Positions 1 to 64,000 of a DNA stretch of 64,000 nt are shown here, one piece after another; the stretch's first letter is position 1, and every line of letters begins with the position of its first letter. The stretch is from contig NZ_JACIFH010000001.1 in NCBI RefSeq assembly GCF_014197265.1, forward strand, positions 682,001-746,000, given 5' to 3'. A model generated the notes under the pieces. That model ran no database searches and was not told the origin of the DNA. It saw nothing but the letters and a program-made list of their open reading frames with translations. Position numbers and translations under genes: made by a program. Source of the DNA: Microbacterium invictum (GTDB taxonomy: Bacteria > Actinomycetota > Actinomycetes > Actinomycetales > Microbacteriaceae).

Positions 1-185
1 TCGAGAAGGAAGAAGACGTGGATGCCGCGATCCAGACGGCACTGGAGACGAACGACCGCCCCGTCGTGATCGATTTCGTGGTGAGCGCCGATGCCATGGT
101 GTGGCCGATGGTGCCGCAGGGCGTCAGCAACAGCTATGTCCAGTACGCGCGCGACCACGCGCCGTCGTTCGACGAGGAGGCGTGA
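1..185 (+). CDS. ilvB: Acetolactate synthase large subunit, C-terminal end (partial)
   Basis: The window opens inside this gene; codons are read from base 3 to the TGA at 183-185. The 60 visible residues include DRPVVIDFVVSADAMVWPMV and end in APSFDEEA, which is the usual C-terminal ThDP-binding-domain tail of IlvB-type acetolactate synthase. The enzyme condenses two pyruvates, or pyruvate and 2-ketobutyrate, in valine/leucine/isoleucine synthesis. The identity rests on this tail plus the directly adjacent ilvN (1 bp gap) and ilvC. No start or upstream control can be seen. Confidence 0.9.
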   Translation, partial: EKEEDVDAAIQTALETNDRPVVIDFVVSADAMVWPMVPQGVSNSYVQYARDHAPSFDEEA

Positions 186-1757
<1,572 letters not shown>

Positions 1758-1824
1758 TCCACCCCGGGGGCTCGGCCGCGTGCAGGACCCCCGTTGAGAC
1801 CGCCGTCCGACCCGGCACGGCTCC

Positions 1825-1872
1825 GCCCGTCCGCCACAGCCTCCACACGGGGCTGCGGCGGGCGGGCTCTTT
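1825..1872 (+). terminator. Hairpin terminator after ilvC
   Basis: GC-rich arms at 1825-1841 and 1851-1867 (GCCCGTCCGCCACAGCC against GGCTGCGGCGGGCGGGC, two mismatches) enclose a 9-nt loop and are followed by TCTTT. It lies 67 bp after the ilvC stop and before the cutC promoter. Confidence 0.65.
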
Positions 1873-1964
1873 CATAGGCGAGCGGGACGATTTCGCGGTG
1901 CCGATCGCCTTCCAGTTCGAGAAGGCGGTGCGTACGACGGGGGTGTGTGCCGAGACCCGGTGAG

Positions 1965-1979
1965 TACGCTGGCACCGTG
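1965..1979 (+). promoter_or_regulatory. Leaderless core promoter of cutC
   Basis: -10 hexamer TACGCT at 1965-1970, six bases (GGCACC), then the GTG start at 1977. There is no Shine-Dalgarno sequence, so transcription probably starts at the GTG. Confidence 0.6.
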
Positions 1980-2714
1980 ACCGTCATCGTCGAGATCGCT
2001 GTTCAGGATGCCGGTGGCGCGCGCGCCGCCGTCGATGCGGGCGCCGACAGGCTCGAACTGTGCCAGGCGCTGACCTTCGGCGGCCTCACCCCCTCGATCG
2101 GGCTCATCGAGGCTGCGGCCGCGGCCGTGGGCGGCGAACGCCTCAACGTCCTCATCCGCCCGCGTGGCGGGGGGTTCGTGTACGACGCCGGCGAAGTGGC
2201 GCTCGTGGCCGCCGACATCGTCGCGGCGGTGCGGGCCGGGGCCGGGGGCGTCGTCGTCGGCGCGCTGAACCGTGACGGGCTGCTCGACCGCGACGCGCTG
2301 CGTCGATGGCGCGACGCTGCCGGCCCGGCGGAAGTGGTCTTCCACCGTGCGATCGACGCGTCCGCGCAGCCCGCGGACGTGTTCGATGCGCTGTGCGAGG
2401 AGGGGGTCGATCGCGTGCTGACCTCCGGTGGCGCACCGCGCTCGGTCGCCGGCGTGGACCGCCTCGCCGAGTTCGTGCGCCGGGGTGGTGACCGCATCGA
2501 GGTGATGGCCGGCGGGGGAGTGGTCCCCGACGACATCCCGGCGATCATCGGCGCGGGGGTGGCGGCGGTGCACCTGTCGGCACGCGGTCGCGCCGGACTC
2601 GATCTCGCCGCGGGACCCGGCGGCGGCGCCGACGGGTACGACGTGACCGATCCCGCCGTGGTCGCAGCCGCAGTCGCGGCCGCACGTGGCGCGGCCGCTA
2701 CGCTGAAGCCGTGA
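1977..2714 (+). CDS. cutC: CutC family protein (copper homeostasis family)
   Basis: 245 aa, start GTG at 1977 (VTVIVEIAVQDAGGARAAV). An ATG 30 bp upstream falls before the -10 box and is rejected. The protein is a TIM barrel of the CutC family: DRLELCQALTFGGLTPS near residue 25, LNVLIRPRGGGFVY near 55 and the glycine-rich EVMAGGGVVPDDI near 175. CutC was linked to copper tolerance in E. coli, but its biochemical role is disputed and a copper role here is family annotation only. It overlaps the next gene by 4 bp. Confidence 0.9.
   Translation: MTVIVEIAVQDAGGARAAVDAGADRLELCQALTFGGLTPSIGLIEAAAAAVGGERLNVLIRPRGGGFVYDAGEVALVAADIVAAVRAGAGGVVVGALNRDGLLDRDALRRWRDAAGPAEVVFHRAIDASAQPADVFDALCEEGVDRVLTSGGAPRSVAGVDRLAEFVRRGGDRIEVMAGGGVVPDDIPAIIGAGVAAVHLSARGRAGLDLAAGPGGGADGYDVTDPAVVAAAVAAARGAAATLKP
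2699..2713 (+). promoter_or_regulatory. Leaderless core promoter inside the cutC 3' end
   Basis: TACGCT at 2699-2704, spacer GAAGCC (6 nt), GTG start at 2711. It repeats the cutC promoter hexamer and spacing, so the next gene may be transcribed independently despite the overlap. Confidence 0.5.
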
Positions 2715-3229
2715 GCACCGGACGCGACGACGACGCAGCCCTGAGCTGGGGCGGCGATGACGACCCGACCCTCGACACCGGGACGCCTGCTCCCGAGCCG
2801 GAGCCGGTCGCCACGACGAGCCTGCCCGACGGCTACACCCCGCTCGGGAAGGGGAGCCAGGCCTACGCCGCACCCGACGAGAGCGAGACATCCGCCGACG
2901 TCGCGGCACCGGCATCCACCCCCGAGAAAGCGCCCCTGGGCAACGTCGAGCTGGTGGCGTTCGGGGTCCTCGGCGGCATCTACCTGCTCTTCACCGTCGG
3001 CTGGATCATCGGCGGGCTCCGGCTGCAGGACGTCGCAGTCTTCCTCGTCTCGCCGGCCGCGTACGTTCCGGCGTTCGTCCTCGCGGCACTGGCCCCGGCC
3101 ATCTGGTTCGTCACGACCTACCTGCTCACTCGCCGCTCGCATGCGTGGCTGCGGTTCACATGGCTGATCGTGGGCGTCGTGCTGCTGGTGCCCTGGCCGT
3201 TCATCATGGTGGGAGCGCTCGGACAATGA
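2711..3229 (+). CDS. Membrane protein with acidic N-terminal tail, unknown function
   Basis: 172 aa, start GTG at 2711 overlapping cutC (GTGA). Residues 1-75 are polar, acidic and proline-rich with no signal peptide. Three hydrophobic helices follow (about 80-100, 108-130 and 145-168, ending in the LLVPWPFIMVGAL stretch). I do not recognise a named domain. It overlaps the next small membrane gene by 4 bp (ATGA), so the two products are probably made together and may interact; function is unknown. Confidence 0.75.
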   Translation: MSTGRDDDAALSWGGDDDPTLDTGTPAPEPEPVATTSLPDGYTPLGKGSQAYAAPDESETSADVAAPASTPEKAPLGNVELVAFGVLGGIYLLFTVGWIIGGLRLQDVAVFLVSPAAYVPAFVLAALAPAIWFVTTYLLTRRSHAWLRFTWLIVGVVLLVPWPFIMVGALGQ

Positions 3230-3570
3230 CCACCGACACCATCGCGCCCCGCGCCATGCCCACGTGGCTCGCCGCCACGATCGCCGGCGGCTTCGGCCTG
3301 TTCTACGCCTACGCCGTCTGGAATGCCCTGGCCTTCCTGATCGCGCAGGCCGGCGGAACGCTCGGGCTCAACGGGCTCGGCTGGACGCTGCTCGTGTTCG
3401 CGGCACTCTTTCCGATCCTTGTCTTCGCCGGCGCGCTCGCGCTGGGTCTGCGCCGGTCCGCCGGGCAGTTCTCGCTCCTGCTGCTGGCCGGGCTCGGACT
3501 GGTCGCCGTCTTCTGGCTCAACGTCCTGGCCTATTCGGTCGCCGGGGGAGCGTCGCTGCTCGGCTCCTGA
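3226..3570 (+). CDS. Small integral membrane protein, unknown function
   Basis: 114 aa, start ATG at 3226 (MTTDTIAPRAMPTWLAATIAGG), overlapping the previous stop by 4 bp. Three transmembrane helices cover most of the chain (about 15-40, 48-70 and 83-108). An in-frame ATG at 3145 lies inside the upstream gene and is not used. No family is recognised. It is the last gene of the cutC cluster. Confidence 0.75.
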   Translation: MTTDTIAPRAMPTWLAATIAGGFGLFYAYAVWNALAFLIAQAGGTLGLNGLGWTLLVFAALFPILVFAGALALGLRRSAGQFSLLLLAGLGLVAVFWLNVLAYSVAGGASLLGS

Positions 3571-3608
3571 CGCACGTCACACGGTCAGAGCCGCGCTGCG
3601 GCGAACGG

Positions 3609-3614
3609 TAGGCT
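3609..3614 (+). promoter_or_regulatory. Candidate -10 box for serA
   Basis: TAGGCT at 3609-3614 about 70 bp upstream of the serA GTG. It resembles the -10 hexamers of the leaderless genes here, but no start codon follows at 6-8 nt, so serA would have a leader of about 65 nt. Confidence 0.4.
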
Positions 3615-3684
3615 GGACGGGCCTCGCCCCGACGACGTGCGGCGCGGCGACCCACCCCGCCCTGTGTAGCCCCGAAGGTGTGCC

Positions 3685-5289
3685 GTGTCCAAGCCAGTCG
3701 TGCTGATCGCCGAACAACTCTCTCCCGCCACGATCGACGCCCTTGGGCCCGATTTCGAGGTCCGTCACGTCGACGGCGCCGACCGCACGGCCCTGCTGCC
3801 GGCGCTGGCCGATGCGAACGCCGTGCTCATCCGGTCGGCGACGAAGATGGATGCGGAGGCGATCGCCGCCGCTCCCGCGCTCAAAGTCATCGCGCGTGCC
3901 GGCGTGGGCCTGGACAACGTCGACATCAAGACCGCCACGACGGCCGGTGTCATGGTGGTCAACGCCCCCACGTCCAACATCATCTCCGCCGCCGAGCTGA
4001 CCATCGGCCACATCCTGAGCCTCGCCCGCCGTATCCCCGCCGCGCACGACTCGCTCGCCGACGGGGAGTGGAAGCGCAGCGCCTACACCGGCGTCGAGCT
4101 GTTCGAGAAGACGCTCGGCATCATCGGCCTCGGCCGCATCGGCGCGCTCATCGCCGCCCGACTGCAGGCATTCGGCATGCACGTCGTCGCCTACGACCCG
4201 TACGTCACCAGCGCCCGCGCCCAGCAGCTGGGCGTCCAGCTCGTGACGTTCGACGAGCTGCTCGAGCAGAGCGACTTCATCACGATCCACATGCCCAAGA
4301 CCGCCGAGACGACCGGCATGATCTCCACCGACCAGTTCCGCCTCATGAAGCGCAGCGCGTACATCGTCAACGTCGCCCGCGGCGGGCTCATCGACGAAGA
4401 GGCGCTGCACAAGGCGCTCACCACCGGCGAGATCGCCGGCGCCGGCCTCGACGTCTTCACGAGCGAGCCCCCGGTCGCCGACGGGTCGGCTGCGCTGCTG
4501 CTCGACCTGCCCAACGTCGTCGTGACGCCGCACCTAGGCGCTTCCACCGACGAGGCCCAGGAGAAGGCGGGTGTCTCGGTCGCGAAGTCCGTGCGTCTCG
4601 CGCTCGGCGGCGAGCTGGTTCCCGATGCCGTGAACGTCGCCGGCGGCATCATCGACCCCTATGTGCGTCCCGGCATCCCGCTCGTCGAGAAGCTCGGCCA
4701 GATCTTCTCCGCGCTCGCGCACAGCCCGCTCACGAGCCTCGACGTGGAGGTGCACGGCGAACTGAACCAGTACGACGTGAGCGTCCTCAAGCTCGCGGCG
4801 CTCAAGGGCGTGTTCATGAACATCGTCAGCGAGTCGGTGTCCTACGTCAACGCGCCCCTGCTCGCCGAGCAGCGCGGTGTCGAGTCGCGGCTGATCGTCG
4901 ACGACGACTCCGAGGAGTACCGCAACGTCATCACGCTGCGCGGTGCACTGTCGGACGGCTCGCAGCTGGCTGTGTCGGGCACCCTCACCGGCACCAAGCA
5001 GATCGAGAAGCTGGTCGGCATCAACGACCATGCGCTCGAATTGCCGATCGAGCAGCACCATATCGTGATGCTCTACACCGACCGTCCCGGGATCGTGGCC
5101 ATCTACGGTCAGAAGTTCGGCGAGGCGAACATCAACATCGCGGGCATGCAGATCGCGCGCTCCGCCGCAGGAGGACAGGCGCTGTCGGTCCTCACCGTGG
5201 ACTCGCCCGTCCCCGACGAGCTCCTCGACGACGTGCGTTCGGCGATCCAGGCCGATCTGCTGCGTCAGATCGAGATCACCGAGTCGTAA
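3685..5289 (+). CDS. serA: D-3-phosphoglycerate dehydrogenase
   Basis: 534 aa, start GTG at 3685 (VSKPVVLIAEQLSP). It oxidises 3-phosphoglycerate to 3-phosphohydroxypyruvate, the first step of serine synthesis. The catalytic half has the NAD motif GLGRIG at 148-153, the RGGLIDE loop near 231 and the catalytic His in TPHLGAS near 281. A long C-terminal part follows: an intervening (ASB) domain at about 320-450 and a terminal ACT domain (HHIVMLYTDRPGIVAIYGQKF onward) for serine feedback. This is the long form typical of Actinobacteria. leuB follows after 24 bp. Confidence 0.97.
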   Translation: MSKPVVLIAEQLSPATIDALGPDFEVRHVDGADRTALLPALADANAVLIRSATKMDAEAIAAAPALKVIARAGVGLDNVDIKTATTAGVMVVNAPTSNIISAAELTIGHILSLARRIPAAHDSLADGEWKRSAYTGVELFEKTLGIIGLGRIGALIAARLQAFGMHVVAYDPYVTSARAQQLGVQLVTFDELLEQSDFITIHMPKTAETTGMISTDQFRLMKRSAYIVNVARGGLIDEEALHKALTTGEIAGAGLDVFTSEPPVADGSAALLLDLPNVVVTPHLGASTDEAQEKAGVSVAKSVRLALGGELVPDAVNVAGGIIDPYVRPGIPLVEKLGQIFSALAHSPLTSLDVEVHGELNQYDVSVLKLAALKGVFMNIVSESVSYVNAPLLAEQRGVESRLIVDDDSEEYRNVITLRGALSDGSQLAVSGTLTGTKQIEKLVGINDHALELPIEQHHIVMLYTDRPGIVAIYGQKFGEANINIAGMQIARSAAGGQALSVLTVDSPVPDELLDDVRSAIQADLLRQIEITES

Positions 5290-5313
5290 TCCGAGAACCC
5301 CGCGAGGAGAGCA

Positions 5314-6366
5314 ATGTCGCGCGTCGTGAAGCTGGCCGTCATCCCGGGTGACGGCATCGGTCCCGAAGTCATCGCCGAGGCGGAGAAGGTGCTGGATGCC
5401 GCGACCGCGGCCTCCGATGTCACCTTCGACAAGACCCGATTCTCACTCGGCGCCGCCCGATTCCTCGACACCGGTGACACGCTCACGGGCGACGATCTGA
5501 CGGCGATCAAAAGCCAGGATGCGATCCTGCTCGGCGCCGTCGGCGGCGTGCCCGGTGACCCGCGGCTGAAGGACGCGAACATCGAGCGGGGGCTGCTGCT
5601 CACGCTGCGGTTCGAGCTCGACCACTACGTCAACCTGCGCCCGTCCAAGCTGTACGCGGGCGCACCCGGACCGCTGGCCGCGCCCGGCGAGATCGACTTC
5701 GTCGTCGTCCGCGAAGGCACCGAGGGTCCGTACGTCGGCAACGGCGGATCGATCCGCACCGGCACCCCGCACGAGGTCGCGAACGAGACGTCGGTGAACA
5801 CGGCCTATGGCATCGAGCGCGTCGTGCGGTTCGCATTCGACCAGGCCGAGCGGCGCCGGCGCCGGCTCACCCTCGTGCACAAGACGAACGTCCTCGTGCA
5901 CGCCGGTGCCATATGGAAGCGGATCGTCGACGAGGTGGCGGCGGAGCACCCGGATGTGGCCGTAGACTACCTCCACGTCGACGCGGCGACGATCTTCCTG
6001 GTCACGAACCCGGGCCGCTTCGACGTGATCGTCACCGACAACCTCTTCGGCGACATCCTCACCGACTTGGCCGGCGCCGTCACCGGAGGCATCGGCCTCG
6101 CCGCTTCGGGGAACATCAATCCCGACGGCGCGTTCCCCTCGATGTTCGAGCCCGTCCATGGCTCGGCGCCGGACATCGCGGGCCAGCAGAAGGCCGACCC
6201 CACGGCAGCGATCGGCTCCATCGCGCTGCTGCTCGATCACCTCGGGCTGCACGATGAGGCCGCACGAGTGTCTCGCGCGATCGAGCAGGACATCGCCTCC
6301 CGGGACGGCACCGCACGCACGACCGCGCAGGTCGGCGACGCCATTGCGGCGCGGGTTCAGGCGTAA
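5314..6366 (+). CDS. leuB: 3-isopropylmalate dehydrogenase
   Basis: 350 aa, start ATG at 5314 behind GAGGAG (5302-5307). It oxidatively decarboxylates 3-isopropylmalate in leucine synthesis. Motifs seen are the N-terminal GDGIGPEV, the substrate loop [16 protein letters not shown], the active-site stretch ESxG-like [12 protein letters not shown], and [15 protein letters not shown] with metal-binding aspartates; [13 protein letters not shown] closes the nucleotide site. The 350-aa length matches the actinobacterial LeuB subgroup. It sits between serA and ilvE, forming an amino-acid cluster apart from leuCD at 50-52 kb. Confidence 0.97.
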
Positions 6367-6419
6367 CCTGGAACCGCCTGCCGCTGTCGCCTGCGGCGCC
6401 GCACGAGACAGGATGGAAC

Positions 6420-7532
6420 ATGACTCTCATCGAACCGACTGACCGGGCCACGGCAGACGTCGCGCCGCTCGAGTTCGCCGTCACGAAGAACCTCGCCGCG
6501 AAGAATCCGGCACAGCGTGCCGAGATCCTGGTCGATCCCGGGTTCGGCACCAGCTTCACCGACCACATGGTCGACATCTGCTGGTCGGCGCGCGGAGGCT
6601 GGCATCGCCCGCGCGTGCAGCCGTACGGCCCCATCGCGCTGGATCCCGCCGCCGCCGTGCTGCACTACGGTCAGGAGATCTTCGAGGGCATCAAGGCCTA
6701 TCGTCACGCCGACGGCTCGATCCACACCTTCCGTCCCGAGCACAACGCCCGTCGTCTGCAGCGCTCGGCCCGTCGCCTCGCCCTGCCCGAACTGCCCGTC
6801 GAGTACTTCCTCCAGTCGCTGCGCGAACTGGTCGCCGTCGACGGCGACTGGGTGCCCTCGGGCGCGGACCAGAGCCTCTACCTGCGGCCGTTCATGTTCG
6901 CCAAGGAAGCGTTCCTGGGCGTGCGACCCGCGCAGAAGGTGGCGTACTACCTGATCGCGAGCCCGGCCGGTGCCTACTTCACCGGCGGCGTGAAGCCGGT
7001 GTCGATCTGGCTGAGCGAGGACTACGCCCGCGCGGGCCGCGGCGGCACCGGTGCGGCCAAGACCGGCGGCAACTACGCCGCCAGCCTGCTGCCGCAGTCC
7101 GAGGCCTACGAGAAGGGATGCGACCAGGTCGTGTTCCTCGATGCGGACGGCAACGTCGAAGAGCTCGGCGGCATGAACGTCGTCTTCGTCACGAAGGACG
7201 GCACCCTCGTGACCCCGCAGTCCGAGTCGATTCTCGAGGGCATCACCCGCGACTCGATCCTGCAGCTCGCCCAAGACCGCGGACACCGCGTCGAACGACG
7301 CGCCGTGCCGCTGCCCGAGTGGCGCGACGGTGTGGCATCGGGAGACATCGTCGAGGTGTTCGCGTGCGGCACGGCCGCCGTGGTCACCCCCATCGGCGTG
7401 CTGAAGGCGGCCGGGTTCGAGGATGTCCAGCCCACCGGCACCCTCGCGCTCGAACTGCGCGGCCACCTGACCGACATCCAGTACGGGCGCGCCGAAGACA
7501 CCCACGGCTGGCTCACGCGACTGGACGCCTGA
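6420..7532 (+). CDS. ilvE: Branched-chain amino acid aminotransferase
   Basis: 370 aa, start ATG at 6420. A PLP fold-type IV transaminase that performs the last step of Val/Leu/Ile synthesis with glutamate as donor. Motifs are YGQEIFEGIKAYRH, RPFMFAKEAFLGV, and the PLP-lysine region TGAAKTGGNYAASL; EELGGMNVVFV and SILEGITRDSIL follow. The length and order match the actinobacterial large IlvE. It lies 53 bp after leuB and 2 bp before the FAH-family gene, so probable cotranscription. Confidence 0.96.
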   Translation: MTLIEPTDRATADVAPLEFAVTKNLAAKNPAQRAEILVDPGFGTSFTDHMVDICWSARGGWHRPRVQPYGPIALDPAAAVLHYGQEIFEGIKAYRHADGSIHTFRPEHNARRLQRSARRLALPELPVEYFLQSLRELVAVDGDWVPSGADQSLYLRPFMFAKEAFLGVRPAQKVAYYLIASPAGAYFTGGVKPVSIWLSEDYARAGRGGTGAAKTGGNYAASLLPQSEAYEKGCDQVVFLDADGNVEELGGMNVVFVTKDGTLVTPQSESILEGITRDSILQLAQDRGHRVERRAVPLPEWRDGVASGDIVEVFACGTAAVVTPIGVLKAAGFEDVQPTGTLALELRGHLTDIQYGRAEDTHGWLTRLDA

Positions 7533-7534
7533 CG

Positions 7535-8302
7535 ATGCGGATCGCCCGTTTCGCGCACAACGACACCATCCGCTACGGCATCGTCGACGACACCGACCTC
7601 GTCGTGCTCGCCGGCGACCCGCTGTTCGCCGGATTCGACACGACCGGTGAGCGCGTGCCGCTGGGCGAGGCCGCGTTGCTCGCGCCGGTCATTCCGCGGT
7701 CGAAGATCGTGGCGGTCGGGCGCAACTACCACGACCACGCCGCCGAGTTCGGCAACGAGGCGCCCTCCGAGCCGCTGCTGTTCCTGAAGCCGAACACATC
7801 GGTCATCGGGCCGGGGGATGCGATCGTGCGGCCGCCGCAGTCCCAGCGCACCGACTTCGAGGGCGAACTCGCCGTCGTCATCGGCCGTGTCACCAAGAAC
7901 GTCACGCCCGAGACCGCTCTGGACCACGTCCTCGGGTACACGATCGCCAACGACGTCACGGCGCGTGACCTGCAGCGCAGCGACGGCCAGTGGTCGCGGG
8001 CGAAGGGATTCGACACCTTCTGCCCGCTCGGCCCCGCGATCGAGACCGACTTCGACCTCGACGGCGGTGCGCGCCTGGTGGCCCGCGTCAACGGCGACGT
8101 CAAGCAGGACGCTCCGATCTCGGACATGGTCCACTCCGTCGCCGACATCATCGCGTATGCGTCGGCGGCGTTCACCCTGCTGCCCGGCGATGTCATCCTC
8201 ACCGGCACCCCCGCCGGGGTCGGGCCGTTCGAGGCCGGCGACACCGTCGAGGTGGAGATCACGGGGCTGGGCACGTTGCGCAACACCGTGCGCGATGCCT
8301 GA
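7535..8302 (+). CDS. Fumarylacetoacetate hydrolase (FAH) family protein
   Basis: 255 aa, start ATG at 7535, 2 bp after ilvE. A short N-terminal region (residues 1-50) precedes the FAH fold with KIVAVGRNYHDHAAEFG, the metal-ligand segment FEGELAVVIGR, GYTIANDVTARDLQ, KGFDTFCPLGP and the GDVILTGTPAGVGPFEAGD C-terminal motif. Members of this family hydrolyse or decarboxylate 2-oxo acids such as acylpyruvates or oxaloacetate; the substrate cannot be set from sequence. It overlaps the next gene by 8 bp. Confidence 0.88.
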   Translation: MRIARFAHNDTIRYGIVDDTDLVVLAGDPLFAGFDTTGERVPLGEAALLAPVIPRSKIVAVGRNYHDHAAEFGNEAPSEPLLFLKPNTSVIGPGDAIVRPPQSQRTDFEGELAVVIGRVTKNVTPETALDHVLGYTIANDVTARDLQRSDGQWSRAKGFDTFCPLGPAIETDFDLDGGARLVARVNGDVKQDAPISDMVHSVADIIAYASAAFTLLPGDVILTGTPAGVGPFEAGDTVEVEITGLGTLRNTVRDA

Positions 8303-9605
8303 ACCGCGGCATCCATCGGTGGAGGGGGTGGATGCCGCTTCCCTCGGCGACGTCACGCAGATCCAGCGCCGCACGGTGCGCATCCTCGCCGCCGGGCAGG
8401 TGCTCGGCGGCATCGCCTTCGGCGCGACGGTGTCACTGGGCGCTCTGCTGGCAGCCGACATCTCCGGGCAGGACGCGCTGTCGGGGCTCGCGACGGCGTC
8501 GGTCACCCTGGGCGCTTCGCTGTGCGCGATCCCGCTGGCACGACTGGCGTCGAAGCGGGGCCGCCGCTTCGCCCTGACGCTCGGCAACCTGCTCGCGCTC
8601 GTCGGCATCGCGGTCGTGCTCGTGGCGGCCGCGTCGCGCATCTTCCCCCTGCTGCTGGTGGGCGTGATCCTGATCGGCGCGGGCAACGCGGGCAATCTGC
8701 AGTCGCGCTTCGCCGCCACCGACCTGGCGCGCAGTGAGAGACGCGCGCGCGATCTCGGAACCGTCGTGTGGGCGACCACCATCGGCGGAGTCGTCGGACC
8801 GCTCATGCTCACGCCGGGGGAGGCACTGGGCCAGGCCATCGGGATGCCGCCGCTGACCGGCGCCTACGCGTTCTCGATCGTCGCGCAGATCGGCGCGTTC
8901 GTGCTGTACATCATCGCGCTGCGGCCCGATCCGCTGCTGGTCGCACAGCACCTCGCCCGCGGCCAGGCGGCCCACGCACACATCGTGGAGGCCGACCGGC
9001 CCATCGCCGCCCGGTACGCCATCTTCGCCGTCACCGGCAGCCACGTCGTCATGGCGTCGGTCATGGCCATGACCCCCGTCCACCTGGCCCACCTCGACCC
9101 CACCCACGTCACGACGATCGTCGGGTTCACGATCGCGCTGCACGTGTTCGGCATGTACGGGCTGTCGCCGCTGTTCGGCATGCTCGCCGACCGGTGGGGG
9201 CGCGTCCGAGTGATCCTGCTCGGCCAGGGACTGCTGGTCGGAGCGCTGCTGGTCGCGGCGCTGGCGTCGCACTCGCAGTGGGCGGTGCTGGTCGCCCTCC
9301 TGCTGCTCGGGCTGGGATGGAGCGCGGCCACAGTGTCGGGCGCGGCCCTGCTGACCGAGAGCACGCTGACCGCGATGCGCCCGCGGCGTCAGGGCCTCAG
9401 CGACACGATCATGACGTTCTCGGCGGCCGTCGGCGCGGTGCTGGCCGGGTTCATCCTCGGGTGGATCGGCTACGGCGGGCTGGCACTGGTGGCGCTGGTC
9501 GTCGTGATCGCGGTGACGGTCCTTTCGCCGTACGCCCGCCGCGGAGCGCGCGTGGACGCCGCGGCGGTCACGATCGAGCCGGATGCCGCGCGCGACCAGA
9601 ACTAG
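8295..9605 (+). CDS. MFS transporter
   Basis: 436 aa, start ATG at 8295 ([19 protein letters not shown]), overlapping the FAH gene by 8 bp. Twelve hydrophobic helices are seen in two halves around a loop near residue 215. The first intracellular loop has [16 protein letters not shown], a form of the MFS GxxxDRxGRR signature, and the second half has [16 protein letters not shown]. The substrate is unknown. The last codons overlap the gltX -10 box. Confidence 0.88.
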
Positions 9606-9618
9606 ACTGGACCGGATG
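9603..9618 (+). promoter_or_regulatory. Leaderless core promoter of gltX
   Basis: TAGACT at 9603-9608 includes the TAG stop of the MFS gene; seven bases later comes the gltX ATG at 9616, with no ribosome site. Confidence 0.6.
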
Positions 9619-11130
9619 TCCACTGCACCGCACCCCGCCACGACCACCGCCACCGGAAGCGACGTCCGCGTCCGCTTCTGTCCCTCACCGACCGGGCTGC
9701 CGCACGTCGGCATGGTCCGCACCGCCCTGTTCAACTGGGCGTACGCGCGTCACACCGGCGGGAAGATGGTGTTCCGCGTCGAAGACACCGACGCCGCCCG
9801 CGACAGCGAGGAGAGCTACCGGCAGCTCGTCGACGCGCTGACCTGGCTCGAGATCGACTGGGACGAGGGCGTCGAGAAGGGCGGCCCGCACGAGCCGTAC
9901 CGGCAGTCGCAGCGGCACGACATCTACCGTGAGGTGCTCGGCACGCTCATCGCCAGCGGCGCTGTGTACGAGTCGTACTCGACCGCCGAAGAGATCGACG
10001 CGCGCAACGCGGCGGCCGGCCGCGCGAAGCAGCTCGGCTACGACAACCACGACCGCGAGCTGACCGACCAGCAGAAGGCCGCCTTCCGTGCCGAGGGACG
10101 CGAGCCCGCCTGGCGGCTGCGGGTGCCCGACCACGACCTCACGTACGTCGACCTGATCCGCGGCGAGGTGACGTTCCCGGCGGGCTCGTTCCCGGACTTC
10201 GTCGTCGTGCGCGCCGGCGGCGTGCCGCTGTACACGTTCACCAACCCGGTCGACGACGCGCTCATGGGCATCACCCACGTGCTGCGCGGTGAGGACCTCA
10301 TGCCGTCCACGGCGCGCCAGCTCGCCCTGTACGCCGCGCTCATCGACGCGGGGGTGACCCGGTTCGTGCCGCGGTTCGGGCACATGCCGCTCGTGCTCGG
10401 CGAGACCGGCACCAAGAAGCTTTCCAAGCGCGACCCGCAGGCCGATCTGTTCCTCCACCGTGAGCGCGGCTTCATCCACGAGGGACTGCTGAACTACCTC
10501 GCACTGCTGGGGTGGTCCATCGCCCCCGACCGCGACGTCTTCAGCCGGCAGGAGCTCATCGAGGCGTTCGACATCGTGGACGTCAACCCGAACCCGGCTC
10601 GGTTCGACCAGAAGAAGGCCGAGTCGATCAACGGCGACCATGTCCGCACGCTCGCGCCGGCCGACTTCGCCGCGCGTCTGGTGCCCTACCTGACGGCCGC
10701 CGGGTTGGTCGAGGAGCCCCCGACCGCGCAGCAGCAGGAGATCCTGGATGCCGCGGCTCCGCTCGTGCAGGAGCGGATGCAGCTGCTGGGCGATGCGCCC
10801 GGCCTGCTCGGATTCCTGTTCCGTGACGATGTCGTGCCCGAGGAGGACGCGCTGGCGAGCCTTCCCGCGAACGCAGGGGAGGTGCTGGCGGCATCCATCG
10901 ACGCTCTCGCCTCGGTACCCGGCGACGGGTTCGTCGCCGCCGCCGTTCAGGACGCGCTGGCAGCCGCTCTCATCGACGGCCTCGGGCTCAAGCCGCGCGT
11001 CGCGTACGGTCCGCTGCGTGTCGCAGTGAGCGGCCGGCGGATATCGCCGCCGCTTTTCGAATCCATGGAGCTGCTCGGCAGGACGGAGTCGTTCCGGCGC
11101 CTCAAGGCCCTTGCCGAGCGACTCGCCTGA
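9616..11130 (+). CDS. gltX: Glutamyl-tRNA synthetase
   Basis: 504 aa, start ATG at 9616 ([19 protein letters not shown]). A class I synthetase charging tRNA-Glu, and in most Gram-positive bacteria also mischarging tRNA-Gln for the GatCAB route. The HIGH motif appears as [22 protein letters not shown] (residues 23-44) and the KMSKS loop as KKLSKRD near 272. The C-terminal anticodon-binding helical domain is complete. It is followed by tRNA-Gln on the same strand. Confidence 0.97.
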
Positions 11131-11142
11131 CACGCCGCGGGT

Positions 11143-11171
11143 TTGGCCGAGCCGTGATCGTGGGCTAAGCT
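11143..11171 (+). promoter_or_regulatory. Promoter of tRNA-Gln
   Basis: -35 TTGGCC at 11143-11148, 17-bp spacer, -10 TAAGCT at 11166-11171; predicted start near 11178, about 26 bp before the mature tRNA. Confidence 0.55.
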
Positions 11172-11203
11172 TGACCCTCGGAACGGCTTCGGCCGAACCC
11201 CCT

Positions 11204-11275
11204 TGGGGTATGGTGTAATTGGCAACACGGAGGTTTCTGGTACCTTTGTTCTTGGTTCGAGTCCAGGTACCCCAG
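11204..11275 (+). tRNA. tRNA-Gln (anticodon CTG)
   Basis: A full cloverleaf of 72 nt. The acceptor TGGGGTA pairs with TACCCCA, the D arm is GTGT...ACAC, the anticodon stem GAGGT/ACCTT carries loop TTCTGGT giving anticodon CTG (codon CAG), and the T arm CTTGG/CCAGG has loop TTCGAGT. CCA is not encoded. A hairpin terminator follows. Confidence 0.93.
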
Positions 11276-11280
11276 CTCTG

Positions 11281-11308
11281 AAAAACCCCCGCTCAGGCGG
11301 GGGTTTTT
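11281..11308 (+). terminator. Intrinsic terminator after tRNA-Gln
   Basis: Arms AAAAACCCCCGC (11281-11292) and GCGGGGGTTTTT (11297-11308) with a 4-nt loop. The T-run on both strands means it could also end transcription of the oncoming DUF262 gene. Confidence 0.85.
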
Positions 11309-11320
11309 CGTTGTCTGGAC

Positions 11321-13330
11321 TCAGCGCATCGCATCGCCGATGTACGAGTACTTCACGAACACCTCGCTGGCCCAGCCGGCCTCTTCGAGCACACCTTGCA
11401 CCGCCGTGAGCATGTACTTCGAGTCCCAGCCCATGTACAGGTGCCGGCCATCGCCGAGCTCGTCCCAGTGCCCGTTCCAGGCGACCTCGTCGTACACCGG
11501 ACCGCCGCGCCGGGCGCTGAAGTCGACGACGCTCTGCCGAGAGTCGGCCCACAGGCGCTTGAAGATGCGGTTGAAGAGGTACTTGACGTCCGGGACCTCC
11601 CAATGCTCGCCGCGGTATTCGACGTAGTCGAACTCCCGCTGCCAGCCGCGGGGCCAGCCGCGTCTCTTCTTGGCATCCAGAATCGGGGTCAGGTTGTCGT
11701 CGTCGATGCCCGCGACAGCCGGCCTCTCCCACACCTGCACGAACAGATCTGTGAGTCGCCGGGTGCGCTCGGCGATCGCCGCTGTGCCCCAGGCGCCGGC
11801 ATCCTTCAGCTCGCGAGTCGGGACGACGACGCTCTGCGCATACAGCTCGCGCTTGGCGGGGAAAGATGCGTCCAGGGCGCGGTCGGCGAGCGTCTGCTCC
11901 AGCAGGGTGATGTTGCCGAGCGTCTTGGCCAGCGCGCGGTGGCTGTTCTGCTCGTCGTCGGTGTACTCGGCCCAGTGGCGGGTTCCGTCGCCCGACCAGT
12001 CGTCGCCGGGCGCGAGCGGGAAGACATGCTCGGTGTCGAGCCGTTCGACGGTGTCGAGACCCGCCAGGCGGCCCAGCACATAGCGGGGATGGGGGAGGTC
12101 GCTGTACTTCAGCCCCACGCGCGTGCGCTCGTCGGACGGCGTGATGCGCGCGATCGCACGCAGCAGGGACTCGCGACCCTCGTCGGCCGCCCGGCACAGA
12201 CGCGCCACCAGACGGTCATTGGACAGGCCGACGATCTGACGGCGCAGCAGCAGCGACTGCAGCTGGTCGAGCGTGGCGATCAGCTGCGCGCGGTCGAGCT
12301 CGCCGTGCAGGTGCTCCCGGTACAGCCGCATCGCCAGCGGGTAGGTTCCGCGCCCGAACGTGTTCACGTACCCGAACTGCCGGCTGAGCTCGGCGTCGGC
12401 GACTTCCGCCGGCGCCAGCAGCTGCCGGTAGATCTCCGAGTACTCACGCCACCGGCTCGCGCGTTCGCGCAACGTGACGATGTCGAGACGGGGGAACTCC
12501 TGACGGAACGCGTCGTACACGCCGCGCTCTCCGGCGACGGTCACCTCGCGTCCGGTGAGCATGACGAGGTAGTGGCGCCAGAACGAGCCGATCTGCTCGC
12601 CGGTGTTCTGCTCGATCGGCAGCCAGAACTCGGCTTCGATCTCACTCTGCTCGGCGTGCGAGAGACCCATGAGCACGTAGTTGTGGATGAGTTCGTGGTC
12701 GCGCAGCGGTTCGCCGGTGGAGTTCAGGCTCTCGAAGATCTGCTGCGCATTCGCCTGCGCGCCGAGCGTGATCGACACGTGCTCGAGCTTCTGCAGCCCG
12801 CGCCAGATGTGTGCGGCCTCGTCGGGACGGATCTGGCTGCGGAAGAACGCGTAGTTGTCGTCGAAACGCGACTCGCGCTCATCGCCTGGCGCGTGACGGT
12901 CGAGCACGACGGACTCGAACACCTCCGCCCATGCGCGATGCGGTCGCAGCTTGGTGCGTCCGGGGGAGTCCGCGCGTACGAGCACGCGCTCGAGCTCGGC
13001 TGCCAGTGCCGGGTCGTCGTCGCGGAGGGTGTGATGCAGGGCGGCGACCAGCAGCATCAGCGTCGTGATGCGCTGCTGTCCGTCGATGAGCACGAGCTGG
13101 GCGTCATCGGAGGCCGACGCGCTGGCTGTGGACAGGATCGACCCGATGAAGTGCGTGTGCCCGTCCTGAGCGTCGGCCACGGCGCGGACGTCGCCCAGCA
13201 GCTGCTCGCATCCGCCGATGTCCCACCGGTACTGCCGCTGATAGACCGGCACGACGATGGTGGTGCCGGATGCCGAGAGCCAGCCGATCGTGCTGACGGC
13301 GGTCGCATCGACATTCGTGGCGGTGGTCAT
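11321..13330 (-). CDS. DUF262/DUF1524 protein (GmrSD-like)
   Basis: 669 aa, start ATG at 13330. The N-terminal DUF262 (ParB/Srx-like) domain shows PVYQRQYRWD (about residues 28-37) and LVLIDGQQRITTLMLLV (about 80-96). The C-terminal DUF1524 HNH-like domain shows LDTEHVFPLAPGDDW and KTLGNITLLEQTLADRAL. This two-domain layout is that of GmrS-GmrD type IV restriction proteins (modified-DNA, NTP-dependent) and of related anti-phage proteins such as BrxU. The classic H-N-N HNH triad is only partly evident, so nuclease activity is inferred. It is a single gene converging on tRNA-Gln, with no obvious partner. Confidence 0.85.
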   Translation of the reverse strand: MTTATNVDATAVSTIGWLSASGTTIVVPVYQRQYRWDIGGCEQLLGDVRAVADAQDGHTHFIGSILSTASASASDDAQLVLIDGQQRITTLMLLVAALHHTLRDDDPALAAELERVLVRADSPGRTKLRPHRAWAEVFESVVLDRHAPGDERESRFDDNYAFFRSQIRPDEAAHIWRGLQKLEHVSITLGAQANAQQIFESLNSTGEPLRDHELIHNYVLMGLSHAEQSEIEAEFWLPIEQNTGEQIGSFWRHYLVMLTGREVTVAGERGVYDAFRQEFPRLDIVTLRERASRWREYSEIYRQLLAPAEVADAELSRQFGYVNTFGRGTYPLAMRLYREHLHGELDRAQLIATLDQLQSLLLRRQIVGLSNDRLVARLCRAADEGRESLLRAIARITPSDERTRVGLKYSDLPHPRYVLGRLAGLDTVERLDTEHVFPLAPGDDWSGDGTRHWAEYTDDEQNSHRALAKTLGNITLLEQTLADRALDASFPAKRELYAQSVVVPTRELKDAGAWGTAAIAERTRRLTDLFVQVWERPAVAGIDDDNLTPILDAKKRRGWPRGWQREFDYVEYRGEHWEVPDVKYLFNRIFKRLWADSRQSVVDFSARRGGPVYDEVAWNGHWDELGDGRHLYMGWDSKYMLTAVQGVLEEAGWASEVFVKYSYIGDAMR

Positions 13331-13421
13331 GTTCGCAGAGTCGCTCCTTCGGAAACCTCATCGAGTCTATTCGTGTTCCGCTTTTCACGGCCGCGACACC
13401 GGGGGTGTTCAGAACCCGAAG

Positions 13422-13435
13422 GTAGGGTTGCCTAA
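13422..13435 (+). promoter_or_regulatory. Possible DtxR/IdeR iron box
   Basis: On the minus strand this reads TTAGGCAACCCTAC, 11 of 14 matches to the iron-box core TTAGGCTAACCTAA, and it has the palindromic form TAGG-N4-CCTA. It overlaps a candidate -10 (TAAGTT, 13433-13438) 40-50 bp before the next gene. Iron-dependent repression is an inference. Confidence 0.45.
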
Positions 13436-13476
13436 GTTGGGCCTGTAAAAACGCGCTGGCCCGTCTACGAAAGGTC

Positions 13477-14262
13477 ATGATCCGAATCATGGGTTACATC
13501 AAATCCGCCGCCCTCGAGGAGACCGGTTACGTCGTCCTCGACAGCTATAACAATGAGATCGACCCGAAGGAGTGGCTCGACGTCGAGTACGTCGACTGGA
13601 AGTCCTCCGGAGACACGCGATTCGCACCGCTGGCCTCGGCCAAGGGTGAGATCGAGTGCAACGGCTTCTGGAACCACAAGCCGCCGCGCACCGACAAAGA
13701 CGGCGTGTGGATCGACTCGCAGACCGAGAAAGCTCCGACCCTGACCGCCCGTGCCATGGAGCCCGGCGCCAACGTCGGTCGTTGCCGCATCATCGAGCTG
13801 CAGCCGAACACGTACGCTGACTGCCTGTACAACCTGCACCAGGACGACAACAACCGCCTGAACCCGGACGGCACCGGCTGGGTCGTACGCGGGTTCTTCA
13901 ATCTGAGTGACGACAAGACCAGCTACTTCGTGCTGCGGGAGAACCGCACCGATCCCAGCGAGGAGACCCGCATCGCGCTGCCCGCCGGCGCGCAGCTGAT
14001 CGTCGACACGCAACGCCTCTGGCACGCAGCGACCCACAACGGCGATGAACCGCGCTACTGCCTCATCACGTCGTGGGAGAGCGGCCCCGAGCTCGACGCG
14101 TACATGGCCAAGTACAACGCCGTGAACAAGGTCGAGTCGTACCCGGTCGACCAGGAGATCCTCGACGCCGGTCAGGCCGAGCAGACCCGTCGCCTCGCCG
14201 CCCGCGCCGCAGCCCTCGCTGCTCGCGGTCAGGCGGAGGTCACCGCGATGAGCGAGGCCTGA
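13477..14262 (+). CDS. Putative Fe(II)/2-oxoglutarate-type oxygenase
   Basis: 261 aa from ATG 13477; ATG 13489 (MGYIKSAALEETGYVV) is an equally possible start because AAGG at 13471-13474 sits close to the first and far from the second. The middle has HQDDNNRLNPDGTGWVVRGFFNL and, about 70 residues on, WHAATHNGDEPRYCLITSW. Together these look like the HxD...H metal triad and the 2-oxoglutarate Arg of the double-stranded beta-helix oxygenases. No closer family is recognised and no substrate can be named. The C-terminus is Ala-rich. A possible iron box lies just upstream, which would fit an iron enzyme. Confidence 0.5.
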   Translation: MIRIMGYIKSAALEETGYVVLDSYNNEIDPKEWLDVEYVDWKSSGDTRFAPLASAKGEIECNGFWNHKPPRTDKDGVWIDSQTEKAPTLTARAMEPGANVGRCRIIELQPNTYADCLYNLHQDDNNRLNPDGTGWVVRGFFNLSDDKTSYFVLRENRTDPSEETRIALPAGAQLIVDTQRLWHAATHNGDEPRYCLITSWESGPELDAYMAKYNAVNKVESYPVDQEILDAGQAEQTRRLAARAAALAARGQAEVTAMSEA

Positions 14263-14278
14263 GCCGCACTCGTTCGTT

Positions 14279-14319
14279 CGCAGAAGGTCCCGGTCGCACT
14301 GCGGCCGGGACCTTCTGCG
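14279..14319 (+). terminator. Hairpin after the oxygenase-like gene
   Basis: Perfect 15-bp arms, CGCAGAAGGTCCCGG (14279-14293) and CCGGGACCTTCTGCG (14305-14319), with an 11-nt loop and no T-run; a probable terminator isolating the fru operon. Confidence 0.65.
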
Positions 14320-14347
14320 TGAGCGGGATCGATTTCGCGCATCGACC

Positions 14348-14379
14348 TTGTGATTGTGTTGGCGCATGTTGTATTGTGT
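14348..14379 (+). promoter_or_regulatory. fru operon promoter with direct-repeat operator
   Basis: -35 TTGTGA (14348-14353), 18-bp spacer, -10 TATTGT (14372-14377). The 7-mer ATTGTGT occurs twice, at 14353-14359 and 14373-14379, 20 bp or two helical turns apart, one copy covering the -10. DeoR-family regulators often bind such repeats, so autoregulation by the adjacent regulator is likely. Confidence 0.5.
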
Positions 14380-14400
14380 GGTTCGGGCAAGGAGAACCAC

Positions 14401-15186
14401 ATGTATGCAACGGAGCGCCAGCAGCTGATCGAGCAGACGATCGCCGCCGACGGCAGCGTCGCGGTCGTCGAACTCGCGCAGCGGTTCGACGTCACCACCG
14501 AGACCGTGCGCCGCGATCTCGCGCAACTGGAGCGTGCCGGCGTCGTCCGGCGCGTGCACGGTGGAGCCGTCGCCCAGCGCGCCAGCAGCATCGCCGAGTC
14601 CTCCCTGGTCGACCGGGCCCAGCGGCACGGCGAGGCGAAGCGCGCGATCGCGCGCCGCGCGCTCGACGCACTCGGCGATGACTTCACCGGATCCGTGTAC
14701 CTGGATGCCGGGACCTCCACAGCCGCACTCGCCCAGCTGCTGCTGGAGCGGCAGACCCAGCGGGTGCAGCCGCTCGAGGTCGTCACCCACTCCATGACCG
14801 TCGCGCATCTGATGGCCGGCGCCGCCGGCGTCGCCCTCACCGCCATCGGCGGTCGAGTGCGCGGGCTCACCGCGGCCGCGGTCGGCGCGGGCACGGTGCG
14901 TGCCATCGAGGGTCTTCGCCCCGACATCGCCTTCCTCGGGACGAACGGGGTGTCGGGAGGCTTCGGACTCAGTACGCCCGACCCGGAAGAGGCCGCCGTC
15001 AAGCGTGCAATCGTCACCTCGGCACGTCGCGTCATCACCCTGGCGCATGCGGAGAAGCTCGATCAGGAACTGCTGGTCGCGTTCGCCGGGCTGGACGATG
15101 TGGACCTGCTCGTCACCGACGCCGCACCGCCGGCGCCCCTCGCGGCGGCGCTCGAGGAGGCCGGCACGGACGTGTGGCTCGCATGA
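14401..15186 (+). CDS. DeoR-family regulator of the fructose operon
   Basis: 261 aa, start ATG at 14401 behind AAGGAG (14389-14394). The N-terminal winged helix is typical DeoR (RQQLIEQTIAADGSVAVVELAQRF and TTETVRRDLAQLERAGVVRRVHGGA). The sugar-phosphate sensing domain includes VYLDAGTSTAALAQLL and DIAFLGTNGVSGGFGLSTPDPEEAAVKRAI. Its place as the first gene before fruK and fruA, with ATGA overlap to fruK, points to control by fructose 1-phosphate, as for actinobacterial FruR. Confidence 0.9.
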   Translation: MYATERQQLIEQTIAADGSVAVVELAQRFDVTTETVRRDLAQLERAGVVRRVHGGAVAQRASSIAESSLVDRAQRHGEAKRAIARRALDALGDDFTGSVYLDAGTSTAALAQLLLERQTQRVQPLEVVTHSMTVAHLMAGAAGVALTAIGGRVRGLTAAAVGAGTVRAIEGLRPDIAFLGTNGVSGGFGLSTPDPEEAAVKRAIVTSARRVITLAHAEKLDQELLVAFAGLDDVDLLVTDAAPPAPLAAALEEAGTDVWLA

Positions 15187-16133
15187 TCGTCACGCTCACG
15201 GCGCACCCCGCGCTCGACCGCACGATCGACCTCGGCGCCGCCCTGCAGGTCGGCGAAGTCCAGTCCGCACTGGGGGCTCGGGAGGACGCGGGGGGGAAGG
15301 GCATCAATGCGTCCCGGGTGGTGCACGCGGCCGGGGTGGCAACGCGTGCCGTTCTGCCGCTGGCCCCCGAAGACCCCTTCGCCGCCGTGCTCCGGGCAAG
15401 CGATGTGCCCGTGCTGCCGGTGGCGGTGACTGGGCATGTGCGTGCCAACATCGCCATCACCTCGCCGAGCGGTCAGACCACCAAGATCAACCTTCCCGGC
15501 ACCGTGCCCACCGCAGCCGAGATCGCCGCCCTGGTGGAGGCTGTCGTCGGGGCTGCCGAGCACGCTCGGTGGCTGGTGCTGGCCGGTTCCCTCCCGCCGG
15601 GGACCGCCGACGACTTCTATGTCGAGGTGATCCGCGCGGTCCGGGCCCGCTGGGGCGCCGCCGCGCCGCGCATCGCGGTCGACACGTCCGGTGCGGCGCT
15701 GCGCGCGGTGGTGGCCACGGGTACCCCTGACCTCATCAAGCCCAATGACGACGAACTCGCCGAGCTCGTCGGCGAGGACTTCGACGACGCCGCCGATCTC
15801 AGCGGTGCGGTGCTCGCAGCCGCGCGGCGGCTCGTGCCGGCTCACGCGGGCGCGGCACTGGTCACGCTCGGTGCGGCCGGTGCCGTACTGGTGACAGCCG
15901 AGGGGGCGTGGTCGGCCGTGCCTCCGCCCATCCGCGCGCGCAGCACCGTCGGGGCCGGGGACAGTTCGCTTGCGGGGTACCTGCTCGCCGACTCGGCCGG
16001 GCACGGTCCCGCGGAGTGCCTGCGTCATGCGATCCGCTGCGGGGCGGCAGCGGCATCCCTCCCGGGCACCCAGGCGCCTGCGCCCACAGACCTTCCGAGC
16101 GGCGACGTGCCGGTGCGGACTCTCACCCCCTGA
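15183..16133 (+). CDS. fruK: 1-phosphofructokinase
   Basis: 316 aa, start ATG at 15183 overlapping the regulator stop (ATGA). PfkB/ribokinase-fold kinase that phosphorylates fructose 1-phosphate, the product of FruA, to fructose 1,6-bisphosphate. It has the N-terminal VTLTAHPALDRTI, the substrate loop GGKGINASRVVHAAG, LAGSLPPGT, and the C-terminal anion-hole motif STVGAGDSSLAGYL with the catalytic Asp. Between the DeoR gene and fruA it completes a standard fru operon. Confidence 0.94.
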   Translation: MIVTLTAHPALDRTIDLGAALQVGEVQSALGAREDAGGKGINASRVVHAAGVATRAVLPLAPEDPFAAVLRASDVPVLPVAVTGHVRANIAITSPSGQTTKINLPGTVPTAAEIAALVEAVVGAAEHARWLVLAGSLPPGTADDFYVEVIRAVRARWGAAAPRIAVDTSGAALRAVVATGTPDLIKPNDDELAELVGEDFDDAADLSGAVLAAARRLVPAHAGAALVTLGAAGAVLVTAEGAWSAVPPPIRARSTVGAGDSSLAGYLLADSAGHGPAECLRHAIRCGAAAASLPGTQAPAPTDLPSGDVPVRTLTP

Positions 16134-16156
16134 ACACGCGACCATAGGAGGTCAAT

Positions 16157-18199
16157 GTGTCTGAAACGATCACACCACGGCTCGTCAGCCTCGACGAACC
16201 GCTCGGCGGGGACAAGCGCGCCGTCATCCAGGCGCTGGCAGCGCGAGTGGCGGCCGAGGGCCGGGCCACCGACGCCGCCGTGCTCGCCGCCGATGCGTGG
16301 GCGCGCGAAGAGAAGGACGAGACGGGTCTGCCGGGCGGAATCGCCATTCCGCACGCGAAGAGCCCCGCAGTCACGCAGGCATCCCTCGCGTTCGCGCGAC
16401 TGGATCCTCCCGTCGAGTTCGGCGCTCCGGACGGCGGCGCGGATCTCGTATTCCTCATCGCGGCCCCCGACACCGCCGCGGAGGAGCACCTCGCGGTGCT
16501 CTCGAAGCTCGCCCGCAGCCTGATGAGGGAAGAGTTCACGTCCGGTCTGCGCGCGGCGACGACCGATGAGGAAGTGGTGGCGATTGTCCGTGACGCGATC
16601 GGCGAGGGCGCTGCGCCGGCGCCCGAGCCGGTCGACGACGTGAAGCCGCAACGCGCAACCGGCACCGAGCTCACCGTCGACGGACGACCGGCACGCATCG
16701 TGGCGGTCACGTCCTGCGCCACCGGCATCGCCCACACCTTCATGGCCGCCGACGCGCTGACCGCCGCCGGTGCCGCTGCGGGCGTGGATCTCGCGGTCGA
16801 GCCGCAGGGATCGAGTGGATACCAGGCGCTTCCCATCGAGATCATCGAGCAGGCCGACGCGGTCATCTTCGCGACCGATGTCGACGTGCGCGAAGTACAG
16901 CGGTTCGCGGGCAAGCCCGTGATCCGCTCGGGCGTCAAGCGGGGGATCGAACAGCCCGCCCAGATGGTCGCGGAGGCTGTCGCTGCGGCCAACGATCCCG
17001 GTGCCGCACGCGTTGCCGCCGTCGGCGGCGCAGCGACCGCGACCGCTTCGACGGCGAACCTGTCGTGGGGCGCGCGTATCCAGCGCATCCTGCTCACCGG
17101 CGTGAGCTACATGATCCCATTCGTCGCCGGCGGCGGGCTGCTCATCGCGCTCGGATTCCTCTTGGGCGGCGTCGATGTCAACGCCGACGACAAGGCGTTC
17201 GAGATCATCATCGACAACGCCCTGTGGAGTCTTCCGGCCGGCGGCCTCGGCGAATACCTGGGCTCGGTCGCCTTCGTGATCGGCGCAACATCGATGGGGT
17301 TCCTCGTCGCCGCCCTGGCCGGCTACATCGCCTTCGCCATCGCCGACCGTCCGGGCATCGCCCCCGGCTTCGTCGCCGGAGCCATCGCCGTGACCATGAA
17401 CGCCGGATTCATCGGCGGCATCCTCGGCGGCCTTCTGGCGGGATTCATCGCGTGGTGGCTGGGCAGCCGCACCGTCCCGCGCTGGCTGCGCGGCCTCATG
17501 CCGGTCGTGATCATCCCGCTGCTCGGGTCGATCGTGGCATCCGGTCTCATGATCCTGTTCCTCGGACGGCCGATCGCGGCGCTGATGACGGCCCTCACCG
17601 ACGGGCTGACCGCGCTCACGGCCAGCAGCGCCGGCGTCGTCGCCGTCGGGGTGATCCTCGGCCTCATGATGTGCTTCGACCTCGGGGGACCGGTCAACAA
17701 GGTCGCCTACGTGTTCGCCACCACCGGGCTCGCCGCGGCATCGTCGACGAACACCGCGCCGTACTTGATCATGGCGGCGGTCATGTGCGCCGGCATGGTG
17801 CCGCCGCTGGCCATGGCGCTGGCCTCCACGGTGCTCGCGCGCGGGCTGTTCACCCCGGTGGAGCGGGAGAACGGCAAGGCCGCCTGGCTGCTGGGCGCGG
17901 CGTTCATCAGCGAGGGGGCGATCCCGTTCGCGGCCGCCGATCCGCTGCGCGTGATCCCCGCGTCGATGCTGGGCGGCGCCGTGACGGGCGCGTTGAGCAT
18001 GGTGTTCGGCGTGACCAGCTTCGCGCCCCACGGCGGCATCTTCGTCCTGTTCGCCATCAGCCCCGTCTGGGGTTTCCTCGTGGCGCTGGTGGCCGGTACG
18101 GTCGTCTCAGCGCTCGCAATCGTCGTGCTGAAGAAGTACGTCGGTCGCAAAGAGCTCGAACAGGCCGAGGCGGCGTTCGCCGCGCCGGTCGCCGCGTAA
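16157..18199 (+). CDS. fruA: PTS fructose transporter, fused subunits IIA-IIB-IIC
   Basis: 680 aa, start GTG at 16157 behind AGGAGG (16146-16151). Domain order: IIA about 1-150 with phosphorylated His66 (GIAIPHAKS), IIB about 172-265 with Cys187 in AVTSCATGIAHTF, and a IIC membrane domain from about 305 to 665 with some nine helices (start GVSYMIPFVAGGGLLIALG). It takes up fructose as fructose 1-phosphate at the cell membrane. The HPr gene 18 bp downstream supplies its phosphoryl donor. Confidence 0.96.
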   Translation: MSETITPRLVSLDEPLGGDKRAVIQALAARVAAEGRATDAAVLAADAWAREEKDETGLPGGIAIPHAKSPAVTQASLAFARLDPPVEFGAPDGGADLVFLIAAPDTAAEEHLAVLSKLARSLMREEFTSGLRAATTDEEVVAIVRDAIGEGAAPAPEPVDDVKPQRATGTELTVDGRPARIVAVTSCATGIAHTFMAADALTAAGAAAGVDLAVEPQGSSGYQALPIEIIEQADAVIFATDVDVREVQRFAGKPVIRSGVKRGIEQPAQMVAEAVAAANDPGAARVAAVGGAATATASTANLSWGARIQRILLTGVSYMIPFVAGGGLLIALGFLLGGVDVNADDKAFEIIIDNALWSLPAGGLGEYLGSVAFVIGATSMGFLVAALAGYIAFAIADRPGIAPGFVAGAIAVTMNAGFIGGILGGLLAGFIAWWLGSRTVPRWLRGLMPVVIIPLLGSIVASGLMILFLGRPIAALMTALTDGLTALTASSAGVVAVGVILGLMMCFDLGGPVNKVAYVFATTGLAAASSTNTAPYLIMAAVMCAGMVPPLAMALASTVLARGLFTPVERENGKAAWLLGAAFISEGAIPFAAADPLRVIPASMLGGAVTGALSMVFGVTSFAPHGGIFVLFAISPVWGFLVALVAGTVVSALAIVVLKKYVGRKELEQAEAAFAAPVAA

Positions 18200-18217
18200 C
18201 CCGGAGGAGAGAGAGAA

Positions 18218-18487
18218 ATGGCAGAACGCACCGCCACCGTCGCGAGCAGCTCAGGCTTGCACGCCCGTCCCGCAAAGCTGTTCGTCCAGGCGGTGCAGGC
18301 GACGGGCGTTCCCGTCACCATCGCCGTCGAAGGCGGTCCCGATCTGAACGCGGGGAGCATCCTCACCCTCATGGGTCTCGGCGCCACCCAGGGCACTGTC
18401 GTCACCCTCAAGGCGGAGGGCGAGGGAGCCGACGCGGCTCTGGAGAGCCTCGTCACGTTCCTCGAGACGGATCACGACGCCGAATAG
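18218..18487 (+). CDS. ptsH: Phosphocarrier protein HPr
   Basis: 89 aa, ATG at 18218 behind GGAGGAGAG. The active His15 lies in SGLHARPAKLFVQ. Ser47 (AGSILTLMGLG) occupies the regulatory-serine position, although an HPr kinase is generally lacking in this lineage. It passes phosphate from Enzyme I to FruA. A local ptsH at the end of the fru operon is common in Actinobacteria. Confidence 0.96.
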   Translation: MAERTATVASSSGLHARPAKLFVQAVQATGVPVTIAVEGGPDLNAGSILTLMGLGATQGTVVTLKAEGEGADAALESLVTFLETDHDAE

Positions 18488-18506
18488 TCGGGTGATCAGA
18501 CGCTCT

Positions 18507-18553
18507 ACCAGACGATGGATGCCGCGGTGCTCACGCCCGCGGCATCCATCGTC
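18507..18553 (+). terminator. Terminator of the fru operon
   Basis: Near-perfect arms AGACGATGGATGCCGCGG and CCGCGGCATCCATCGTCT around a short loop, starting about 20 bp after the HPr stop. The symmetric stem may also serve the oncoming MBL-fold gene. Confidence 0.75.
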
Positions 18554-18561
18554 TCTTCGTG

Positions 18562-19200
18562 TCAGACGTCCGCGCTCTCGCCGGGGCCGAGGCTGAGGAA
18601 CTCGCCGCCGTTCTGCTCGGTCGCCCACTGCAGACGCTGGCGGGCCATGCCCAGACCGATGCGCGACAGGGTCATGTCGTGGGTTCCGAAGGCGCGGCGG
18701 GGCGCCACTGCCAGGACGAAGTCCATCGCCTCGCCGATCTTGAGCCACGGCGCACCGACCGGTGCGGCGAGCAGCTTCACATCGGCGCCCTTCGGCACGG
18801 CGTAGGAGTCGCCCGGGTAGTAGAACTCGTCGTCGACGAGCACACCCACGTTCTCGATGACGGCGATCGACTCGTGGATCACCGCGTGCCGTCCGCCGTG
18901 GAACGACAGCGTGAAGGGGGCAACGGCCACGGTGTCGCCCGGCGCGACGACGGTGACGTCGTAGCCGGACGCCGCGGCCTCGACCCCCGATGGCCCGTAG
19001 ATCGGCACGTCCGGGTAGGCCTTTCGGAGTCGATCGAGGTGATCGGGGGTCCAGTGGTCGGGGTGCTCGTGGGTGATCACGATGCCGACGAGATCATCCA
19101 CTTCCTGGAGGGGGAGCGTGAAGCTGCCCGGGTCGATGACAAGGGTCTTGCCGGCACTCTCGAGACGGAGGCAGGCGTGTTCGTGCTTGGTGACGCGCAT
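18562..19200 (-). CDS. MBL-fold metal-dependent hydrolase
   Basis: 212 aa, start ATG at 19200 (MRVTKHEHACLRLESAGKTLVIDPG). An upstream ATG at 19275 is rejected because it would run into the tRNA-Glu promoter. The metallo-beta-lactamase signature HEHPDHWTPDHLD (HxHxDH) is at about residue 55, with further His residues in FHGGRHAVIH and FGTHDMTL for the binuclear centre. It resembles the UPF0173/UlaG-like subgroup; the substrate is unknown. It stands alone between converging and diverging neighbours. Confidence 0.85.
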   Translation of the reverse strand: MRVTKHEHACLRLESAGKTLVIDPGSFTLPLQEVDDLVGIVITHEHPDHWTPDHLDRLRKAYPDVPIYGPSGVEAAASGYDVTVVAPGDTVAVAPFTLSFHGGRHAVIHESIAVIENVGVLVDDEFYYPGDSYAVPKGADVKLLAAPVGAPWLKIGEAMDFVLAVAPRRAFGTHDMTLSRIGLGMARQRLQWATEQNGGEFLSLGPGESADV

Positions 19201-19249
19201 GCTTCCAGTCAAGGCCCCCGGGGCTGCAGAGGCAAGCGCGGGCTCGATT

Positions 19250-19278
19250 TTGTCGAGTGGTGCGGGGCATGGCATAAT
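19250..19278 (+). promoter_or_regulatory. Promoter of tRNA-Glu
   Basis: -35 TTGTCG (19250-19255), 17-bp spacer, -10 CATAAT (19273-19278), about 18 bp upstream of the mature tRNA. Confidence 0.6.
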
Positions 19279-19295
19279 CGAACGGTTGCGTGAAC

Positions 19296-19371
19296 GGCCC
19301 CATCGTATAGCGGCCTAGTACGCCGCCCTCTCACGGCGGTAACGCGGGTTCGAATCCCGCTGGGGTCACCA
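19296..19371 (+). tRNA. tRNA-Glu (anticodon CTC), integration target
   Basis: A 76-nt gene including an encoded CCA. The acceptor GGCCCCA pairs with TGGGGTC, the anticodon stem CCGCC/GGCGG holds loop CTCTCAC giving anticodon CTC (codon GAG), and the T arm is GCGGG/CCCGC with loop TTCGAAT. The last 42 bases of the gene plus two more recur at 40022-40065, showing that a mobile element integrated at its 3' end and rebuilt an intact tRNA. Confidence 0.95.
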
Positions 19372-19373
19372 AC
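19330..19373 (+). repeat. attL, 44-bp direct repeat (tRNA-Glu 3' end)
   Basis: These 44 bases are identical to 40022-40065. They run from the anticodon loop to two bases past CCA. Bases flanking the two copies differ on both sides, which fixes the crossover segment. This is the left attachment site of the 20.7-kb element. Confidence 0.93.
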
Positions 19374-19374
19374 G

Positions 19375-19400
19375 AAAACCCCCGGTTATCCGGGGGTTTT
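19375..19400 (+). terminator. Terminator supplied by the element
   Basis: AAAACCCCCGG (19375-19385), loop TTAT, CCGGGGGTTTT (19390-19400), directly after attL. It replaces the native tRNA-Glu terminator, which was moved to 40069-40094 by the integration, and can also stop the oncoming integrase transcript. Confidence 0.85.
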
Positions 19401-19441
19401 CGTCATTCTCGGAGGACGTCCATGTGGGCGATGTTCGGATC

Positions 19442-19459
19442 TGCCCACATTTTGCCCAC
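19442..19459 (+). repeat. Left arm-type repeat of the integrase
   Basis: TGCCCACATTTTGCCCAC, identical to 35795-35812 near the other end of the element. It consists of about 1.6 tandem copies of an 11-mer TGCCCACATTT. Likely arm-type binding sites for the integrase N-terminal domain; binding is inferred. Confidence 0.65.
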
Positions 19460-19626
19460 GGATCCCAGAGTCGTTGCCTGCAGATGGTCGGCTGGAAACG
19501 CGGATTTCGGGGCGTCTTTGCAGGCTTTTGACCATCACTCCGTCTCGCCTTGAGGTCCCGAGGCGCAGCGATCGCACTCTGTCAGGCCGTGCTCGCCGGG
19601 GCGATGAGGCTCAAAGCGGGGTTTGT

Positions 19627-20754
19627 CTACTCGGTCTCAGCCACAGCGTAGAAGTCGCCGACAGTCGTCTGGAGAGCAGCCGCGTTGAGCGAGACCGCGA
19701 CGGCATCGAGATCCTCCTCGAACAGGTCGGCGTACACGTCGAGGGTAACGCTGGCCTTGGCATGGCCGAGCATTCGCTGCACCGCTTTGACGTTCGCTCC
19801 GGCTGAGATCGCCAGAGACGCCGCCGTGTGGCGCAACTCGTGCGGAGTCAGGCCTGTCAACCCGATACTGGCAGCCGCGTCGTTGAACCAGCCGAGGCGA
19901 AAGACCGCGTTGCGCAACCACGTACCCGTGCGCTGACCGTAGAAGACCGGTGAGTGGGGGGACCGGCCGGCGATCTGGCGGGCGAGGTGCGGGCGGAGGA
20001 AAGCAGGAATGGGAATCGACCGGTGCTCGTAGTCCTTCGGCGCCTCCTCCCTCTGGTGGCCCTTCACCATGACGACCGTGGCCTCTACGTTGAGTCGGCT
20101 GCGTTCCAGGTCGACGTCCTTCACACGCAATCCCGACGCTTCGCCCCAACGGAGTCCGCAGTATGCCAGTACAAGCACGAGGATGTCGTAGCCCAGCTCG
20201 GCGCCGTTCGGTTGTCGGCCCACAGCTTGCGCGAGTGCTCCGACCTCGGCATGGCTGAGGTACCGCTTACGCTTCTGCACCGTCCTCGCCAGCCGCAGGG
20301 TCGCGGCGGGGTTATGAGACAGACGGCCATCCTCAACGGCGAGTTGAAGTGCGCCCGATAGCACGAGGACGATCTTGCGGACCGTGGCAGGTTCGCCAGG
20401 CAGCGTGGACGCCCATTGCTGCACCCCCAGTCGGGTCACGTCGCTGAGTGGCAGATGTCCAAGCTTCGGATTGACGTGCTTAGCGATGATCCCCTCGATG
20501 CGATCTCGGGTGGTCGCCCGCACGTCGGTGCGCGACGAGAGCCAGATTGCCATCCACTGCTCGACCGTGACGCGCGCCCTACCCGGATCGATGTAGCCGC
20601 CGCGAGCCTTGTCTAATTCGACTGACGCCAGAAAGAGTTCGGCCTCGCGCTTTGTTCGGAAGCCGCGCTTGTCCGTCTGGGTCTGGTCGGGCTTGCGGTA
20701 TCGCACGCGGTACCGGCGGCCCTGCGCCGAATCGTATGGGGATATGCTGCCCAT
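19627..20754 (-). CDS. int: Tyrosine recombinase (integrase)
   Basis: 375 aa with start ATG at 20754 (MGSISPYDSAQGRRYRVRYR); an ATG at 20784 precedes the -10 box and is rejected. The N-terminal arm-binding domain covers about 1-60, the SAM-like core-binding domain about 62-150, and the catalytic domain carries R202 (GLRWGE), H305/R308 (HELRHT), H331 (MLGHAKAS) and nucleophile Y341 (DVYADLF). All catalytic residues are present. It ends just inside attL and is the enzyme expected to integrate and excise this element at tRNA-Glu. Confidence 0.95.
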   Translation of the reverse strand: MGSISPYDSAQGRRYRVRYRKPDQTQTDKRGFRTKREAELFLASVELDKARGGYIDPGRARVTVEQWMAIWLSSRTDVRATTRDRIEGIIAKHVNPKLGHLPLSDVTRLGVQQWASTLPGEPATVRKIVLVLSGALQLAVEDGRLSHNPAATLRLARTVQKRKRYLSHAEVGALAQAVGRQPNGAELGYDILVLVLAYCGLRWGEASGLRVKDVDLERSRLNVEATVVMVKGHQREEAPKDYEHRSIPIPAFLRPHLARQIAGRSPHSPVFYGQRTGTWLRNAVFRLGWFNDAAASIGLTGLTPHELRHTAASLAISAGANVKAVQRMLGHAKASVTLDVYADLFEEDLDAVAVSLNAAALQTTVGDFYAVAETE

Positions 20755-20767
20755 GCTCGAGAGTGTA
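20752..20767 (-). promoter_or_regulatory. Leaderless core promoter of the integrase
   Basis: On the minus strand TACACT (20767-20762), seven bases, then ATG (20754-20752); no ribosome site. Confidence 0.55.
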
Positions 20768-20851
20768 GACAGGCCACCCGACATCGCCTCCGTCCGGAGT
20801 CAGGCCATCGTGGTGAGCGCGAGTCGCTGCGCGCGGGCGAGAATCGCGGGA

Positions 20852-21508
20852 TTACGCGGATCCTCGGCCATCCTCTTTCATCTCACTGAGGACCTCGAAG
20901 GGAGACTCGATGTCTCCGCGCCACGCTTCGATGCCTTCACGGACGGCGAGGGCTGCGACGACGAGCGCGGCGACAGAGTCGGCCCACCACCATCCGAGAA
21001 GGCTGTTCAGAATCAGACCGATGAATACGGCGCCGGAGAGGTAGACACAGAGCAGTAGCTGCTTCGCGTCGGCGAGCACGCTCTTGGATCCGAGTTCTCG
21101 ACCTGTGCGCGTTTCGTACCAGGCGAGCGCTGGCATCACCAGCAGGCTCAACGCGGTGATCCCGAGGCCGAGCGGACTGTGCTCGGGGGCGTCTCTCGAG
21201 ACGAGGCTCAGGATCGCGTCGATGGTGACGTAGCCCGCGAGGGCGAAGAACGCGAGCCCGATCGCGCGAACCGTGGCCTTCTCCCACCGCTCCGGATCCT
21301 TCCGGGTGAACTGCCACGCCACCGCGACGGCCGAGAGCACTTCGACGACAGAGTCCAAACCGAACCCGATGAGAGCGGCAGAAGAGGCGAGCACACCCGC
21401 CCAGATCGCGATGACCGCCTCGAGCACGTTGTAGGTGATCGTGAAAGCGACGATGAACCGCACACGGCGATGCAGCCGCTCCCGTCGCTCAGGCGTGAGC
21501 GTCGTCAC
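20852..21508 (-). CDS. CDF-family cation efflux transporter
   Basis: 218 aa, start GTG at 21508 overlapping the regulator stop by 4 bp (GTGA). Six membrane segments are seen; helix II-III contains AALIGFGLDSVVEVLSAVAVAWQF with the conserved FxxDSxxE-type metal residues, and a second Asp pair region is at GWWWADSVAALVVAAL. There is no long cytosolic C-terminal domain, so it is a short CDF. Such proteins export Zn2+, Cd2+ or Co2+ by proton exchange. Coupling to a CmtR-like Cd/Pb sensor suggests Cd or Zn; the ion is inferred. Confidence 0.85.
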   Translation of the reverse strand: MTTLTPERRERLHRRVRFIVAFTITYNVLEAVIAIWAGVLASSAALIGFGLDSVVEVLSAVAVAWQFTRKDPERWEKATVRAIGLAFFALAGYVTIDAILSLVSRDAPEHSPLGLGITALSLLVMPALAWYETRTGRELGSKSVLADAKQLLLCVYLSGAVFIGLILNSLLGWWWADSVAALVVAALAVREGIEAWRGDIESPFEVLSEMKEDGRGSA

Positions 21509-21858
21509 GGTGCGACCTCGCAGCAGCCGGGAACCGTGCAGGATGCGTCCACGCACGGCGCGCTCTCATCGACCGCCAGGGTGACATCCACGAGAGCGGT
21601 GAGCGCGACGGCCAGATGGCCATCAGCAATCTCGTAGCGAGTTTGACGCCCCTCGGGCTCGGCGATCACGATGCCGCAGTCGCGAAGGCAGGTGAGGTGG
21701 TTGGAGACATTAGACCGGGATAGTTCCAGTTCGCGAGCGAGTACAGCCGGATAGCTCGGGCCGCCGAGCAGGGTCATCAGAATCCGCGATCGTGTCGGGT
21801 CGGCCATTGCCCGTCCCAGTCGATTCATGACATCCAGGCGATTCGCGATAGTCAGCAC
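21505..21858 (-). CDS. cmtR: CmtR-like ArsR/SmtB metal sensor
   Basis: 117 aa with start GTG at 21858 (VLTIANRLDVMNRLGRAMADPTRSRIL), which aligns residue for residue with the start of mycobacterial CmtR; longer in-frame starts upstream would cross the operator. A winged helix with RSNVSNHLTCLRDCGIV carries the CxxxC pair matching CmtR Cys57/Cys61, and a third Cys (APC) matches Cys102. CmtR is a Cd2+/Pb2+ responsive repressor. The last residues VDASCTVPGCC add three further Cys. It is translationally coupled to the CDF exporter. Confidence 0.88.
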   Translation of the reverse strand: MLTIANRLDVMNRLGRAMADPTRSRILMTLLGGPSYPAVLARELELSRSNVSNHLTCLRDCGIVIAEPEGRQTRYEIADGHLAVALTALVDVTLAVDESAPCVDASCTVPGCCEVAP

Positions 21859-21884
21859 TCGATGACTATACAGTGCTTGCTGTA
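21856..21884 (-). promoter_or_regulatory. cmtR promoter and operator
   Basis: On the minus strand -10 TATAGT (21870-21865) is six bases before the GTG start, a leaderless layout. An inverted repeat TACAG-N6-CTGTA (21869-21884) overlaps the upstream edge of the -10, the expected place for a repressor such as CmtR. Confidence 0.6.
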
Positions 21885-21996
21885 CCGACGGCGGATCTTC
21901 GCCAGGGGCCCAAACGAGCACACGCATGGCGCCCATCTCAGCCGCGAGGTTGCGCCGGTGACACAACCCCGCGGCCGTCGCTTATTGCGGGTTACC

Positions 21997-22013
21997 GTAC
22001 CCCGGTGGAGTAT
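21997..22013 (+). promoter_or_regulatory. Possible second CsoR-type site
   Basis: GTACCCC-GGT-GGAGTAT: imperfect inverted repeat (5 of 7 pairs) resembling the CsoR box at 23240 and located 75 bp before the copper-storage gene. Weaker than the csoR operator. Confidence 0.35.
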
Positions 22014-22086
22014 GCAAGGCCCTTACTGTGCGCGTTGCGAGCGGCTTACGTTACCGGCGTTCAAACCCCTTCGAAAGGAGACGGCC

Positions 22087-22491
22087 ATGACGGTCACCGA
22101 GGTCATGCTGCGCACCTACCCGAAGAGTCTCGGGAATGTTGATGAGAGGGCGCTGGCGCGTTGTATCGACGCGTGTGTGGAGTGCGCGCAGGCCTGCACT
22201 GCGTGCGCGGACGCTTGCTTGAGCGAGGAGATGGTCGCGGAGCTGACGAAGTGCATTCGCACCAATCTGGACTGCGCCGACCTGTGCGCGATCACGGCGC
22301 GTGTGCTGTCACGGCACACCGGGTACGACGCGAACATCACCCGAGCGGCCGTGGAAGCGTGCCGATCGGCATGTAGAGCATGCGCAGACGAGTGCGAGCG
22401 TCACGCAGACATGCACGAGCACTGCCGTGTGTGCGCGGAGTCATGCCGACGCTGCGAGCAGGCCTGTGAGGAACTGCTGCGCAGCCTGTAG
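22087..22491 (+). CDS. Four-helix-bundle cysteine-rich copper-binding protein (Csp-like, DUF326)
   Basis: 134 aa, start ATG at 22087 behind AAAGGAG (22074-22080). It has 18 cysteines in repeated CxxxC and CxxC spacing along four predicted amphipathic helices (for example ARCIDACVECAQACTACADAC and CRVCAESCRRCEQACEELL), plus several His. This is the pattern of cytosolic Csp copper-storage proteins, which hold many Cu(I) ions inside a helical bundle. There is no signal peptide, so it should act in the cytosol. The copper genes around it support this. The exact subfamily (Csp3 versus DUF326) is uncertain. Confidence 0.87.
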   Translation: MTVTEVMLRTYPKSLGNVDERALARCIDACVECAQACTACADACLSEEMVAELTKCIRTNLDCADLCAITARVLSRHTGYDANITRAAVEACRSACRACADECERHADMHEHCRVCAESCRRCEQACEELLRSL

Positions 22492-22524
22492 AGAGTCAGA
22501 TCGAGCAAAGAAAGGACGCCTCTG

Positions 22525-23142
22525 ATGTCGAAAACCGATAACGATCAGCACACCTCAGATCACCAACACTCGGAAGACGACAAGCCCCGCACGTCGGCTG
22601 CGATGTACCTGCGATTCGCGGCGATGATCCTCACTGCCATGGTCGTCATGTACTGGGTCATGTTCGTCGGCTCATGGGAGTGGAGCCACATCCGGTTCAG
22701 TCAGAGCCGGGTGTTCATGACCGTCACCATGGGCGGCGCCATGGTGCTCGTGATGATCGCCTGGATGCTGAACATGTACAAGAACACCAAGGCGAACATC
22801 GCCATCGTCGGCGTCGGAATCCTCCTGATCGCCGGAGGCGTGTTTCTGGATCGCAGCCAGATCACCGTCGGCGACACCGCGTTCATGAATGGGATGATCC
22901 CGCACCACTCCCTCGCCATCACGCGGTCCGAGCGCGCACAGATACAAGACGTGCGCGTCTGCGAGCTGGCCGTCGAGATCATCGAGGCGCAGAAACGGGA
23001 GATCCTCCTGATGGACTGGCTTATCGACGACATTCAAACCAACGGGCCGGCAACCACTCCGGAAGAGGCGGCCTCGCGAGCCGCGCCAACCTTCTCGGGA
23101 GAAGCAGACCGAAGCTGCGCGAACGAGACCACCACCGAGTAG
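22525..23142 (+). CDS. Membrane-anchored DUF305 protein
   Basis: 205 aa, start ATG at 22525. A His/Asp-rich N-terminus (residues 1-25) leads into three transmembrane helices (about 27-50, 63-85 and 90-108). A C-terminal DUF305 segment follows with FMNGMIPHHSLAITRSERAQ and IEAQKREILLMDWLIDDIQ. The MIPHH motif is typical of DUF305, a ferritin-like helical family often found with copper-resistance genes and thought to bind metal. It lies 33 bp after the copper-storage gene. Confidence 0.85.
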   Translation: MSKTDNDQHTSDHQHSEDDKPRTSAAMYLRFAAMILTAMVVMYWVMFVGSWEWSHIRFSQSRVFMTVTMGGAMVLVMIAWMLNMYKNTKANIAIVGVGILLIAGGVFLDRSQITVGDTAFMNGMIPHHSLAITRSERAQIQDVRVCELAVEIIEAQKREILLMDWLIDDIQTNGPATTPEEAASRAAPTFSGEADRSCANETTTE

Positions 23143-23239
23143 TTCTGGACTGTCCGCCGCCGGACGCGCGGAGCCTTCCCGCTGGCAGGCGAGCGTGAGA
23201 CTTTCCTCGCCCCCCGCGCGCTGAGCGTGACAACGCCAT

Positions 23240-23260
23240 CTATACCCTAGGGGGGTATAG
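23240..23260 (+). promoter_or_regulatory. CsoR operator
   Basis: Perfect 8-bp arms CTATACCC (23240-23247) and GGGTATAG (23253-23260) with a 5-bp centre. This is the GC-centred palindrome known for CsoR repressors. It overlaps the -10 TATAGT at 23256-23261, which is 8 nt before the csoR ATG, so Cu-free CsoR would block its own operon. Confidence 0.88.
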
Positions 23261-23269
23261 TAGGGAGTC

Positions 23270-23551
23270 ATGAACGGTTATGCGGGAAACAAAGATGATC
23301 TGCTGAAGCGGCTGAGCCGGGCTGAGGGGCAGGTGCGCGGCATCGCGCGAATGGTCGACAACGACAAGTACTGCATCGACATCCTCACCCAGGTGTCGGC
23401 GGCGACGAGCGCGCTGGAGACGGTCGCGTTGTCGCTGCTGGCGGATCATCTGTCCCACTGCGTCGCTGAGGCTGCAGCTGAAGGCGGCCCGGTAGCCGAA
23501 GAGAAGATCCGAGAAGCGAACGAGGCGATCGCTCGCCTTGTCCGCTCCTGA
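23270..23551 (+). CDS. csoR: Copper-sensing repressor CsoR
   Basis: 93 aa, start ATG at 23270. All-helical CsoR/RcnR family with the Cu(I) triad Cys35, His60 and Cys64 (DKYCIDIL...DHLSHC), matching C36/H61/C65 of the mycobacterial protein. The DNA-binding helix has LLKRLSRAEGQVRGIARMV. Cu(I) binding releases the operator just upstream and turns on the copper operon that follows. Confidence 0.95.
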   Translation: MNGYAGNKDDLLKRLSRAEGQVRGIARMVDNDKYCIDILTQVSAATSALETVALSLLADHLSHCVAEAAAEGGPVAEEKIREANEAIARLVRS

Positions 23552-23582
23552 CCCCTACCCCTGAACCGAAAGGACACACATC

Positions 23583-23909
23583 ATGACCACGAACGAGCGC
23601 ACCGACCTGGGCCTGACCGACTCCGCCGCCGGATGCAGCTGCTGCGCCACGGCATCCGTCCCCGACACGCAGCCCGCCGCATCCACGATCACCGAAGAGG
23701 TGCTGGTTGAGGGGATGACCTGCTCGCACTGCGTGATGAGCGTCACCGAGGAGATCTCCGCGATCGACGGTGTCGACAACGTCTCGGTCGACCTGAACGC
23801 CGGCGGCACCTCACGGGTCACGATCCACAGCGCCGCGCCGATCGATGCCGCACGCGTGCGAGCCGCGGTGGAGGAGGCGGGGTACGCCCTCGCCGGCACA
23901 CCCGCATGA
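23583..23909 (+). CDS. copZ: Copper chaperone (HMA domain) with N-terminal Cys cluster
   Basis: 108 aa, start ATG at 23583. A C-terminal HMA domain (about 38-105) has GMTCSHC with Cys47 and Cys50 and the usual beta-alpha-beta pattern. Unlike the usual 70-residue CopZ it has a 37-residue N-terminal tail with CSCC (Cys18, 20, 21), a possible extra metal site. The stop overlaps the start of copA (ATGA), as expected for delivery of Cu(I) to that pump. Confidence 0.92.
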
Positions 23910-26179
23910 GCACCGTCGATGTGGACCTCGAGATCTCGGGGATGACCTGCGCATCCTGCGCGACCCGGATCGAGCGCAAGCTCAACAAGATCCCGGGTGT
24001 GGAGGCGACGGTCAATTACGCGACCGAGAAGGCGCGCGTGCACGCCGACGGGGTGGAGACGGCGCAGCTGATCGCGGCGGTCGAATCCGCCGGCTACTCC
24101 GCGACGCTTCCCGCCCCCGTCATCGATGAGTTCACAACGGCCGCAACACCCCCCGACGACGTCGAGCTGGTGTCCCTGCGACGCCGGCTGCTGATCAGCA
24201 CGGCCCTGGCCGTGCCGGTCGCGCTCATGTCGATGATCCCGGTGCTGCAGTTCACCTACTGGCAGTGGCTCGCGCTGACCCTGACCGCGCCGGTCGCGGT
24301 GTGGGGCGCCTGGCCGTTCCACCGCGCAGCGTTCGTGAACGCCCGCCACGGCGCCGCCACGATGGACACCCTGATCAGCGTTGGCGTGATCGCCGCTTTC
24401 GGCTGGTCGTTGTACGCGCTGTTCTTCGGGATGGCGGGGATGCCGGGCATGCACATGACCTTCACCCTCTTCGGCAGCCCGGAAGCGGGAAGCGGGGAGA
24501 TCTACCTGGAAGTCGCCGCCCTCGTCACGGTGTTCATCCTGGCCGGCCGGTACGCCGAAGCCCGGGCGAAGAAGTCCTCCTCCGAGGCGTTGCGCGCCCT
24601 GCTCGAACTCGGCGCCAAGGACGCCACGCGCCTCGTCGGCGGGGTGGAGCAGCGTGTTCCGGTCGCACAGCTTGCCGTCGGGGACCGGGTGCTGGTGCGC
24701 CCCGGCGAGAAGATCCCCTCGGACGGGCTCGTCGTCGACGGCGCCTCGGCGATCGACGCCAGCATGCTGACCGGCGAATCCGTGCCGGTCGAGGTCACCG
24801 TCGGATCCCGCGTCGTGGGCGCCACCGTGAACGTTGGCGGACGCCTGATCGTCGAGATCACGAGGGTCGGGGCGGACACGGAGCTGGCGCGGATGCAGCG
24901 GCTGATGGATGACGCTCAGACCGGCAAGGCGCGCGTGCAGCGTCTCGCCGACCGGGTCTCGGCCGTGTTCGTTCCGATCGTGATCCTCCTGGCCATCGTC
25001 GCTTTCGTCGGGTGGATGCTGGTCGGTGGGTCCGTCGAGGTCGCGTTCACTGCTGCGGTGGCGACGCTGATCATCGCGTGCCCGTGCGCGCTGGGCTTGG
25101 CCACTCCGACCGCGCTGCTGGTCGGCACCGGACGCGGGTCACAGCTGGGCATCCTCATTCGTGGGCCGCAGGTGCTTGAGCAGACCCGTCAGGTCGACAC
25201 GATCGTGCTGGACAAGACCGGAACCATCACCCAGGGCGCGATGACCGTCACCACCGTCTCGGCGGCGCCCGGCGTTACCGATGACGAGTTGCTGCGGATC
25301 GCCGCCGGCGCGGAGTGGGGATCCGAACACCCCGTGGCGCGGGCCATCGCGAGCGCTCATGGTGGCGCGGCACCGGTGGCGGAGTCGTTCGCGTCGCACG
25401 CCGGGTTCGGCGTCCAGGCCGTTCTGGAAGGCTCGCTCGTCGTGGCTGGACGCCCGGAGTGGGTGCAGGACCAGTGGTCCGTTCATCTGCCGATCCGTTT
25501 CCGCGGTGAGGCTGAGGTGCTGGAGGCTGCTGGGGGCACGGTGATCGCGGTCGCCCGCGACGGGGACTTCCTCGGCATCGTCGCGGTCTCCGACACCGTC
25601 AAGCCCACCAGCGCGGACGCGATCGCCCGATTCCGCGCCCTGGGCCTGCGTCCCGTGCTGCTCACGGGCGACAACGCCGGCGCCGCCGAGCACATCGCGG
25701 GTCTGGTCGGCATCGATGAGGTTCGGGCTGGGGTCACCCCCGCAGGAAAGCTCGACGCCATCCGGCAGCTGCAATCCTCGGGGCGTGTGGTGGCCATGGT
25801 CGGCGACGGTGTGAACGATGCCGCCGCCCTCGCCGCGGCCGACCTCGGCATCGCGATGGGCGGCGGGACGGACGCCGCCATCGCCGCCAGCGACGTAACC
25901 ATCGCCTCCGGCGATCTCCTGGTTGTCGCGGATGCGATCCGACTGTCGCGCCGGACGCTGGGCACCATCAAGGGCAACCTGTTCTGGGCGTTCGCGTACA
26001 ACATCGCCGCGATCCCGATCGCGATGCTCGGCCTGCTCAACCCCCTGGTTGCCGCCGCAGCGATGGCCCTGTCGTCGGTGTTTGTGGTGACCAACAGCCT
26101 CCGCCTGCGACGGTTCCGCCCAGCGCCGGCGCCGACGGTACCGACCGCACCCGTGGCGCGGGAACCGCAGCACGTTTGA
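23906..26179 (+). CDS. copA: Copper-exporting P1B-type ATPase CopA
   Basis: 757 aa, start ATG at 23906 overlapping copZ. One N-terminal HMA domain with GMTCASC (Cys15, Cys18). Eight membrane helices; helix 6 has the Cu(I) motif CPC at 392-394 ([13 protein letters not shown]). The phosphorylation site is Asp436 (DKTGTIT), with TGES, the nucleotide-domain EHP and [10 protein letters not shown] also present. All residues of a P1B-1 ATPase are intact. It should pump Cu(I) out of the cytosol using ATP. Confidence 0.96.
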
Positions 26180-26250
26180 GACCTGGCGGCTGGCGGTTCC
26201 ATGCCGGCCGCCAGGGACGATTACCCTGAAGGGGAGGAGGTGAGTTCTCG

Positions 26251-26667
26251 ATGATCACTCTCGCGCAGCATCTGCGTCGCGGCCCTTCCGGGCTGGGTCA
26301 CTCTGTGCTGTTGCTCATCGCCCTCACCGCCGCGCTCATCATCGGGCTGCTCGCCATGCACGCGCTGGCCGCCCCGACAGGCCACGCCGAGCCTGCCGCC
26401 GCCGTGTCCGTGCAGGAAGCCGGCGCCGCCCACGGCCACGATGCGCCACCGGCTGACGACGGTTGCCCCGACTGCGGTGGGCATGAAGCCATGCTCGCGA
26501 TGGCGTGCGTCCTTGCCCTCCTGGTCGTATCGCTGCTTTTCCTCCTGCCCCGCGCTGGCGTCAGCTGGGGTGTCGTGTTCGGCCGCGCCGGACCCCTCAT
26601 GGTCGCCGGCCGGGCAGCGCTGTCCCGACCACCCTCTCTTCTCGTTCTCTGCATCAGTCGTACGTGA
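26251..26667 (+). CDS. His-rich small membrane protein (DUF6153-like)
   Basis: 138 aa, start ATG at 26251 behind GGGGAGGAGG (26231-26240). Two hydrophobic segments (about 18-42 and 86-106) flank an outer loop rich in His, Asp and Cys (HGHDAPPADDGCPDCGGH) that could bind metal. The layout resembles DUF6153 proteins found beside copper genes in Actinobacteria; this family name is from memory of the pattern. It lies 71 bp after copA in the same direction. Confidence 0.6.
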   Translation: MITLAQHLRRGPSGLGHSVLLLIALTAALIIGLLAMHALAAPTGHAEPAAAVSVQEAGAAHGHDAPPADDGCPDCGGHEAMLAMACVLALLVVSLLFLLPRAGVSWGVVFGRAGPLMVAGRAALSRPPSLLVLCISRT

Positions 26668-26756
26668 TGGCAGCTCGCTGACCCGTCAGGGCAGCCGAGC
26701 TTTCGCGCGCGATCACACCGATCGTGCGCGCCACACAGACGACTGAGGAGAACCAC

Positions 26757-27341
26757 ATGAAGAACCGTGCCGCGGCGACCGCCGCGATCACCCTGACCGC
26801 CCTGCTCGCCCTCGCCGGCTGCGCCGGCACCACCGGCAGCGGCGGGATGCCCAACATGCCCGGAATGGGCTCGTCGGCGTCTCCCGCTGCCGACGTGAAC
26901 AACGCCGACATGCAGTTCACGATGATGATGATTCCCCATCACGAACAAGCCGTTGAGATGGCCGACATGATCCTCGGCAAGGACGGCATCGACGAGCGCG
27001 TCAGCACCCTGGCGGAGCAGATCAAGGCCGCCCAAGGCCCGGAGATCGAGCTGATGGAGTCCTGGCTCGATGACTGGGGCACCCCGATGGGGGACATGGG
27101 CGGCATGGACCACGGGATGATGTCCGACACCGACATGCAAGCCCTCGAGGACGCCAGTGGTGTGGAGGCGTCCCGCCTCTTCCTGGAGCAGATGATCGTC
27201 CACCATCAGGGCGCGATCGACATGGCGCAGACCGAGGTCGAGAACGGCCAGAACGCCGACGTGATCGCCCTCGCAGAGGCCATCATCGCCTCACAGACCA
27301 CCGAGATCACCACGATGGAGGACATTCTCGCGACACTCTGA
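26757..27341 (+). CDS. DUF305 lipoprotein
   Basis: 194 aa, start ATG at 26757 behind GAGGAG (26742-26747); an upstream ATG at 26724 is rejected. A lipoprotein signal ends in LALAGC with Cys at about 22. A Met/Gly-rich linker (GMPNMPGMG) follows, then two DUF305 repeats: FTMMMIPHHEQAVEMADMIL and FLEQMIVHHQGAIDMAQTEV, each with a following helix. Met/His-rich extracytoplasmic DUF305 proteins are common in copper islands. It would sit on the outer face of the membrane and bind or buffer copper; that role is inferred. Confidence 0.88.
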   Translation: MKNRAAATAAITLTALLALAGCAGTTGSGGMPNMPGMGSSASPAADVNNADMQFTMMMIPHHEQAVEMADMILGKDGIDERVSTLAEQIKAAQGPEIELMESWLDDWGTPMGDMGGMDHGMMSDTDMQALEDASGVEASRLFLEQMIVHHQGAIDMAQTEVENGQNADVIALAEAIIASQTTEITTMEDILATL

Positions 27342-27359
27342 CCCAGGGAGACCGCCACC

Positions 27360-28241
27360 ATGAAGACACATACACGCACTCTCGCCGCTTTTGGCCTCGC
27401 CACCACGGTTGTCCTGACCGCCGCCGCATGCGCGGCTGTACCCGAGAATGAGACCTCGCTCGATCTCATCCCGCACGTCCACGACGTCGCTTTCGACCCG
27501 GACGGGGCGGTGTTGGTCGGCGCACACACCGGTGTCTACCGGGTCGACCCGACGACGGACGACACCTCCCTGGTCGGGAAGACCACCTTCGATGCGATGG
27601 GACTGACCGTCCACGCGGACACCATCCTCGCGTCCGGCCACCCTGACCCGGCCAACCAGGACCACACCTTCACTGCCCCCAACGTGGGCCTGGTCCGCTA
27701 CAGCGACGCCGGCTGGGAACAGGTGTCGCTGGCAGGCGTCACCGACTTCCACCTTCTCGCCGCCACCCCCGCCGCCCCCGACTTCCTCCTCGGGCTTCCG
27801 TCCGACCGGGCGGTCCTCGCGGCGAGCAGTGATGCCGGGCAGACCTGGGAGGACCTTGGCCCGCTGACGGCACGTGACATCAGCATCGACCCGATGAAAG
27901 CCGATGTGGTCACTGCCACCACTCCGGAGGGTCTGGTGGTCAGCCGCGACGGCGGCATCACCTTCACCGCGGTCGCCAACGCCCCGGCGCTTCTGGTGAT
28001 CACGGCCGACCCGACAGCGGAGGAGGGCATCATCGGGGTCGATGCGGACGGCACGATCTGGACCGGAAGCACGACCGAGGGGGCCGTCTGGAAGACCGCC
28101 GGGCACGCCACCGGCGCCGCTTCGGCAATCGCGGCCAGCTTCGACGGAGCTGTCGCCATCGCTGACGAGGGCGGAGTGCGCATAACCACCGACGCCGGAA
28201 ACACCTGGCGGACTGTCATCAGGACGGACGCTTCACAATGA
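27360..28241 (+). CDS. Beta-propeller lipoprotein (F510_1955/BNR-like)
   Basis: 293 aa, start ATG at 27360. A lipoprotein signal ends in LTAAACA (Cys at about 25). The rest repeats short beta-blade motifs with Asp-boxes such as [23 protein letters not shown] and [11 protein letters not shown], and [11 protein letters not shown] near the start. This matches the exo-sialidase-like F510_1955 family, often encoded beside DUF305 and copper genes; an enzymatic role is not shown. It is 18 bp after the DUF305 lipoprotein and was probably cotranscribed. Confidence 0.8.
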
Positions 28242-28276
28242 ACCCGACGTCCGCCGATCACCGAGAAGAGAAGACC

Positions 28277-30793
28277 ATGAGCAACGCGACGCGAACCGTG
28301 GTGTTGGAAGTCGAGGGGTTGTCCTGGGCGTCCTCCAAGGCCACGGTCGAGGCCACCCTGCTGCGGCAGGCGGGTGTCACTGATGTCGAGGCGAACCCGG
28401 TCTCCCAGACCGCGAACGTGACCTTCAACCCGGAGCTGACCTCACAGGATCAGCTGCGGCAGTGGATCATCGAGTGCGGCTACCACTGCGCCGGGCAGTC
28501 CGTCCCCGAGCACATCTGCGATCCCGCCGACGACCCCACCCGGCCGGCGCACACCGACCACCGCCCGCCCCTGACCGAACCACACGTGCCGGCGCCCGGC
28601 GATGCACGGCCCCTGGGCCCGGCGAGCCCGGCTCACGATCACGCCGCGATGACCAGCCCCGCACCTGTAGGCGGCGAGACCCCCGCGAGCCAGGGCCCAC
28701 ACCAAGCTCCGGATCACGGCGGCCACGAGATGGCCGACCGCAGCATGCAGGATGTGATGGGGCACGGCGGAAGCCACGCGGGAATGTCCATGGCGTCGAT
28801 GATCCGCGATATGCGCAACCGTTTCATCGTGGCCGCCGTGCTGTCCGTGCCGATCATCTTGTGGTCCCCGATCGGCCGGGAGGTGCTGGGGTTCACCGTT
28901 CCCGCACCGTTCGGGCTGCGCGATGACGTTTTCTCGCTGATCCTCTCGCTGCCGGTGATCTTCTACTCCGCCTGGATCTTCTTCGATGGTGCTTTCCGCG
29001 CGCTCCGAGCCCGGACCCTGGACATGATGGTGCTGGTCGCGGTCGGTGTCGGCACCGGCTGGCTGTACAGCGTGGCGGTCACCCTCACCGGCGGCGGTGA
29101 AGTGTTCTATGAGGCAGCCACCGTGCTTGCCGCCTTCGTTCTGCTCGGCCACTGGGTGGAGATGCGCGCCCGCGGCGGGGCGAACGACGCGATTCGCACC
29201 CTGCTCGAGCTCGCCCCTCCCCGCGCCGTCGTGCTCCGCGACGGCGAAGAGGTCGAGGTGCCCACCGCCGACGTCGTCCCCGGCGATCTCATGCTGGTGC
29301 GACCCGGCGCGAAGATCCCGACCGACGGCACCGTCGAAGAAGGCGACTCGGAGATCGACGAATCGATGGTGACCGGAGAGAGCCTGCCGGTCCTCAAGAC
29401 GCCCGGCTCCGAGGTGATCGGGGCCACCGTCAACACCACCGGGACCCTCCGGGTGCGGGCCACCAAGGTCGGCGCCGACACCGCCCTCGCGCAGATCGTC
29501 GCCCTCGTTCAGGAAGCGCAGAACTCCAAGGCCCCCGGGCAACGCCTCGCCGACCGTGCCGCGTTCTGGCTGGTCCTGGTCGCCCTGATCGGCGGCACGG
29601 TCACCTTCCTGGCCTGGTGGCTCACCGGCGCGCCGGTGCCCACGGCGATCCTGTTCGCCATCACCGTCGTGGTGATCACCTGCCCCGACGCGCTCGGCCT
29701 GGCCACACCGACTGCGATCATGGTCGGCACCGGACTCGGCGCCAAACGCGGCGTGCTGTTCAAGAACGCCAGCGCCCTGGAATCCGCTGCCCATATCGAT
29801 ATGGTCGTCCTCGACAAGACCGGCACTCTGACCAAGGGCGAACCCGAAGTCACGGACTACCTGCCGATCGGCATGAACGACATCGAACTGCTCTCCCTCG
29901 CGGCCGCAGCGGAACGCGAATCTGAGCATCCGCTCGCCAGGGCGGTCGTCGCCTACGCCGACGCCCGCAACATCCCCCGACGCACCGCCAGCGCATTCCG
30001 GAACGTGACCGGGCTCGGCGCGGTCGCCACCGTCGACGGCCACCGCGTGGTGATGGGCAACACCCGTTTGATGGCCGACGAGGGCATCGACATCAGCCCC
30101 ATCGAGGCAGCCCTCCACGGACTGGCCTCCACCGGCCGCACCGCCATCGCATTCGCGGTGGACGGCGAGGCAGCGGGGGTGATCGCGCTGGCGGACGCGC
30201 CGCGAGAAACCGCCGCCGCAGCGGTCACGGCCCTGCACGAGGCTGGCATCGAGGTCGTCATGCTCACCGGCGACAACGAACCCACGGCAAAGCGGATCGC
30301 TTCCCTGTTGGGCATCGACACCGTGATCGCCGAAGTCCTCCCCGAGGACAAGTCCGCACGGATCGCCGAGCTGCAATGCGCGGGCAAGAAGGTTGCCATG
30401 GTCGGCGACGGCGTGAACGACGCCCCCGCCCTCGCTCAAGCAGACCTGGGCATCGCCATCGGCGCAGGAACCGATGTGGCCATCGAGACTGCTGATGTCG
30501 TTCTGATGCGCTCCGACCCGCTCGACGTCGCGATCGCGCTGCGGATCGGAAAAGGCACCGTTCGCAAGATGCGACAGAACCTCGGCTGGGCCATCGGCTA
30601 CAACGCCGTTGCCCTCCCGATCGCCGCCGGCGTGTTCGTCTCCTCGCTGGGGATCATGCTCAGCCCGGAGATCGCCGCCATCTCCATGTCCGGCTCCAGC
30701 GTCATCGTCGCCGTCAACGCGCTCCTGCTCAAGAGGCTGCGCCTGCCCTCACCTCCCGCTCCCGCTCCCGCTCCCGCTCCCGCAGCATCCTGA
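28277..30793 (+). CDS. copB: CopB-like P1B-type ATPase with altered metal motifs
   Basis: 838 aa from ATG 28277 (SD GAGAAGAGAAG at 28262-28272); ATG 28238, overlapping the previous stop, would add 13 residues. Residues 5-75 fold as an HMA domain by pattern, but the CxxC place holds W17-A-S-S20. A His/Pro-rich linker (about 85-185) contains many His and Met. Helix 6 carries CPD (469-471, [12 protein letters not shown]) rather than CPC or CPH. Phosphorylation Asp513 (DKTGTLT), TGES, SEHP and [10 protein letters not shown] are intact, so the pump should be active. The metal ion is uncertain; Cu fits the context. Confidence 0.9.
30754..30783 (+). repeat. Hexanucleotide tandem repeat in the copB 3' end
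   Basis: Five copies of CCCGCT/CTCCCG phase encode an Ala-Pro run at the CopB C-terminus ([13 protein letters not shown]). Such a repeat can slip without shifting the frame. Confidence 0.6.
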
Positions 30794-30829
30794 CGGTCCC
30801 CTGCCTGACCCCAACCCGAGGAGAATCCC

Positions 30830-31015
30830 ATGACACACCACACCGACGACACGACCGACAACACAGTATTAGTCACTGACCCGGTCTGCGGAATGCTGAT
30901 CGACCCCGCCACAGCCGCCACAACCCGAGAGCACGGCGGCACCACGTTCTACTTCTGCTCAATCGGATGCGCCAAGGCTTTCGACGCCGATCCCCACCGA
31001 TACGGACACCCGTGA
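30830..31015 (+). CDS. YHS-domain protein
   Basis: 61 aa, start ATG at 30830 behind GAGGAGAA (30818-30825). After a polar, His/Asp/Thr-rich start, the YHS domain has DPVCGMLIDPATA and TTFYFCSIGCAKAFDADPHRY with three Cys. YHS modules are often fused to or encoded with copper and other heavy-metal ATPases and probably bind metal. Here it is a free small cytosolic protein 36 bp after copB. Confidence 0.88.
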   Translation: MTHHTDDTTDNTVLVTDPVCGMLIDPATAATTREHGGTTFYFCSIGCAKAFDADPHRYGHP

Positions 31016-31331
31016 GCTATCGCCGAGACCGAGGAACCGTCCACCGTCAGGCTGGCTGGGAGCTCGTGTCCGGATGGTGCCTGAAACGCTGTTTTCGTTA
31101 GCATCCATCGCGAAGAGGCCGCACACGCGCCTCGCATGTCTTTACGTCGATCACCCACGACACGCGGTTTCGGAGCCGTCGACTTGGCAATCATCAATGT
31201 CCCCGGGAAGGTTCATGAGAAGTATGCCGTGCTTTGCACCGCGGGACGTTCGACCTATAGGGACGCTCAAGCTTCAGCGCAAGCTGGAGTCACGGATCGG
31301 CCAGGCAGGCGGATAGAAGGGCGGTCAGCTC
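31016..31331. other. 316-bp gap without a supported gene
   Basis: Only short open frames without family features or ribosome sites on either strand. Base use looks less GC-rich than the flanking genes. No terminator or promoter is convincing. Confidence 0.5.
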
Positions 31332-31577
31332 ATGATGTACGGAAACGGCTTCGGGTGGGGCTGGATGTGGTTCGGCGGCGTGATGTTGCTGCTCATCTTG
31401 GCGGCAGTCATCATCTTGATCGTCCGCACCGCAGCTTCAGGTTCGTCTCCGCGTGGGGGACAGGTTCCGTCGGCGCCGAACACAGCGCGTCAGATCGCCG
31501 AGGAACGCCTTGCGCGCGGCGAGATCACCCCAGACGAATTTCGACAGGTCGTGCGGGCGCTCGAAGAACGCACCTGA
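31332..31577 (+). CDS. SHOCT-domain small membrane protein
   Basis: 81 aa, start ATG at 31332. A Gly/Trp/Met-rich start (MMYGNGFGWGWMWFGG) runs into a single transmembrane helix (about 13-33). The C-terminal SHOCT motif is ARQIAEERLARGEITPDEFRQVVRALEE. SHOCT is a short oligomerisation-like C-terminal domain of unknown role. Similar proteins often end copper clusters of Actinobacteria; the link to copper is by position only. Confidence 0.82.
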   Translation: MMYGNGFGWGWMWFGGVMLLLILAAVIILIVRTAASGSSPRGGQVPSAPNTARQIAEERLARGEITPDEFRQVVRALEERT

Positions 31578-31991
31578 GCACGGTCCCGTCCGACGGGTCA
31601 GCCGGGGTGCAGTTGGAGCGTTCGACGCAATAGGACCCTCGTTCTGTCTGCGGGTCGTGGCGAGCAAGCCCATAGTCGTTCAGCGCCATTCGAGACCGCG
31701 GGGAGACTCGAGCGTCGGCGACACGCGAATCGAAACTTCGCCTCAAGAGATCGCCCTGGTCGCCATGCGGCCTCGATCGAGCAGCGCAACACAACGCACA
31801 ACCCGGCGGCTGCCACCGACAGCGTCGGAGCCGAAACGGTCAAAGTCCGGAACACCGATGAACAGCAATGCACGCAGGCACCCATCGCGGTGGGGCGCCT
31901 GATCGGTACCATTTAGGCGCATCCCGCCACAGGTACCTTCAAGGCGTAAAACGTCCTGGCCAAACGTAAAAACCAGCCCTACTCTGACTGC
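31578..31991. other. 414-bp gap upstream of the relaxase; candidate oriT region
   Basis: No supported gene. The last 100 bases hold paired short repeats: GGTACC at 31905-31910 and 31932-31937 and CGTAAAA at 31945-31951 and 31965-31971. A relaxase normally nicks an oriT close to its own gene, so this is the best place for it; no nick site is proven. Confidence 0.35.
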
Positions 31992-31994
31992 ATG
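31980..31994 (+). promoter_or_regulatory. Leaderless core promoter of the relaxase gene
   Basis: TACTCT (31980-31985), six bases, ATG at 31992; no ribosome site. Confidence 0.5.
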
Positions 31995-34742
31995 CGAGGT
32001 GGCCTTGAGCGGTGGAAGCGTGGGGTTGAGTCCCGAGGGGTACGACACGCGATTGCGTACGCGCTCGAGGGGACCTGTGACGCTCATCTCCAGCACGCGT
32101 CCGGTGGTGATGCGCTCGAAGCGTATGGTCTGGCATCGGACTCGACTGTTGCGCGTTTCGTCGTCGACCACGGCCGCATCTCCGCCGACGAACTCACTGC
32201 CGGCGGGCTTCGTGTGTGGATCACGGGCCACGACCCTGTCAGTGGTGAGGAGCGCGGCCGGCAACGGCTGAGCGCTGACGCCGACCTCTTGCTGGACGGC
32301 ACGCTCAATCACCCGAAGTCGTACAGCATCGCTGCGTTGCTGCATCCGGAACTCGCGACCGAGTTTGAGGCGCTGCAGGACCGGCTGCGGGATCAAATCC
32401 TGCTGACCTGGCAGCGCGAGCTGAACGCGCGCCGTGGTCACGGTGGGCTGATCCGAGAGGACATCACCCGCATCGAGGTCGTCGAGCTGCAGCATCGTCG
32501 CTCACGGGCGCTGGACCCGCACGCTCACCGTCATATGTGGTTGAACATCAAGGTCCTCGGTGAGGACGGCAAGTGGTCGAACGTCGACTCACGCGTCGCG
32601 ATGAAGCTGCACACGGTGATCAATGCCGAAGGCGATCTCGCTGCCCGCACTGACCCGCAGTGGATGGCCGCCCTCGAGCGCCACGGATTCACTCTCGATG
32701 ACGACGGAGAGGTGGCGCAGCTCGCCGGAGCGGTACGGCCCTTCTCGCGTCGGTCAGCGCAAATCGAGCGGAACCGAGCGAGGCTGGTTGCGGTATGGAC
32801 CGCCGAGCACGACGGTGCGCGCCCCAGCATCCGGGTTCTGACGCAGATTGACCGTCGAGCGTGGGCGATGTCGCGCCCGAACAAGCCGGCCCACCTGGAC
32901 GAGCAGTCCTGGGAGGCAACGGTCCGCGACGAGCTGGAGGTTATCGATCCAGCACTCACCCGCGATCGGTCTCCGATCGCGCACACCGCGACGCCGACGG
33001 ACGCGCTGGACCTAGATCTGCTGTCGGATGCTGCGGTCGTAGACGCCGACGCGCGGTCGACCCGTTCTGGCGGCCGGTTCAGCTCGTTCGATCTTCGTGC
33101 CGGCGCCATTCGCGCCCTCTCGCGCAGCGGCGTGATCGCGCCGCGCGACACGTTGACCGCGACGATCGACGAGATCTCCGAACGAGCGCATCGCAAGTCC
33201 GTGCGCCTCGCTGGGGGCGCGGACATTCCCGGTCACGTGAAGGCGTACATGGCGACCGAGACGATGCGCCTGAAGATCCGTCTCTCAGGGCGCCTCGATG
33301 CTCTCGCCTCACCCGGCCGCTCACTCCTGCCGACCGAGCTAGGTCGTGCCGCAGCATCCATCGAGGACATCGACACCCTGGATGCCTCGCAGCTCGCAGC
33401 AGCGGGCGCGATCGCGGGGAGGGGTGGGCTGGTGGCGGTCACCGGGCCGGCTGGCGCGGGCAAGACCACGATGTTGCGCGTCGCATACGCGGGACTGGCA
33501 GGACAGCGGCGACGGATGCTGGTGGTCGCGCCGACCCGGAAGGCGGCATCGGTCGCATCGCGCGAAGTCGGTGCCGCGGCCTCGAGCCTGCACGCGCTGC
33601 TCGCCGACCACGGCTACCGCTGGCACACTGACTCCGCCGGAGCCCAAGTCTGGGCGCGTCTGTCCCGCGGCGAGGCGGACCCGACGACGGGGGTTGTCTA
33701 CGACGGGCCAGCCAGATTCGTCCTCCGGAGGGGCGATCGGATCGTGGTGGACGAGGCCGGCATGGTCGACCTGCAGACTGCGGCCGCGCTTGTCGATCTC
33801 GCCCTCGAGCACGGTGTCGGCGTGGCGATGGTGGGAGACCCGAACCAGGCACTCCCGGTCGGGCATGCAGGAGCGATGGCATCCGCGGTGCGCTACGCGA
33901 CAGCATCCGTCGAACTCGACACCGTGCACCGGTTCAGCGATCCCGAGTACGCCGCGCTCACGCTGCGCGTCCGCAACCCCCGCGACCGCGACGACGCACT
34001 CCAAGTCGCGGGGGAGTTGCTCGAACACGGGCACGTGCAGCGGGTGGCCAGCGCGGAGGAAGCACGCGACGCAATGGTCGCGGCCTACTTCGATTGGCAC
34101 GCCCGCAGCAAGCGCGTTGCGCTGGTCGCCGGTACCAATGATGAGGCGGACGCGATCAACGACGCCATCCAGCAACGACGGGTCAATGACGGTGAGCTGG
34201 ATCCCACGACGCTGGCGCTGGGGATGGGGGAGCAGCACATCCTGGTTGGCGACATCGTGCAGACCCGCCGCAATGATCCGCGCACCGGGGTTGAGAATCG
34301 TGCGCAATGGGTGGTGCGCAACATTTGGGATGCAAGCATTGACCTCGCCTCGGTCGGTGACAGTGGTGAGATTCGCCGGGTGAGCCGCGAATACGCGCTC
34401 GATCACCTGCAACTTGCGTACGCGTCGACGGTGCATGGCATTCAAGGCGAGACGACGGATGCCGCAGTGGTGGGGCCGGATGTCGACGCGGCCGGCCTCT
34501 ACGTCGGCCTGACGCGCGGGCGGCACCAGAACGTGGCCGTCACGATCGCCCGGACCGACCAGGATGCGATCGGCAACATCGGCGCGACGATGATGCGCGG
34601 CACGACCGAGCTGACGATCCAGGACGCGATGCGCGCGGCAGACGCCGAGCTGCGGCGAGCGGCACGCGCGCGATCACTCGAGGCGTCGACACCATGGGTT
34701 ACGCCGAACTCTTCTGCCTCGCGCGGCGGGCTGTCGCTCTGA
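31992..34742 (+). CDS. MobF-family relaxase with helicase domain (TraA-like)
   Basis: 916 aa, start ATG at 31992. The N-terminal relaxase part has Tyr near residue 23 (HAIAYALEG) as a candidate nicking Tyr and the three-His metal motif DPHAHRHMW near 175. The second half is a RecD/TraI-like helicase: Walker A TGPAGAGKTTMLR near 485, Walker B VVDEAGMVDL near 585, and motif QLAYASTVHGIQGETTDAAVV near 805. It should nick and unwind the element for transfer. No coupling protein or type IV secretion gene is found in the element, so transfer would need a helper. Confidence 0.88.
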   Translation: MRGGLERWKRGVESRGVRHAIAYALEGTCDAHLQHASGGDALEAYGLASDSTVARFVVDHGRISADELTAGGLRVWITGHDPVSGEERGRQRLSADADLLLDGTLNHPKSYSIAALLHPELATEFEALQDRLRDQILLTWQRELNARRGHGGLIREDITRIEVVELQHRRSRALDPHAHRHMWLNIKVLGEDGKWSNVDSRVAMKLHTVINAEGDLAARTDPQWMAALERHGFTLDDDGEVAQLAGAVRPFSRRSAQIERNRARLVAVWTAEHDGARPSIRVLTQIDRRAWAMSRPNKPAHLDEQSWEATVRDELEVIDPALTRDRSPIAHTATPTDALDLDLLSDAAVVDADARSTRSGGRFSSFDLRAGAIRALSRSGVIAPRDTLTATIDEISERAHRKSVRLAGGADIPGHVKAYMATETMRLKIRLSGRLDALASPGRSLLPTELGRAAASIEDIDTLDASQLAAAGAIAGRGGLVAVTGPAGAGKTTMLRVAYAGLAGQRRRMLVVAPTRKAASVASREVGAAASSLHALLADHGYRWHTDSAGAQVWARLSRGEADPTTGVVYDGPARFVLRRGDRIVVDEAGMVDLQTAAALVDLALEHGVGVAMVGDPNQALPVGHAGAMASAVRYATASVELDTVHRFSDPEYAALTLRVRNPRDRDDALQVAGELLEHGHVQRVASAEEARDAMVAAYFDWHARSKRVALVAGTNDEADAINDAIQQRRVNDGELDPTTLALGMGEQHILVGDIVQTRRNDPRTGVENRAQWVVRNIWDASIDLASVGDSGEIRRVSREYALDHLQLAYASTVHGIQGETTDAAVVGPDVDAAGLYVGLTRGRHQNVAVTIARTDQDAIGNIGATMMRGTTELTIQDAMRAADAELRRAARARSLEASTPWVTPNSSASRGGLSL

Positions 34743-34790
34743 GGGCCCTCTCCTGGTCCGTGATCCAGAAACGTCAGGAGCAACTCGTGA

Positions 34791-34970
34791 TCAGGCGTCG
34801 ACGCCGAACACGCGCAGGAGTGCGGCGCGCGGGATCATTCGCCGCAGCCCCAGTTGGACCGACGGAATAGTCCCGTTCTCCATGCCCAACTTGATCGTGC
34901 GGTAGTCGACGCCGACGAGCTTCGCGGCATCCTTCATCGTCAGAGCCAGACAATCCGATGAGCGATTCAT
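34791..34970 (-). CDS. Excisionase-like helix-turn-helix protein
   Basis: 59 aa, start ATG at 34970 behind GAGGA; longer upstream frames lack a ribosome site. It has a MerR/excisionase-type HTH (ALTMKDAAKLVGVDYRTIKLGMENGTIPSVQLG followed by RRMIPRAALLRV). Small proteins of this type serve as recombination directionality factors or regulators of integrative elements. It diverges from the HTH gene at 35091. Confidence 0.7.
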   Translation of the reverse strand: MNRSSDCLALTMKDAAKLVGVDYRTIKLGMENGTIPSVQLGLRRMIPRAALLRVFGVDA

Positions 34971-35090
34971 GGCCTTCCTCACGTTTGAGCCAACAGCGTC
35001 AGTCTCCCTTCGACGCAAAGTACCACAGATGTGAGCCAAGATCGACAGTCATCTTCGCGAATTCTCCGGCGGAGTGGAATAGTGGGTTCC

Positions 35091-35723
35091 ATGGCGGAGC
35101 TGCAGACGTACGACATCGGTGACGAGCGGATCGATCTCGGGAGCGGAGTGAGCGTGCCGCGATCGTGGCACGCACGCGTATCGGGCGAAAAGGATGTCCC
35201 TGGCACGATCACGGTACGCGTGGAGTGGGATGCAGCACTCGGTCGCTCCGCTGTCGCATTCGCCGCCCTCGAGCGCGAGGGGGGAGGCGTCGACATCACG
35301 AGCCAGGTGCTGCGTGAAGTCCGCACGCACTGGATCATGACGAATTCAGCACTCGATGTGGTCACAGTGGATGTCGGCGAGAGCCAGCCCATCGGTGCCC
35401 GAGTGTTCCTCGCTCGCCAACTCGCTCGGGAAGGACGCGAGCAAAGAGACTCCATCCTCGACGCGATCGCGATCTACCGCGTCGCGACCGCTCTCAGCTA
35501 CCCTCCGCTCAAGCTCGTCTCCGACACTCTGAAGATCAGTCAGAGCACTGCGACGCGCTTCATGAGTCGCGCGCGCGATATCGGCCTTGCGCCGGAGGTC
35601 CGAATCCAGGAGCCCCGGCGAGCACCAACCGTCGACCGGTACTTCCCCGGTGCCGGACCGTACGACCCCAGCCGGCCACACAGTGGACCCTCCAGTCCCG
35701 GCGGGCCATCAATCGGCCTATGA
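35091..35723 (+). CDS. HTH-containing protein of the element, unknown function
   Basis: 210 aa, start ATG at 35091 (MAELQTYDIGDERIDLGSG); an ATG at 35031 overlaps the divergent promoter region and is less likely. Residues 1-110 form an unknown, probably beta-rich domain. Residues about 138-168 form a helix-turn-helix (YPPLKLVSDTLKISQSTATRFMSRARDIGL). The Pro/Gly-rich tail is probably disordered. Such proteins recur near the ends of actinobacterial integrative elements. It could control the element; this is inference. Confidence 0.6.
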   Translation: MAELQTYDIGDERIDLGSGVSVPRSWHARVSGEKDVPGTITVRVEWDAALGRSAVAFAALEREGGGVDITSQVLREVRTHWIMTNSALDVVTVDVGESQPIGARVFLARQLAREGREQRDSILDAIAIYRVATALSYPPLKLVSDTLKISQSTATRFMSRARDIGLAPEVRIQEPRRAPTVDRYFPGAGPYDPSRPHSGPSSPGGPSIGL

Positions 35724-35794
35724 CGCAAGAGTCGTCCCCTGGATCGTCATGTGACATCGCAGAGGTAATCGGGATGGGGCGGTAACTTGGCCTT

Positions 35795-35816
35795 TGCCCA
35801 CATTTTGCCCACATTT
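35795..35816 (+). repeat. Right arm-type repeats of the integrase
   Basis: Two perfect tandem copies of the 11-mer TGCCCACATTT (35795-35805 and 35806-35816). The first 18 bases equal 19442-19459 near attL. They are likely the second set of integrase arm sites and once lay close to attR, now pushed about 4.2 kb away by the IS insertions. Confidence 0.65.
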
Positions 35817-35969
35817 GAAACCGACACGTGTCGATAACTTGGTGCATAGAACCGCATAAAAACAATGATTCTCGGCCGCGTCAACCTGCAGATTTGACTC
35901 AAAAACGCTCTCTCCCCTCTTTGCCAGGCTGATTGTGAGTCGGTTCACGATCAGTAGGGACGCAGGGTA

Positions 35970-36374
35970 ATGACGATCAGTCCGGGGTTCACGGCGGCGG
36001 AGATCCGCGAGCTCGTGCACGAGTATCAGGTGCAGCCGCATGGGCAGAAGGGTCCGTGGCTGGATGCGCGGGGCGTGTCGTAAAAGCGGATGCGGCGGTG
36101 GCGGGACGCGGTGTTCGAAGGCGATCTCGACCGTGGGCTGATCCCGCGAGAAGGTAGTGAGATGATCGTCCCGCCGAGCAAGCGCACCGCGCTGGAGAAG
36201 CAGCGTGCCCGCGAACGCGCCGCCCAGGCGGCCGAGGTCGAGCGGTTGACCGCGCGGGTGCGGGAGCTGGAGGAGACCAACAAGGCTCTGGGAAAAGCTA
36301 TCGGGCTCTTGCACACGATGAGCGAGCAAGAGCCCGCCGAGTCCCCGACGAAGACCGATACGAACGGTTCCTGA
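35970..36374 (+). pseudogene. IS3-like transposase orfA with in-frame stop
   Basis: From ATG 35970 (MTISPGFTAAEIRELVHEYQ) the frame meets TAA at 36081-36083, in the context GVS-stop-KRMRRWRDAV, and then continues to 36374. One base change from a Tyr codon would restore 134 codons. The downstream part has a leucine-zipper-like coiled coil (VERLTARVRELEETNKALGKAIGLL) used for OrfA multimerisation. A slippery A-AAA-G at 36293-36297 lies in the correct phase for -1 frameshifting into orfB. Confidence 0.75.
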
Positions 36375-36649
36375 CCGCCGAGAACGACCTCGTCGTCGAG
36401 CTGACCGGGATCCTCGGATCCCAGCGGCGGGCGCTGGAGTTGGCGGGTGTGTCGCGATCGACGTGGCACTACCGACAGCATCCGCGAGCGCGGGTGACCG
36501 ATCCGATCCCGCAGACCGAGCGAGCGTATGAATCACGGATCAGCATTGTCGATGAGGAACGGATAAGCGAGCTGATCCTCGCCGGGTGGGCACAGCACAA
36601 CTCCGTAGACCATTCGTTCGCGACCGCATGGGATGCCGGGGTGATGTGA
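36296..36649 (+). pseudogene. IS3-like transposase orfB, 5' fragment
   Basis: Reads in the -1 frame of orfA: FLTAENDLVVELTGILGSQR, then GVSRSTWHYRQHPRARVTDP and HNSVDHSFATAWDAGVM, an IS3 OrfB N-terminal HTH region. It ends at ATG-TGA, where TGA is the first three bases of the inserted IS21 element. It continues at 39239 after the insertion. Confidence 0.75.
36641..36646 (+). repeat. Target site duplication of the IS21 element (left)
   Basis: GTGATG, repeated directly after the element at 39239-39244. Removing the element and one copy rejoins the orfB frame exactly (WDAGVM-LASRRTWW). Confidence 0.88.
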
Positions 36650-36808
36650 GTATTCGCTCCTCTGAGGGCCACTGATATTGCGGTTCAGGGCCACTCGCTC
36701 ATCGACGCGATCGTGTCGGTGAGGGCCACCGAATATTGGGGTTGAGGGCCACCGTTCCTAGGCTCCTTCTGCCGCGTGGCCAATCACACGGCAGAAGGAG
36801 TGATTCGG

Positions 36809-38371
36809 ATGGTACGCAAGATCAAGGCGAAGCTGGTGCTTCGGCTTCGCGCGGAGGGGTTCACGGGGAGGCAGATCGCCGCGCAGGGCATGTCCCGGAC
36901 GAGTGTGGCGGCGGTCATCGACGCCGCCGACCGGGAAGGGATCGGTTGGGACGACGTCGCCAAGCTCGAGGAAGCGGACGTGTATGCGCGGCTGTTTCCT
37001 GGTCGTGGTGAACATGACAGCGTTCACGCGCAGCCGGACTGGGACAGGGTGCACCGGGAGCTCGCGCGGGTCGGGGTGACGCTGAAGCTGCTGCATGGCG
37101 AGTATGTCGACGCCTGCCGGGCGGCGGGATCGACGGCGATGGGATACGACAGGTTCTGCAAGGCCTACCAGCAGCACGTCCTCATCTCCGGGGCGGCGTC
37201 GCGGGTGGGGCACAAGGCGGGGCAGACGGTCGAGGTCGACTGGTCGGGCAAGACGATGCAGCTGACCGACCCGGTCACCGGGCAGCAGACGCGGGTCTAC
37301 TTGTTCGTTGCGACGCTGCCGTTCTCCCGCTACTCGTTCGTGGAGCCGACGCTGGACATGCAGCAGGACGCCTGGTTGCGCGCGCACGTGTCGATGTTCG
37401 ACTGGTTCGGCGGGAGTGTCCCGCGTGTCGTCCCGGACAACCTCAAGACCGGGGTGCTGAAGCACCCGGCGGAAGGTGAGGTGGTGCTCAACGATGCGTA
37501 TCGGGAACTCGCGGCGCACTACTCCGCGGCGGTGCTCCCGGGGCGGGTGAAGAAGCCGAAAGACAAGGCCAGTGTCGAGAACACGGTCGGGAACGTCGCG
37601 ACCTGGGTGATCGCATCCCTCCGCGACCGAAGCTTCGCGAGCTTGGCGGAGTTGCGGGCGGTCGTCTACGAACGCGTGGCCGCTTACAACGCGGAGCCGT
37701 TCCAAAAGCGCGCCGGGTCAAGGCTGAGCGTGTTCGACTCGGAGGAGAAGCCGCTGCTGCGGCCGCTTCCGGTGGTCCCGTTTGAGATCTCGAGGTGGTT
37801 CTACCGGCGCCGGGTTCAGAAGAACGGGCACGTCGTGTTCGAGCGCAACTTCTACTCCGTGCCCTACCCGAACATCGGTCGGAGTGTTGATCTGCGGGTC
37901 ACCGACACCACGGTCGAGATCTTCGCCGGGCAGGAGCGGCTGACGAGCCACCTGCTCGCTCCGGTCGGGATGGTGAACGAGTATCGCACCCACGACAGCG
38001 ATCTGCCCGACGGTCCCCGCTACCGGCAATGGGACGCCGAACGTGTTCGCGAGTGGGCGGGCCGGATCGGGGAGGACACCACGATCGTGGTGAATCGGAT
38101 CTTCGAGTCCGTGCCCGTCGACGAGCAGGGCCTGGACGCGGCTTTGGCGGTGTTGCGGCTCACCCGCCGCTACTCCGCCGCTCGGGTCGAAGCCGCCGCC
38201 GGGATCGCCCTCGCGTCCCGGGTGAGATCTCCGCGCTACGCGCATCTGCGGCCCATCCTCGAGACGAACCAGGACCAACCCGACGGGAGGAGCCCATGGG
38301 CTGAACCCGCGACTACGGGGCCGACCGGATACGTCCGCGGCGCGGACTACTACGCCGGTGACATCCGATGA
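36809..38371 (+). CDS. istA: IS21-family transposase IstA
   Basis: 520 aa with start ATG at 36809 behind GAAGGAG (36794-36800); GTG at 36776 is a less likely start. N-terminal HTH (VLRLRAEGFTGRQIAAQGMSRTSVAAVIDAA), then a DDE catalytic core with VEVDWSGKTMQL (first Asp), VPDNLKTGV (second Asp) and KDKASVENTVGNV (Glu). C-terminal Mu-type beta domain. It cuts and joins the IS21 ends together with IstB. Confidence 0.94.
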   Translation: MVRKIKAKLVLRLRAEGFTGRQIAAQGMSRTSVAAVIDAADREGIGWDDVAKLEEADVYARLFPGRGEHDSVHAQPDWDRVHRELARVGVTLKLLHGEYVDACRAAGSTAMGYDRFCKAYQQHVLISGAASRVGHKAGQTVEVDWSGKTMQLTDPVTGQQTRVYLFVATLPFSRYSFVEPTLDMQQDAWLRAHVSMFDWFGGSVPRVVPDNLKTGVLKHPAEGEVVLNDAYRELAAHYSAAVLPGRVKKPKDKASVENTVGNVATWVIASLRDRSFASLAELRAVVYERVAAYNAEPFQKRAGSRLSVFDSEEKPLLRPLPVVPFEISRWFYRRRVQKNGHVVFERNFYSVPYPNIGRSVDLRVTDTTVEIFAGQERLTSHLLAPVGMVNEYRTHDSDLPDGPRYRQWDAERVREWAGRIGEDTTIVVNRIFESVPVDEQGLDAALAVLRLTRRYSAARVEAAAGIALASRVRSPRYAHLRPILETNQDQPDGRSPWAEPATTGPTGYVRGADYYAGDIR

Positions 38372-39114
38372 GCCGGCTCGACTCGGAGACGAAGCGGAAG
38401 CTGCGTGAGATGGGGGTGACGTCGCTGGTCGACGCGTTCGAGGTCCAGGACGACAGCCTCACGTTGGGAATGGCGTTCGAAGAACGCGTCAAGCTCGCCG
38501 TCGACGACGCCCACGCCACCTTCACCCACGCCAAGGTCGAAGGCCTCATCCGGCGGGCCGGTCTCCGCTACCCGAACGCGGACCTGCGGCGAGTCGACCT
38601 GCTCGAGCAGCGGGGTCTTGACCGCGGGGTGATCGCGCAACTCGGCACCTGCCAGTTCATCACCCGGCAGCAGAACGTCGTCTTCCAAGGCTTCACCGGG
38701 TCCGGGAAGAGCTACCTCGGATCGGCGTTGGCGAAGCAGGCCTGTCAGCACCGCTACCGGGCGCACTACATCCGCATGCCCGACCTCGAAGAATCCTGGG
38801 CCACCGCCCGCGACCGGCCCGCGGGGAAGGAGAAGTGGCTCCGCAAATACGCGGCGTTCACGCTCCTCGTGATCGACGAATGGCTCCTCGACAACCCCGA
38901 TGACAGCGTTCGCGGCATGCTGCTCGAGCTGCTCGAGCGCCGCTACGACGCCACCTCGACGGTGTTCTGCACCCAGTACGCGAAGAAGGACTGGCACCAA
39001 CGCCTCGGCGGCGGAGTCCACGCCGACGCGATCATGGACCGCATCGTCCACAACACCATCTGGATCGAGACCGGCAGCACCAACATGCGCGAACACACCG
39101 CCAGGACGGCCTGA
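38368..39114 (+). CDS. istB: IS21-family helper ATPase IstB
   Basis: 248 aa, ATG 38368 overlapping istA (ATGA). AAA+ ATPase with Walker A GFTGSGKSYLGSAL near residue 112 and Walker B LLVIDEW near 170, plus a sensor stretch STVFCTQYAKKDWHQRLGG. It selects target DNA and activates IstA. The usual IS21 order and length. Confidence 0.94.
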   Translation: MSRLDSETKRKLREMGVTSLVDAFEVQDDSLTLGMAFEERVKLAVDDAHATFTHAKVEGLIRRAGLRYPNADLRRVDLLEQRGLDRGVIAQLGTCQFITRQQNVVFQGFTGSGKSYLGSALAKQACQHRYRAHYIRMPDLEESWATARDRPAGKEKWLRKYAAFTLLVIDEWLLDNPDDSVRGMLLELLERRYDATSTVFCTQYAKKDWHQRLGGGVHADAIMDRIVHNTIWIETGSTNMREHTARTA

Positions 39115-39238
39115 CCGGCGCCGGTGAGCGTTGCCATCACCGGGTGGCGCTCACCGGCAATACCGGGCGGCCCTGAATCGCAATATCGAGTGGCACTGAA
39201 CCCCAATATCGACTGGCCCTCAACCCTTCAAATACTCA

Positions 39239-39997
39239 GTGATGCTCGCATCCAGGCGCACCTGGTGGCGCATCGCGGCGCGGATCGAGGACCAGATGCT
39301 GCGTCCGAAGATCCCGGCCCGCAAAGACCGCCGGCAGCCGCGGAACAAGCCGGTGCTGAAAGCGACCGGCCCAGGCCAGGTGTGGTCGTGGGACATCACG
39401 GACTTGTACTCGCCGTGGCAGGGGAAGGTGTTCAAGGCGTACAAGATCACCGACATCTTCTCCCGGAAGATCGTCGGCTGGCGGGTCGAGGACCGTGAGG
39501 CCGACCACCTCGCTGTCGAGATGTTCGCCGCCGCGATCGCCGAGCACGGCGCACCCCAGGTGGTGCACGCCGACTCCGGCGCCGCGATGACCTCGAACCT
39601 GCTCCGCGACTACCTCCACGAGCAGCGCGTGGAACTCTCCCACAACCGGCCGTACACGTCGAACGACAACCCGTTCTCCGAGGCCGGATTCCGGACGATG
39701 AAATACCGTCCTGGCTACCCGAAGGTGTTCACCGATCTCGACACCGCCCGGCACTACATCGCCGGATACGTGTCCTGGTACAACGAGCAGCACAAACACT
39801 CCGGGATCGCGCTGTTCTCACCCGAGCAAGTCCACGACGGCACCTGGACGCAAGCCTGGGAGCAACGAGATCGAGCGCTGCAACGCTACTTCCAGAAGCA
39901 CCCGGAACGCTTCCACGCGCGGCCCCGAACACCAGCGCCCGCGACCACCGTCGGGATCAACCTGCCCGACCGGCAGCCACAAAAGCAGGTCGCGTGA
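39239..39997 (+). pseudogene. IS3-like transposase orfB, 3' fragment (catalytic domain)
   Basis: Resumes with VMLASRRTWWRIAARIEDQ after the IS21 insert. An rve-type integrase core holds all three catalytic residues: WSWDITDL, VVHADSGAAM and, 35 residues later, NPFSEAGFRTMKYR. The stop at 39995-39997 lies about 10 bp from the right end of the IS. The N-terminal DNA-binding part is cut off, so it is not functional alone. Confidence 0.8.
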
Positions 39998-40021
39998 CTC
40001 CACACAGCTTGACATCGGGCG

Positions 40022-40065
40022 CTCACGGCGGTAACGCGGGTTCGAATCCCGCTGGGGTCACCAAC
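40022..40065 (+). repeat. attR, 44-bp copy of the tRNA-Glu 3' end
   Basis: Identical to 19330-19373. It contains only the anticodon-to-CCA part of the tRNA and cannot form a full tRNA. It marks the right end of the integrated element; chromosomal sequence resumes with the native tRNA terminator. Confidence 0.93.
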
Positions 40066-40068
40066 AAG

Positions 40069-40094
40069 AAAACCCCCGCTTCGGCGGGGGTTTT
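40069..40094 (+). terminator. Original tRNA-Glu terminator
   Basis: AAAACCCCCGC, loop TTCG, GCGGGGGTTTT. It was separated from its tRNA by the integration; an equivalent terminator at 19375 was brought by the element. Confidence 0.8.
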
Positions 40095-40208
40095 CGCATT
40101 CCCGCCGCGGTGCCCGTGCTCGCGGGCTTCCCTGATGAAGTCGGGGGCAACGTGGCGACATCCTGGCCTCGAACGGTGACGACAAGGCCTTCCGGGAGCC
40201 GGTAGCGG

Positions 40209-40248
40209 TACGATCTGACGGGTGAACGTCGACAGGCGAGCTAGGTGA
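40209..40248 (+). promoter_or_regulatory. Leaderless promoter with an 8-codon leader ORF
   Basis: TACGAT (40209-40214), seven bases, then GTG at 40222 opening VNVDRRAR-stop. Its TGA (40246-40248) overlaps the ATG of the next gene as TGATG. This suggests start by a leaderless mini-ORF and reinitiation on the gene. Confidence 0.45.
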
Positions 40249-40664
40249 TGAACATGTCCTCGACCGTGGTACGCGAAGCGTCAGCGACAGAGCGCGCCGT
40301 GATTCCGCCCGCCGACCGCTTCATGCGACGGCTGCTCCGCGTCTCGTCCACCGACAAGCGCGTCGTCGGCAGTGCGCACCGCGCATTCCGCGTCGCCATC
40401 CTGGTCTCCGCGGTCCGCTGCCTGATCACCTACCTCGCCATCCCGATCCTGATCCCGATCGCCGCGGTCGCGGGCCTCGTGGCGGCGCCGCTGAGCATCG
40501 CCCTCTGCCTGTTCGCCTTCGTCAACGGCGTCATCAGCGTGCGCAGGTTCTGGATCGCGAACCATCGCTACCGCTGGATGTACACGAACTTCATGGCCGT
40601 GGTGTTCGCCGTTCTGGCCGTCACCCTCGTCATCGACATCGGCGGGTTGGTGGCCGGCGCATGA
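40248..40664 (+). CDS. Small membrane protein, unknown function
   Basis: 138 aa from ATG 40248 (MNMSSTVVREASATER); ATG 40254, with AGGTGA before it, is an equal alternative. A polar N-terminus of about 50 residues is followed by two long hydrophobic stretches (about 60-95, LITYLAIPILIPIAAVAGLVAAPLSI, and 114-136). No known domain is seen. It is the first gene right of attR and overlaps the next small gene by 4 bp. Confidence 0.72.
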   Translation: MNMSSTVVREASATERAVIPPADRFMRRLLRVSSTDKRVVGSAHRAFRVAILVSAVRCLITYLAIPILIPIAAVAGLVAAPLSIALCLFAFVNGVISVRRFWIANHRYRWMYTNFMAVVFAVLAVTLVIDIGGLVAGA

Positions 40665-40810
40665 GCGACGTATCGCGTCAGGATCCGGCGCCCGCAGCTA
40701 CGGAGGAACAGGCCGACGGCCCCGCGGGAAGCGTGTGGGGGAGCGTGGCGCTGTTCGTGGGCTTCGTCGTCGTGATGTCCGGCTGCATCACGCTCCAGAT
40801 CCTTACCTAA
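40661..40810 (+). CDS. 49-residue single-pass membrane protein
   Basis: ATG at 40661 overlaps the previous stop (ATGA); ends with TAA at 40808-40810. Residues 1-25 are polar (MSDVSRQDPAPAATEEQADG), residues 27-45 form one helix (SVALFVGFVVVMSGCITL). The tight coupling and membrane helix support a real gene that partners the preceding protein. It converges tail to tail with the DUF4349 gene, sharing 4 bp. Confidence 0.6.
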   Translation: MSDVSRQDPAPAATEEQADGPAGSVWGSVALFVGFVVVMSGCITLQILT

Positions 40811-41940
40811 GCACGATCTCCCGGCTCGTCGTCCGAGTCCGGCACGGCCGTGGAACGGCGGACGCGTCGCGCGCGCACCGCCCGGCGGATCAGCCAGACG
40901 ACAACACCGACGACGGCGATGACCGCGAGCCACGGCAGCAGGAATCCGAGGGCGATCACGATGCCGTTGAGCGTCGCGACCAGCCCGTTCCAGCCCGCCG
41001 CGATGCCGTCGCCGAAGCCGGCGGGGTCGGCCTGCACGACTTCGGACGGCTCGTACAGCGAGACCGTCAGAGACGACATCCCGACCTGGTCCTCGAGATA
41101 CTTCAGCTGTTGCTCGTACGACTCGAGCTGCGCCTGCCGGTCGGCCAGCGCGCTCTCTGCTGCCAGCAGGTCGGCCGTGGACTCCGCGTCGGCCATCAGA
41201 GACTCGAGGCGCTCGACCGAGGTGCGCAGCGCATCGATGCGGGCCCGCAGGTCGACGGCTTCGCTCGTCACGTCGCGGCGGTCCAGCTGTGAGGACGTGA
41301 CGTCGCCCACGCCGGCCAGTGACTGCGTCACGGCGTCGAGCTGGTCGGCGGGCACGCGGACGGAGATCCATGCCGAACTCACCTCGGCGGGGTAGCTGAC
41401 GCCGGGGGACGTGCCCAGGACCACGAACTGGCCGTCGGCTCCCATGCTCAGCGCTTCGACGTACCCGCCGGCGTCTTCGGCGATCACCGTGATCCGGTCA
41501 GCGGCCGCCCGGACGTCGTCGACGCGGACCGACGCGGACGCGGTGGCGATGATCTCCCGCTCGCTGCTGGTCACACCGGCGTCCGGACCCGCCAGGTCGT
41601 CGGCTCCGCCCTGCTCGTCGGCGGTCGCGCCGCCGTCTGCGTCCGAGAAGTCCGGCGCCATCTCCGGGAGCGCACCCGAGCTGCTCTGATCGACCATCGA
41701 ACCGGCCGAGTTCGACGTGATGCCGGACACATACGGCGCGATGACGGCCGCGACGACGATCACCGCGGCGGCGGTCCCGCCGGCCAGCCAGAGACGGCCG
41801 CGCCGCACCCGCCGGCGCCGCTCATCCTCTGCGTTCGTGCCCGTGCGCGGCTCGGCGCCGACCGCGTCGAACAGCTGCTTCTCGATCTCGGCGACGCGCT
41901 CGTCGCTGAGATCGGGCAGTGCCTGGTCGTGTGTGCTCAT
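40807..41940 (-). CDS. DUF4349 membrane protein, probable anti-sigma partner
   Basis: 377 aa, start ATG at 41940 overlapping the sigma factor stop (ATGA). A cytosolic N-terminus (about 1-52, starting MSTHDQALPDLSDERVAEIEKQL) precedes a helix at 53-73, an outer DUF4349 region with long coiled coil (ARIDALRTSVERLESLMADAESTADLLAAESALADRQAQLESYEQQLKYLEDQV region, about 245-300), and a second helix near 335-358. The position after an ECF sigma factor and the short cytosolic domain suggest an anti-sigma factor that senses the envelope; the role is inferred. Confidence 0.8.
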   Translation of the reverse strand: MSTHDQALPDLSDERVAEIEKQLFDAVGAEPRTGTNAEDERRRRVRRGRLWLAGGTAAAVIVVAAVIAPYVSGITSNSAGSMVDQSSSGALPEMAPDFSDADGGATADEQGGADDLAGPDAGVTSSEREIIATASASVRVDDVRAAADRITVIAEDAGGYVEALSMGADGQFVVLGTSPGVSYPAEVSSAWISVRVPADQLDAVTQSLAGVGDVTSSQLDRRDVTSEAVDLRARIDALRTSVERLESLMADAESTADLLAAESALADRQAQLESYEQQLKYLEDQVGMSSLTVSLYEPSEVVQADPAGFGDGIAAGWNGLVATLNGIVIALGFLLPWLAVIAVVGVVVWLIRRAVRARRVRRSTAVPDSDDEPGDRA

Positions 41941-42497
41941 GTCCCCTCCTGTTCGACGGCACCGCGCACCTGGGTGCGGATGCGGGAGAGACGATTGCGG
42001 ACCGCGCCGTGCGTGACGCCGAGTTCGTCGGCCGCCGCCTGATAGGCGTATCCCTGGGCTGCGCACAGCCGGAAGATCTGCTGATCGAGCGTGCTCAGCG
42101 TGCGCACCTCGTCCAGGATCCGATCCACCAGATCCGCGGTGACGACTTGACGCTCCACGTCGACCAGGGCCGGCAGCGTGTCGTCGACGGCCGCGGCGGT
42201 GTGCTCACGATCCCGCTGCTGACGCCGGACGCGGTTGGCGCACTGGAATCGGCAGATGGTGACCAGCCACGGCAGCAGCGAGTCGCCGGCCAGTTCGAGA
42301 TCGGGAAGCTTCCGCCATGCGGCCAGGAAGGTCTCCTGGGCGACGTCCTCGGCATCCGCCCTCGTACCGACCAGGCCATACGCAAGCCAGAACACGGGCC
42401 GCACGTACGCGCGATACAGCGTGCGGAAGGCATGCTCGTTCCCGCGCGCCGCGGCGGCGACGAGCTCGGCATCACTGTGCACGGCCGTATCGGTCAT
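41937..42497 (-). CDS. ECF-type RNA polymerase sigma factor
   Basis: 186 aa, start ATG at 42497 (MTDTAVHSDAELVAAAARGNE) behind GAGGAG. Region 2 has AFRTLYRAYVRPVFWLAYGLVGTRADAEDVAQETFLAAWRKL; region 4 has LSTLDQQIFRLCAAQGYAYQAAADELGVTHGAVRNRLSRIRTQV with the HTH. The region 2.2 motif DAEDVAQETF is well kept. It is coupled to the DUF4349 gene, its likely regulator. Targets are unknown. Confidence 0.92.
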   Translation of the reverse strand: MTDTAVHSDAELVAAAARGNEHAFRTLYRAYVRPVFWLAYGLVGTRADAEDVAQETFLAAWRKLPDLELAGDSLLPWLVTICRFQCANRVRRQQRDREHTAAAVDDTLPALVDVERQVVTADLVDRILDEVRTLSTLDQQIFRLCAAQGYAYQAAADELGVTHGAVRNRLSRIRTQVRGAVEQEGT

Positions 42498-42568
42498 GTG
42501 CTCCTCATCGTCTCTCACCACCACAGTGTCGCGTGCGCCGGAAGCGTCTCATCCCCTCGCCACACCTG

Positions 42569-42574
42569 TATCCT
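42569..42574 (+). promoter_or_regulatory. -10 box before the riboswitch
   Basis: TATCCT at 42569-42574 places the transcript start near 42581, right at the start of the aptamer. No good -35 is seen. Confidence 0.4.
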
Positions 42575-42576
42575 TG

Positions 42577-42700
42577 ACCGAGCGAGAGGGAGTATCCCAT
42601 CCTCGCGCATCCGTCACCACGGGCCCCGTAGCCGGGGACCCGGATGCGCGCCGCAACAGCGGGGGAGAGACTTTCGACGAATCCTCCTCCCCTCGAAAGG
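42577..42700 (+). ncRNA. yybP-ykoY manganese riboswitch
   Basis: Conserved aptamer parts are seen in order: P1 CGAGAG (42583-42588) pairing with CTTTCG (42671-42676), the loop GGGAGTA (42589-42595), P3 GCGCATCCG (42605-42613) with CGGATGCGC (42641-42649), and the second metal loop CCGCAACAG (42651-42659). The gene behind it is TerC-type, the usual target of this riboswitch class. As expression platform, the P1 3' strand CTTTCG can pair instead with CGAAAG (42694-42699), which contains the ribosome site GAAAGG, so Mn2+-bound P1 should free translation. Confidence 0.82.
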
Positions 42701-42705
42701 CCCCC

Positions 42706-43815
42706 ATGGAGCTTCCTGTCTGGTTCGAGATCGGCTCGATGGTCGTGCTGCTGGCGATTCTGATCGCCGACCTGCTGCTGATCATCAAGCGACCCCACAT
42801 CCCCTCCAACAAGGAGTCGACGCTGTGGGTCGTGTTCTACGTGATCCTGGCCCTCATCTTCGCCGGTCTCATGTGGATGTTCGCCGGTGGGGAGTATGCC
42901 GGGCAGTTCATCGCCGGGTGGCTGACGGAGTACAGCCTGTCGATCGACAACCTGTTCGTGTTCGTGCTGATCATGACGCAGTTCTCGGTGCCTCGTCGCT
43001 ATCAGCAGAAGGTGCTGATGGTGGGCATCATCATCGCGCTGATCCTCCGCGGGATCTTCATCCTGGCCGGTGCGGCGATCATCGAGAACTTCCTGCCGAT
43101 CTTCTATGTTTTCGGTGCGTTCCTGATCTGGACTGCGTTCAAGCAAGCCTTCCCCGGTGGCGACCATGACGAAGACGTCAAGCAGGAGAGTGTCATCGTG
43201 CGCACCCTGCGCCGCACGATCGACATCAGCGAGACCTATGACGGTGCCAAGGTGCGCACCATCGTCGACGGCAAGAAGATGTTCACCCCGATGATCATCG
43301 TGTTCGTCGCGATCGGCATGACCGATCTGCTGTTCGCGCTGGATTCGATCCCCGCGATCTTCGGCATCACGCAGAACGCATTCATCGTGTTCACCGCGAA
43401 CATCTTCGCGCTCATGGGCCTGCGTCAGCTCTACTTCCTGCTGGGCGGACTGCTCGACCGGCTGCGGTACCTGCACTACGGCATCGCCTTCATCCTCGCT
43501 TTCATCGGCGTGAAGCTCATCTTCCACGCGATGCACGAGAACGAGGTGCCGTTCATCAACGGCGGCGAGGGCATCGCCTGGGCGCCCGACATCTCGACCT
43601 GGATGTCGCTCGGCGTCATCGTGGTCTCGATGGTCGTGGCGACGGTCGCGAGCCTGATCGCGTCGGCGCGTGAGCGTGACGCCGAGCCGTCACCGCGTAC
43701 CGCCTCCCACCCGGTCGTGCCCGCCGAGACCGAAGCGGCCGCCATCGCCGTCGCGGAGGAGAAGGGCGCGCCGGCGACTGTGGAGACCCCCGACCGCGAC
43801 GAGCGCAGGCAGTAG
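42706..43815 (+). CDS. TerC-family membrane protein (probable Mn2+ exporter)
   Basis: 369 aa, start ATG at 42706 (MELPVWFEIGSMVVLLAIL); the frame is open upstream but that part is riboswitch. Eight or nine membrane helices with acidic motifs inside the membrane: EYSLSIDNLFVFVLIMTQF and FALDSIPAIFGITQNAFIVFTANIFALMGLRQLYF, the TerC/Alx signature. Alx, MntP-like TerC and YkoY proteins export manganese or help load metal to secreted enzymes. A long Ala/Glu-rich cytosolic tail (about 310-369) is present. The Mn2+ riboswitch supports a manganese role. Confidence 0.92.
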   Translation: MELPVWFEIGSMVVLLAILIADLLLIIKRPHIPSNKESTLWVVFYVILALIFAGLMWMFAGGEYAGQFIAGWLTEYSLSIDNLFVFVLIMTQFSVPRRYQQKVLMVGIIIALILRGIFILAGAAIIENFLPIFYVFGAFLIWTAFKQAFPGGDHDEDVKQESVIVRTLRRTIDISETYDGAKVRTIVDGKKMFTPMIIVFVAIGMTDLLFALDSIPAIFGITQNAFIVFTANIFALMGLRQLYFLLGGLLDRLRYLHYGIAFILAFIGVKLIFHAMHENEVPFINGGEGIAWAPDISTWMSLGVIVVSMVVATVASLIASARERDAEPSPRTASHPVVPAETEAAAIAVAEEKGAPATVETPDRDERRQ

Positions 43816-43906
43816 CCGCCCCGGCCTATACACAGGGTTTCGCCGCATTACCACCCCGTCCCGCGTGTCGCGGGGGTGTGCTTGAGTTGCACCTGGAGGT
43901 GACCCG

Positions 43907-44731
43907 GTGATCGAATTCCGCGACGTGTCGAAGCAGTACCCCGACGGGACTGCGGCCGTCGACGCGTTCAGCCTCGTGATCCCGGCGCACAAGACCACAG
44001 TGCTCGTGGGCTCGTCCGGCTGCGGCAAGACGACATTGCTGCGCATGATCAATCGCATGGTCGAGCCGACGTCGGGCGTGATCGAAATCGACGGTGAGTC
44101 CATCGCGGCACGGGATGCCGTGGCCCTGCGCCGCAGCATCGGCTACATCATGCAGAGCGCGGGCCTGCTACCGCACATCAGCGTGGTCGACAACGTCGCC
44201 ACCGTGCCGGTTCTCAGCGGGGTGCGCCGGGCCGAGGCGCGGGCGCGGGCGCTCGAGCTACTGGATGTCGTCGGGCTCGATCGCTCGCTCGCGGGGCGCT
44301 ACCCGCACCAGCTCTCCGGCGGCCAGCAGCAACGGGTCGGCGTGGCGCGCGGGCTTGCCGCCGACCCGAACATCCTCCTGATGGACGAGCCGTTCGGGGC
44401 CGTCGACCCCATCGTCCGCCGTGAGCTGCAGCACGAGATCCTGCGCCTGCAGCGCGACCTCGACAAGACCGTGGTGTTCGTCACGCACGACATCGATGAG
44501 GCGTTCCTCCTCGGCGACCAGGTCGTCATCCTGCACAAGGGTGCGCACATCGCCCAGGTCGGCTCGCCGAGCGAGATCATCGAAGCCCCGGCATCCGAGT
44601 TCGTCGAGCAGTTCATCGGGGCCGACCGCGGCACGCGCGCGCTGCGCCTGAAGGAGACGCCCCGCGGCACCGTGGTGGTCGACACCGAGGGGCGCACTCA
44701 GGGCACGATACTCGGGGGCGACGCCGCGTGA
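43907..44731 (+). CDS. Osmoprotectant ABC transporter, ATP-binding protein (OpuCA-like)
   Basis: 274 aa, start GTG at 43907 behind GGAGGTGA. Walker A GSSGCGKTT (35-43), ABC signature LSGGQQQRVGVARGLA, Walker B ILLMDEPFGAVDP and VFVTHDIDEAF switch. The ATPase shows the ProV/OpuA-type features; only a short C-terminal stretch without a full CBS pair follows. It powers uptake of glycine betaine, choline or a similar solute. First of four coupled genes. Confidence 0.92.
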   Translation: MIEFRDVSKQYPDGTAAVDAFSLVIPAHKTTVLVGSSGCGKTTLLRMINRMVEPTSGVIEIDGESIAARDAVALRRSIGYIMQSAGLLPHISVVDNVATVPVLSGVRRAEARARALELLDVVGLDRSLAGRYPHQLSGGQQQRVGVARGLAADPNILLMDEPFGAVDPIVRRELQHEILRLQRDLDKTVVFVTHDIDEAFLLGDQVVILHKGAHIAQVGSPSEIIEAPASEFVEQFIGADRGTRALRLKETPRGTVVVDTEGRTQGTILGGDAA

Positions 44732-45408
44732 GCTGGGTGCTCGACAACCTCGACCTCATCGCGAAGCTGACGCTCGTGCATCTGCGTCAGAGTGCCATCG
44801 CCATCGTCTTGTCGTTCCTCATCGCCCTGCCGCTGGGCTGGCTCGCCTGGCGGTTCCGGGTGTTGCGCAGCGGCATCATCACCGTGGTGGGGCTGCTGTA
44901 CACGATCCCCTCGCTCGCCCTGCTCATGCTCCTGCCCACCCTGCTGGGCATCAGCCCGCTCAGCGAGCTCAACCTCATCATCGCGCTGATCCTGTACGGC
45001 GTCGCACTGATGGTGCGGGCCGTGGCCGACGGCCTGGACGCGATCGATCCGGACGTGCGGCTGGCGGCCACCGCGATGGGCTACGGGCCGGCCCGCCGGT
45101 TCGCGCGGGTCGACTTCCCGCTCGCGGGTCCGGTCGTGCTGGCCGGTCTGCGCGTCACTGCCGTGAGCACGATCGCGCTCGCCACCGTCGGCATCCTGAT
45201 CGGCATCGAGAATCTCGGCTACCTGTTCACGAACGGATATCAGCGCCGCATCATCGAGGAGATCTTTTCGGGCATCGTCGCCGTCGTGGTGATCGCCCTG
45301 GTCATCGATCTGCTGCTCGTACTGGCCGGACGGCTGCTCATGCCGTGGTCGCGCACGCCCACCCGGCGCGCGGCAACTCGCCGGGTCGAGGCGGAGGCGC
45401 TGGCATGA
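44728..45408 (+). CDS. Osmoprotectant ABC transporter, permease (OpuCB-like)
   Basis: 226 aa, start GTG at 44728 overlapping the ATPase stop. Five to six helices and the EAA-type loop VRLAATAMGYGPARRFARVDFPLAGPVVLAGLR. The start VLDNLDLIAKLTLVHLRQSAIAIVLSFLIALPLGWL is typical of OpuCB/YehW permeases. It dimerises with the second permease downstream. Confidence 0.92.
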   Translation: MSWVLDNLDLIAKLTLVHLRQSAIAIVLSFLIALPLGWLAWRFRVLRSGIITVVGLLYTIPSLALLMLLPTLLGISPLSELNLIIALILYGVALMVRAVADGLDAIDPDVRLAATAMGYGPARRFARVDFPLAGPVVLAGLRVTAVSTIALATVGILIGIENLGYLFTNGYQRRIIEEIFSGIVAVVVIALVIDLLLVLAGRLLMPWSRTPTRRAATRRVEAEALA

Positions 45409-46124
45409 ATCTCATTGCCGACGCTCTCGCGTGGATCTTCTCCGGCGACCCGGGGGCAGGGCTCGCACCGATCCCGGTCGCCTTCGTCGAGCACCTCGTC
45501 TACACGTTCCTGTCGGTGCTGATCGCCGGCGCGATCGCCGTACCGGCCGGATGGGCGATCGGGCACACCGGCAGAGGTCGCGACGTCGCCGTCGCGGTGT
45601 CCGGCGCCGCCCGTGCCGTTCCTTCCTTCGGCCTGCTCCTGCTGCTCGTGCTTCTGCTCGGCGTCCTGCACAAGCCCGAGGCCGCCGTGATCACCTTCGT
45701 TCTGCTGGCGATCCCGTCGCTCCTGGCCGGCGCATACACCGGGTTCGAAGCGATCGACCGGGCCGTGGTCGACGCCGGACGGTCGATGGGCATGACCGGT
45801 GGACAGGTGCTGCGACGCATCGAGATCCCGCTGGGCCTGCCGCTGCTGATCGGCGGGGTCCGTGCGGCGACGCTGCAGGTGGTCGCGACCGTCACGATCG
45901 CCGCCTATGCGAACCTCGGCGGACTCGGCCAGTACATCATCACGGGGCTGAACCTCCGCCGGTTCGACATGGTGCTCGGCGGCGCGATCCTCGTCGCCGT
46001 GCTCGCACTGGTGCTGGACGCCCTGTTTGCGCTCGGGCAGCGCTTCGCCCTTCCGCACGGCGTCCGTGCGTCTTCCACCCGCTCAGCGCCGCGCGCCCGC
46101 GCACCACGCCCGGCCGCGGCCTGA
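45405..46124 (+). CDS. Osmoprotectant ABC transporter, second permease (OpuCD-like)
   Basis: 239 aa, ATG at 45405 overlapping the previous stop (ATGA). The starting helix HLVYTFLSVLIAGAIAVPAGWAIGHTGRG and the EAA loop VVDAGRSMGMTGGQVLRRIEIPLGLPLLIGGVR mark it as the partner permease. The C-terminus is Arg/Ala/Pro-rich. Together with the previous permease it forms the channel of a heterodimeric OpuC-type transporter. Confidence 0.92.
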   Translation: MNLIADALAWIFSGDPGAGLAPIPVAFVEHLVYTFLSVLIAGAIAVPAGWAIGHTGRGRDVAVAVSGAARAVPSFGLLLLLVLLLGVLHKPEAAVITFVLLAIPSLLAGAYTGFEAIDRAVVDAGRSMGMTGGQVLRRIEIPLGLPLLIGGVRAATLQVVATVTIAAYANLGGLGQYIITGLNLRRFDMVLGGAILVAVLALVLDALFALGQRFALPHGVRASSTRSAPRARAPRPAAA

Positions 46125-46153
46125 ACCCGACCACCCACAGTAAGGAAACGAGA

Positions 46154-47065
46154 ATGCACACAGCACGCACCAGAGTGGCGGCCGTGATCGCCCTCATCGC
46201 AGGCGGTGTCCTGGCCCTGTCGGGCTGCGCCCAGAGCGACCCGCTCGCAGACCCCAGCACGCCCGCAGATGTCGATCCCGCCACGATCGTCGTCGGATCG
46301 CAGGCGTACTACTCGAATGAGATCATCGCGGAGATCTATGCCCAGGCCCTGGAGGGCGCCGGCTTCACCGTCGAGCGCTCGTTCAACATCGGCCAGCGCG
46401 ACGCCTACCTCCCGTCGATCGAGAGTGGCGAGATCACGCTGTTCCCGGAGTACAGCGGCAACCTCCTGCAGTTCTTCGACGCGGACACCGATGCGCGCAG
46501 TCCGGAGGACGTGTACGCGGCCCTCGCGGATGCTCTGCCCGACGGCCTCACGGTGCTCGACCAGGCCACCGCGAGCGACCAGGATTCGTACACCGTCACG
46601 CGCGCCTTCGCCGACGAGCACGATCTCACCTCGATCGCCGATCTGGCCGGCGTCGACGTGCCGCTGACGCTCGGCGGCCCGCCGGAGCTTGCCGAACGCC
46701 CCTACGGCCCGACCGGGCTCAAGGACGTCTACGGCGTCGATGTCTCCTTCAGCGGGACCGGCGACACCACCGTCGAAGAGCTCGTCGCGGGCACCGTGAA
46801 CGTTGCGAACGTCTACACGGCCGACCCACGCATCCAGACCGAGGATCTCGTCGTGCTCGAAGACCCGGAGGCGCTGTTCCTGGCATCCAACGTCGTCCCC
46901 CTGGTCAGTGAGACTGTGGCCGACGAGGTCGCCGGGGTGATCAATCCGATCAGCGCGGCGCTCACTCCGGAGGGGCTCGTCGCTCTGAACGTCAAGTCGA
47001 CGCAGGACAAGGAGTCGCCGGCTGACATCGCCGCGGCCTGGCTCAGCGAGAACGGGCTGGACTGA
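46154..47065 (+). CDS. Osmoprotectant-binding lipoprotein (OpuCC-like)
   Basis: 303 aa, ATG at 46154 behind AAGGAAACGAG. A lipoprotein signal ends in LALSGC (Cys at about 25). OpuAC/ProX-type fold with TIVVGSQAYYSNEIIAEIYAQALE, RDAYLPSIESGEITLFPEYSGNLLQF and VANVYTADPRIQTEDLVVLEDP. It binds the solute outside the cell and feeds the two permeases. A bidirectional terminator follows. Confidence 0.93.
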   Translation: MHTARTRVAAVIALIAGGVLALSGCAQSDPLADPSTPADVDPATIVVGSQAYYSNEIIAEIYAQALEGAGFTVERSFNIGQRDAYLPSIESGEITLFPEYSGNLLQFFDADTDARSPEDVYAALADALPDGLTVLDQATASDQDSYTVTRAFADEHDLTSIADLAGVDVPLTLGGPPELAERPYGPTGLKDVYGVDVSFSGTGDTTVEELVAGTVNVANVYTADPRIQTEDLVVLEDPEALFLASNVVPLVSETVADEVAGVINPISAALTPEGLVALNVKSTQDKESPADIAAAWLSENGLD

Positions 47066-47070
47066 ATCGA

Positions 47071-47105
47071 CGGACGGGGGTGCGGCCTCGGCCGGCCCCC
47101 GTCCG
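47071..47105. terminator. Bidirectional terminator between converging genes
   Basis: Perfect 10-bp arms CGGACGGGGG (47071-47080) and CCCCCGTCCG (47096-47105), loop 15 nt, lying between the OpuC operon and the oncoming monooxygenase gene. Confidence 0.7.
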
Positions 47106-47107
47106 AA

Positions 47108-48421
47108 TCAGAACGACTGCAGGTTGGCTCGGAGCCCGCCGCCGGTGTACTCGGAGCGCAGAATGCCGCGGCGGCGCAGGATGGGGACGAGTTCGTCGAG
47201 CATGCGGTGCACCGTCACCGGGTGCAGGTCGCCCCACAGCAGCACGCCGTCGTTGCCCCACGTGCCGAGTTCCTCGATACGGTCGGCCAGTTCGTCTGCC
47301 GTGCCGACGAAGCCCGATCCGTCGCGCAGCCGGCCCAGCTGGGCATGGGCTGCGAGCAGTTCGCGCAGCGGGGCGTCCGGATCGCTCGTGCCGACCAGTC
47401 GCCGGATGCTGCCGTGCGAGACGTGATCACCGAAGACCGACAGGTCCAAGGGGGAATCCAGGTCGAGCGCCGTCAGGTCGGTCTCCAGGTCGCTGGACTG
47501 CCGTTCGGCGATGTTCCGGAGCGTCGCGTCTGCGGGATGCGCGGAGGCGGCCACGAGACGGTCGGCCTCTTCGGCCGATGAGACCAGCACGGGCTGGATT
47601 GCGAACAGGATCTTGATGTCTTCCGGTGTGCGCCCCTGCGCGCGGGCGGCATCGTGGATCTTCCCGCGGTAGGCGGTGATGCTGGCCTCGTCGAGTGGCG
47701 CCAGCGCGAGTTGCACGTCCGAGTTCGCCCCCGCGAATCCGAGGCCCCGACCCGACCCGCCGGGGGAGACGATCACGGGATCGCCCTGCTCGAACGGCAC
47801 GAAGTTCAGCGGGCCGTCGAACGCGAAGTATTTGCCGCGGTGCACGGTCTCGTGCAGCAGACTGCCGTCCGCATAGCGGCCCCGGGCCGGGTCGGCGATG
47901 AGCGCGTCATCGGGCCAGCTGTGCCAGAGGTCGCGGATGCCGGTGAGCCATTCCTCCGCGCGGTCGTATGCGGCATCGTGGCTCAGCGGGGGCGCGGCGC
48001 CGAAGTGTCGTGCGCTGCCGGTGTCGGTGACCACGTTGAGGCCGAGCCGGCTGCCGCTGAGATGCTGCAGCGTCGCGAACTGCCGCGCGGCCGTGTAGGG
48101 CAGATACGCGGCCGGATTGACGGTCGGGACGACGCCGAGATGCTGGGTCGCCGCGAACAGGTACGGCGCGAGCAGTAGCGGATCGAGCTTGGGACCGCCG
48201 AACGCGTGCCGGACGCGCAGGTCGATCGTCTCGGCCGAGCCGAGCGAGGGCGCGTCCTCGACGATCAGCAGGTCGAACCCGGCCTGCTCGAGCGTGCGCG
48301 CCGAATCCTGATAGAGCCCGGGCCGTGTCCAGGTGTGATTCCACTCCAGGTACGGATGCCCCCAGCCGTGCGGGCCGAAGCCGCGCGCGAGGAACCACCC
48401 GAAGTGCTGCAGCCTGGTCAC
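47108..48421 (-). CDS. LLM-class flavin-dependent monooxygenase (NtaA/DszA-type)
   Basis: 437 aa, start GTG at 48421 overlapping the upstream metY-like stop (GTGA). Bacterial-luciferase-like TIM barrel with PYLFAATQHLGVVPTVNPAAYLPYTAARQFATLQHLSGSRLGLNVVTD and SPGGSGRGLGFAG, as in the NtaA/SnaA/DszA/SoxA group. These FMNH2-using enzymes oxidise amines or cleave C-S bonds of sulfones. The coupling to a sulfhydrylase points to release of sulfur from an organic sulfur compound; the substrate is unknown. Confidence 0.87.
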   Translation of the reverse strand: MTRLQHFGWFLARGFGPHGWGHPYLEWNHTWTRPGLYQDSARTLEQAGFDLLIVEDAPSLGSAETIDLRVRHAFGGPKLDPLLLAPYLFAATQHLGVVPTVNPAAYLPYTAARQFATLQHLSGSRLGLNVVTDTGSARHFGAAPPLSHDAAYDRAEEWLTGIRDLWHSWPDDALIADPARGRYADGSLLHETVHRGKYFAFDGPLNFVPFEQGDPVIVSPGGSGRGLGFAGANSDVQLALAPLDEASITAYRGKIHDAARAQGRTPEDIKILFAIQPVLVSSAEEADRLVAASAHPADATLRNIAERQSSDLETDLTALDLDSPLDLSVFGDHVSHGSIRRLVGTSDPDAPLRELLAAHAQLGRLRDGSGFVGTADELADRIEELGTWGNDGVLLWGDLHPVTVHRMLDELVPILRRRGILRSEYTGGGLRANLQSF

Positions 48422-49740
48422 GCGACCCTCTCATGCTCGACGGTCCGGGGCGCCGCGGTCACGGCATCCAACGCCCGGGACAGGTCCGCGCGCAGATCTG
48501 CGACATCCTCGATCCCGATCGACACCCGCAGCGTACCGGGGTGCACCCCCAGCGCGAGGCGCTCGTCCTCGGTGCGGTGGCTGTGGCTCGTGGATGCCGG
48601 GTGCAGCACGAGCGAGCGCACATCGCCGAGGTGGGTCATGTGCGTGAAGACCTGCACCGACTCGACGACCGTGCGCGCCGCAGGCAGCCCGTCGCGCAGC
48701 GTGAAGGCGAACACCGAGCCGTAGCCGTCCTGCAGGTAGCGGCGTGCGGTGTCGTACGTGGGGTGGGATGCCAGTCCCGCATAGTCGACCGACGCGATGG
48801 CCGGATGTGCTTCGAGCCACCGCGCGAGCGCGAGAGCGTTCTCCGATTGACGCTGGACGCGTAGGCTGAGCGTCTCGATGCCCTGACCGATGAAGAACGC
48901 GTTGAGCGGCGACGGGGTGGGCCCGAACCGCGGCGCGATGCTCTCCCGCAGGTACGCGATGCGCGCGCTGCCGCCGTGCCGCTCCCAGAGGGAGGGGCCG
49001 CCGCCGCGCGGGGGCTCGGTCAACTGCGGGAACAACGCGCCGTCGCGTCCGCCGTCGAAGCGCCCGCTGTCGACGATCACCCCGCCCAGCACCGCACCCT
49101 GTCCGGCGAGGAACTTGCTGGCGGAGTGCACGACCACCGCAGCCCCGTGCGCGATCGGGCGCAGCAGGTAGGGCGTCGCGAAGGTGTTGTCGATGATGAG
49201 GGGGATGCCGTGCTCCTCGCCGACGGCGGCGACCGCCGCGATGTCGAGCACGTCGTTGCGCGCGTTGGCGATCGATTCGGCGAACAGCACACGCGTGGTG
49301 GGCCGGATGGCGGCACGCCACGCTGCCGGATCGCCGATGTCGTCCACGAAGTCGACGGTCACCCCGAACCGGCTGAGATTGTCCAGCAGCAGACCCCGCG
49401 TGCCCTCGTAGATGTGGGTCGAGCTGACCACGTGCTGACCAGCCGAGACGAGACCGAGCAGCGCGACCGCGACGGCGGCCTGCCCACTGGCCAGCAGCAG
49501 CGCCTGCGCGCCGCCCTCGAGCGATGCGAGCTTGTCCTCGACAGCGGTCACGGTGGGGTTGCCGGTGCGGGTGTAGCCGAAGCCGTCGCCGGAGCCGAAG
49601 TGCGACGCCGCGTCGTCGAACGAGTCGAACGTGAAGCCCGCCGTCAGGTGGATCGGCAGCGCGCGCGGGGAGGCCGCCGGGGCGCGCGTGCCGGCGTGCA
49701 CCTGTCGTGTCGTGAACCCACCCGTAGACCCGTCGCCCAC
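48418..49740 (-). CDS. metY: O-acetylhomoserine sulfhydrylase (Cys/Met metabolism PLP enzyme)
   Basis: 440 aa with start GTG at 49740 ([21 protein letters not shown]), behind GGAAGGGGAA; the frame extends further upstream but without a ribosome site. Fold-type I PLP enzyme with [51 protein letters not shown] and the Schiff-base Lys in [13 protein letters not shown]. The length and GFTFDS motif favour O-acetylhomoserine sulfhydrylase over the shorter gamma-synthases. It uses sulfide to make homocysteine, which fits the coupled monooxygenase as a sulfur source. Confidence 0.9.
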
Positions 49741-49877
49741 CGCATCTTCCCCTTCCGGAATCCCGATTCCCCCCAGGCTCTCACGCACCCGCTCACAGGA
49801 CCGTTTCGTGCGTCGGAGTATGACGACGGTTCGCGCGCCCCGAGTGCGGCGCGCGACCGGCATCCCTGGGACGGTGA

Positions 49878-49892
49878 TAATCTGACCGAATG
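49878..49892 (+). promoter_or_regulatory. Leaderless core promoter of the leu leader
   Basis: -10 TAATCT (49878-49883), six bases GACCGA, then ATG at 49890. Confidence 0.65.
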
Positions 49893-49940
49893 CGGATCGC
49901 CCTGCTTCTCCTTAGCGGCCGCGACGAGATCTCGTTCTGA
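49890..49940 (+). CDS. Leucine leader peptide of leuCD
   Basis: 16 residues, [16 protein letters not shown], with four Leu codons in a row (CTG CTT CTC CTT, 49902-49913), two of them CTT, a codon seldom used in this GC-rich genome. It is placed 62 nt before leuC and starts right at its promoter. Such leader peptides measure charged tRNA-Leu: a ribosome slowed at the Leu codons changes the fold of the RNA downstream. The paired segments are listed in the next entry. Confidence 0.8.
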
Positions 49941-49997
49941 GCCCTCTCTCGTCGCGGAGTCCGTCCTGGGCGCCATCCCCTCCACAGGAGAACGAGA
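49919..49997 (+). promoter_or_regulatory. leuCD attenuator: competing RNA pairings
   Basis: Segment A 49919-49929 (CCGCGACGAGA) pairs perfectly with 49947-49957 (TCTCGTCGCGG). Segment B 49930-49938 (TCTCGTTCT), in the loop of that hairpin and at the leader stop, pairs perfectly with 49989-49997 (AGAACGAGA), which covers part of the leuC ribosome site AGGAG (49986-49990). No T-run is seen, so control of translation start is more likely than termination. Confidence 0.6.
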
Positions 49998-50001
49998 CAG
50001 C

Positions 50002-51447
50002 ATGAGCACCACCATTCCCGAACGCCCCCGCACCCTGGCCGAGAAGGTCTGGGACGACCACGTCGTCGTGCGGGGTGAGGACGGTCAGCCCGACCTCATC
50101 TACATCGACCTGCACCTGGTCCACGAGGTCACCAGCCCGCAGGCCTTCGACGGTCTGCGCGCCGAGGGCCGCCCGGTTCGCCGCCTCGATCTGACGATCG
50201 CCACGGAGGACCACAACACTCCGACGCTCGACATCCACAAGCCGATCGCCGACCTCACCAGCCGCACGCAGATCGAGACCCTGCGCCGCAACGCCGAGGA
50301 GTTCGGCGTCCGGCTGCACTCGCTGGGCGACAAGGAGCAGGGCATCGTCCACGTGGTCGGCCCCCAACTCGGCCTCACCATGCCGGGGATCACCGTCGTC
50401 TGCGGCGACTCGCACACTTCGACCCACGGCGCCTTCGGGGCGATGGCCTTCGGTATCGGCACCAGTGAGGTCGAGCACGTCCTGGCGACGCAGACCCTGC
50501 CGCTGAAACCCTTCAAGACCATGGCGATCACCGTCGAGGGCGAGCTGAGGCCCGGCGTGACAGCGAAGGACATCATCCTCGCCGTCATCGCGAAGATCGG
50601 CACCAACGGCGGTCAGGGCTACGTGCTCGAGTACCGCGGCTCCGCCATCCGCACGCTGTCGATGGAGGGGCGCATGACGATGTGCAACATGTCCATCGAG
50701 GCCGGCGCGCGCGCCGGCATGGTCGCCCCTGACGAGATCACCTTCGAGTACGTCAAAGACAAGCCGCATGCGCCCCAGGGCCAGGACTGGGACGACGCGG
50801 TCGCCTATTGGCGCACGCTGCCGTCCGATGAGGGCGCCGTCTACGACGCCGAGGTGTTCCTCGACGCAGGTGAACTCGAGCCGTTCGTCACGTGGGGAAC
50901 CAACCCCGGTCAGGGCGTGTCCCTGTCGGATGTCGTCCCCTCGCCCGACCAGTTCGACGACCCCAATGAGCGCGCCGCCGCCGAGCGCGCCTTGCAGTAC
51001 ATGGATCTGACGCCGGGCACTCCGCTGAAGGACGTGCCGGTGGATGCCGTGTTCATGGGCTCCTGCACCAACAGCCGCATCGAGGATCTACGACAGTTCG
51101 CGTCGATCATCCGCGGACACACGAAGGCCGAAGGCGTGCGTGTCATGGTGGTTCCGGGCTCCGCGCGCGTGCGGCTGGAGGCCGAGGCCGAGGGACTCGA
51201 TAAGGTGATCACCGATTTCGGCGCGGAGTGGCGGTTCGCCGGCTGCTCGATGTGCCTGGGCATGAACCCCGACCAGCTCGCGCCGGGGGAGCGCTGCGCC
51301 TCCACCAGCAACCGCAACTTCGAGGGTCGGCAGGGCAAGGGCGGGCGCACGCACCTCGTGTCGCCGCTCGTGGCAGCCGCCACCGCAGTGCTCGGCCATC
51401 TCGCGAGCCCCAGCGATCTGCAGGTTCTGACCGGGGCGGAGGCCTGA
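50002..51447 (+). CDS. leuC: 3-isopropylmalate dehydratase large subunit
   Basis: 481 aa, start ATG at 50002 behind AGGAG (49986-49990). Aconitase-fold subunit; the [4Fe-4S] ligands are Cys355 (GSCTNSR), Cys415 and Cys418 ([10 protein letters not shown]). Other motifs are EDHNTPT and [28 protein letters not shown]. With LeuD it isomerises 2- to 3-isopropylmalate in leucine synthesis. The upstream Leu-rich leader suggests regulation by leucine supply. leuD follows after 1 bp. Confidence 0.97.
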
Positions 51448-51448
51448 C

Positions 51449-52045
51449 ATGGACAAGTTCACCACGCACACCGGCGTCGCCGCTCCGCTGAAGCGCTCCG
51501 CCGTCGACACCGACCAGATCATCCCGGCCGTCTACCTCAAGCGCGTCACCAAGACCGGCTTCGAGGACGCCCTGTTCTCCAGCTGGCGCCAGGACCCCGA
51601 GTTCGTGCTGAACCAGCCGGCGTTCCAGGGTGCGTCGGTGCTGGTCGCAGGACCGGACTTCGGTACCGGCTCGAGCCGTGAGCACGCCGTATGGGCGCTG
51701 CGCGACTTCGGGTTCAAGGTCGTGCTGAGCCCCCGATTCGCCGACATCTTCCGCGGCAACGCCGGGAAGCAGGGTCTGGTGACCGGTGTCGTCTCCGAGA
51801 CGGACATCGACGCCATCTGGGCGAAGATCGACGCCGAGCCCGGCATCGTGATGACCGTGAGCCTCGAGGACCGCACGGCACGTATCGGTGACCTCCAGGT
51901 GGGTTTCGAGATCGATGATTACACTAGGTGGCGGCTCCTCGAAGGGCTCGACGACATCGGGCTCACACTGCGCAGCGCGGATGAGATCGCTGCGTTCGAG
52001 GCGCGCCGAGAGGCGTGGCGACCCCGGACGATCCCCGTTCCGTAG
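51449..52045 (+). CDS. leuD: 3-isopropylmalate dehydratase small subunit
   Basis: 198 aa, ATG at 51449, one base after leuC. Swivel domain with [37 protein letters not shown] (substrate-binding Ser/Arg) and [23 protein letters not shown]. Length normal. It completes the isopropylmalate isomerase with LeuC. Confidence 0.97.
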
Positions 52046-52113
52046 CCCGACTCCGGCTCCTCACAAGGGAGTACGGCAGAATACTTTCCTCGAGACCAAG
52101 TGAGGCCCATCGG

Positions 52114-53487
52114 ATGAACACACTCCTCAGCGCGTCGGCATCATCGCACCCCGGCGGCGGGGAGGGCGAGCTTCCGGGCGAGATCCTCTCGATCCGCGGC
52201 GGCCGACCGCTGACGGGTCGTGTCGATGTGAAAGGTGCGAAGAACCTCGCCACCAAGGCGATGGTCGCCGCCCTCCTCGGCGGCACCGAGAGCGTCCTCC
52301 GTGACGTCCCGGTGATCAGTGACGTCCAGGTCGTACGGTCGCTCCTCGAGGTGCATGGCGTCACGGTCACCGACGACGGCGAGGGCGTGCTGCGCCTCGA
52401 CCCGAGCGGCGCCGAGTCCGCGCACATGGAGGAGATCGACGCCCATGCAGGGGCCTCGCGCATCCCGATACTGTTCTGCGGGCCGCTGCTGCACCTGCTC
52501 GGTCAGGCCTTCATCCCCGACCTGGGTGGATGCCGGATCGGCGACCGGCCCATCGACTTCCACCTCGATGCACTCCGTGCTTTCGGCGCGGTCGTCGAGA
52601 AGCTGCCCAGCGGCATCCGGCTGTCCGCTCCTGACGGGTTGCACGGCGCGGACATCGAACTGCCGTACCCGAGCGTCGGCGCCACCGAACAGGTCCTGCT
52701 CACGGCGGTGCGCGCGAAGGGCACGACCGAGCTGCGGGGAGCGGCCATCGAACCCGAGATCATGGATCTCATCGCAGTGCTGCAGAAGATGGGCGCGATC
52801 ATCTCGTATGAGCCGAACCGCGTCATCTTCATCGAGGGTGTCGACAGCCTGCGCGGGTACGACCACCGCTGCATCTTCGACCGCAACGAAGCAGCGTCCT
52901 GGGCATGCGCCGCGCTGGCGACCGACGGCGACATCTTCGTCGGCGGTGCGAAGCAGCAGGAGATGCTGACGTTCCTCAATGTCTTCCGCAAGGCCGGCGG
53001 CGACTTCGACATCGCCGAGGACGGCATCCGCTTCCGCCGTGGCGGTGCGCTGAAGCCCGTCGTGGTCGAGACCGACGTGCACCCGGGGTTCATGACCGAC
53101 TGGCAGCAGCCTCTCATCGTGGCGCTGACCCAGGCCGACGGCGAGTCGATCGTGCACGAGACCGTGTACGAGAACCGCCTCGGCTTCACGCGGGCACTCG
53201 TGCAGATGGGCGCCGACATCGTGGTCCACCCGGAGGGCATCGCCGCGCCCGACCGGCGGGTGCCGCGTCGTGCGCTCGAGCAGGCGGCCGTCATCAACGG
53301 ACCCACTCCGCTGCACGGCGCCGATGTGGTGGTCCCCGACCTGCGCGGCGGGTACAGCTATGTCATCGCCGCACTCGCGGCCGAAGGCGAGTCGACCGTG
53401 CGCAACATCGGCATCATCCGCCGCGGCTACGAGAAGTTCCTCGACAAGCTGACCGCGCTGGGCGCCGACTTCGACGTGGTGGGCTGA
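52114..53487 (+). CDS. murA: UDP-N-acetylglucosamine 1-carboxyvinyltransferase
   Basis: 457 aa with start ATG at 52114 (MNTLLSASASSHPGGGEGE); a start at 52015 would overlap leuD and lacks support. A candidate -10 TACTTT is at 52083-52088. It transfers enolpyruvate from PEP to UDP-GlcNAc, the first committed step of peptidoglycan synthesis. Motifs: RVDVKGAKNLATKAMVAALL (the KN pair), the catalytic Cys140 in LGGCRIGDRPIDFHL, which makes it sensitive to fosfomycin-type inhibitors, and DLRGGYSYVIAAL. Next gene after 4 bp. Confidence 0.93.
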   Translation: MNTLLSASASSHPGGGEGELPGEILSIRGGRPLTGRVDVKGAKNLATKAMVAALLGGTESVLRDVPVISDVQVVRSLLEVHGVTVTDDGEGVLRLDPSGAESAHMEEIDAHAGASRIPILFCGPLLHLLGQAFIPDLGGCRIGDRPIDFHLDALRAFGAVVEKLPSGIRLSAPDGLHGADIELPYPSVGATEQVLLTAVRAKGTTELRGAAIEPEIMDLIAVLQKMGAIISYEPNRVIFIEGVDSLRGYDHRCIFDRNEAASWACAALATDGDIFVGGAKQQEMLTFLNVFRKAGGDFDIAEDGIRFRRGGALKPVVVETDVHPGFMTDWQQPLIVALTQADGESIVHETVYENRLGFTRALVQMGADIVVHPEGIAAPDRRVPRRALEQAAVINGPTPLHGADVVVPDLRGGYSYVIAALAAEGESTVRNIGIIRRGYEKFLDKLTALGADFDVVG

Positions 53488-53491
53488 AGCG

Positions 53492-54271
53492 GTGGGGGGC
53501 AGCCCGCGTCGGCGCGCGTCGGCCGAGAAGACGCGACCGAGTGTCTTCTGGCCGGCCGCCGCGGTGGTCGTGCCGCTGGTCGGGCTGATCGCCAAGATCG
53601 AGGTCGACGGTGGCGAACACCTGCCGCTCGAAGGGCCGTACGTGCTCGCCCCCAACCACTACAGCGAGTTCGATCCGGTCATCGTCGCCGCCGCCACCTG
53701 GCGCCTCGGCCGCGCACCGCGGTTCATGGCGAAGGAGAGTCTGTTCACGGTCCCCGTCCTGGGCTGGCTGCTGCGCGCCACCGGCATGGTCCCCGTCGCC
53801 CGCACCTCATCGGCGGGATCGGCCAAGCAGTCCGTCGAACAGGGCGCGGCGCTGATCGAGCACGGTCGTGGCGTCATCGTCTATCCCGAGGGATCGCTCA
53901 CCCGCGAGCCCGACCTGTGGCCGATGCGCGGCAAATCCGGAGCCGTGCGGCTCGCCCTCGCCGGCGACATCCCTGTCATCCCGGTCGCGACGTGGGGCGT
54001 CCAGCAGATCCTGCCGCGCTACGGCAAGCTCAGCCTGTGGCCTCTCCGCAAGCGCATGCGGGTCAAGCTCGGTCCGCCCGTCGACCTGTCGGCCTTCCGT
54101 CTCGACGACACGGTGGCCCGTCGCGGTGCGAGCAACATGAACGCGGCGACCGATGCCATCATGGCCGACATCGCCGGTCTGCTCGGCGAGCTGCGTGGGC
54201 AGACGCCGCCCGCCGAGCGCTGGAACCCCGCCGATCACGGGCAGAAGGAGACGGGTCGCCTTGAGTCGTAG
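53492..54271 (+). CDS. 1-acyl-sn-glycerol-3-phosphate acyltransferase
   Basis: 259 aa, start GTG at 53492. PlsC fold with the NHX4D motif NHYSEFD (His56, Asp61), substrate motif VYPEGSLTRE near 130 and a hydrophobic helix at about 18-34 for membrane contact. It acylates lysophosphatidate to phosphatidate. It lies between murA and gpsA, the gene for its glycerol 3-phosphate supply, an arrangement common in this family of bacteria. Confidence 0.9.
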   Translation: MGGSPRRRASAEKTRPSVFWPAAAVVVPLVGLIAKIEVDGGEHLPLEGPYVLAPNHYSEFDPVIVAAATWRLGRAPRFMAKESLFTVPVLGWLLRATGMVPVARTSSAGSAKQSVEQGAALIEHGRGVIVYPEGSLTREPDLWPMRGKSGAVRLALAGDIPVIPVATWGVQQILPRYGKLSLWPLRKRMRVKLGPPVDLSAFRLDDTVARRGASNMNAATDAIMADIAGLLGELRGQTPPAERWNPADHGQKETGRLES

Positions 54272-54284
54272 GCATGAGGCTTCG

Positions 54285-55391
54285 ATGCCCCGCATCGCCG
54301 TCGTCGGCGCCGGCAGCTGGGGCACCACGTTCGGCAAGGTCCTCGCCGACGGCGGCGCACATGTCACCATGTGGGCGCGGCGTGCAGAGCTCGCGCAGGA
54401 GATCCACGAGGGAAAGCGCAACAGCGAGTACCTGCCCGGCGTCAACCTGCCGCGCACGATGACAGCCAGCCACCACCTCTCCGAGGCGCTCGAGGGGGCC
54501 ACGCAGGTCTACCTGGCCATCTCGAGCCAGGCGCTGCGCCAGAACCTGAAAGCCGTGCGCCCGCTCGTCAGCAGCGCCGACGTGCCGATCGTCTCGCTCA
54601 TGAAGGGCGTCGAGAAGCGTACCGGACTGCGGATGAGCCAGGTCATCGAGCAGGAGCTCGACTGCGACCCGGCGCGCATCGCCGTGGCATCCGGACCCAA
54701 CCTGGCCCTCGAGATCGCGCGGGAGCAGCCGACCGCCGCCGTCATCTCCTCGACGAGCCGCGAGACGGCCGAGGCCGTCGCCCGGCGCGCCCGCAACAGC
54801 TACTTCCGCACGTTCGTGAACACCGACGTCATCGGAACCGAGTTCGGCGGCGTACTCAAGAACCTCATCGCCGTGGCGATCGGCATCGTCGACGGTGTCG
54901 GATACGGCGAGAACACCAAGGCGTCCATCATCACGCGCGGCCTCGTCGAGATGACCGACTTCGCCGTCGCGCAGGGTGCTCAGCCCGAGACGCTGCAGGG
55001 ACTGGCGGGGCTCGGCGACCTGATCGCCACGTGCCAGTCGCCCCTCAGCCGCAACAACACCGCCGGCCGCCTGCTCGGGCAGGGGTACAGCTTCCAGGAT
55101 GTCGTCAAGCAGATGAACCAGACGGCGGAGGGACTCGGCTCGGTCGCTCCCATCCTCCAGCTGGCCAGGGAAGCGGGCGTGCAGATGCCGATCGTGGAAC
55201 AGGTCAAACGCGTGCTCGACGGCACCATGAACCCGCGTGACATCGCCCCGCACCTGACCACAGACGACGAACGGCCTACGGGCGAGAGGACCCAGAATGA
55301 ACACAGCGACGGTGGCGGTGCTCTTCGGCGGTCGCTCAAGCGAGCATTCGATCAGCTCCGCTACGGCGGGGGGAGTGCTTCGCGCGATTGA
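54285..55391 (+). CDS. gpsA: Glycerol-3-phosphate dehydrogenase [NAD(P)+]
   Basis: 368 aa from ATG 54285 (MPRIAVVGAGSWGTTFGKVLADGG); TTG at 54261 behind AAGGAG would add 8 residues and cannot be excluded. Rossmann motif GAGSWGTT (7-14), SLMKGVEKRTG, SGPNLALEIAREQPTA, the catalytic region FGGVLKNLIAVAIGIVDG and TLQGLAGLGDLIATC. It makes glycerol 3-phosphate for phospholipids. The usual fold ends near residue 335; the last 31 residues are encoded over the start of ddl (95-bp overlap). Confidence 0.95.
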   Translation: MPRIAVVGAGSWGTTFGKVLADGGAHVTMWARRAELAQEIHEGKRNSEYLPGVNLPRTMTASHHLSEALEGATQVYLAISSQALRQNLKAVRPLVSSADVPIVSLMKGVEKRTGLRMSQVIEQELDCDPARIAVASGPNLALEIAREQPTAAVISSTSRETAEAVARRARNSYFRTFVNTDVIGTEFGGVLKNLIAVAIGIVDGVGYGENTKASIITRGLVEMTDFAVAQGAQPETLQGLAGLGDLIATCQSPLSRNNTAGRLLGQGYSFQDVVKQMNQTAEGLGSVAPILQLAREAGVQMPIVEQVKRVLDGTMNPRDIAPHLTTDDERPTGERTQNEHSDGGGALRRSLKRAFDQLRYGGGSASRD

Positions 55392-56379
55392 CCGTGACCG
55401 CTACCGGGTGATCCCCATCGGCATTACCCGCGATGGCGCCTACGTCCTCGAAGACGACGATCCCGGCAAGTTCGCTCTCGATCCCGCGCACCTGCCCGAG
55501 GTGCTCGACAACGGCACGCGCATCATCTGGCCAGACTCGGCGCGCTCGCGCGAGCTGCGGGTGCGCGGCGCCGACGGCACCGAGCGGTCGCTGGGCGACG
55601 TCGACGTGGTGTTCCCCATCCTGCACGGGCGGTTCGGCGAGGACGGCACGATCCAGGGGTTCCTCGAGCTGCTCGACCTGCCCTACGTCGGGGCCGGGCT
55701 GCTGATGTCGGCGATCGCAATGGACAAGCACACCACCAAACGCATACTGAAGGCCGCCGATGTGCCCGTCGCGCCGTGGTGGAGCGTCACCCGCCGCGAC
55801 GTCGAGCACGACGACGAACTGGTGCGTCGCCGCGTGCGATCGCTGGGGCTGCCCGTGTTCGTCAAGCCCGCGCGTGCGGGGTCGAGCGTCGGGGTGTCGA
55901 AGGTCGCGGACTGGAGCGAGCTGGATGCCGCGCTCGAGGCCGCGTGGGCCGAGGACGACACCGCGCTCGTCGAGCAGGCCGTGATCGGCCGCGAGATCGA
56001 GTGCGGTGTGCTGGCGGGCCGCGACGGCGGTGACACGCGGGTGAGTGTCGCCGGGGAGATCATCCTGGACGGCCCGGACTTCTACGACTTCGAGGCGAAG
56101 TACCTCGGCGGCGCGGGCGCCGAACTGGTCTGCCCCGCCGACCTGCAGCCGGGCGAGCTCGCCGAGATGCAGAGGGTCGCGGCCCGTGCCTTCGAAGCGG
56201 TCGGAGGCGAGGGGCTCGCCCGCGTCGACTTCTTCTACACGGGCACCGAGTTCATCGTCAACGAGGTGAACACGATGCCGGGGTTCACGCCGATCTCGAT
56301 GTTCCCGAAGTGCTGGATCGCCTCAGGCATGACCTACGAGCAGCTCGTGAGCGAGCTGATCGAGATGGCCCACAGCTGA
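55297..56379 (+). CDS. ddl: D-alanine--D-alanine ligase
   Basis: 360 aa, ATG at 55297 behind GAGAGGA, within the 3' end of gpsA. ATP-grasp enzyme making D-Ala-D-Ala for peptidoglycan: FGGRSSEHSISSATAGGVL at the start, HGRFGEDGTIQGFLELLDLPYVG, the ATP-binding VKPARAGSSVGVSKV, and the Mg-site FIVNEVNTMPGFTPISMFPK. Length as expected for the Ddl group with an omega insert. Confidence 0.96.
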   Translation: MNTATVAVLFGGRSSEHSISSATAGGVLRAIDRDRYRVIPIGITRDGAYVLEDDDPGKFALDPAHLPEVLDNGTRIIWPDSARSRELRVRGADGTERSLGDVDVVFPILHGRFGEDGTIQGFLELLDLPYVGAGLLMSAIAMDKHTTKRILKAADVPVAPWWSVTRRDVEHDDELVRRRVRSLGLPVFVKPARAGSSVGVSKVADWSELDAALEAAWAEDDTALVEQAVIGREIECGVLAGRDGGDTRVSVAGEIILDGPDFYDFEAKYLGGAGAELVCPADLQPGELAEMQRVAARAFEAVGGEGLARVDFFYTGTEFIVNEVNTMPGFTPISMFPKCWIASGMTYEQLVSELIEMAHS

Positions 56380-56383
56380 CGCG

Positions 56384-56893
56384 TCAGGGCTCGACCGGCT
56401 CGGGCACGGGCGTCGCCTCGGTGCGCGGCACGCACGTGCGGCCGGGCTCGATGAACTGCCGGACGATCGGTGAGATGACGTCCAGCACCGTCCGGCTCGA
56501 CACTCCGGTGCCGCCGTCGGTGGACGTGTCCAGGTACAGCTCGACAGCGGGGGAGCGCCCGTAGGTGGTGACCCGGAAATGGGGCGCCTCGGACTCGTCG
56601 ATGACCCAGTCCACACCGTCGACCTCTTCGCAGCGCAGTGTCGTCGGCCCGGGCTCGTCACCGCCGCACGTGAAGAGGATCCGCGAAGGGGTGCCCCACG
56701 ACGCCGTCGACTGGGCGTCGGTCCAGCGACGGTCTTCACCGCTCAGCGTGTCGGGCAGCCGCACCATCAGCTCCGCACAGAGCGGGTTGTTCGCGTCGTC
56801 GCCCGGAACCATCGACACGGTCGACGAACACCCGGTGAGGACCGAGGCTCCGGCCACCGTCAGCGCGAGCAGGGCGATGCGGGGACGGGACAC
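56384..56893 (-). CDS. DUF3515 lipoprotein
   Basis: 169 aa, start GTG at 56893. Lipoprotein signal ending in SVLTGC (Cys at 22). The domain has NPLCAELMVRLPDTLSG, ASWGTPSRILFTCG and DGVDWVIDESEAPHFRVTTYGR, matching DUF3515, a family of actinobacterial surface proteins of unknown role usually next to ddl or thiL. The stop is 5 bp from the ddl stop, so the genes converge. Confidence 0.85.
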   Translation of the reverse strand: MSRPRIALLALTVAGASVLTGCSSTVSMVPGDDANNPLCAELMVRLPDTLSGEDRRWTDAQSTASWGTPSRILFTCGGDEPGPTTLRCEEVDGVDWVIDESEAPHFRVTTYGRSPAVELYLDTSTDGGTGVSSRTVLDVISPIVRQFIEPGRTCVPRTEATPVPEPVEP

Positions 56894-56918
56894 CAGTCCA
56901 GGCTACCGTGGAGGGATG
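56891..56918. promoter_or_regulatory. Divergent leaderless promoters with overlapping -10 boxes
   Basis: Minus strand: TAGCCT (56905-56900), six bases, GTG of the DUF3515 gene (56893). Plus strand: TACCGT (56904-56909), six bases, ATG of thiL (56916). The two hexamers share the TA at 56904-56905, and the start codons are only 22 bp apart. Confidence 0.65.
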
Positions 56919-57908
56919 CCCACCCAGGTCGATCAGATCGACGGCGAGACCGTCGGTCAGCTCAGCGAGAGCGCGCTGCTCGCCCGCATCTTCGCGGTGC
57001 TGCGGGGCTCGTCAGAGGCCCTCGTGGGCCCCGGCGACGACGCCGCAGTCCTGGCCGTTCCCGATGGCCGAGTGGTCGTCACCACCGACACCCTCGTGCA
57101 CGGACCCGACTTCCGCCTGGCGTGGTCGAGCGGCAGCGACCTCGGCTTCAAAGCGGCAACCGTCAATCTGGCCGACATCGCGGCGATGGGGGCGCGGCCG
57201 ACGGCCCTGGTGGTGGCGCTGGCGGTGCCGGAGGACACGCCGGTCGCCTTCGTCGCCGACCTCGCCGCCGGACTGCGTGAAGCGTGCGACACGCTGTCGC
57301 CGGGGTGCGCGGTCGAGGGTGGCGATCTCACCGTGTCGGACACGCTGACGATCGCCGTCACCGCGCTCGGCGTCCTCGACGGTCACGAACCGGTGCTGCG
57401 CTCGGGCGCCCAGGCCGGCGAAGTCGTGGCGGTCTGCGGTGAGCTCGGCCGCGCGGCGCGGGGTCTGCGGCTGCTGTTCGACCGATTCCGGACGGATGCC
57501 GGGGACCCGGTGCCGGTGGACCGTTCGCGCCTGAGCCCCGAGGAGTCGGCCGACCTCGACGCACAGCTGCGCCCCCGCCCGCCGCTGGCGCACGGTCCGC
57601 TGGCCGCGCGTTCCGGGGCGAGCGCGATGATGGACGTCTCGGACGGGCTCGTGCTCGACGCGCGACGGATGGCGGATGCCTCGGGCGTCACGATCGACAT
57701 CACGGATGTCGCCGACCCCGATGCCCTGGGAGGCGGCGAGGACCACGCGCTGCTCGCCGCCTTCCGCACCGGTGACGTGCCCGAGGGCTTCCGCATCATC
57801 GGCGTCGTGCGCGAGCGCGGGGACACGGCTGTCACGGTTGCCGGGCACGGCTATGACGGCACCGGCGGCTGGGATCCGTATCGCGACTGGGACGCGCATC
57901 GCGGCTGA
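56916..57908 (+). CDS. thiL: Thiamine-monophosphate kinase
   Basis: 330 aa, ATG at 56916 (MPTQVDQIDGETVGQLSESALLARI). AIR-synthase/ThiL fold: VGPGDDAAVLAVPDG with metal-binding Asp pair, TTDTLVHGPDFRLAWSSGSDLGFKAATVNLADIAAMGARP, GGDLTVSD, and MMDVSDGLVLDARRMA. It phosphorylates thiamine monophosphate to the diphosphate cofactor. Its C-terminal stop is 6 bp from that of rsmD. Confidence 0.93.
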   Translation: MPTQVDQIDGETVGQLSESALLARIFAVLRGSSEALVGPGDDAAVLAVPDGRVVVTTDTLVHGPDFRLAWSSGSDLGFKAATVNLADIAAMGARPTALVVALAVPEDTPVAFVADLAAGLREACDTLSPGCAVEGGDLTVSDTLTIAVTALGVLDGHEPVLRSGAQAGEVVAVCGELGRAARGLRLLFDRFRTDAGDPVPVDRSRLSPEESADLDAQLRPRPPLAHGPLAARSGASAMMDVSDGLVLDARRMADASGVTIDITDVADPDALGGGEDHALLAAFRTGDVPEGFRIIGVVRERGDTAVTVAGHGYDGTGGWDPYRDWDAHRG

Positions 57909-57914
57909 CGCGAC

Positions 57915-58472
57915 TCAGGGTGCCGCGACGACCCACCAGAGGGCTGTGTCCCCATACCGCCTCTGGCGGTCGTGGCTGAGTCCCGGCGGGAGCGTGGGCT
58001 CGGGGGAGCGGGAGGCGCGCTCGACGATCACCACGGCATCCGGCGCCAGGCGCGGCACGAGAAGTGCGAGCGTGGCCGTCAGCTCCGTCTCGTCGAGGTC
58101 GTACGGCGGGTCGAGGAAGGCGAGGTCGTACGTCGCCGCGGCCGACCGCAGGAACTGATCGGCGCTCGCCCGGTGCACGCGCACCCGGGCGTCCGGAACG
58201 GCCCGGAGCACGGCGCGCGTGTTGCGCTCCGCGATCGTGGCCGCACGGGCGTTCCTCTCCACGAGATCGGCTGCCGTCGCGCCCCTGCTGACGGCCTCCA
58301 GCGCGAGCGCTCCCGAGCCGGCGTACAGGTCGAGCACCGTGCCGTCGAGTCGACCAGCCGCCTCCAGGCTTCCGAACAGCGATTCGCGCACGCGGTCGCT
58401 GGTGGGTCGGGTTCCGGCATCCGGAACCGCGAGAGAGAGCGAGCCGGCGCGCCCCGAGATGATCCGCGTCAC
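57915..58472 (-). CDS. rsmD: 16S rRNA (guanine-966-N2)-methyltransferase
   Basis: 185 aa, start GTG at 58472 (VTRIISGRAGSLSLAVPDAGTRPTSDRVRE). SAM-binding VLDLYAGSGALALEA (47-61) and catalytic FLDPPYDLD (DPPY at 121-124). It methylates G966 of 16S rRNA in 30S assembly. A leaderless promoter on the minus strand (TATCGT 58484-58479, six bases, GTG) overlaps the 3' end of the acyltransferase gene. Confidence 0.93.
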   Translation of the reverse strand: MTRIISGRAGSLSLAVPDAGTRPTSDRVRESLFGSLEAAGRLDGTVLDLYAGSGALALEAVSRGATAADLVERNARAATIAERNTRAVLRAVPDARVRVHRASADQFLRSAAATYDLAFLDPPYDLDETELTATLALLVPRLAPDAVVIVERASRSPEPTLPPGLSHDRQRRYGDTALWWVVAAP

Positions 58473-58484
58473 GGTCTCACGATA
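58470..58484 (-). promoter_or_regulatory. Leaderless core promoter of rsmD
   Basis: TATCGT on the minus strand at 58484-58479, spacer of six, GTG at 58472-58470. It lies inside the stop-codon end of the upstream acyltransferase. Confidence 0.5.
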
Positions 58485-59088
58485 TCGGGGCCGCTTCCTC
58501 GCCATCGTCGGGCGAGGTGCGGGGCGTCTCGTCGCGCAGCCGCGGTTCGCTCCGAAACTCCGGGCGGAGGCCGGCCTTGTCGGCGTAGAACGCGCGGATG
58601 CGGTCCATGTCACCGGCGACATCGCCGGTGAGGTCGAGGGTGGGCCCGAGTCCCGTGGTCATCGTCGTGCGATCCACGTAGCCCAGCGTGACGGGCATCC
58701 CGGCCTCGTGCGCGATGCGATAGAAGCCGCTCTTCCAGTGCGCATTCGCGCCGCGCGTGCCGTCGGGGGTGACGACGAGCCCGAAGACGTCGCCGGAGTG
58801 CACCCGCGCGACCACCTCGTCGACGATGCGGCCGGCGTCGGCACGGTCGACGGGGATGCCGCCCAGCCGTCGCATGACCGGGCCCTTCCACCCGGCGAAC
58901 AGGCTCGCCTTGCCCAGCCAGCGCACATGTATCCGCAGCCGCCAGGCGATGGCGAGCATGAGCACGAAGTCCCAGTTCGAGGTGTGCGGCGCGCCGATCA
59001 GCACGGTCGGTCGCGACGGGGCGGGCTCGGTCTTCAGCGTCCAGCGGCTGAAGAACCAGTAGACGCGGGCCAGGAAGTGCGTGATCAC
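58477..59088 (-). CDS. Glycerol acyltransferase-like protein
   Basis: 203 aa with start GTG at 59088 (VITHFLARVYWFFSRWTLKTEP); longer frames upstream run into recG. PlsC-like acyltransferase motifs: APHTSNWDFVLML with His35 and Asp40 (HX4D), GIPVDRADAGRIVDEVV and VVTPDGTRGANAHWKSGFYRIAHEAGMP. The N-terminus has an aromatic helix for membrane contact. It differs from the PlsC at 53492 and belongs to the short group annotated as 1-acyl-glycerol-3-phosphate acyltransferase in this lineage; the acceptor is unknown. Confidence 0.82.
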   Translation of the reverse strand: MITHFLARVYWFFSRWTLKTEPAPSRPTVLIGAPHTSNWDFVLMLAIAWRLRIHVRWLGKASLFAGWKGPVMRRLGGIPVDRADAGRIVDEVVARVHSGDVFGLVVTPDGTRGANAHWKSGFYRIAHEAGMPVTLGYVDRTTMTTGLGPTLDLTGDVAGDMDRIRAFYADKAGLRPEFRSEPRLRDETPRTSPDDGEEAAPIS

Positions 59089-59100
59089 CGTCTCACCGTA
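59086..59100 (-). promoter_or_regulatory. Leaderless core promoter of the acyltransferase gene
   Basis: TACGGT on the minus strand (59100-59095), six bases, GTG at 59088-59086. Confidence 0.5.
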
Positions 59101-59139
59101 GGCGGTGCGGGCTGTGCGTGCACTGTCGGTGACCGTGCC

Positions 59140-59154
59140 TAAACTCGTCTCATG
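59140..59154 (+). promoter_or_regulatory. Leaderless core promoter of recG
   Basis: TAAACT (59140-59145), six bases CGTCTC, ATG at 59152. Confidence 0.6.
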
Positions 59155-61314
59155 CCGCCGGTGACCCTCGAGACCCCCCTCGACGGCGTCCTGGGCGAGC
59201 AGTCGGCCAAGTCGCTCGCGCGGGCGTTCGACATGACCACGGTCGGTGACCTGCTCGACCACTACCCGCGCCGGTACGCGCGCCGCGGTGAACTCACGCC
59301 CATCGCGTCGCTGGCGGTCGGCGAACTGGTGACGATCGTCGCCGAGGTGCGGTCTGTCTCATCACGCCGCATGAAGCAGCGCAAGGGCACGATCGTCGAG
59401 GTCGTGATCGGCGACGGGATCGGCACGGTCAAGCTCACGTTCTTCAATCCCAAGGCGGCTGGTCCGCTGAAGGTCGGGTACCAGGGCATCTTCAGCGGGC
59501 AGGTGAGCATCTACAACGGCCAGAAGCAGTTCGCCCACCCCGCGTTCGAGCTCTTCGACGACGAAGAGTCGGCGCGGCTGACCGCCGAGGAGAAGCGCCA
59601 CCGTCCGATCCCGCTCTACCCGGCCACCAGCGCGCTGCCCAGCACGAAGATCGCGAAGTTCGTCGAGAAGGCGCTCGGCGAGATCGGCGACGTGCCCGAA
59701 CCGCTGCCCGACGCAGTCCGCCGGAAGCATGGGCTGCTCGACGCCCGCACAGCACTGGCGCACATCCACGCGCCCGACACCATGGAGCAGATCGAACCGG
59801 CGCGGCAGACACTGCGCATGCACGAGGCGTTCGTGCTGCAGGCGGCACTGCTGCAGCAGCGTCAGGAGGTGCGCGCGCTGACGGCCACGGCCCGGCCCGG
59901 CGGCACGCTGCTGGAGCGGTTCGACGCGGCGCTCGGTTTCGCGCGCACGCCCGACCAGATCGCCGTCGGCGACCAGGTCGCCGAAGACCTCGTGGGTCCG
60001 TGGCCGATGAACCGCCTCGTCCAGGGTGAGGTCGGCTCGGGCAAGACGCTGGTGGCACTGCGGGCGATGCTGCAGGTAGCACAGTCCGGCGGGCAGTCCG
60101 CGCTCATCGCCCCCACCGAGGTGCTCGCGGCGCAGCACCTGCGCTCCATCGCGCGCATGCTGGGCCCGCAGCTCGCGCCAGAGCTCATGCCGACGCTCCT
60201 GACCGGGCAGATGCCGGCCGCCGAGCGCCGCAAGGCCGCTCTGCGGGTGGCGTCGGGTCAGGCGCTCATCGTGGTGGGCACGCATGCGCTCCTCAGTGCG
60301 TCGACGACCTTCGCCGATCTCGGCCTGGTCGTCGTCGACGAGCAGCACCGCTTCGGCGTCGAGCAGCGTGAGACGCTGCGGGCGAAGGGCTCCTCCCCGC
60401 ACGTGCTGGTGCTCACCGCCACACCGATCCCGCGCACCGTCGCGATGACGGTCTTCGGCGACCTCGACGTGTCGACGATCCGGACCATGCCTGCCGGCCG
60501 CGCCGGGATCTCGACGTTCGTGGCGCCCCTCGCCGAGAAGCCGGGCTGGTTCGGCCGGGTCTGGGATCGTATCGCCGAAGAGGTCGCGAAGGGCTACCAG
60601 GCATTCGTCGTGTGCCCGGCGATCGACGCCGAGGCGTCCGTCAAGGCGAACGACCCCGAAGCGCCCGTCGCCGCTGCGGTCGAGGGCGAGCAGGCCAAGA
60701 CCCGCTGGGGGGTCGTCCAGGTGAGCGAGCTGCTCGGGCGCCTCCCGGCGTACGGCGACATCCGCTACCGGACTCTGCACGGAAAGATGCCGTCGGAGGA
60801 GAAGGATGCCGTGATGCAGGCATTCGCCCGCGGTGAGATCGATGTACTCGTGGCCACCACGGTCGTCGAGGTCGGTGTCGATGTGCCCAACGCCTCGACG
60901 ATGGCGATTCTCGAAGCCGACCGCTTCGGCGTCTCGCAGCTGCACCAGCTGCGCGGCCGGGTGGGCCGCGGGTCCATACCCGGGCTGTGCCTGCTCGTCA
61001 CCGAGGCCGATCCCGGCAGCCCGGCACTCGCGCGGGTCGAGGCCGTAGCGAGCACGACCGACGGCTTCCTGCTCGCCGAAGTCGACCTCGAGCTGCGCGG
61101 CGAGGGCGATGTGCTCGGCGACGCGCAGTCCGGCGCACGGTCGTCCCTGCGCCTGCTGCGCGTCATCACCGACGCCGATGTGATCGTCGAGGCGCGCGAG
61201 GCGGCCGAGCGCGTGCTCGACGACGATCCGACGCTGGCACGGCACCCCGGGCTGGCTGCGGCCATAGAACGCCAGGTGGGGCTGCAGGAGCGTGCGGCTC
61301 TGGCGAAGAACTAG
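59152..61314 (+). CDS. recG: ATP-dependent DNA helicase RecG
   Basis: 720 aa, ATG at 59152. A wedge (OB) domain at about 40-150 (RKGTIVEVVIGDGIGTVKLTFFN) is followed by the SF2 helicase: Walker A QGEVGSGKTLVAL near 292, DEQH box at 396-399 (VVVDEQHRFGVEQRE), motif III LTATPIPRT and motif VI QLHQLRGRVGRG. It reverses stalled replication forks and branch-migrates Holliday junctions. It is divergent from the acyltransferase gene; coaD follows after 27 bp. Confidence 0.97.
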   Translation: MPPVTLETPLDGVLGEQSAKSLARAFDMTTVGDLLDHYPRRYARRGELTPIASLAVGELVTIVAEVRSVSSRRMKQRKGTIVEVVIGDGIGTVKLTFFNPKAAGPLKVGYQGIFSGQVSIYNGQKQFAHPAFELFDDEESARLTAEEKRHRPIPLYPATSALPSTKIAKFVEKALGEIGDVPEPLPDAVRRKHGLLDARTALAHIHAPDTMEQIEPARQTLRMHEAFVLQAALLQQRQEVRALTATARPGGTLLERFDAALGFARTPDQIAVGDQVAEDLVGPWPMNRLVQGEVGSGKTLVALRAMLQVAQSGGQSALIAPTEVLAAQHLRSIARMLGPQLAPELMPTLLTGQMPAAERRKAALRVASGQALIVVGTHALLSASTTFADLGLVVVDEQHRFGVEQRETLRAKGSSPHVLVLTATPIPRTVAMTVFGDLDVSTIRTMPAGRAGISTFVAPLAEKPGWFGRVWDRIAEEVAKGYQAFVVCPAIDAEASVKANDPEAPVAAAVEGEQAKTRWGVVQVSELLGRLPAYGDIRYRTLHGKMPSEEKDAVMQAFARGEIDVLVATTVVEVGVDVPNASTMAILEADRFGVSQLHQLRGRVGRGSIPGLCLLVTEADPGSPALARVEAVASTTDGFLLAEVDLELRGEGDVLGDAQSGARSSLRLLRVITDADVIVEAREAAERVLDDDPTLARHPGLAAAIERQVGLQERAALAKN

Positions 61315-61328
61315 CCGCCCGGGTCCCC

Positions 61329-61344
61329 TAGGCTGGGAGTCATG
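61329..61344 (+). promoter_or_regulatory. Leaderless core promoter of coaD
   Basis: TAGGCT (61329-61334), seven bases, ATG at 61342. Confidence 0.55.
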
Positions 61345-61839
61345 AACAACCGGATCGCTGTCGTCCCCGGCTCGTTCGATCCTCCGACTCTCGGCCACCT
61401 CGACGTCATCCGCCGCGCCGCCGCGCTGTATGACGAGCTGCACGTTCTCGTGGTGCACAACCCCGGCAAAGAGGCCATGCTGCCGATCGCGCAGCGGTTG
61501 ACCCTGCTGGAGCAGTCGATCGCCGAAGAGGGGATCGAGGGCGATGTCGTCGTCGCATCGTGGAGCATGGGCCTGCTGGTCGACTATGCCACCGACGTCG
61601 ACGCGGGCGTGCTCGTGAAGGGGATCCGCTCGCAGGTCGATGTCGCCTACGAGACGCCGATGGCGATCGTGAACCGCCACCTGGCCCGGATCGAAACCGT
61701 CTTCCTCCTGCCCGACCCGGCCCACGCCCTCGTCTCCAGCTCGCTGGTGCGGCAGGTCGCAGCGCTCGGCGGCGACGTCACCCCGTTCGTGCCGGCTCCG
61801 GTGGCACGCTTCCTCGACACCGGCGCCCGCGGCATCTGA
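61342..61839 (+). CDS. coaD: Phosphopantetheine adenylyltransferase
   Basis: 165 aa, ATG at 61342. Nucleotidyl-transferase fold with [19 protein letters not shown] (the TxGH motif), [21 protein letters not shown] and the C-terminal [16 protein letters not shown]. It adds AMP to 4'-phosphopantetheine in coenzyme A synthesis. Usual length and place next to recG. Confidence 0.96.
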
Positions 61840-61873
61840 CGTCGTGGTCGGCCCCCACGCGGCCGCAGACGAC

Positions 61874-61890
61874 TACGATGGACGATCGTG
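61874..61890 (+). promoter_or_regulatory. Leaderless core promoter of the DUF177 gene
   Basis: TACGAT (61874-61879), eight bases, GTG at 61888. It would drive the DUF177-rpmF-rnc-mutM set. Confidence 0.5.
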
Positions 61891-62451
61891 ACCAGAAAGC
61901 GCATGAACGGTCCGTTCATACTCTCCGCCCATGACATCGTCCGCCGGCCCGGTCAGATGCGCGAGTTCGCACTCGACGCGACGTCTCCCGAGAAGTGGGG
62001 CGAGGGTCTTCTCGCCGTCCCGGCCGGCCAGCCGGTCGAATTGGACGTGCGTCTGGAGGCCGTCCACGAAGGAATTCTGGTGTCCGCCGAGGTCGCGACG
62101 GTGGCATCCGGAGTGTGTGGCCGCTGCCTCACCGATATCACCCAGCCTGTCCAAGTCGAGTTTCAGGAGCTGTTCGGGTATTCTGAAGGGGAAGCGATCG
62201 ACTTCGAGGTTCAAGACGACCACGTGGATCTTGAAACTCCGGTCAGGGATGCGATCGTCCTGTCGCTTCCGTTCCAGCCGGTCTGTCAGCCGGATTGCCC
62301 CGGCCTTGACCCGGCCTCGGGCGAGAAGCTGGCCCCGGGTACCGAGCCGGAAGCCCCGATCGACGAGCGCTGGGCCGCGCTGAAGGCCTACACCCCAGAC
62401 CACGACGACAACGCACCGCGCCGCGTCGCCGACAACACAGAGAAGAGCTAG
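61888..62451 (+). CDS. YceD/DUF177 family protein
   Basis: 187 aa, start GTG at 61888 ([27 protein letters not shown]). Four conserved Cys in two pairs (VCGRCLTD and [10 protein letters not shown]) probably bind zinc, and acidic stretches follow. DUF177 proteins lie almost always before rpmF and are linked to 23S rRNA or large-subunit maturation in bacteria and plastids. rpmF starts 2 bp after its stop. Confidence 0.88.
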
Positions 62452-62453
62452 CC

Positions 62454-62663
62454 ATGGCAGGTAACCCCCCGAAGCGGAAGGTCTCCCGCTCGAACACCCG
62501 CTCGCGTCGCGCACAGTGGAAGGCCGAGGCCCCCGCGCTGGTCAAGACGGTCGAGAACGGCAAGGTCGTCTACAGCCGCCCGCACCAGGCCAAGGTCGTC
62601 ACCGACTCGCAGGGCACCGAGCTGTTCCTCGAGTACAAGGGCCGCAAAGTCGCCGACATCTGA
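62454..62663 (+). CDS. rpmF: 50S ribosomal protein L32
   Basis: 69 aa, ATG at 62454. The basic start [24 protein letters not shown] is that of L32. The zinc-ribbon Cys pairs are absent, so it is the Cys-free form. It is coupled to the DUF177 gene as in most bacteria. Confidence 0.96.
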
Positions 62664-62680
62664 GACTCGCGGCCGGTGCC

Positions 62681-63373
62681 GTGACGGATGTCTCAACTGA
62701 GCACAGCGTGCTCACCGACAAGCTCGGGGTCCTCGTAGACCCCGAGCTTCTGTCGCTTGCGCTCACTCATCGCTCCTTCGCGTATGAGAACGGCGGTATC
62801 GCGCACAACGAGCGTCTCGAGTTCCTCGGGGACTCGATCCTCGGGCAGGCCGTGACCGTGCACCTGTTCACGCACCATCCCGACCTCGAAGAGGGCGACC
62901 TGGCCAAGCGTCGCGCGAGCGTCGTGTCCACCGTCGCGCTGGCAGAGGTCGCGCGCGGCATCGGGCTGGGCGACCACCTGCGTCTCGGACGCGGCGAGGA
63001 CCAGACCGGCGGACGCGATAAGGACTCGATCCTCGCCGACACCATGGAAGCGGTGATCGGTGCCGCGTTCCTCTCCGCTGGCGCCGACGCGGCGACCGCA
63101 CTCGTGCTGCGCCTGGTCGCGCCGCTGATGGCGGATCCCGAGCGCTATGGCGCCGCCATGGACCCCAAGACGAGTCTGCAGGAGCTCGCCGCGCGCGGCG
63201 GGTTCGGCCCGCCGATCTACGTCGTCGAAGCGGACGGCCCCGATCACCACCGCGTGTTCACCGCCACGGTCACCGTCGGCGACGTCGCCCGTGCCGGGCA
63301 GGGCTCCAGCAAGAAGCAGGCGGAGATGGCGGCCGCCCTCGCCGTGTGGCGTGAGCTCTCCGCGCGTGCCTGA
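62681..63373 (+). CDS. rnc: Ribonuclease III
   Basis: 230 aa, start GTG at 62681 (VTDVSTEHSVLTDKLGV). The RNase III signature NERLEFLGDSILG (43-55) carries the catalytic Glu/Asp; a second acidic site is at DTMEAVIGAAFL near 122. A C-terminal dsRNA-binding domain starts near 158 (DPKTSLQELAARGGFGPPIYVV...GQGSSKKQAEMAAAL). It processes rRNA precursors and other double-stranded RNA. The mutM start overlaps its last codons. Confidence 0.95.
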   Translation: MTDVSTEHSVLTDKLGVLVDPELLSLALTHRSFAYENGGIAHNERLEFLGDSILGQAVTVHLFTHHPDLEEGDLAKRRASVVSTVALAEVARGIGLGDHLRLGRGEDQTGGRDKDSILADTMEAVIGAAFLSAGADAATALVLRLVAPLMADPERYGAAMDPKTSLQELAARGGFGPPIYVVEADGPDHHRVFTATVTVGDVARAGQGSSKKQAEMAAALAVWRELSARA

Positions 63374-64000
63374 ACTGCCCGAAGTCGAAGTCGTCCGCGC
63401 CGGCCTCGCTCCCGCCGTCACCGGCGCCACGATCGTCGGCGTCACCGTGCTCGACGAACGCGCGCTCACCCGGCACGACGGCGACGGCGCTCATTTCGAA
63501 GCCGCGCTCACCGGGCGCGCGGTCCGCGCCGCCGCGCGTCGCGGGAAGTTCCTGTGGCTGCCGCTGGATGATCCTTCTCAGGTGGATGCCGGGGGAGTGG
63601 ATGACGGTGCCGGCACGCGTGCGCTGGTCGCGCACCTCGGGATGAGCGGTCAGATGCTGCTGCGCGCCTCTGGCGCACCGCCGGAACGGCACGAACGTGT
63701 GCGCCTCGACATCGAGCATCCGGAGCATGGCGAACTGGCCGTCGTGTTCGCCGACCAGCGCACCTTCGGCTCGCTGGCCGTCGACCACCTCGTCGCAACA
63801 CCTGACGGTGCACCGGGCGGTCATGGCCTGACCGCGGCATCCGTCCCCCGCCAGGTCACGCACATTGCACGTGACCCGCTGGATCCCGCGTTCGACGACG
63901 GCGTATTCGTCCTGCGCGTGCGGCGGACCGCATCGGCCGTCAAGCGCGTGCTGCTGGACCAGACCGCCGTGAGCGGCATCGGCAACATCTATGCCGATGA
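63366..64000 (+). CDS. mutM: Formamidopyrimidine-DNA glycosylase (partial, cut by window end)
   Basis: At least 211 aa, start GTG at 63366 overlapping rnc by 8 bp. The N-terminal PELPEVE supplies the catalytic Pro2 and Glu3; Lys in RRGKFLWL near 61 contacts the backbone; VAHLGMSGQMLL follows. The helix-two-turn-helix motif SGIGNIYADE is at the end of the window. The zinc finger lies beyond it. The enzyme removes 8-oxoguanine and formamidopyrimidines from DNA. Confidence 0.95.
   Translation, partial: MPELPEVEVVRAGLAPAVTGATIVGVTVLDERALTRHDGDGAHFEAALTGRAVRAAARRGKFLWLPLDDPSQVDAGGVDDGAGTRALVAHLGMSGQMLLRASGAPPERHERVRLDIEHPEHGELAVVFADQRTFGSLAVDHLVATPDGAPGGHGLTAASVPRQVTHIARDPLDPAFDDGVFVLRVRRTASAVKRVLLDQTAVSGIGNIYAD

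Follow-up and report, generated by a model that had tools for sequence, protein, structure and literature searches.

The leuCD leader of Microbacterium: almost certainly the LEU element known from actinobacterial leuA, with a probable role in leuC translation

The LEU element was described upstream of actinobacterial leuA as an open reading frame (ORF) with a run of leucine codons, a pseudoknot, and a base stem in which the Leu run pairs with the Shine-Dalgarno sequence (SD) of the gene that follows (Seliverstov et al. 2005, PMC1262725). Classical attenuation was judged unlikely in that work, which cited leader mutations in leuA of Streptomyces coelicolor, and a binding protein was preferred; the mechanism was left open, and Rho was raised for the cys leaders that lack a terminator. 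The words leuCD and leuB are absent from the main text of PMC1262725, and literature searches, which covered few subscription papers, found no report of a LEU element at leuC or leuB. In Streptomyces lividans, leuA has the leaderless leader leuL1, which reads MRFGLLLLSCRGEGL*, and the authors list leucine leaders at leuS and leuA only, as far as the accessible part of the paper goes (PMC8079986). The ilvB-II attenuator of Corynebacterium has an upstream ORF in which the ribosome reads codons for the end product, and its motif is described, in the accessible part of the source, as a terminator stem followed by a U-run (PMC10272879). The leuCD operon itself is assigned a protein regulator, NdgR/LtbR, whose gene lies beside leuC (PMC4340878, accessible part).

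The locus studied here lies in a 64,000-nt stretch of the Microbacterium invictum genome (the window; contig 1, positions 682001-746000), and all parts of the leader and the operon are on its forward strand. The leuC gene (50002..51447, 481 aa, large subunit of 3-isopropylmalate dehydratase; NCBIfam TIGR00170, 736.7 bits) begins with the ATG at 50002 and is directly followed by leuD (51449..52045, small subunit; NCBIfam TIGR00171, 184.9 bits). Upstream of the leuC SD region, AGGAGAA (49986..49992), there is a leaderless leader ORF of 16 codons (49890..49940) with four consecutive, presumed regulatory Leu codons, CTG CTT CTC CTT (49902..49913), and the letters and coordinates given in the initial annotation of this DNA proved right; a -10-like hexamer, TAATCT (49878..49883), ends 6 nt upstream of the leader ATG. 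The segment TTCTCCT (49906-49912) within the Leu codons is complementary to 49986-49992. The 5' arm of a hairpin (49919..49929) lies within the leader ORF and shows perfect 11-bp complementarity to the 3' arm (49947..49957), so that the hairpin stops about 45 nt short of the leuC ATG. The hairpin loop contains the last codons of the leader (the tail, 49930..49938), perfectly complementary over 9 bp to 49989-49997, and the 5' strand of a pseudoknot, GCCC (49941..49944), the 3' strand of which is GGGC (49968..49971).

A scan of 49740-50100 revealed no terminator-like site, as the initial annotation had noted in reporting the lack of a T-run, and a classical transcription attenuator was rejected because no intrinsic terminator opposed to an antiterminator was found in this interval. 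A simple sigma-70 consensus scan gave no promoter match at the leader. Rfam 15 covariance models produced two matches in 48500-51000 at E values up to 10, both below the gathering threshold and outside the element, and none at the gathering threshold at eight leuA or leuB loci. The folding energy of the single window sequence is unremarkable (z of -1.14, uninformative); the evidence for the element is comparative. The divergent neighbour of leuC (48418-49863, reverse strand) resembles an O-acetylhomoserine/O-acetylserine sulfhydrylase, with scores under the NCBIfam cut-offs (473 v 703 and 455 v 495 bits).

A search for leuC gave a match in 149 of 149 Microbacterium genomes, and 130 leuC loci were fetched from 128 of them, the main locus of the other 21 genomes being left out. 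The element is present at 128 of these loci, one per genome, and thus at the main leuC locus of every genome fetched; the two loci without it (L054 and L130) are additional leuC copies, and the other copy in each of these genomes carries it. Exact matches to a stretch of the leuC element in named genomes, from which records of the window's own genome may have been excluded, all fall in Microbacterium or in Microbacteriaceae without a genus name (40 of 40). All 128 element-bearing loci have a start codon in frame with the Leu codons and then a stop, i.e. the leader ORF first proposed from the window alone is conserved in relatives. A TAnnnT motif precedes the in-frame start in all 127 usable leaders, at a gap of 6 nt (108 leaders) or 7 nt (19), the start codon being GTG in 78 and ATG in 49. 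Because of this spacing the ORF fits a leaderless transcript, and we infer that the transcript begins with the start codon of the leader and that ribosomes translate this ORF. Its stop codon lies inside the hairpin loop in 127 of the 128 genus leaders as parsed, as well as in all 26 other leuC elements of the family, 65 leuA and 12 leuB elements that were parsed. Parsing of the hairpin failed for L214 and L295.

Most genus leaders contain three Leu codons and a few contain two, while the window leader has four. CTC and CTT are decoded by one tRNA (GAG anticodon), and together they make up 386 of the 393 Leu codons of the genus leaders. CTT alone accounts for 229 of them; in genes this codon is scarce, as had been claimed earlier: six window genes use it for just 2 of their 228 Leu codons.

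The RNA structure was examined in sets from which identical sequences had been merged. In an alignment of 111 distinct genus sequences, the hairpin pairs are formed in 94.7% of cells and three pairs have changed on both sides, with 7 of the 11 pairs invariant. In a wider set of 100 model matches (genus, family, order and class), whose alignment was fitted to the hairpin and so favours it, and which includes two weak coding matches, the hairpin is paired in 97.6% of cells; six pairs covary and 65 cells carry changes in both partners, a level reached by 0 of 500 shuffles, and slid versions of the pairing score far lower.

In the pseudoknot, the hairpin loop pairs with a stretch 3' of the hairpin; the helix of the window has 4 bp (49941-49944/49968-49971), and the partners found among the sequences include TGAGCCC/GGGCTTG, AGGCCT/GGGCCT, GTCAGCC/GGCTGAC, GGGC/GCCC and others. 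A MAFFT-based pair count gave 83.3% of cells paired, with 58 'other' cells in one pair; because MAFFT leaves the AGGCCT loops misaligned with the GAGCCC loops by one column, an anchored swap test was used. In this test, which ignores the relatedness of the sequences, true partners scored above swapped ones in the genus leuC set (13.21 v 12.75), in leuA (15.27 v 13.46) and in leuB elements (17.96 v 13.56), each with 0 of 200 swaps as high. The family leuC set (23 distinct sequences) gave no significant difference (11.09 v 10.78, 34/200), and without anchoring there was no signal in either the genus set (75/200) or the family leuC set (34/200). Covariation thus supports the predicted hairpin and pseudoknot. 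Of the two pairings drawn in the initial annotation, the 11-bp hairpin is confirmed both in its complementarity and by covariation; the pairing of the tail with the ribosome site is discussed below.

Since it combines the Leu-run ORF and pseudoknot of the published element with homology to leuA leaders, the leuC leader is almost certainly a LEU element. A search model (R1) based on the leuC leaders of the genus scored 99.8 bits at leuC of the window's genome, 76.9 bits at a second leader and 18.4 bits at the next match. The second leader (G000:C1:906756-906845, outside the window; positions 957-1046 of L134) reads MRFSGLLLSCRDESSF* and lies directly before leuA, as identified by NCBIfam, and the model derived from leuC leaders also recovers leuA leaders. 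With the element of PMC1262725 the leuC leader shares the Leu-run ORF (128 of 128 element-bearing genus loci), the pseudoknot (by covariation, although the family leuC set alone gave 34/200), and the fact that no terminator is reported. Its Leu run, too, is complementary to the SD downstream; as to a base stem, the match reaches at least 5 bp in 100 of 113 genus leaders and masking frees the SD on average, though not in the window, where the pairing probability is 0.05. It differs in preceding leuC instead of leuA, and we take gene position as descriptive of a LEU element, not as defining it. As far as the accessible parts of these sources go, leuL1 is likewise leaderless and without a typical Rho-independent terminator but precedes leuA (PMC8079986), and the ilvB-II leader is read by the ribosome, as proposed for the leuC leader, but possesses a terminator, of which the scan at leuC showed no sign (PMC10272879). 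What appears new is the location at leuC; the class of element was already known from leuA (PMC1262725).

The model matched 144 of 150 genomes of the family, 79 of 119 of the order and 175 of 197 of the class; the order and class draws include genomes of the family itself, to which 9 of the 175 class matches belong. Among 29 loci examined, the gene at the match is leuA in 23 and leuC in 6. Among 88 loci classified, all but 17 have leuA or leuC at the match, and these 17 comprise 14 leuB loci, two weak matches of 34.0 and 32.5 bits that fall within coding sequence, and one locus (L202) that ends near a contig edge, so that its gene is not readable. The 14 leuB loci belong to other actinobacterial families (L210, L216, L221, L222, L227, L228, L230, L232, L234, L236, L237, L240, L241 and L243; leuB of L222 was also identified by NCBIfam). 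Their elements are situated about 130-650 nt upstream of leuB, with ilvE as the next gene in 10 of 14, and the leaders read carry codons for Val, Leu and Ile where the leuA and leuC leaders have a Leu run, e.g. MRSVFVLIDCRGEA*. These putative leuB leaders are a branched-chain version of the element.

An element at leuC was seen only in the Microbacteriaceae, where it is present in 15 of 30 genera; 28 leuC loci, each from a different family outside this one, all lack it. The genomes compared were hand-picked, 30 within the family (one per genus) and 30 outside it (one per family), two of the outside genomes being without a real leuC; the second copies fetched were also hand-picked. A possible decayed element (14.7 bits) occurs before leuC in one genus (L294, 1363-1454). 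In several Microbacteriaceae (L376, L377, L381, L382, L383, L384 and L385) a third element lies before another leuA-type gene, the second in the genome, which shares 55-57% identity with leuA; the third match per genome was accordingly rejected as a new location, since it precedes such a gene in 7 of 25 loci. Weak matches in L245 (34.0 bits), L246 (32.5 bits) and L386 (28.5 bits) are coding sequence.

The copies at leuC and leuA intermingle in a mostly unresolved tree of the elements (55 rows, 89 columns); at least 2 switches are forced by well-supported branches and 10 by parsimony, and a single origin does not emerge from it. Because such element trees are too short, the transfer cannot be dated. 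In one genome (G159), the leuC and leuA copies are 93% identical.

The LtbR/NdgR system exerts leucine-linked control of the leuCD operon, as the leuC element would; it is a DNA-binding IclR protein encoded beside leuC, unlike the RNA leader (PMC4340878, PMC8222616, in their accessible parts). A divergent IclR-type gene adjoins leuC in other families (read in L261, and by position in 10 genomes). With the L261 protein as query, named LtbR from its position and the literature (its NCBIfam matches are IclR relatives below the cut-off), all 10 genomes tested from other families gave an orthologue of 70-79% identity beside leuC, and none of 50 Microbacteriaceae genomes did, the best match there (38%) belonging to ordinary IclR relatives. 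In the genomes tested, the element thus occurs at leuC only where LtbR is missing, and the RNA element probably took over control of leuCD in those lineages of the family that lack LtbR/NdgR. It is no necessary replacement, because 15 of the 30 hand-picked family genera have neither.

The conserved Leu leader and RNA structure, together with the lack of a terminator, point to translational control by stalling, and we consider it fairly probable that the LEU element before leuCD controls leuC translation in this way. When leucine is ample, ribosomes would run to the leader stop, and between their passes the run of Leu codons (or other local pairings) would close the leuC site and keep leuC expression low. 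Under a shortage of charged tRNA-Leu, a ribosome would halt on the CTY codons and cover the Leu run; the downstream hairpin and pseudoknot could stay folded, the leuC site would open, and leuC would be translated.

In 100 of the 113 distinct genus leaders, Leu run and SD can form at least 5 bp. The mean run of 5.87 exceeds the 5.72 obtained with swapped SDs (reached by 0 of 100 swaps, relatedness again ignored), and the duplex energy is nearly the same as in swaps (-10.43 v -10.26, sd 0.13). The excess is small, and any CTCCT run resembles an anti-SD.

The effect of a ribosome was modelled for 123 distinct leaders (L075, which was misparsed, left out) with pseudoknot-free folding and crude ribosome footprints. 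The mean probability that the leuC SD is unpaired was 0.159 in free RNA. A ribosome placed at the first Leu codon raised it to 0.423 (an increase in 109 leaders and a decrease in 5), one at the last Leu codon to 0.391 and one at the stop to 0.253. Masking the Leu codons alone gave 0.439, and masks of equal length gave 0.184 when placed upstream, 0.171 within the loop and 0.140 downstream of the hairpin. When synonymous Leu codons were drawn by usage, the value rose to 0.341, above that of the real codons in 111 of 123 leaders, and therefore Leu codon choice, on average, keeps the leuC site shut in the model. On average over these 123 relatives, the Leu codons themselves would close the leuC site, and masking them would free the SD.

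The window leader is an exception and speaks against the stalling model: in this fold model its own sequence shows no masking effect. Its SD is unpaired at 0.354 in free RNA and 0.360 with the Leu codons masked; a ribosome on the first Leu codon gives 0.373, and one on the last gives 0.254. The SD pairs mainly (0.55) with 49958-49984, with UCCUG (49964-49968) in the lowest-energy fold, and with the Leu run at only 0.05, a value taken from region totals. In the RNA of the window, the leuC site would thus be closed mainly by the stretch just upstream of it. The S. coelicolor leuA leader mutations, which reportedly misfit classical attenuation (PMC1262725), are a further point against stalling, as is the distance of the leuB elements from their gene.

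Control of transcription is the alternative that survives best, though we regard it as rather unlikely. A stalled or terminating ribosome would here alter the access of Rho, or the pausing of RNA polymerase at the hairpin and pseudoknot, and so change the amount of leuC mRNA. The leuB elements fit this idea, since at about 130-650 nt they cannot simply mask the SD of leuB itself, and so does the suggestion of Rho for the terminator-less cys leaders (PMC1262725). Against it, 49740-50100 shows no T-run terminator. The hairpin also ends some 45 nt ahead of the leuC ATG, and Leu run and SD match over at least 5 bp in 100 of 113 leaders, features for which a switch acting on transcription alone would have no need.

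Slightly less likely still is that a regulatory protein binds the element, the reading favoured for leuA in 2005, with the ORF secondary. The letters of the hairpin arms are very strongly conserved (7 of 11 pairs invariant in 111 genus sequences), and changes of leader codons were reportedly without effect in S. coelicolor (PMC1262725). The arm is doubly constrained, however, because it is also coding (GRDE); the in-frame start, Leu codons and stop are retained in all 128 leaders, 386 of 393 Leu codons are CTT or CTC, and the Val, Leu and Ile codons of the leuB versions fit codon reading.

The initial annotation had proposed a different closing element, in which the leader tail (49930-49938) covers the leuC site (49989-49997) in competition with the hairpin; this we consider improbable. 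The perfect 9 bp are present as letters in the window, and the tail is found in 14 of the 16 leaders that have a matching site. Within the genus, tail type goes with site type (Fisher p 1.7e-5, relatedness ignored), and among 113 distinct leaders the duplex energy is slightly better than in swaps (-7.58 v -7.29, sd 0.16). On the other hand, the 8-bp form occurs in only 14 of 128 genus leaders: the tail is present in 48 and the matching site in 16, so that 34 of 48 tail-bearers lack a matching site. The mean run in the 113 leaders equals that of swapped partners (4.62 v 4.61), and in the RNA of the window the predicted probability of the tail helix is 0.000 because the hairpin (0.988) wins; the helix as drawn is not supported. 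Control of translation by leucine-dependent stalling, as originally suggested, thus retains its conserved leader, RNA structure and lack of a terminator, and loses the tail as its closing element; the pseudoknot, the pairing of Leu codons with the SD in many relatives, and the known LEU element at leuA had been overlooked. That the element is a leftover of a copied leuA leader and no longer has a function is very unlikely: 15 of 30 hand-picked family genera manage without it and L294 resembles a decayed copy, but it is retained, with compensatory changes, in 128 of 128 Microbacterium genomes.

In the translational reading preferred here, we tentatively see the LEU element as a portable, ribosome-read module that has spread along the actinobacterial leucine pathway, with its CTY sensing codons doubling as an anti-SD strand. 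It might serve leuA throughout the class, leuCD in Microbacteriaceae without LtbR, and a second leuA-type gene in some of these, a reading that is conceivable but less than probable. Elsewhere it may have been placed before leuB (often leuB-ilvE), with Val, Leu and Ile codons replacing the Leu run, a suggestion that we offer with similar reserve. If the module reading is true, one stretch of RNA would be sensor and lock at once. Further leucine genes are now linked to the poorly understood leuA element of 2005, and its copies at leuA, leuC and leuB, with their differing codons, make the mechanism of the LEU element directly testable. For the Microbacteriaceae, leuCD offers a natural example of an operon that carries an RNA switch and lacks the protein regulator.
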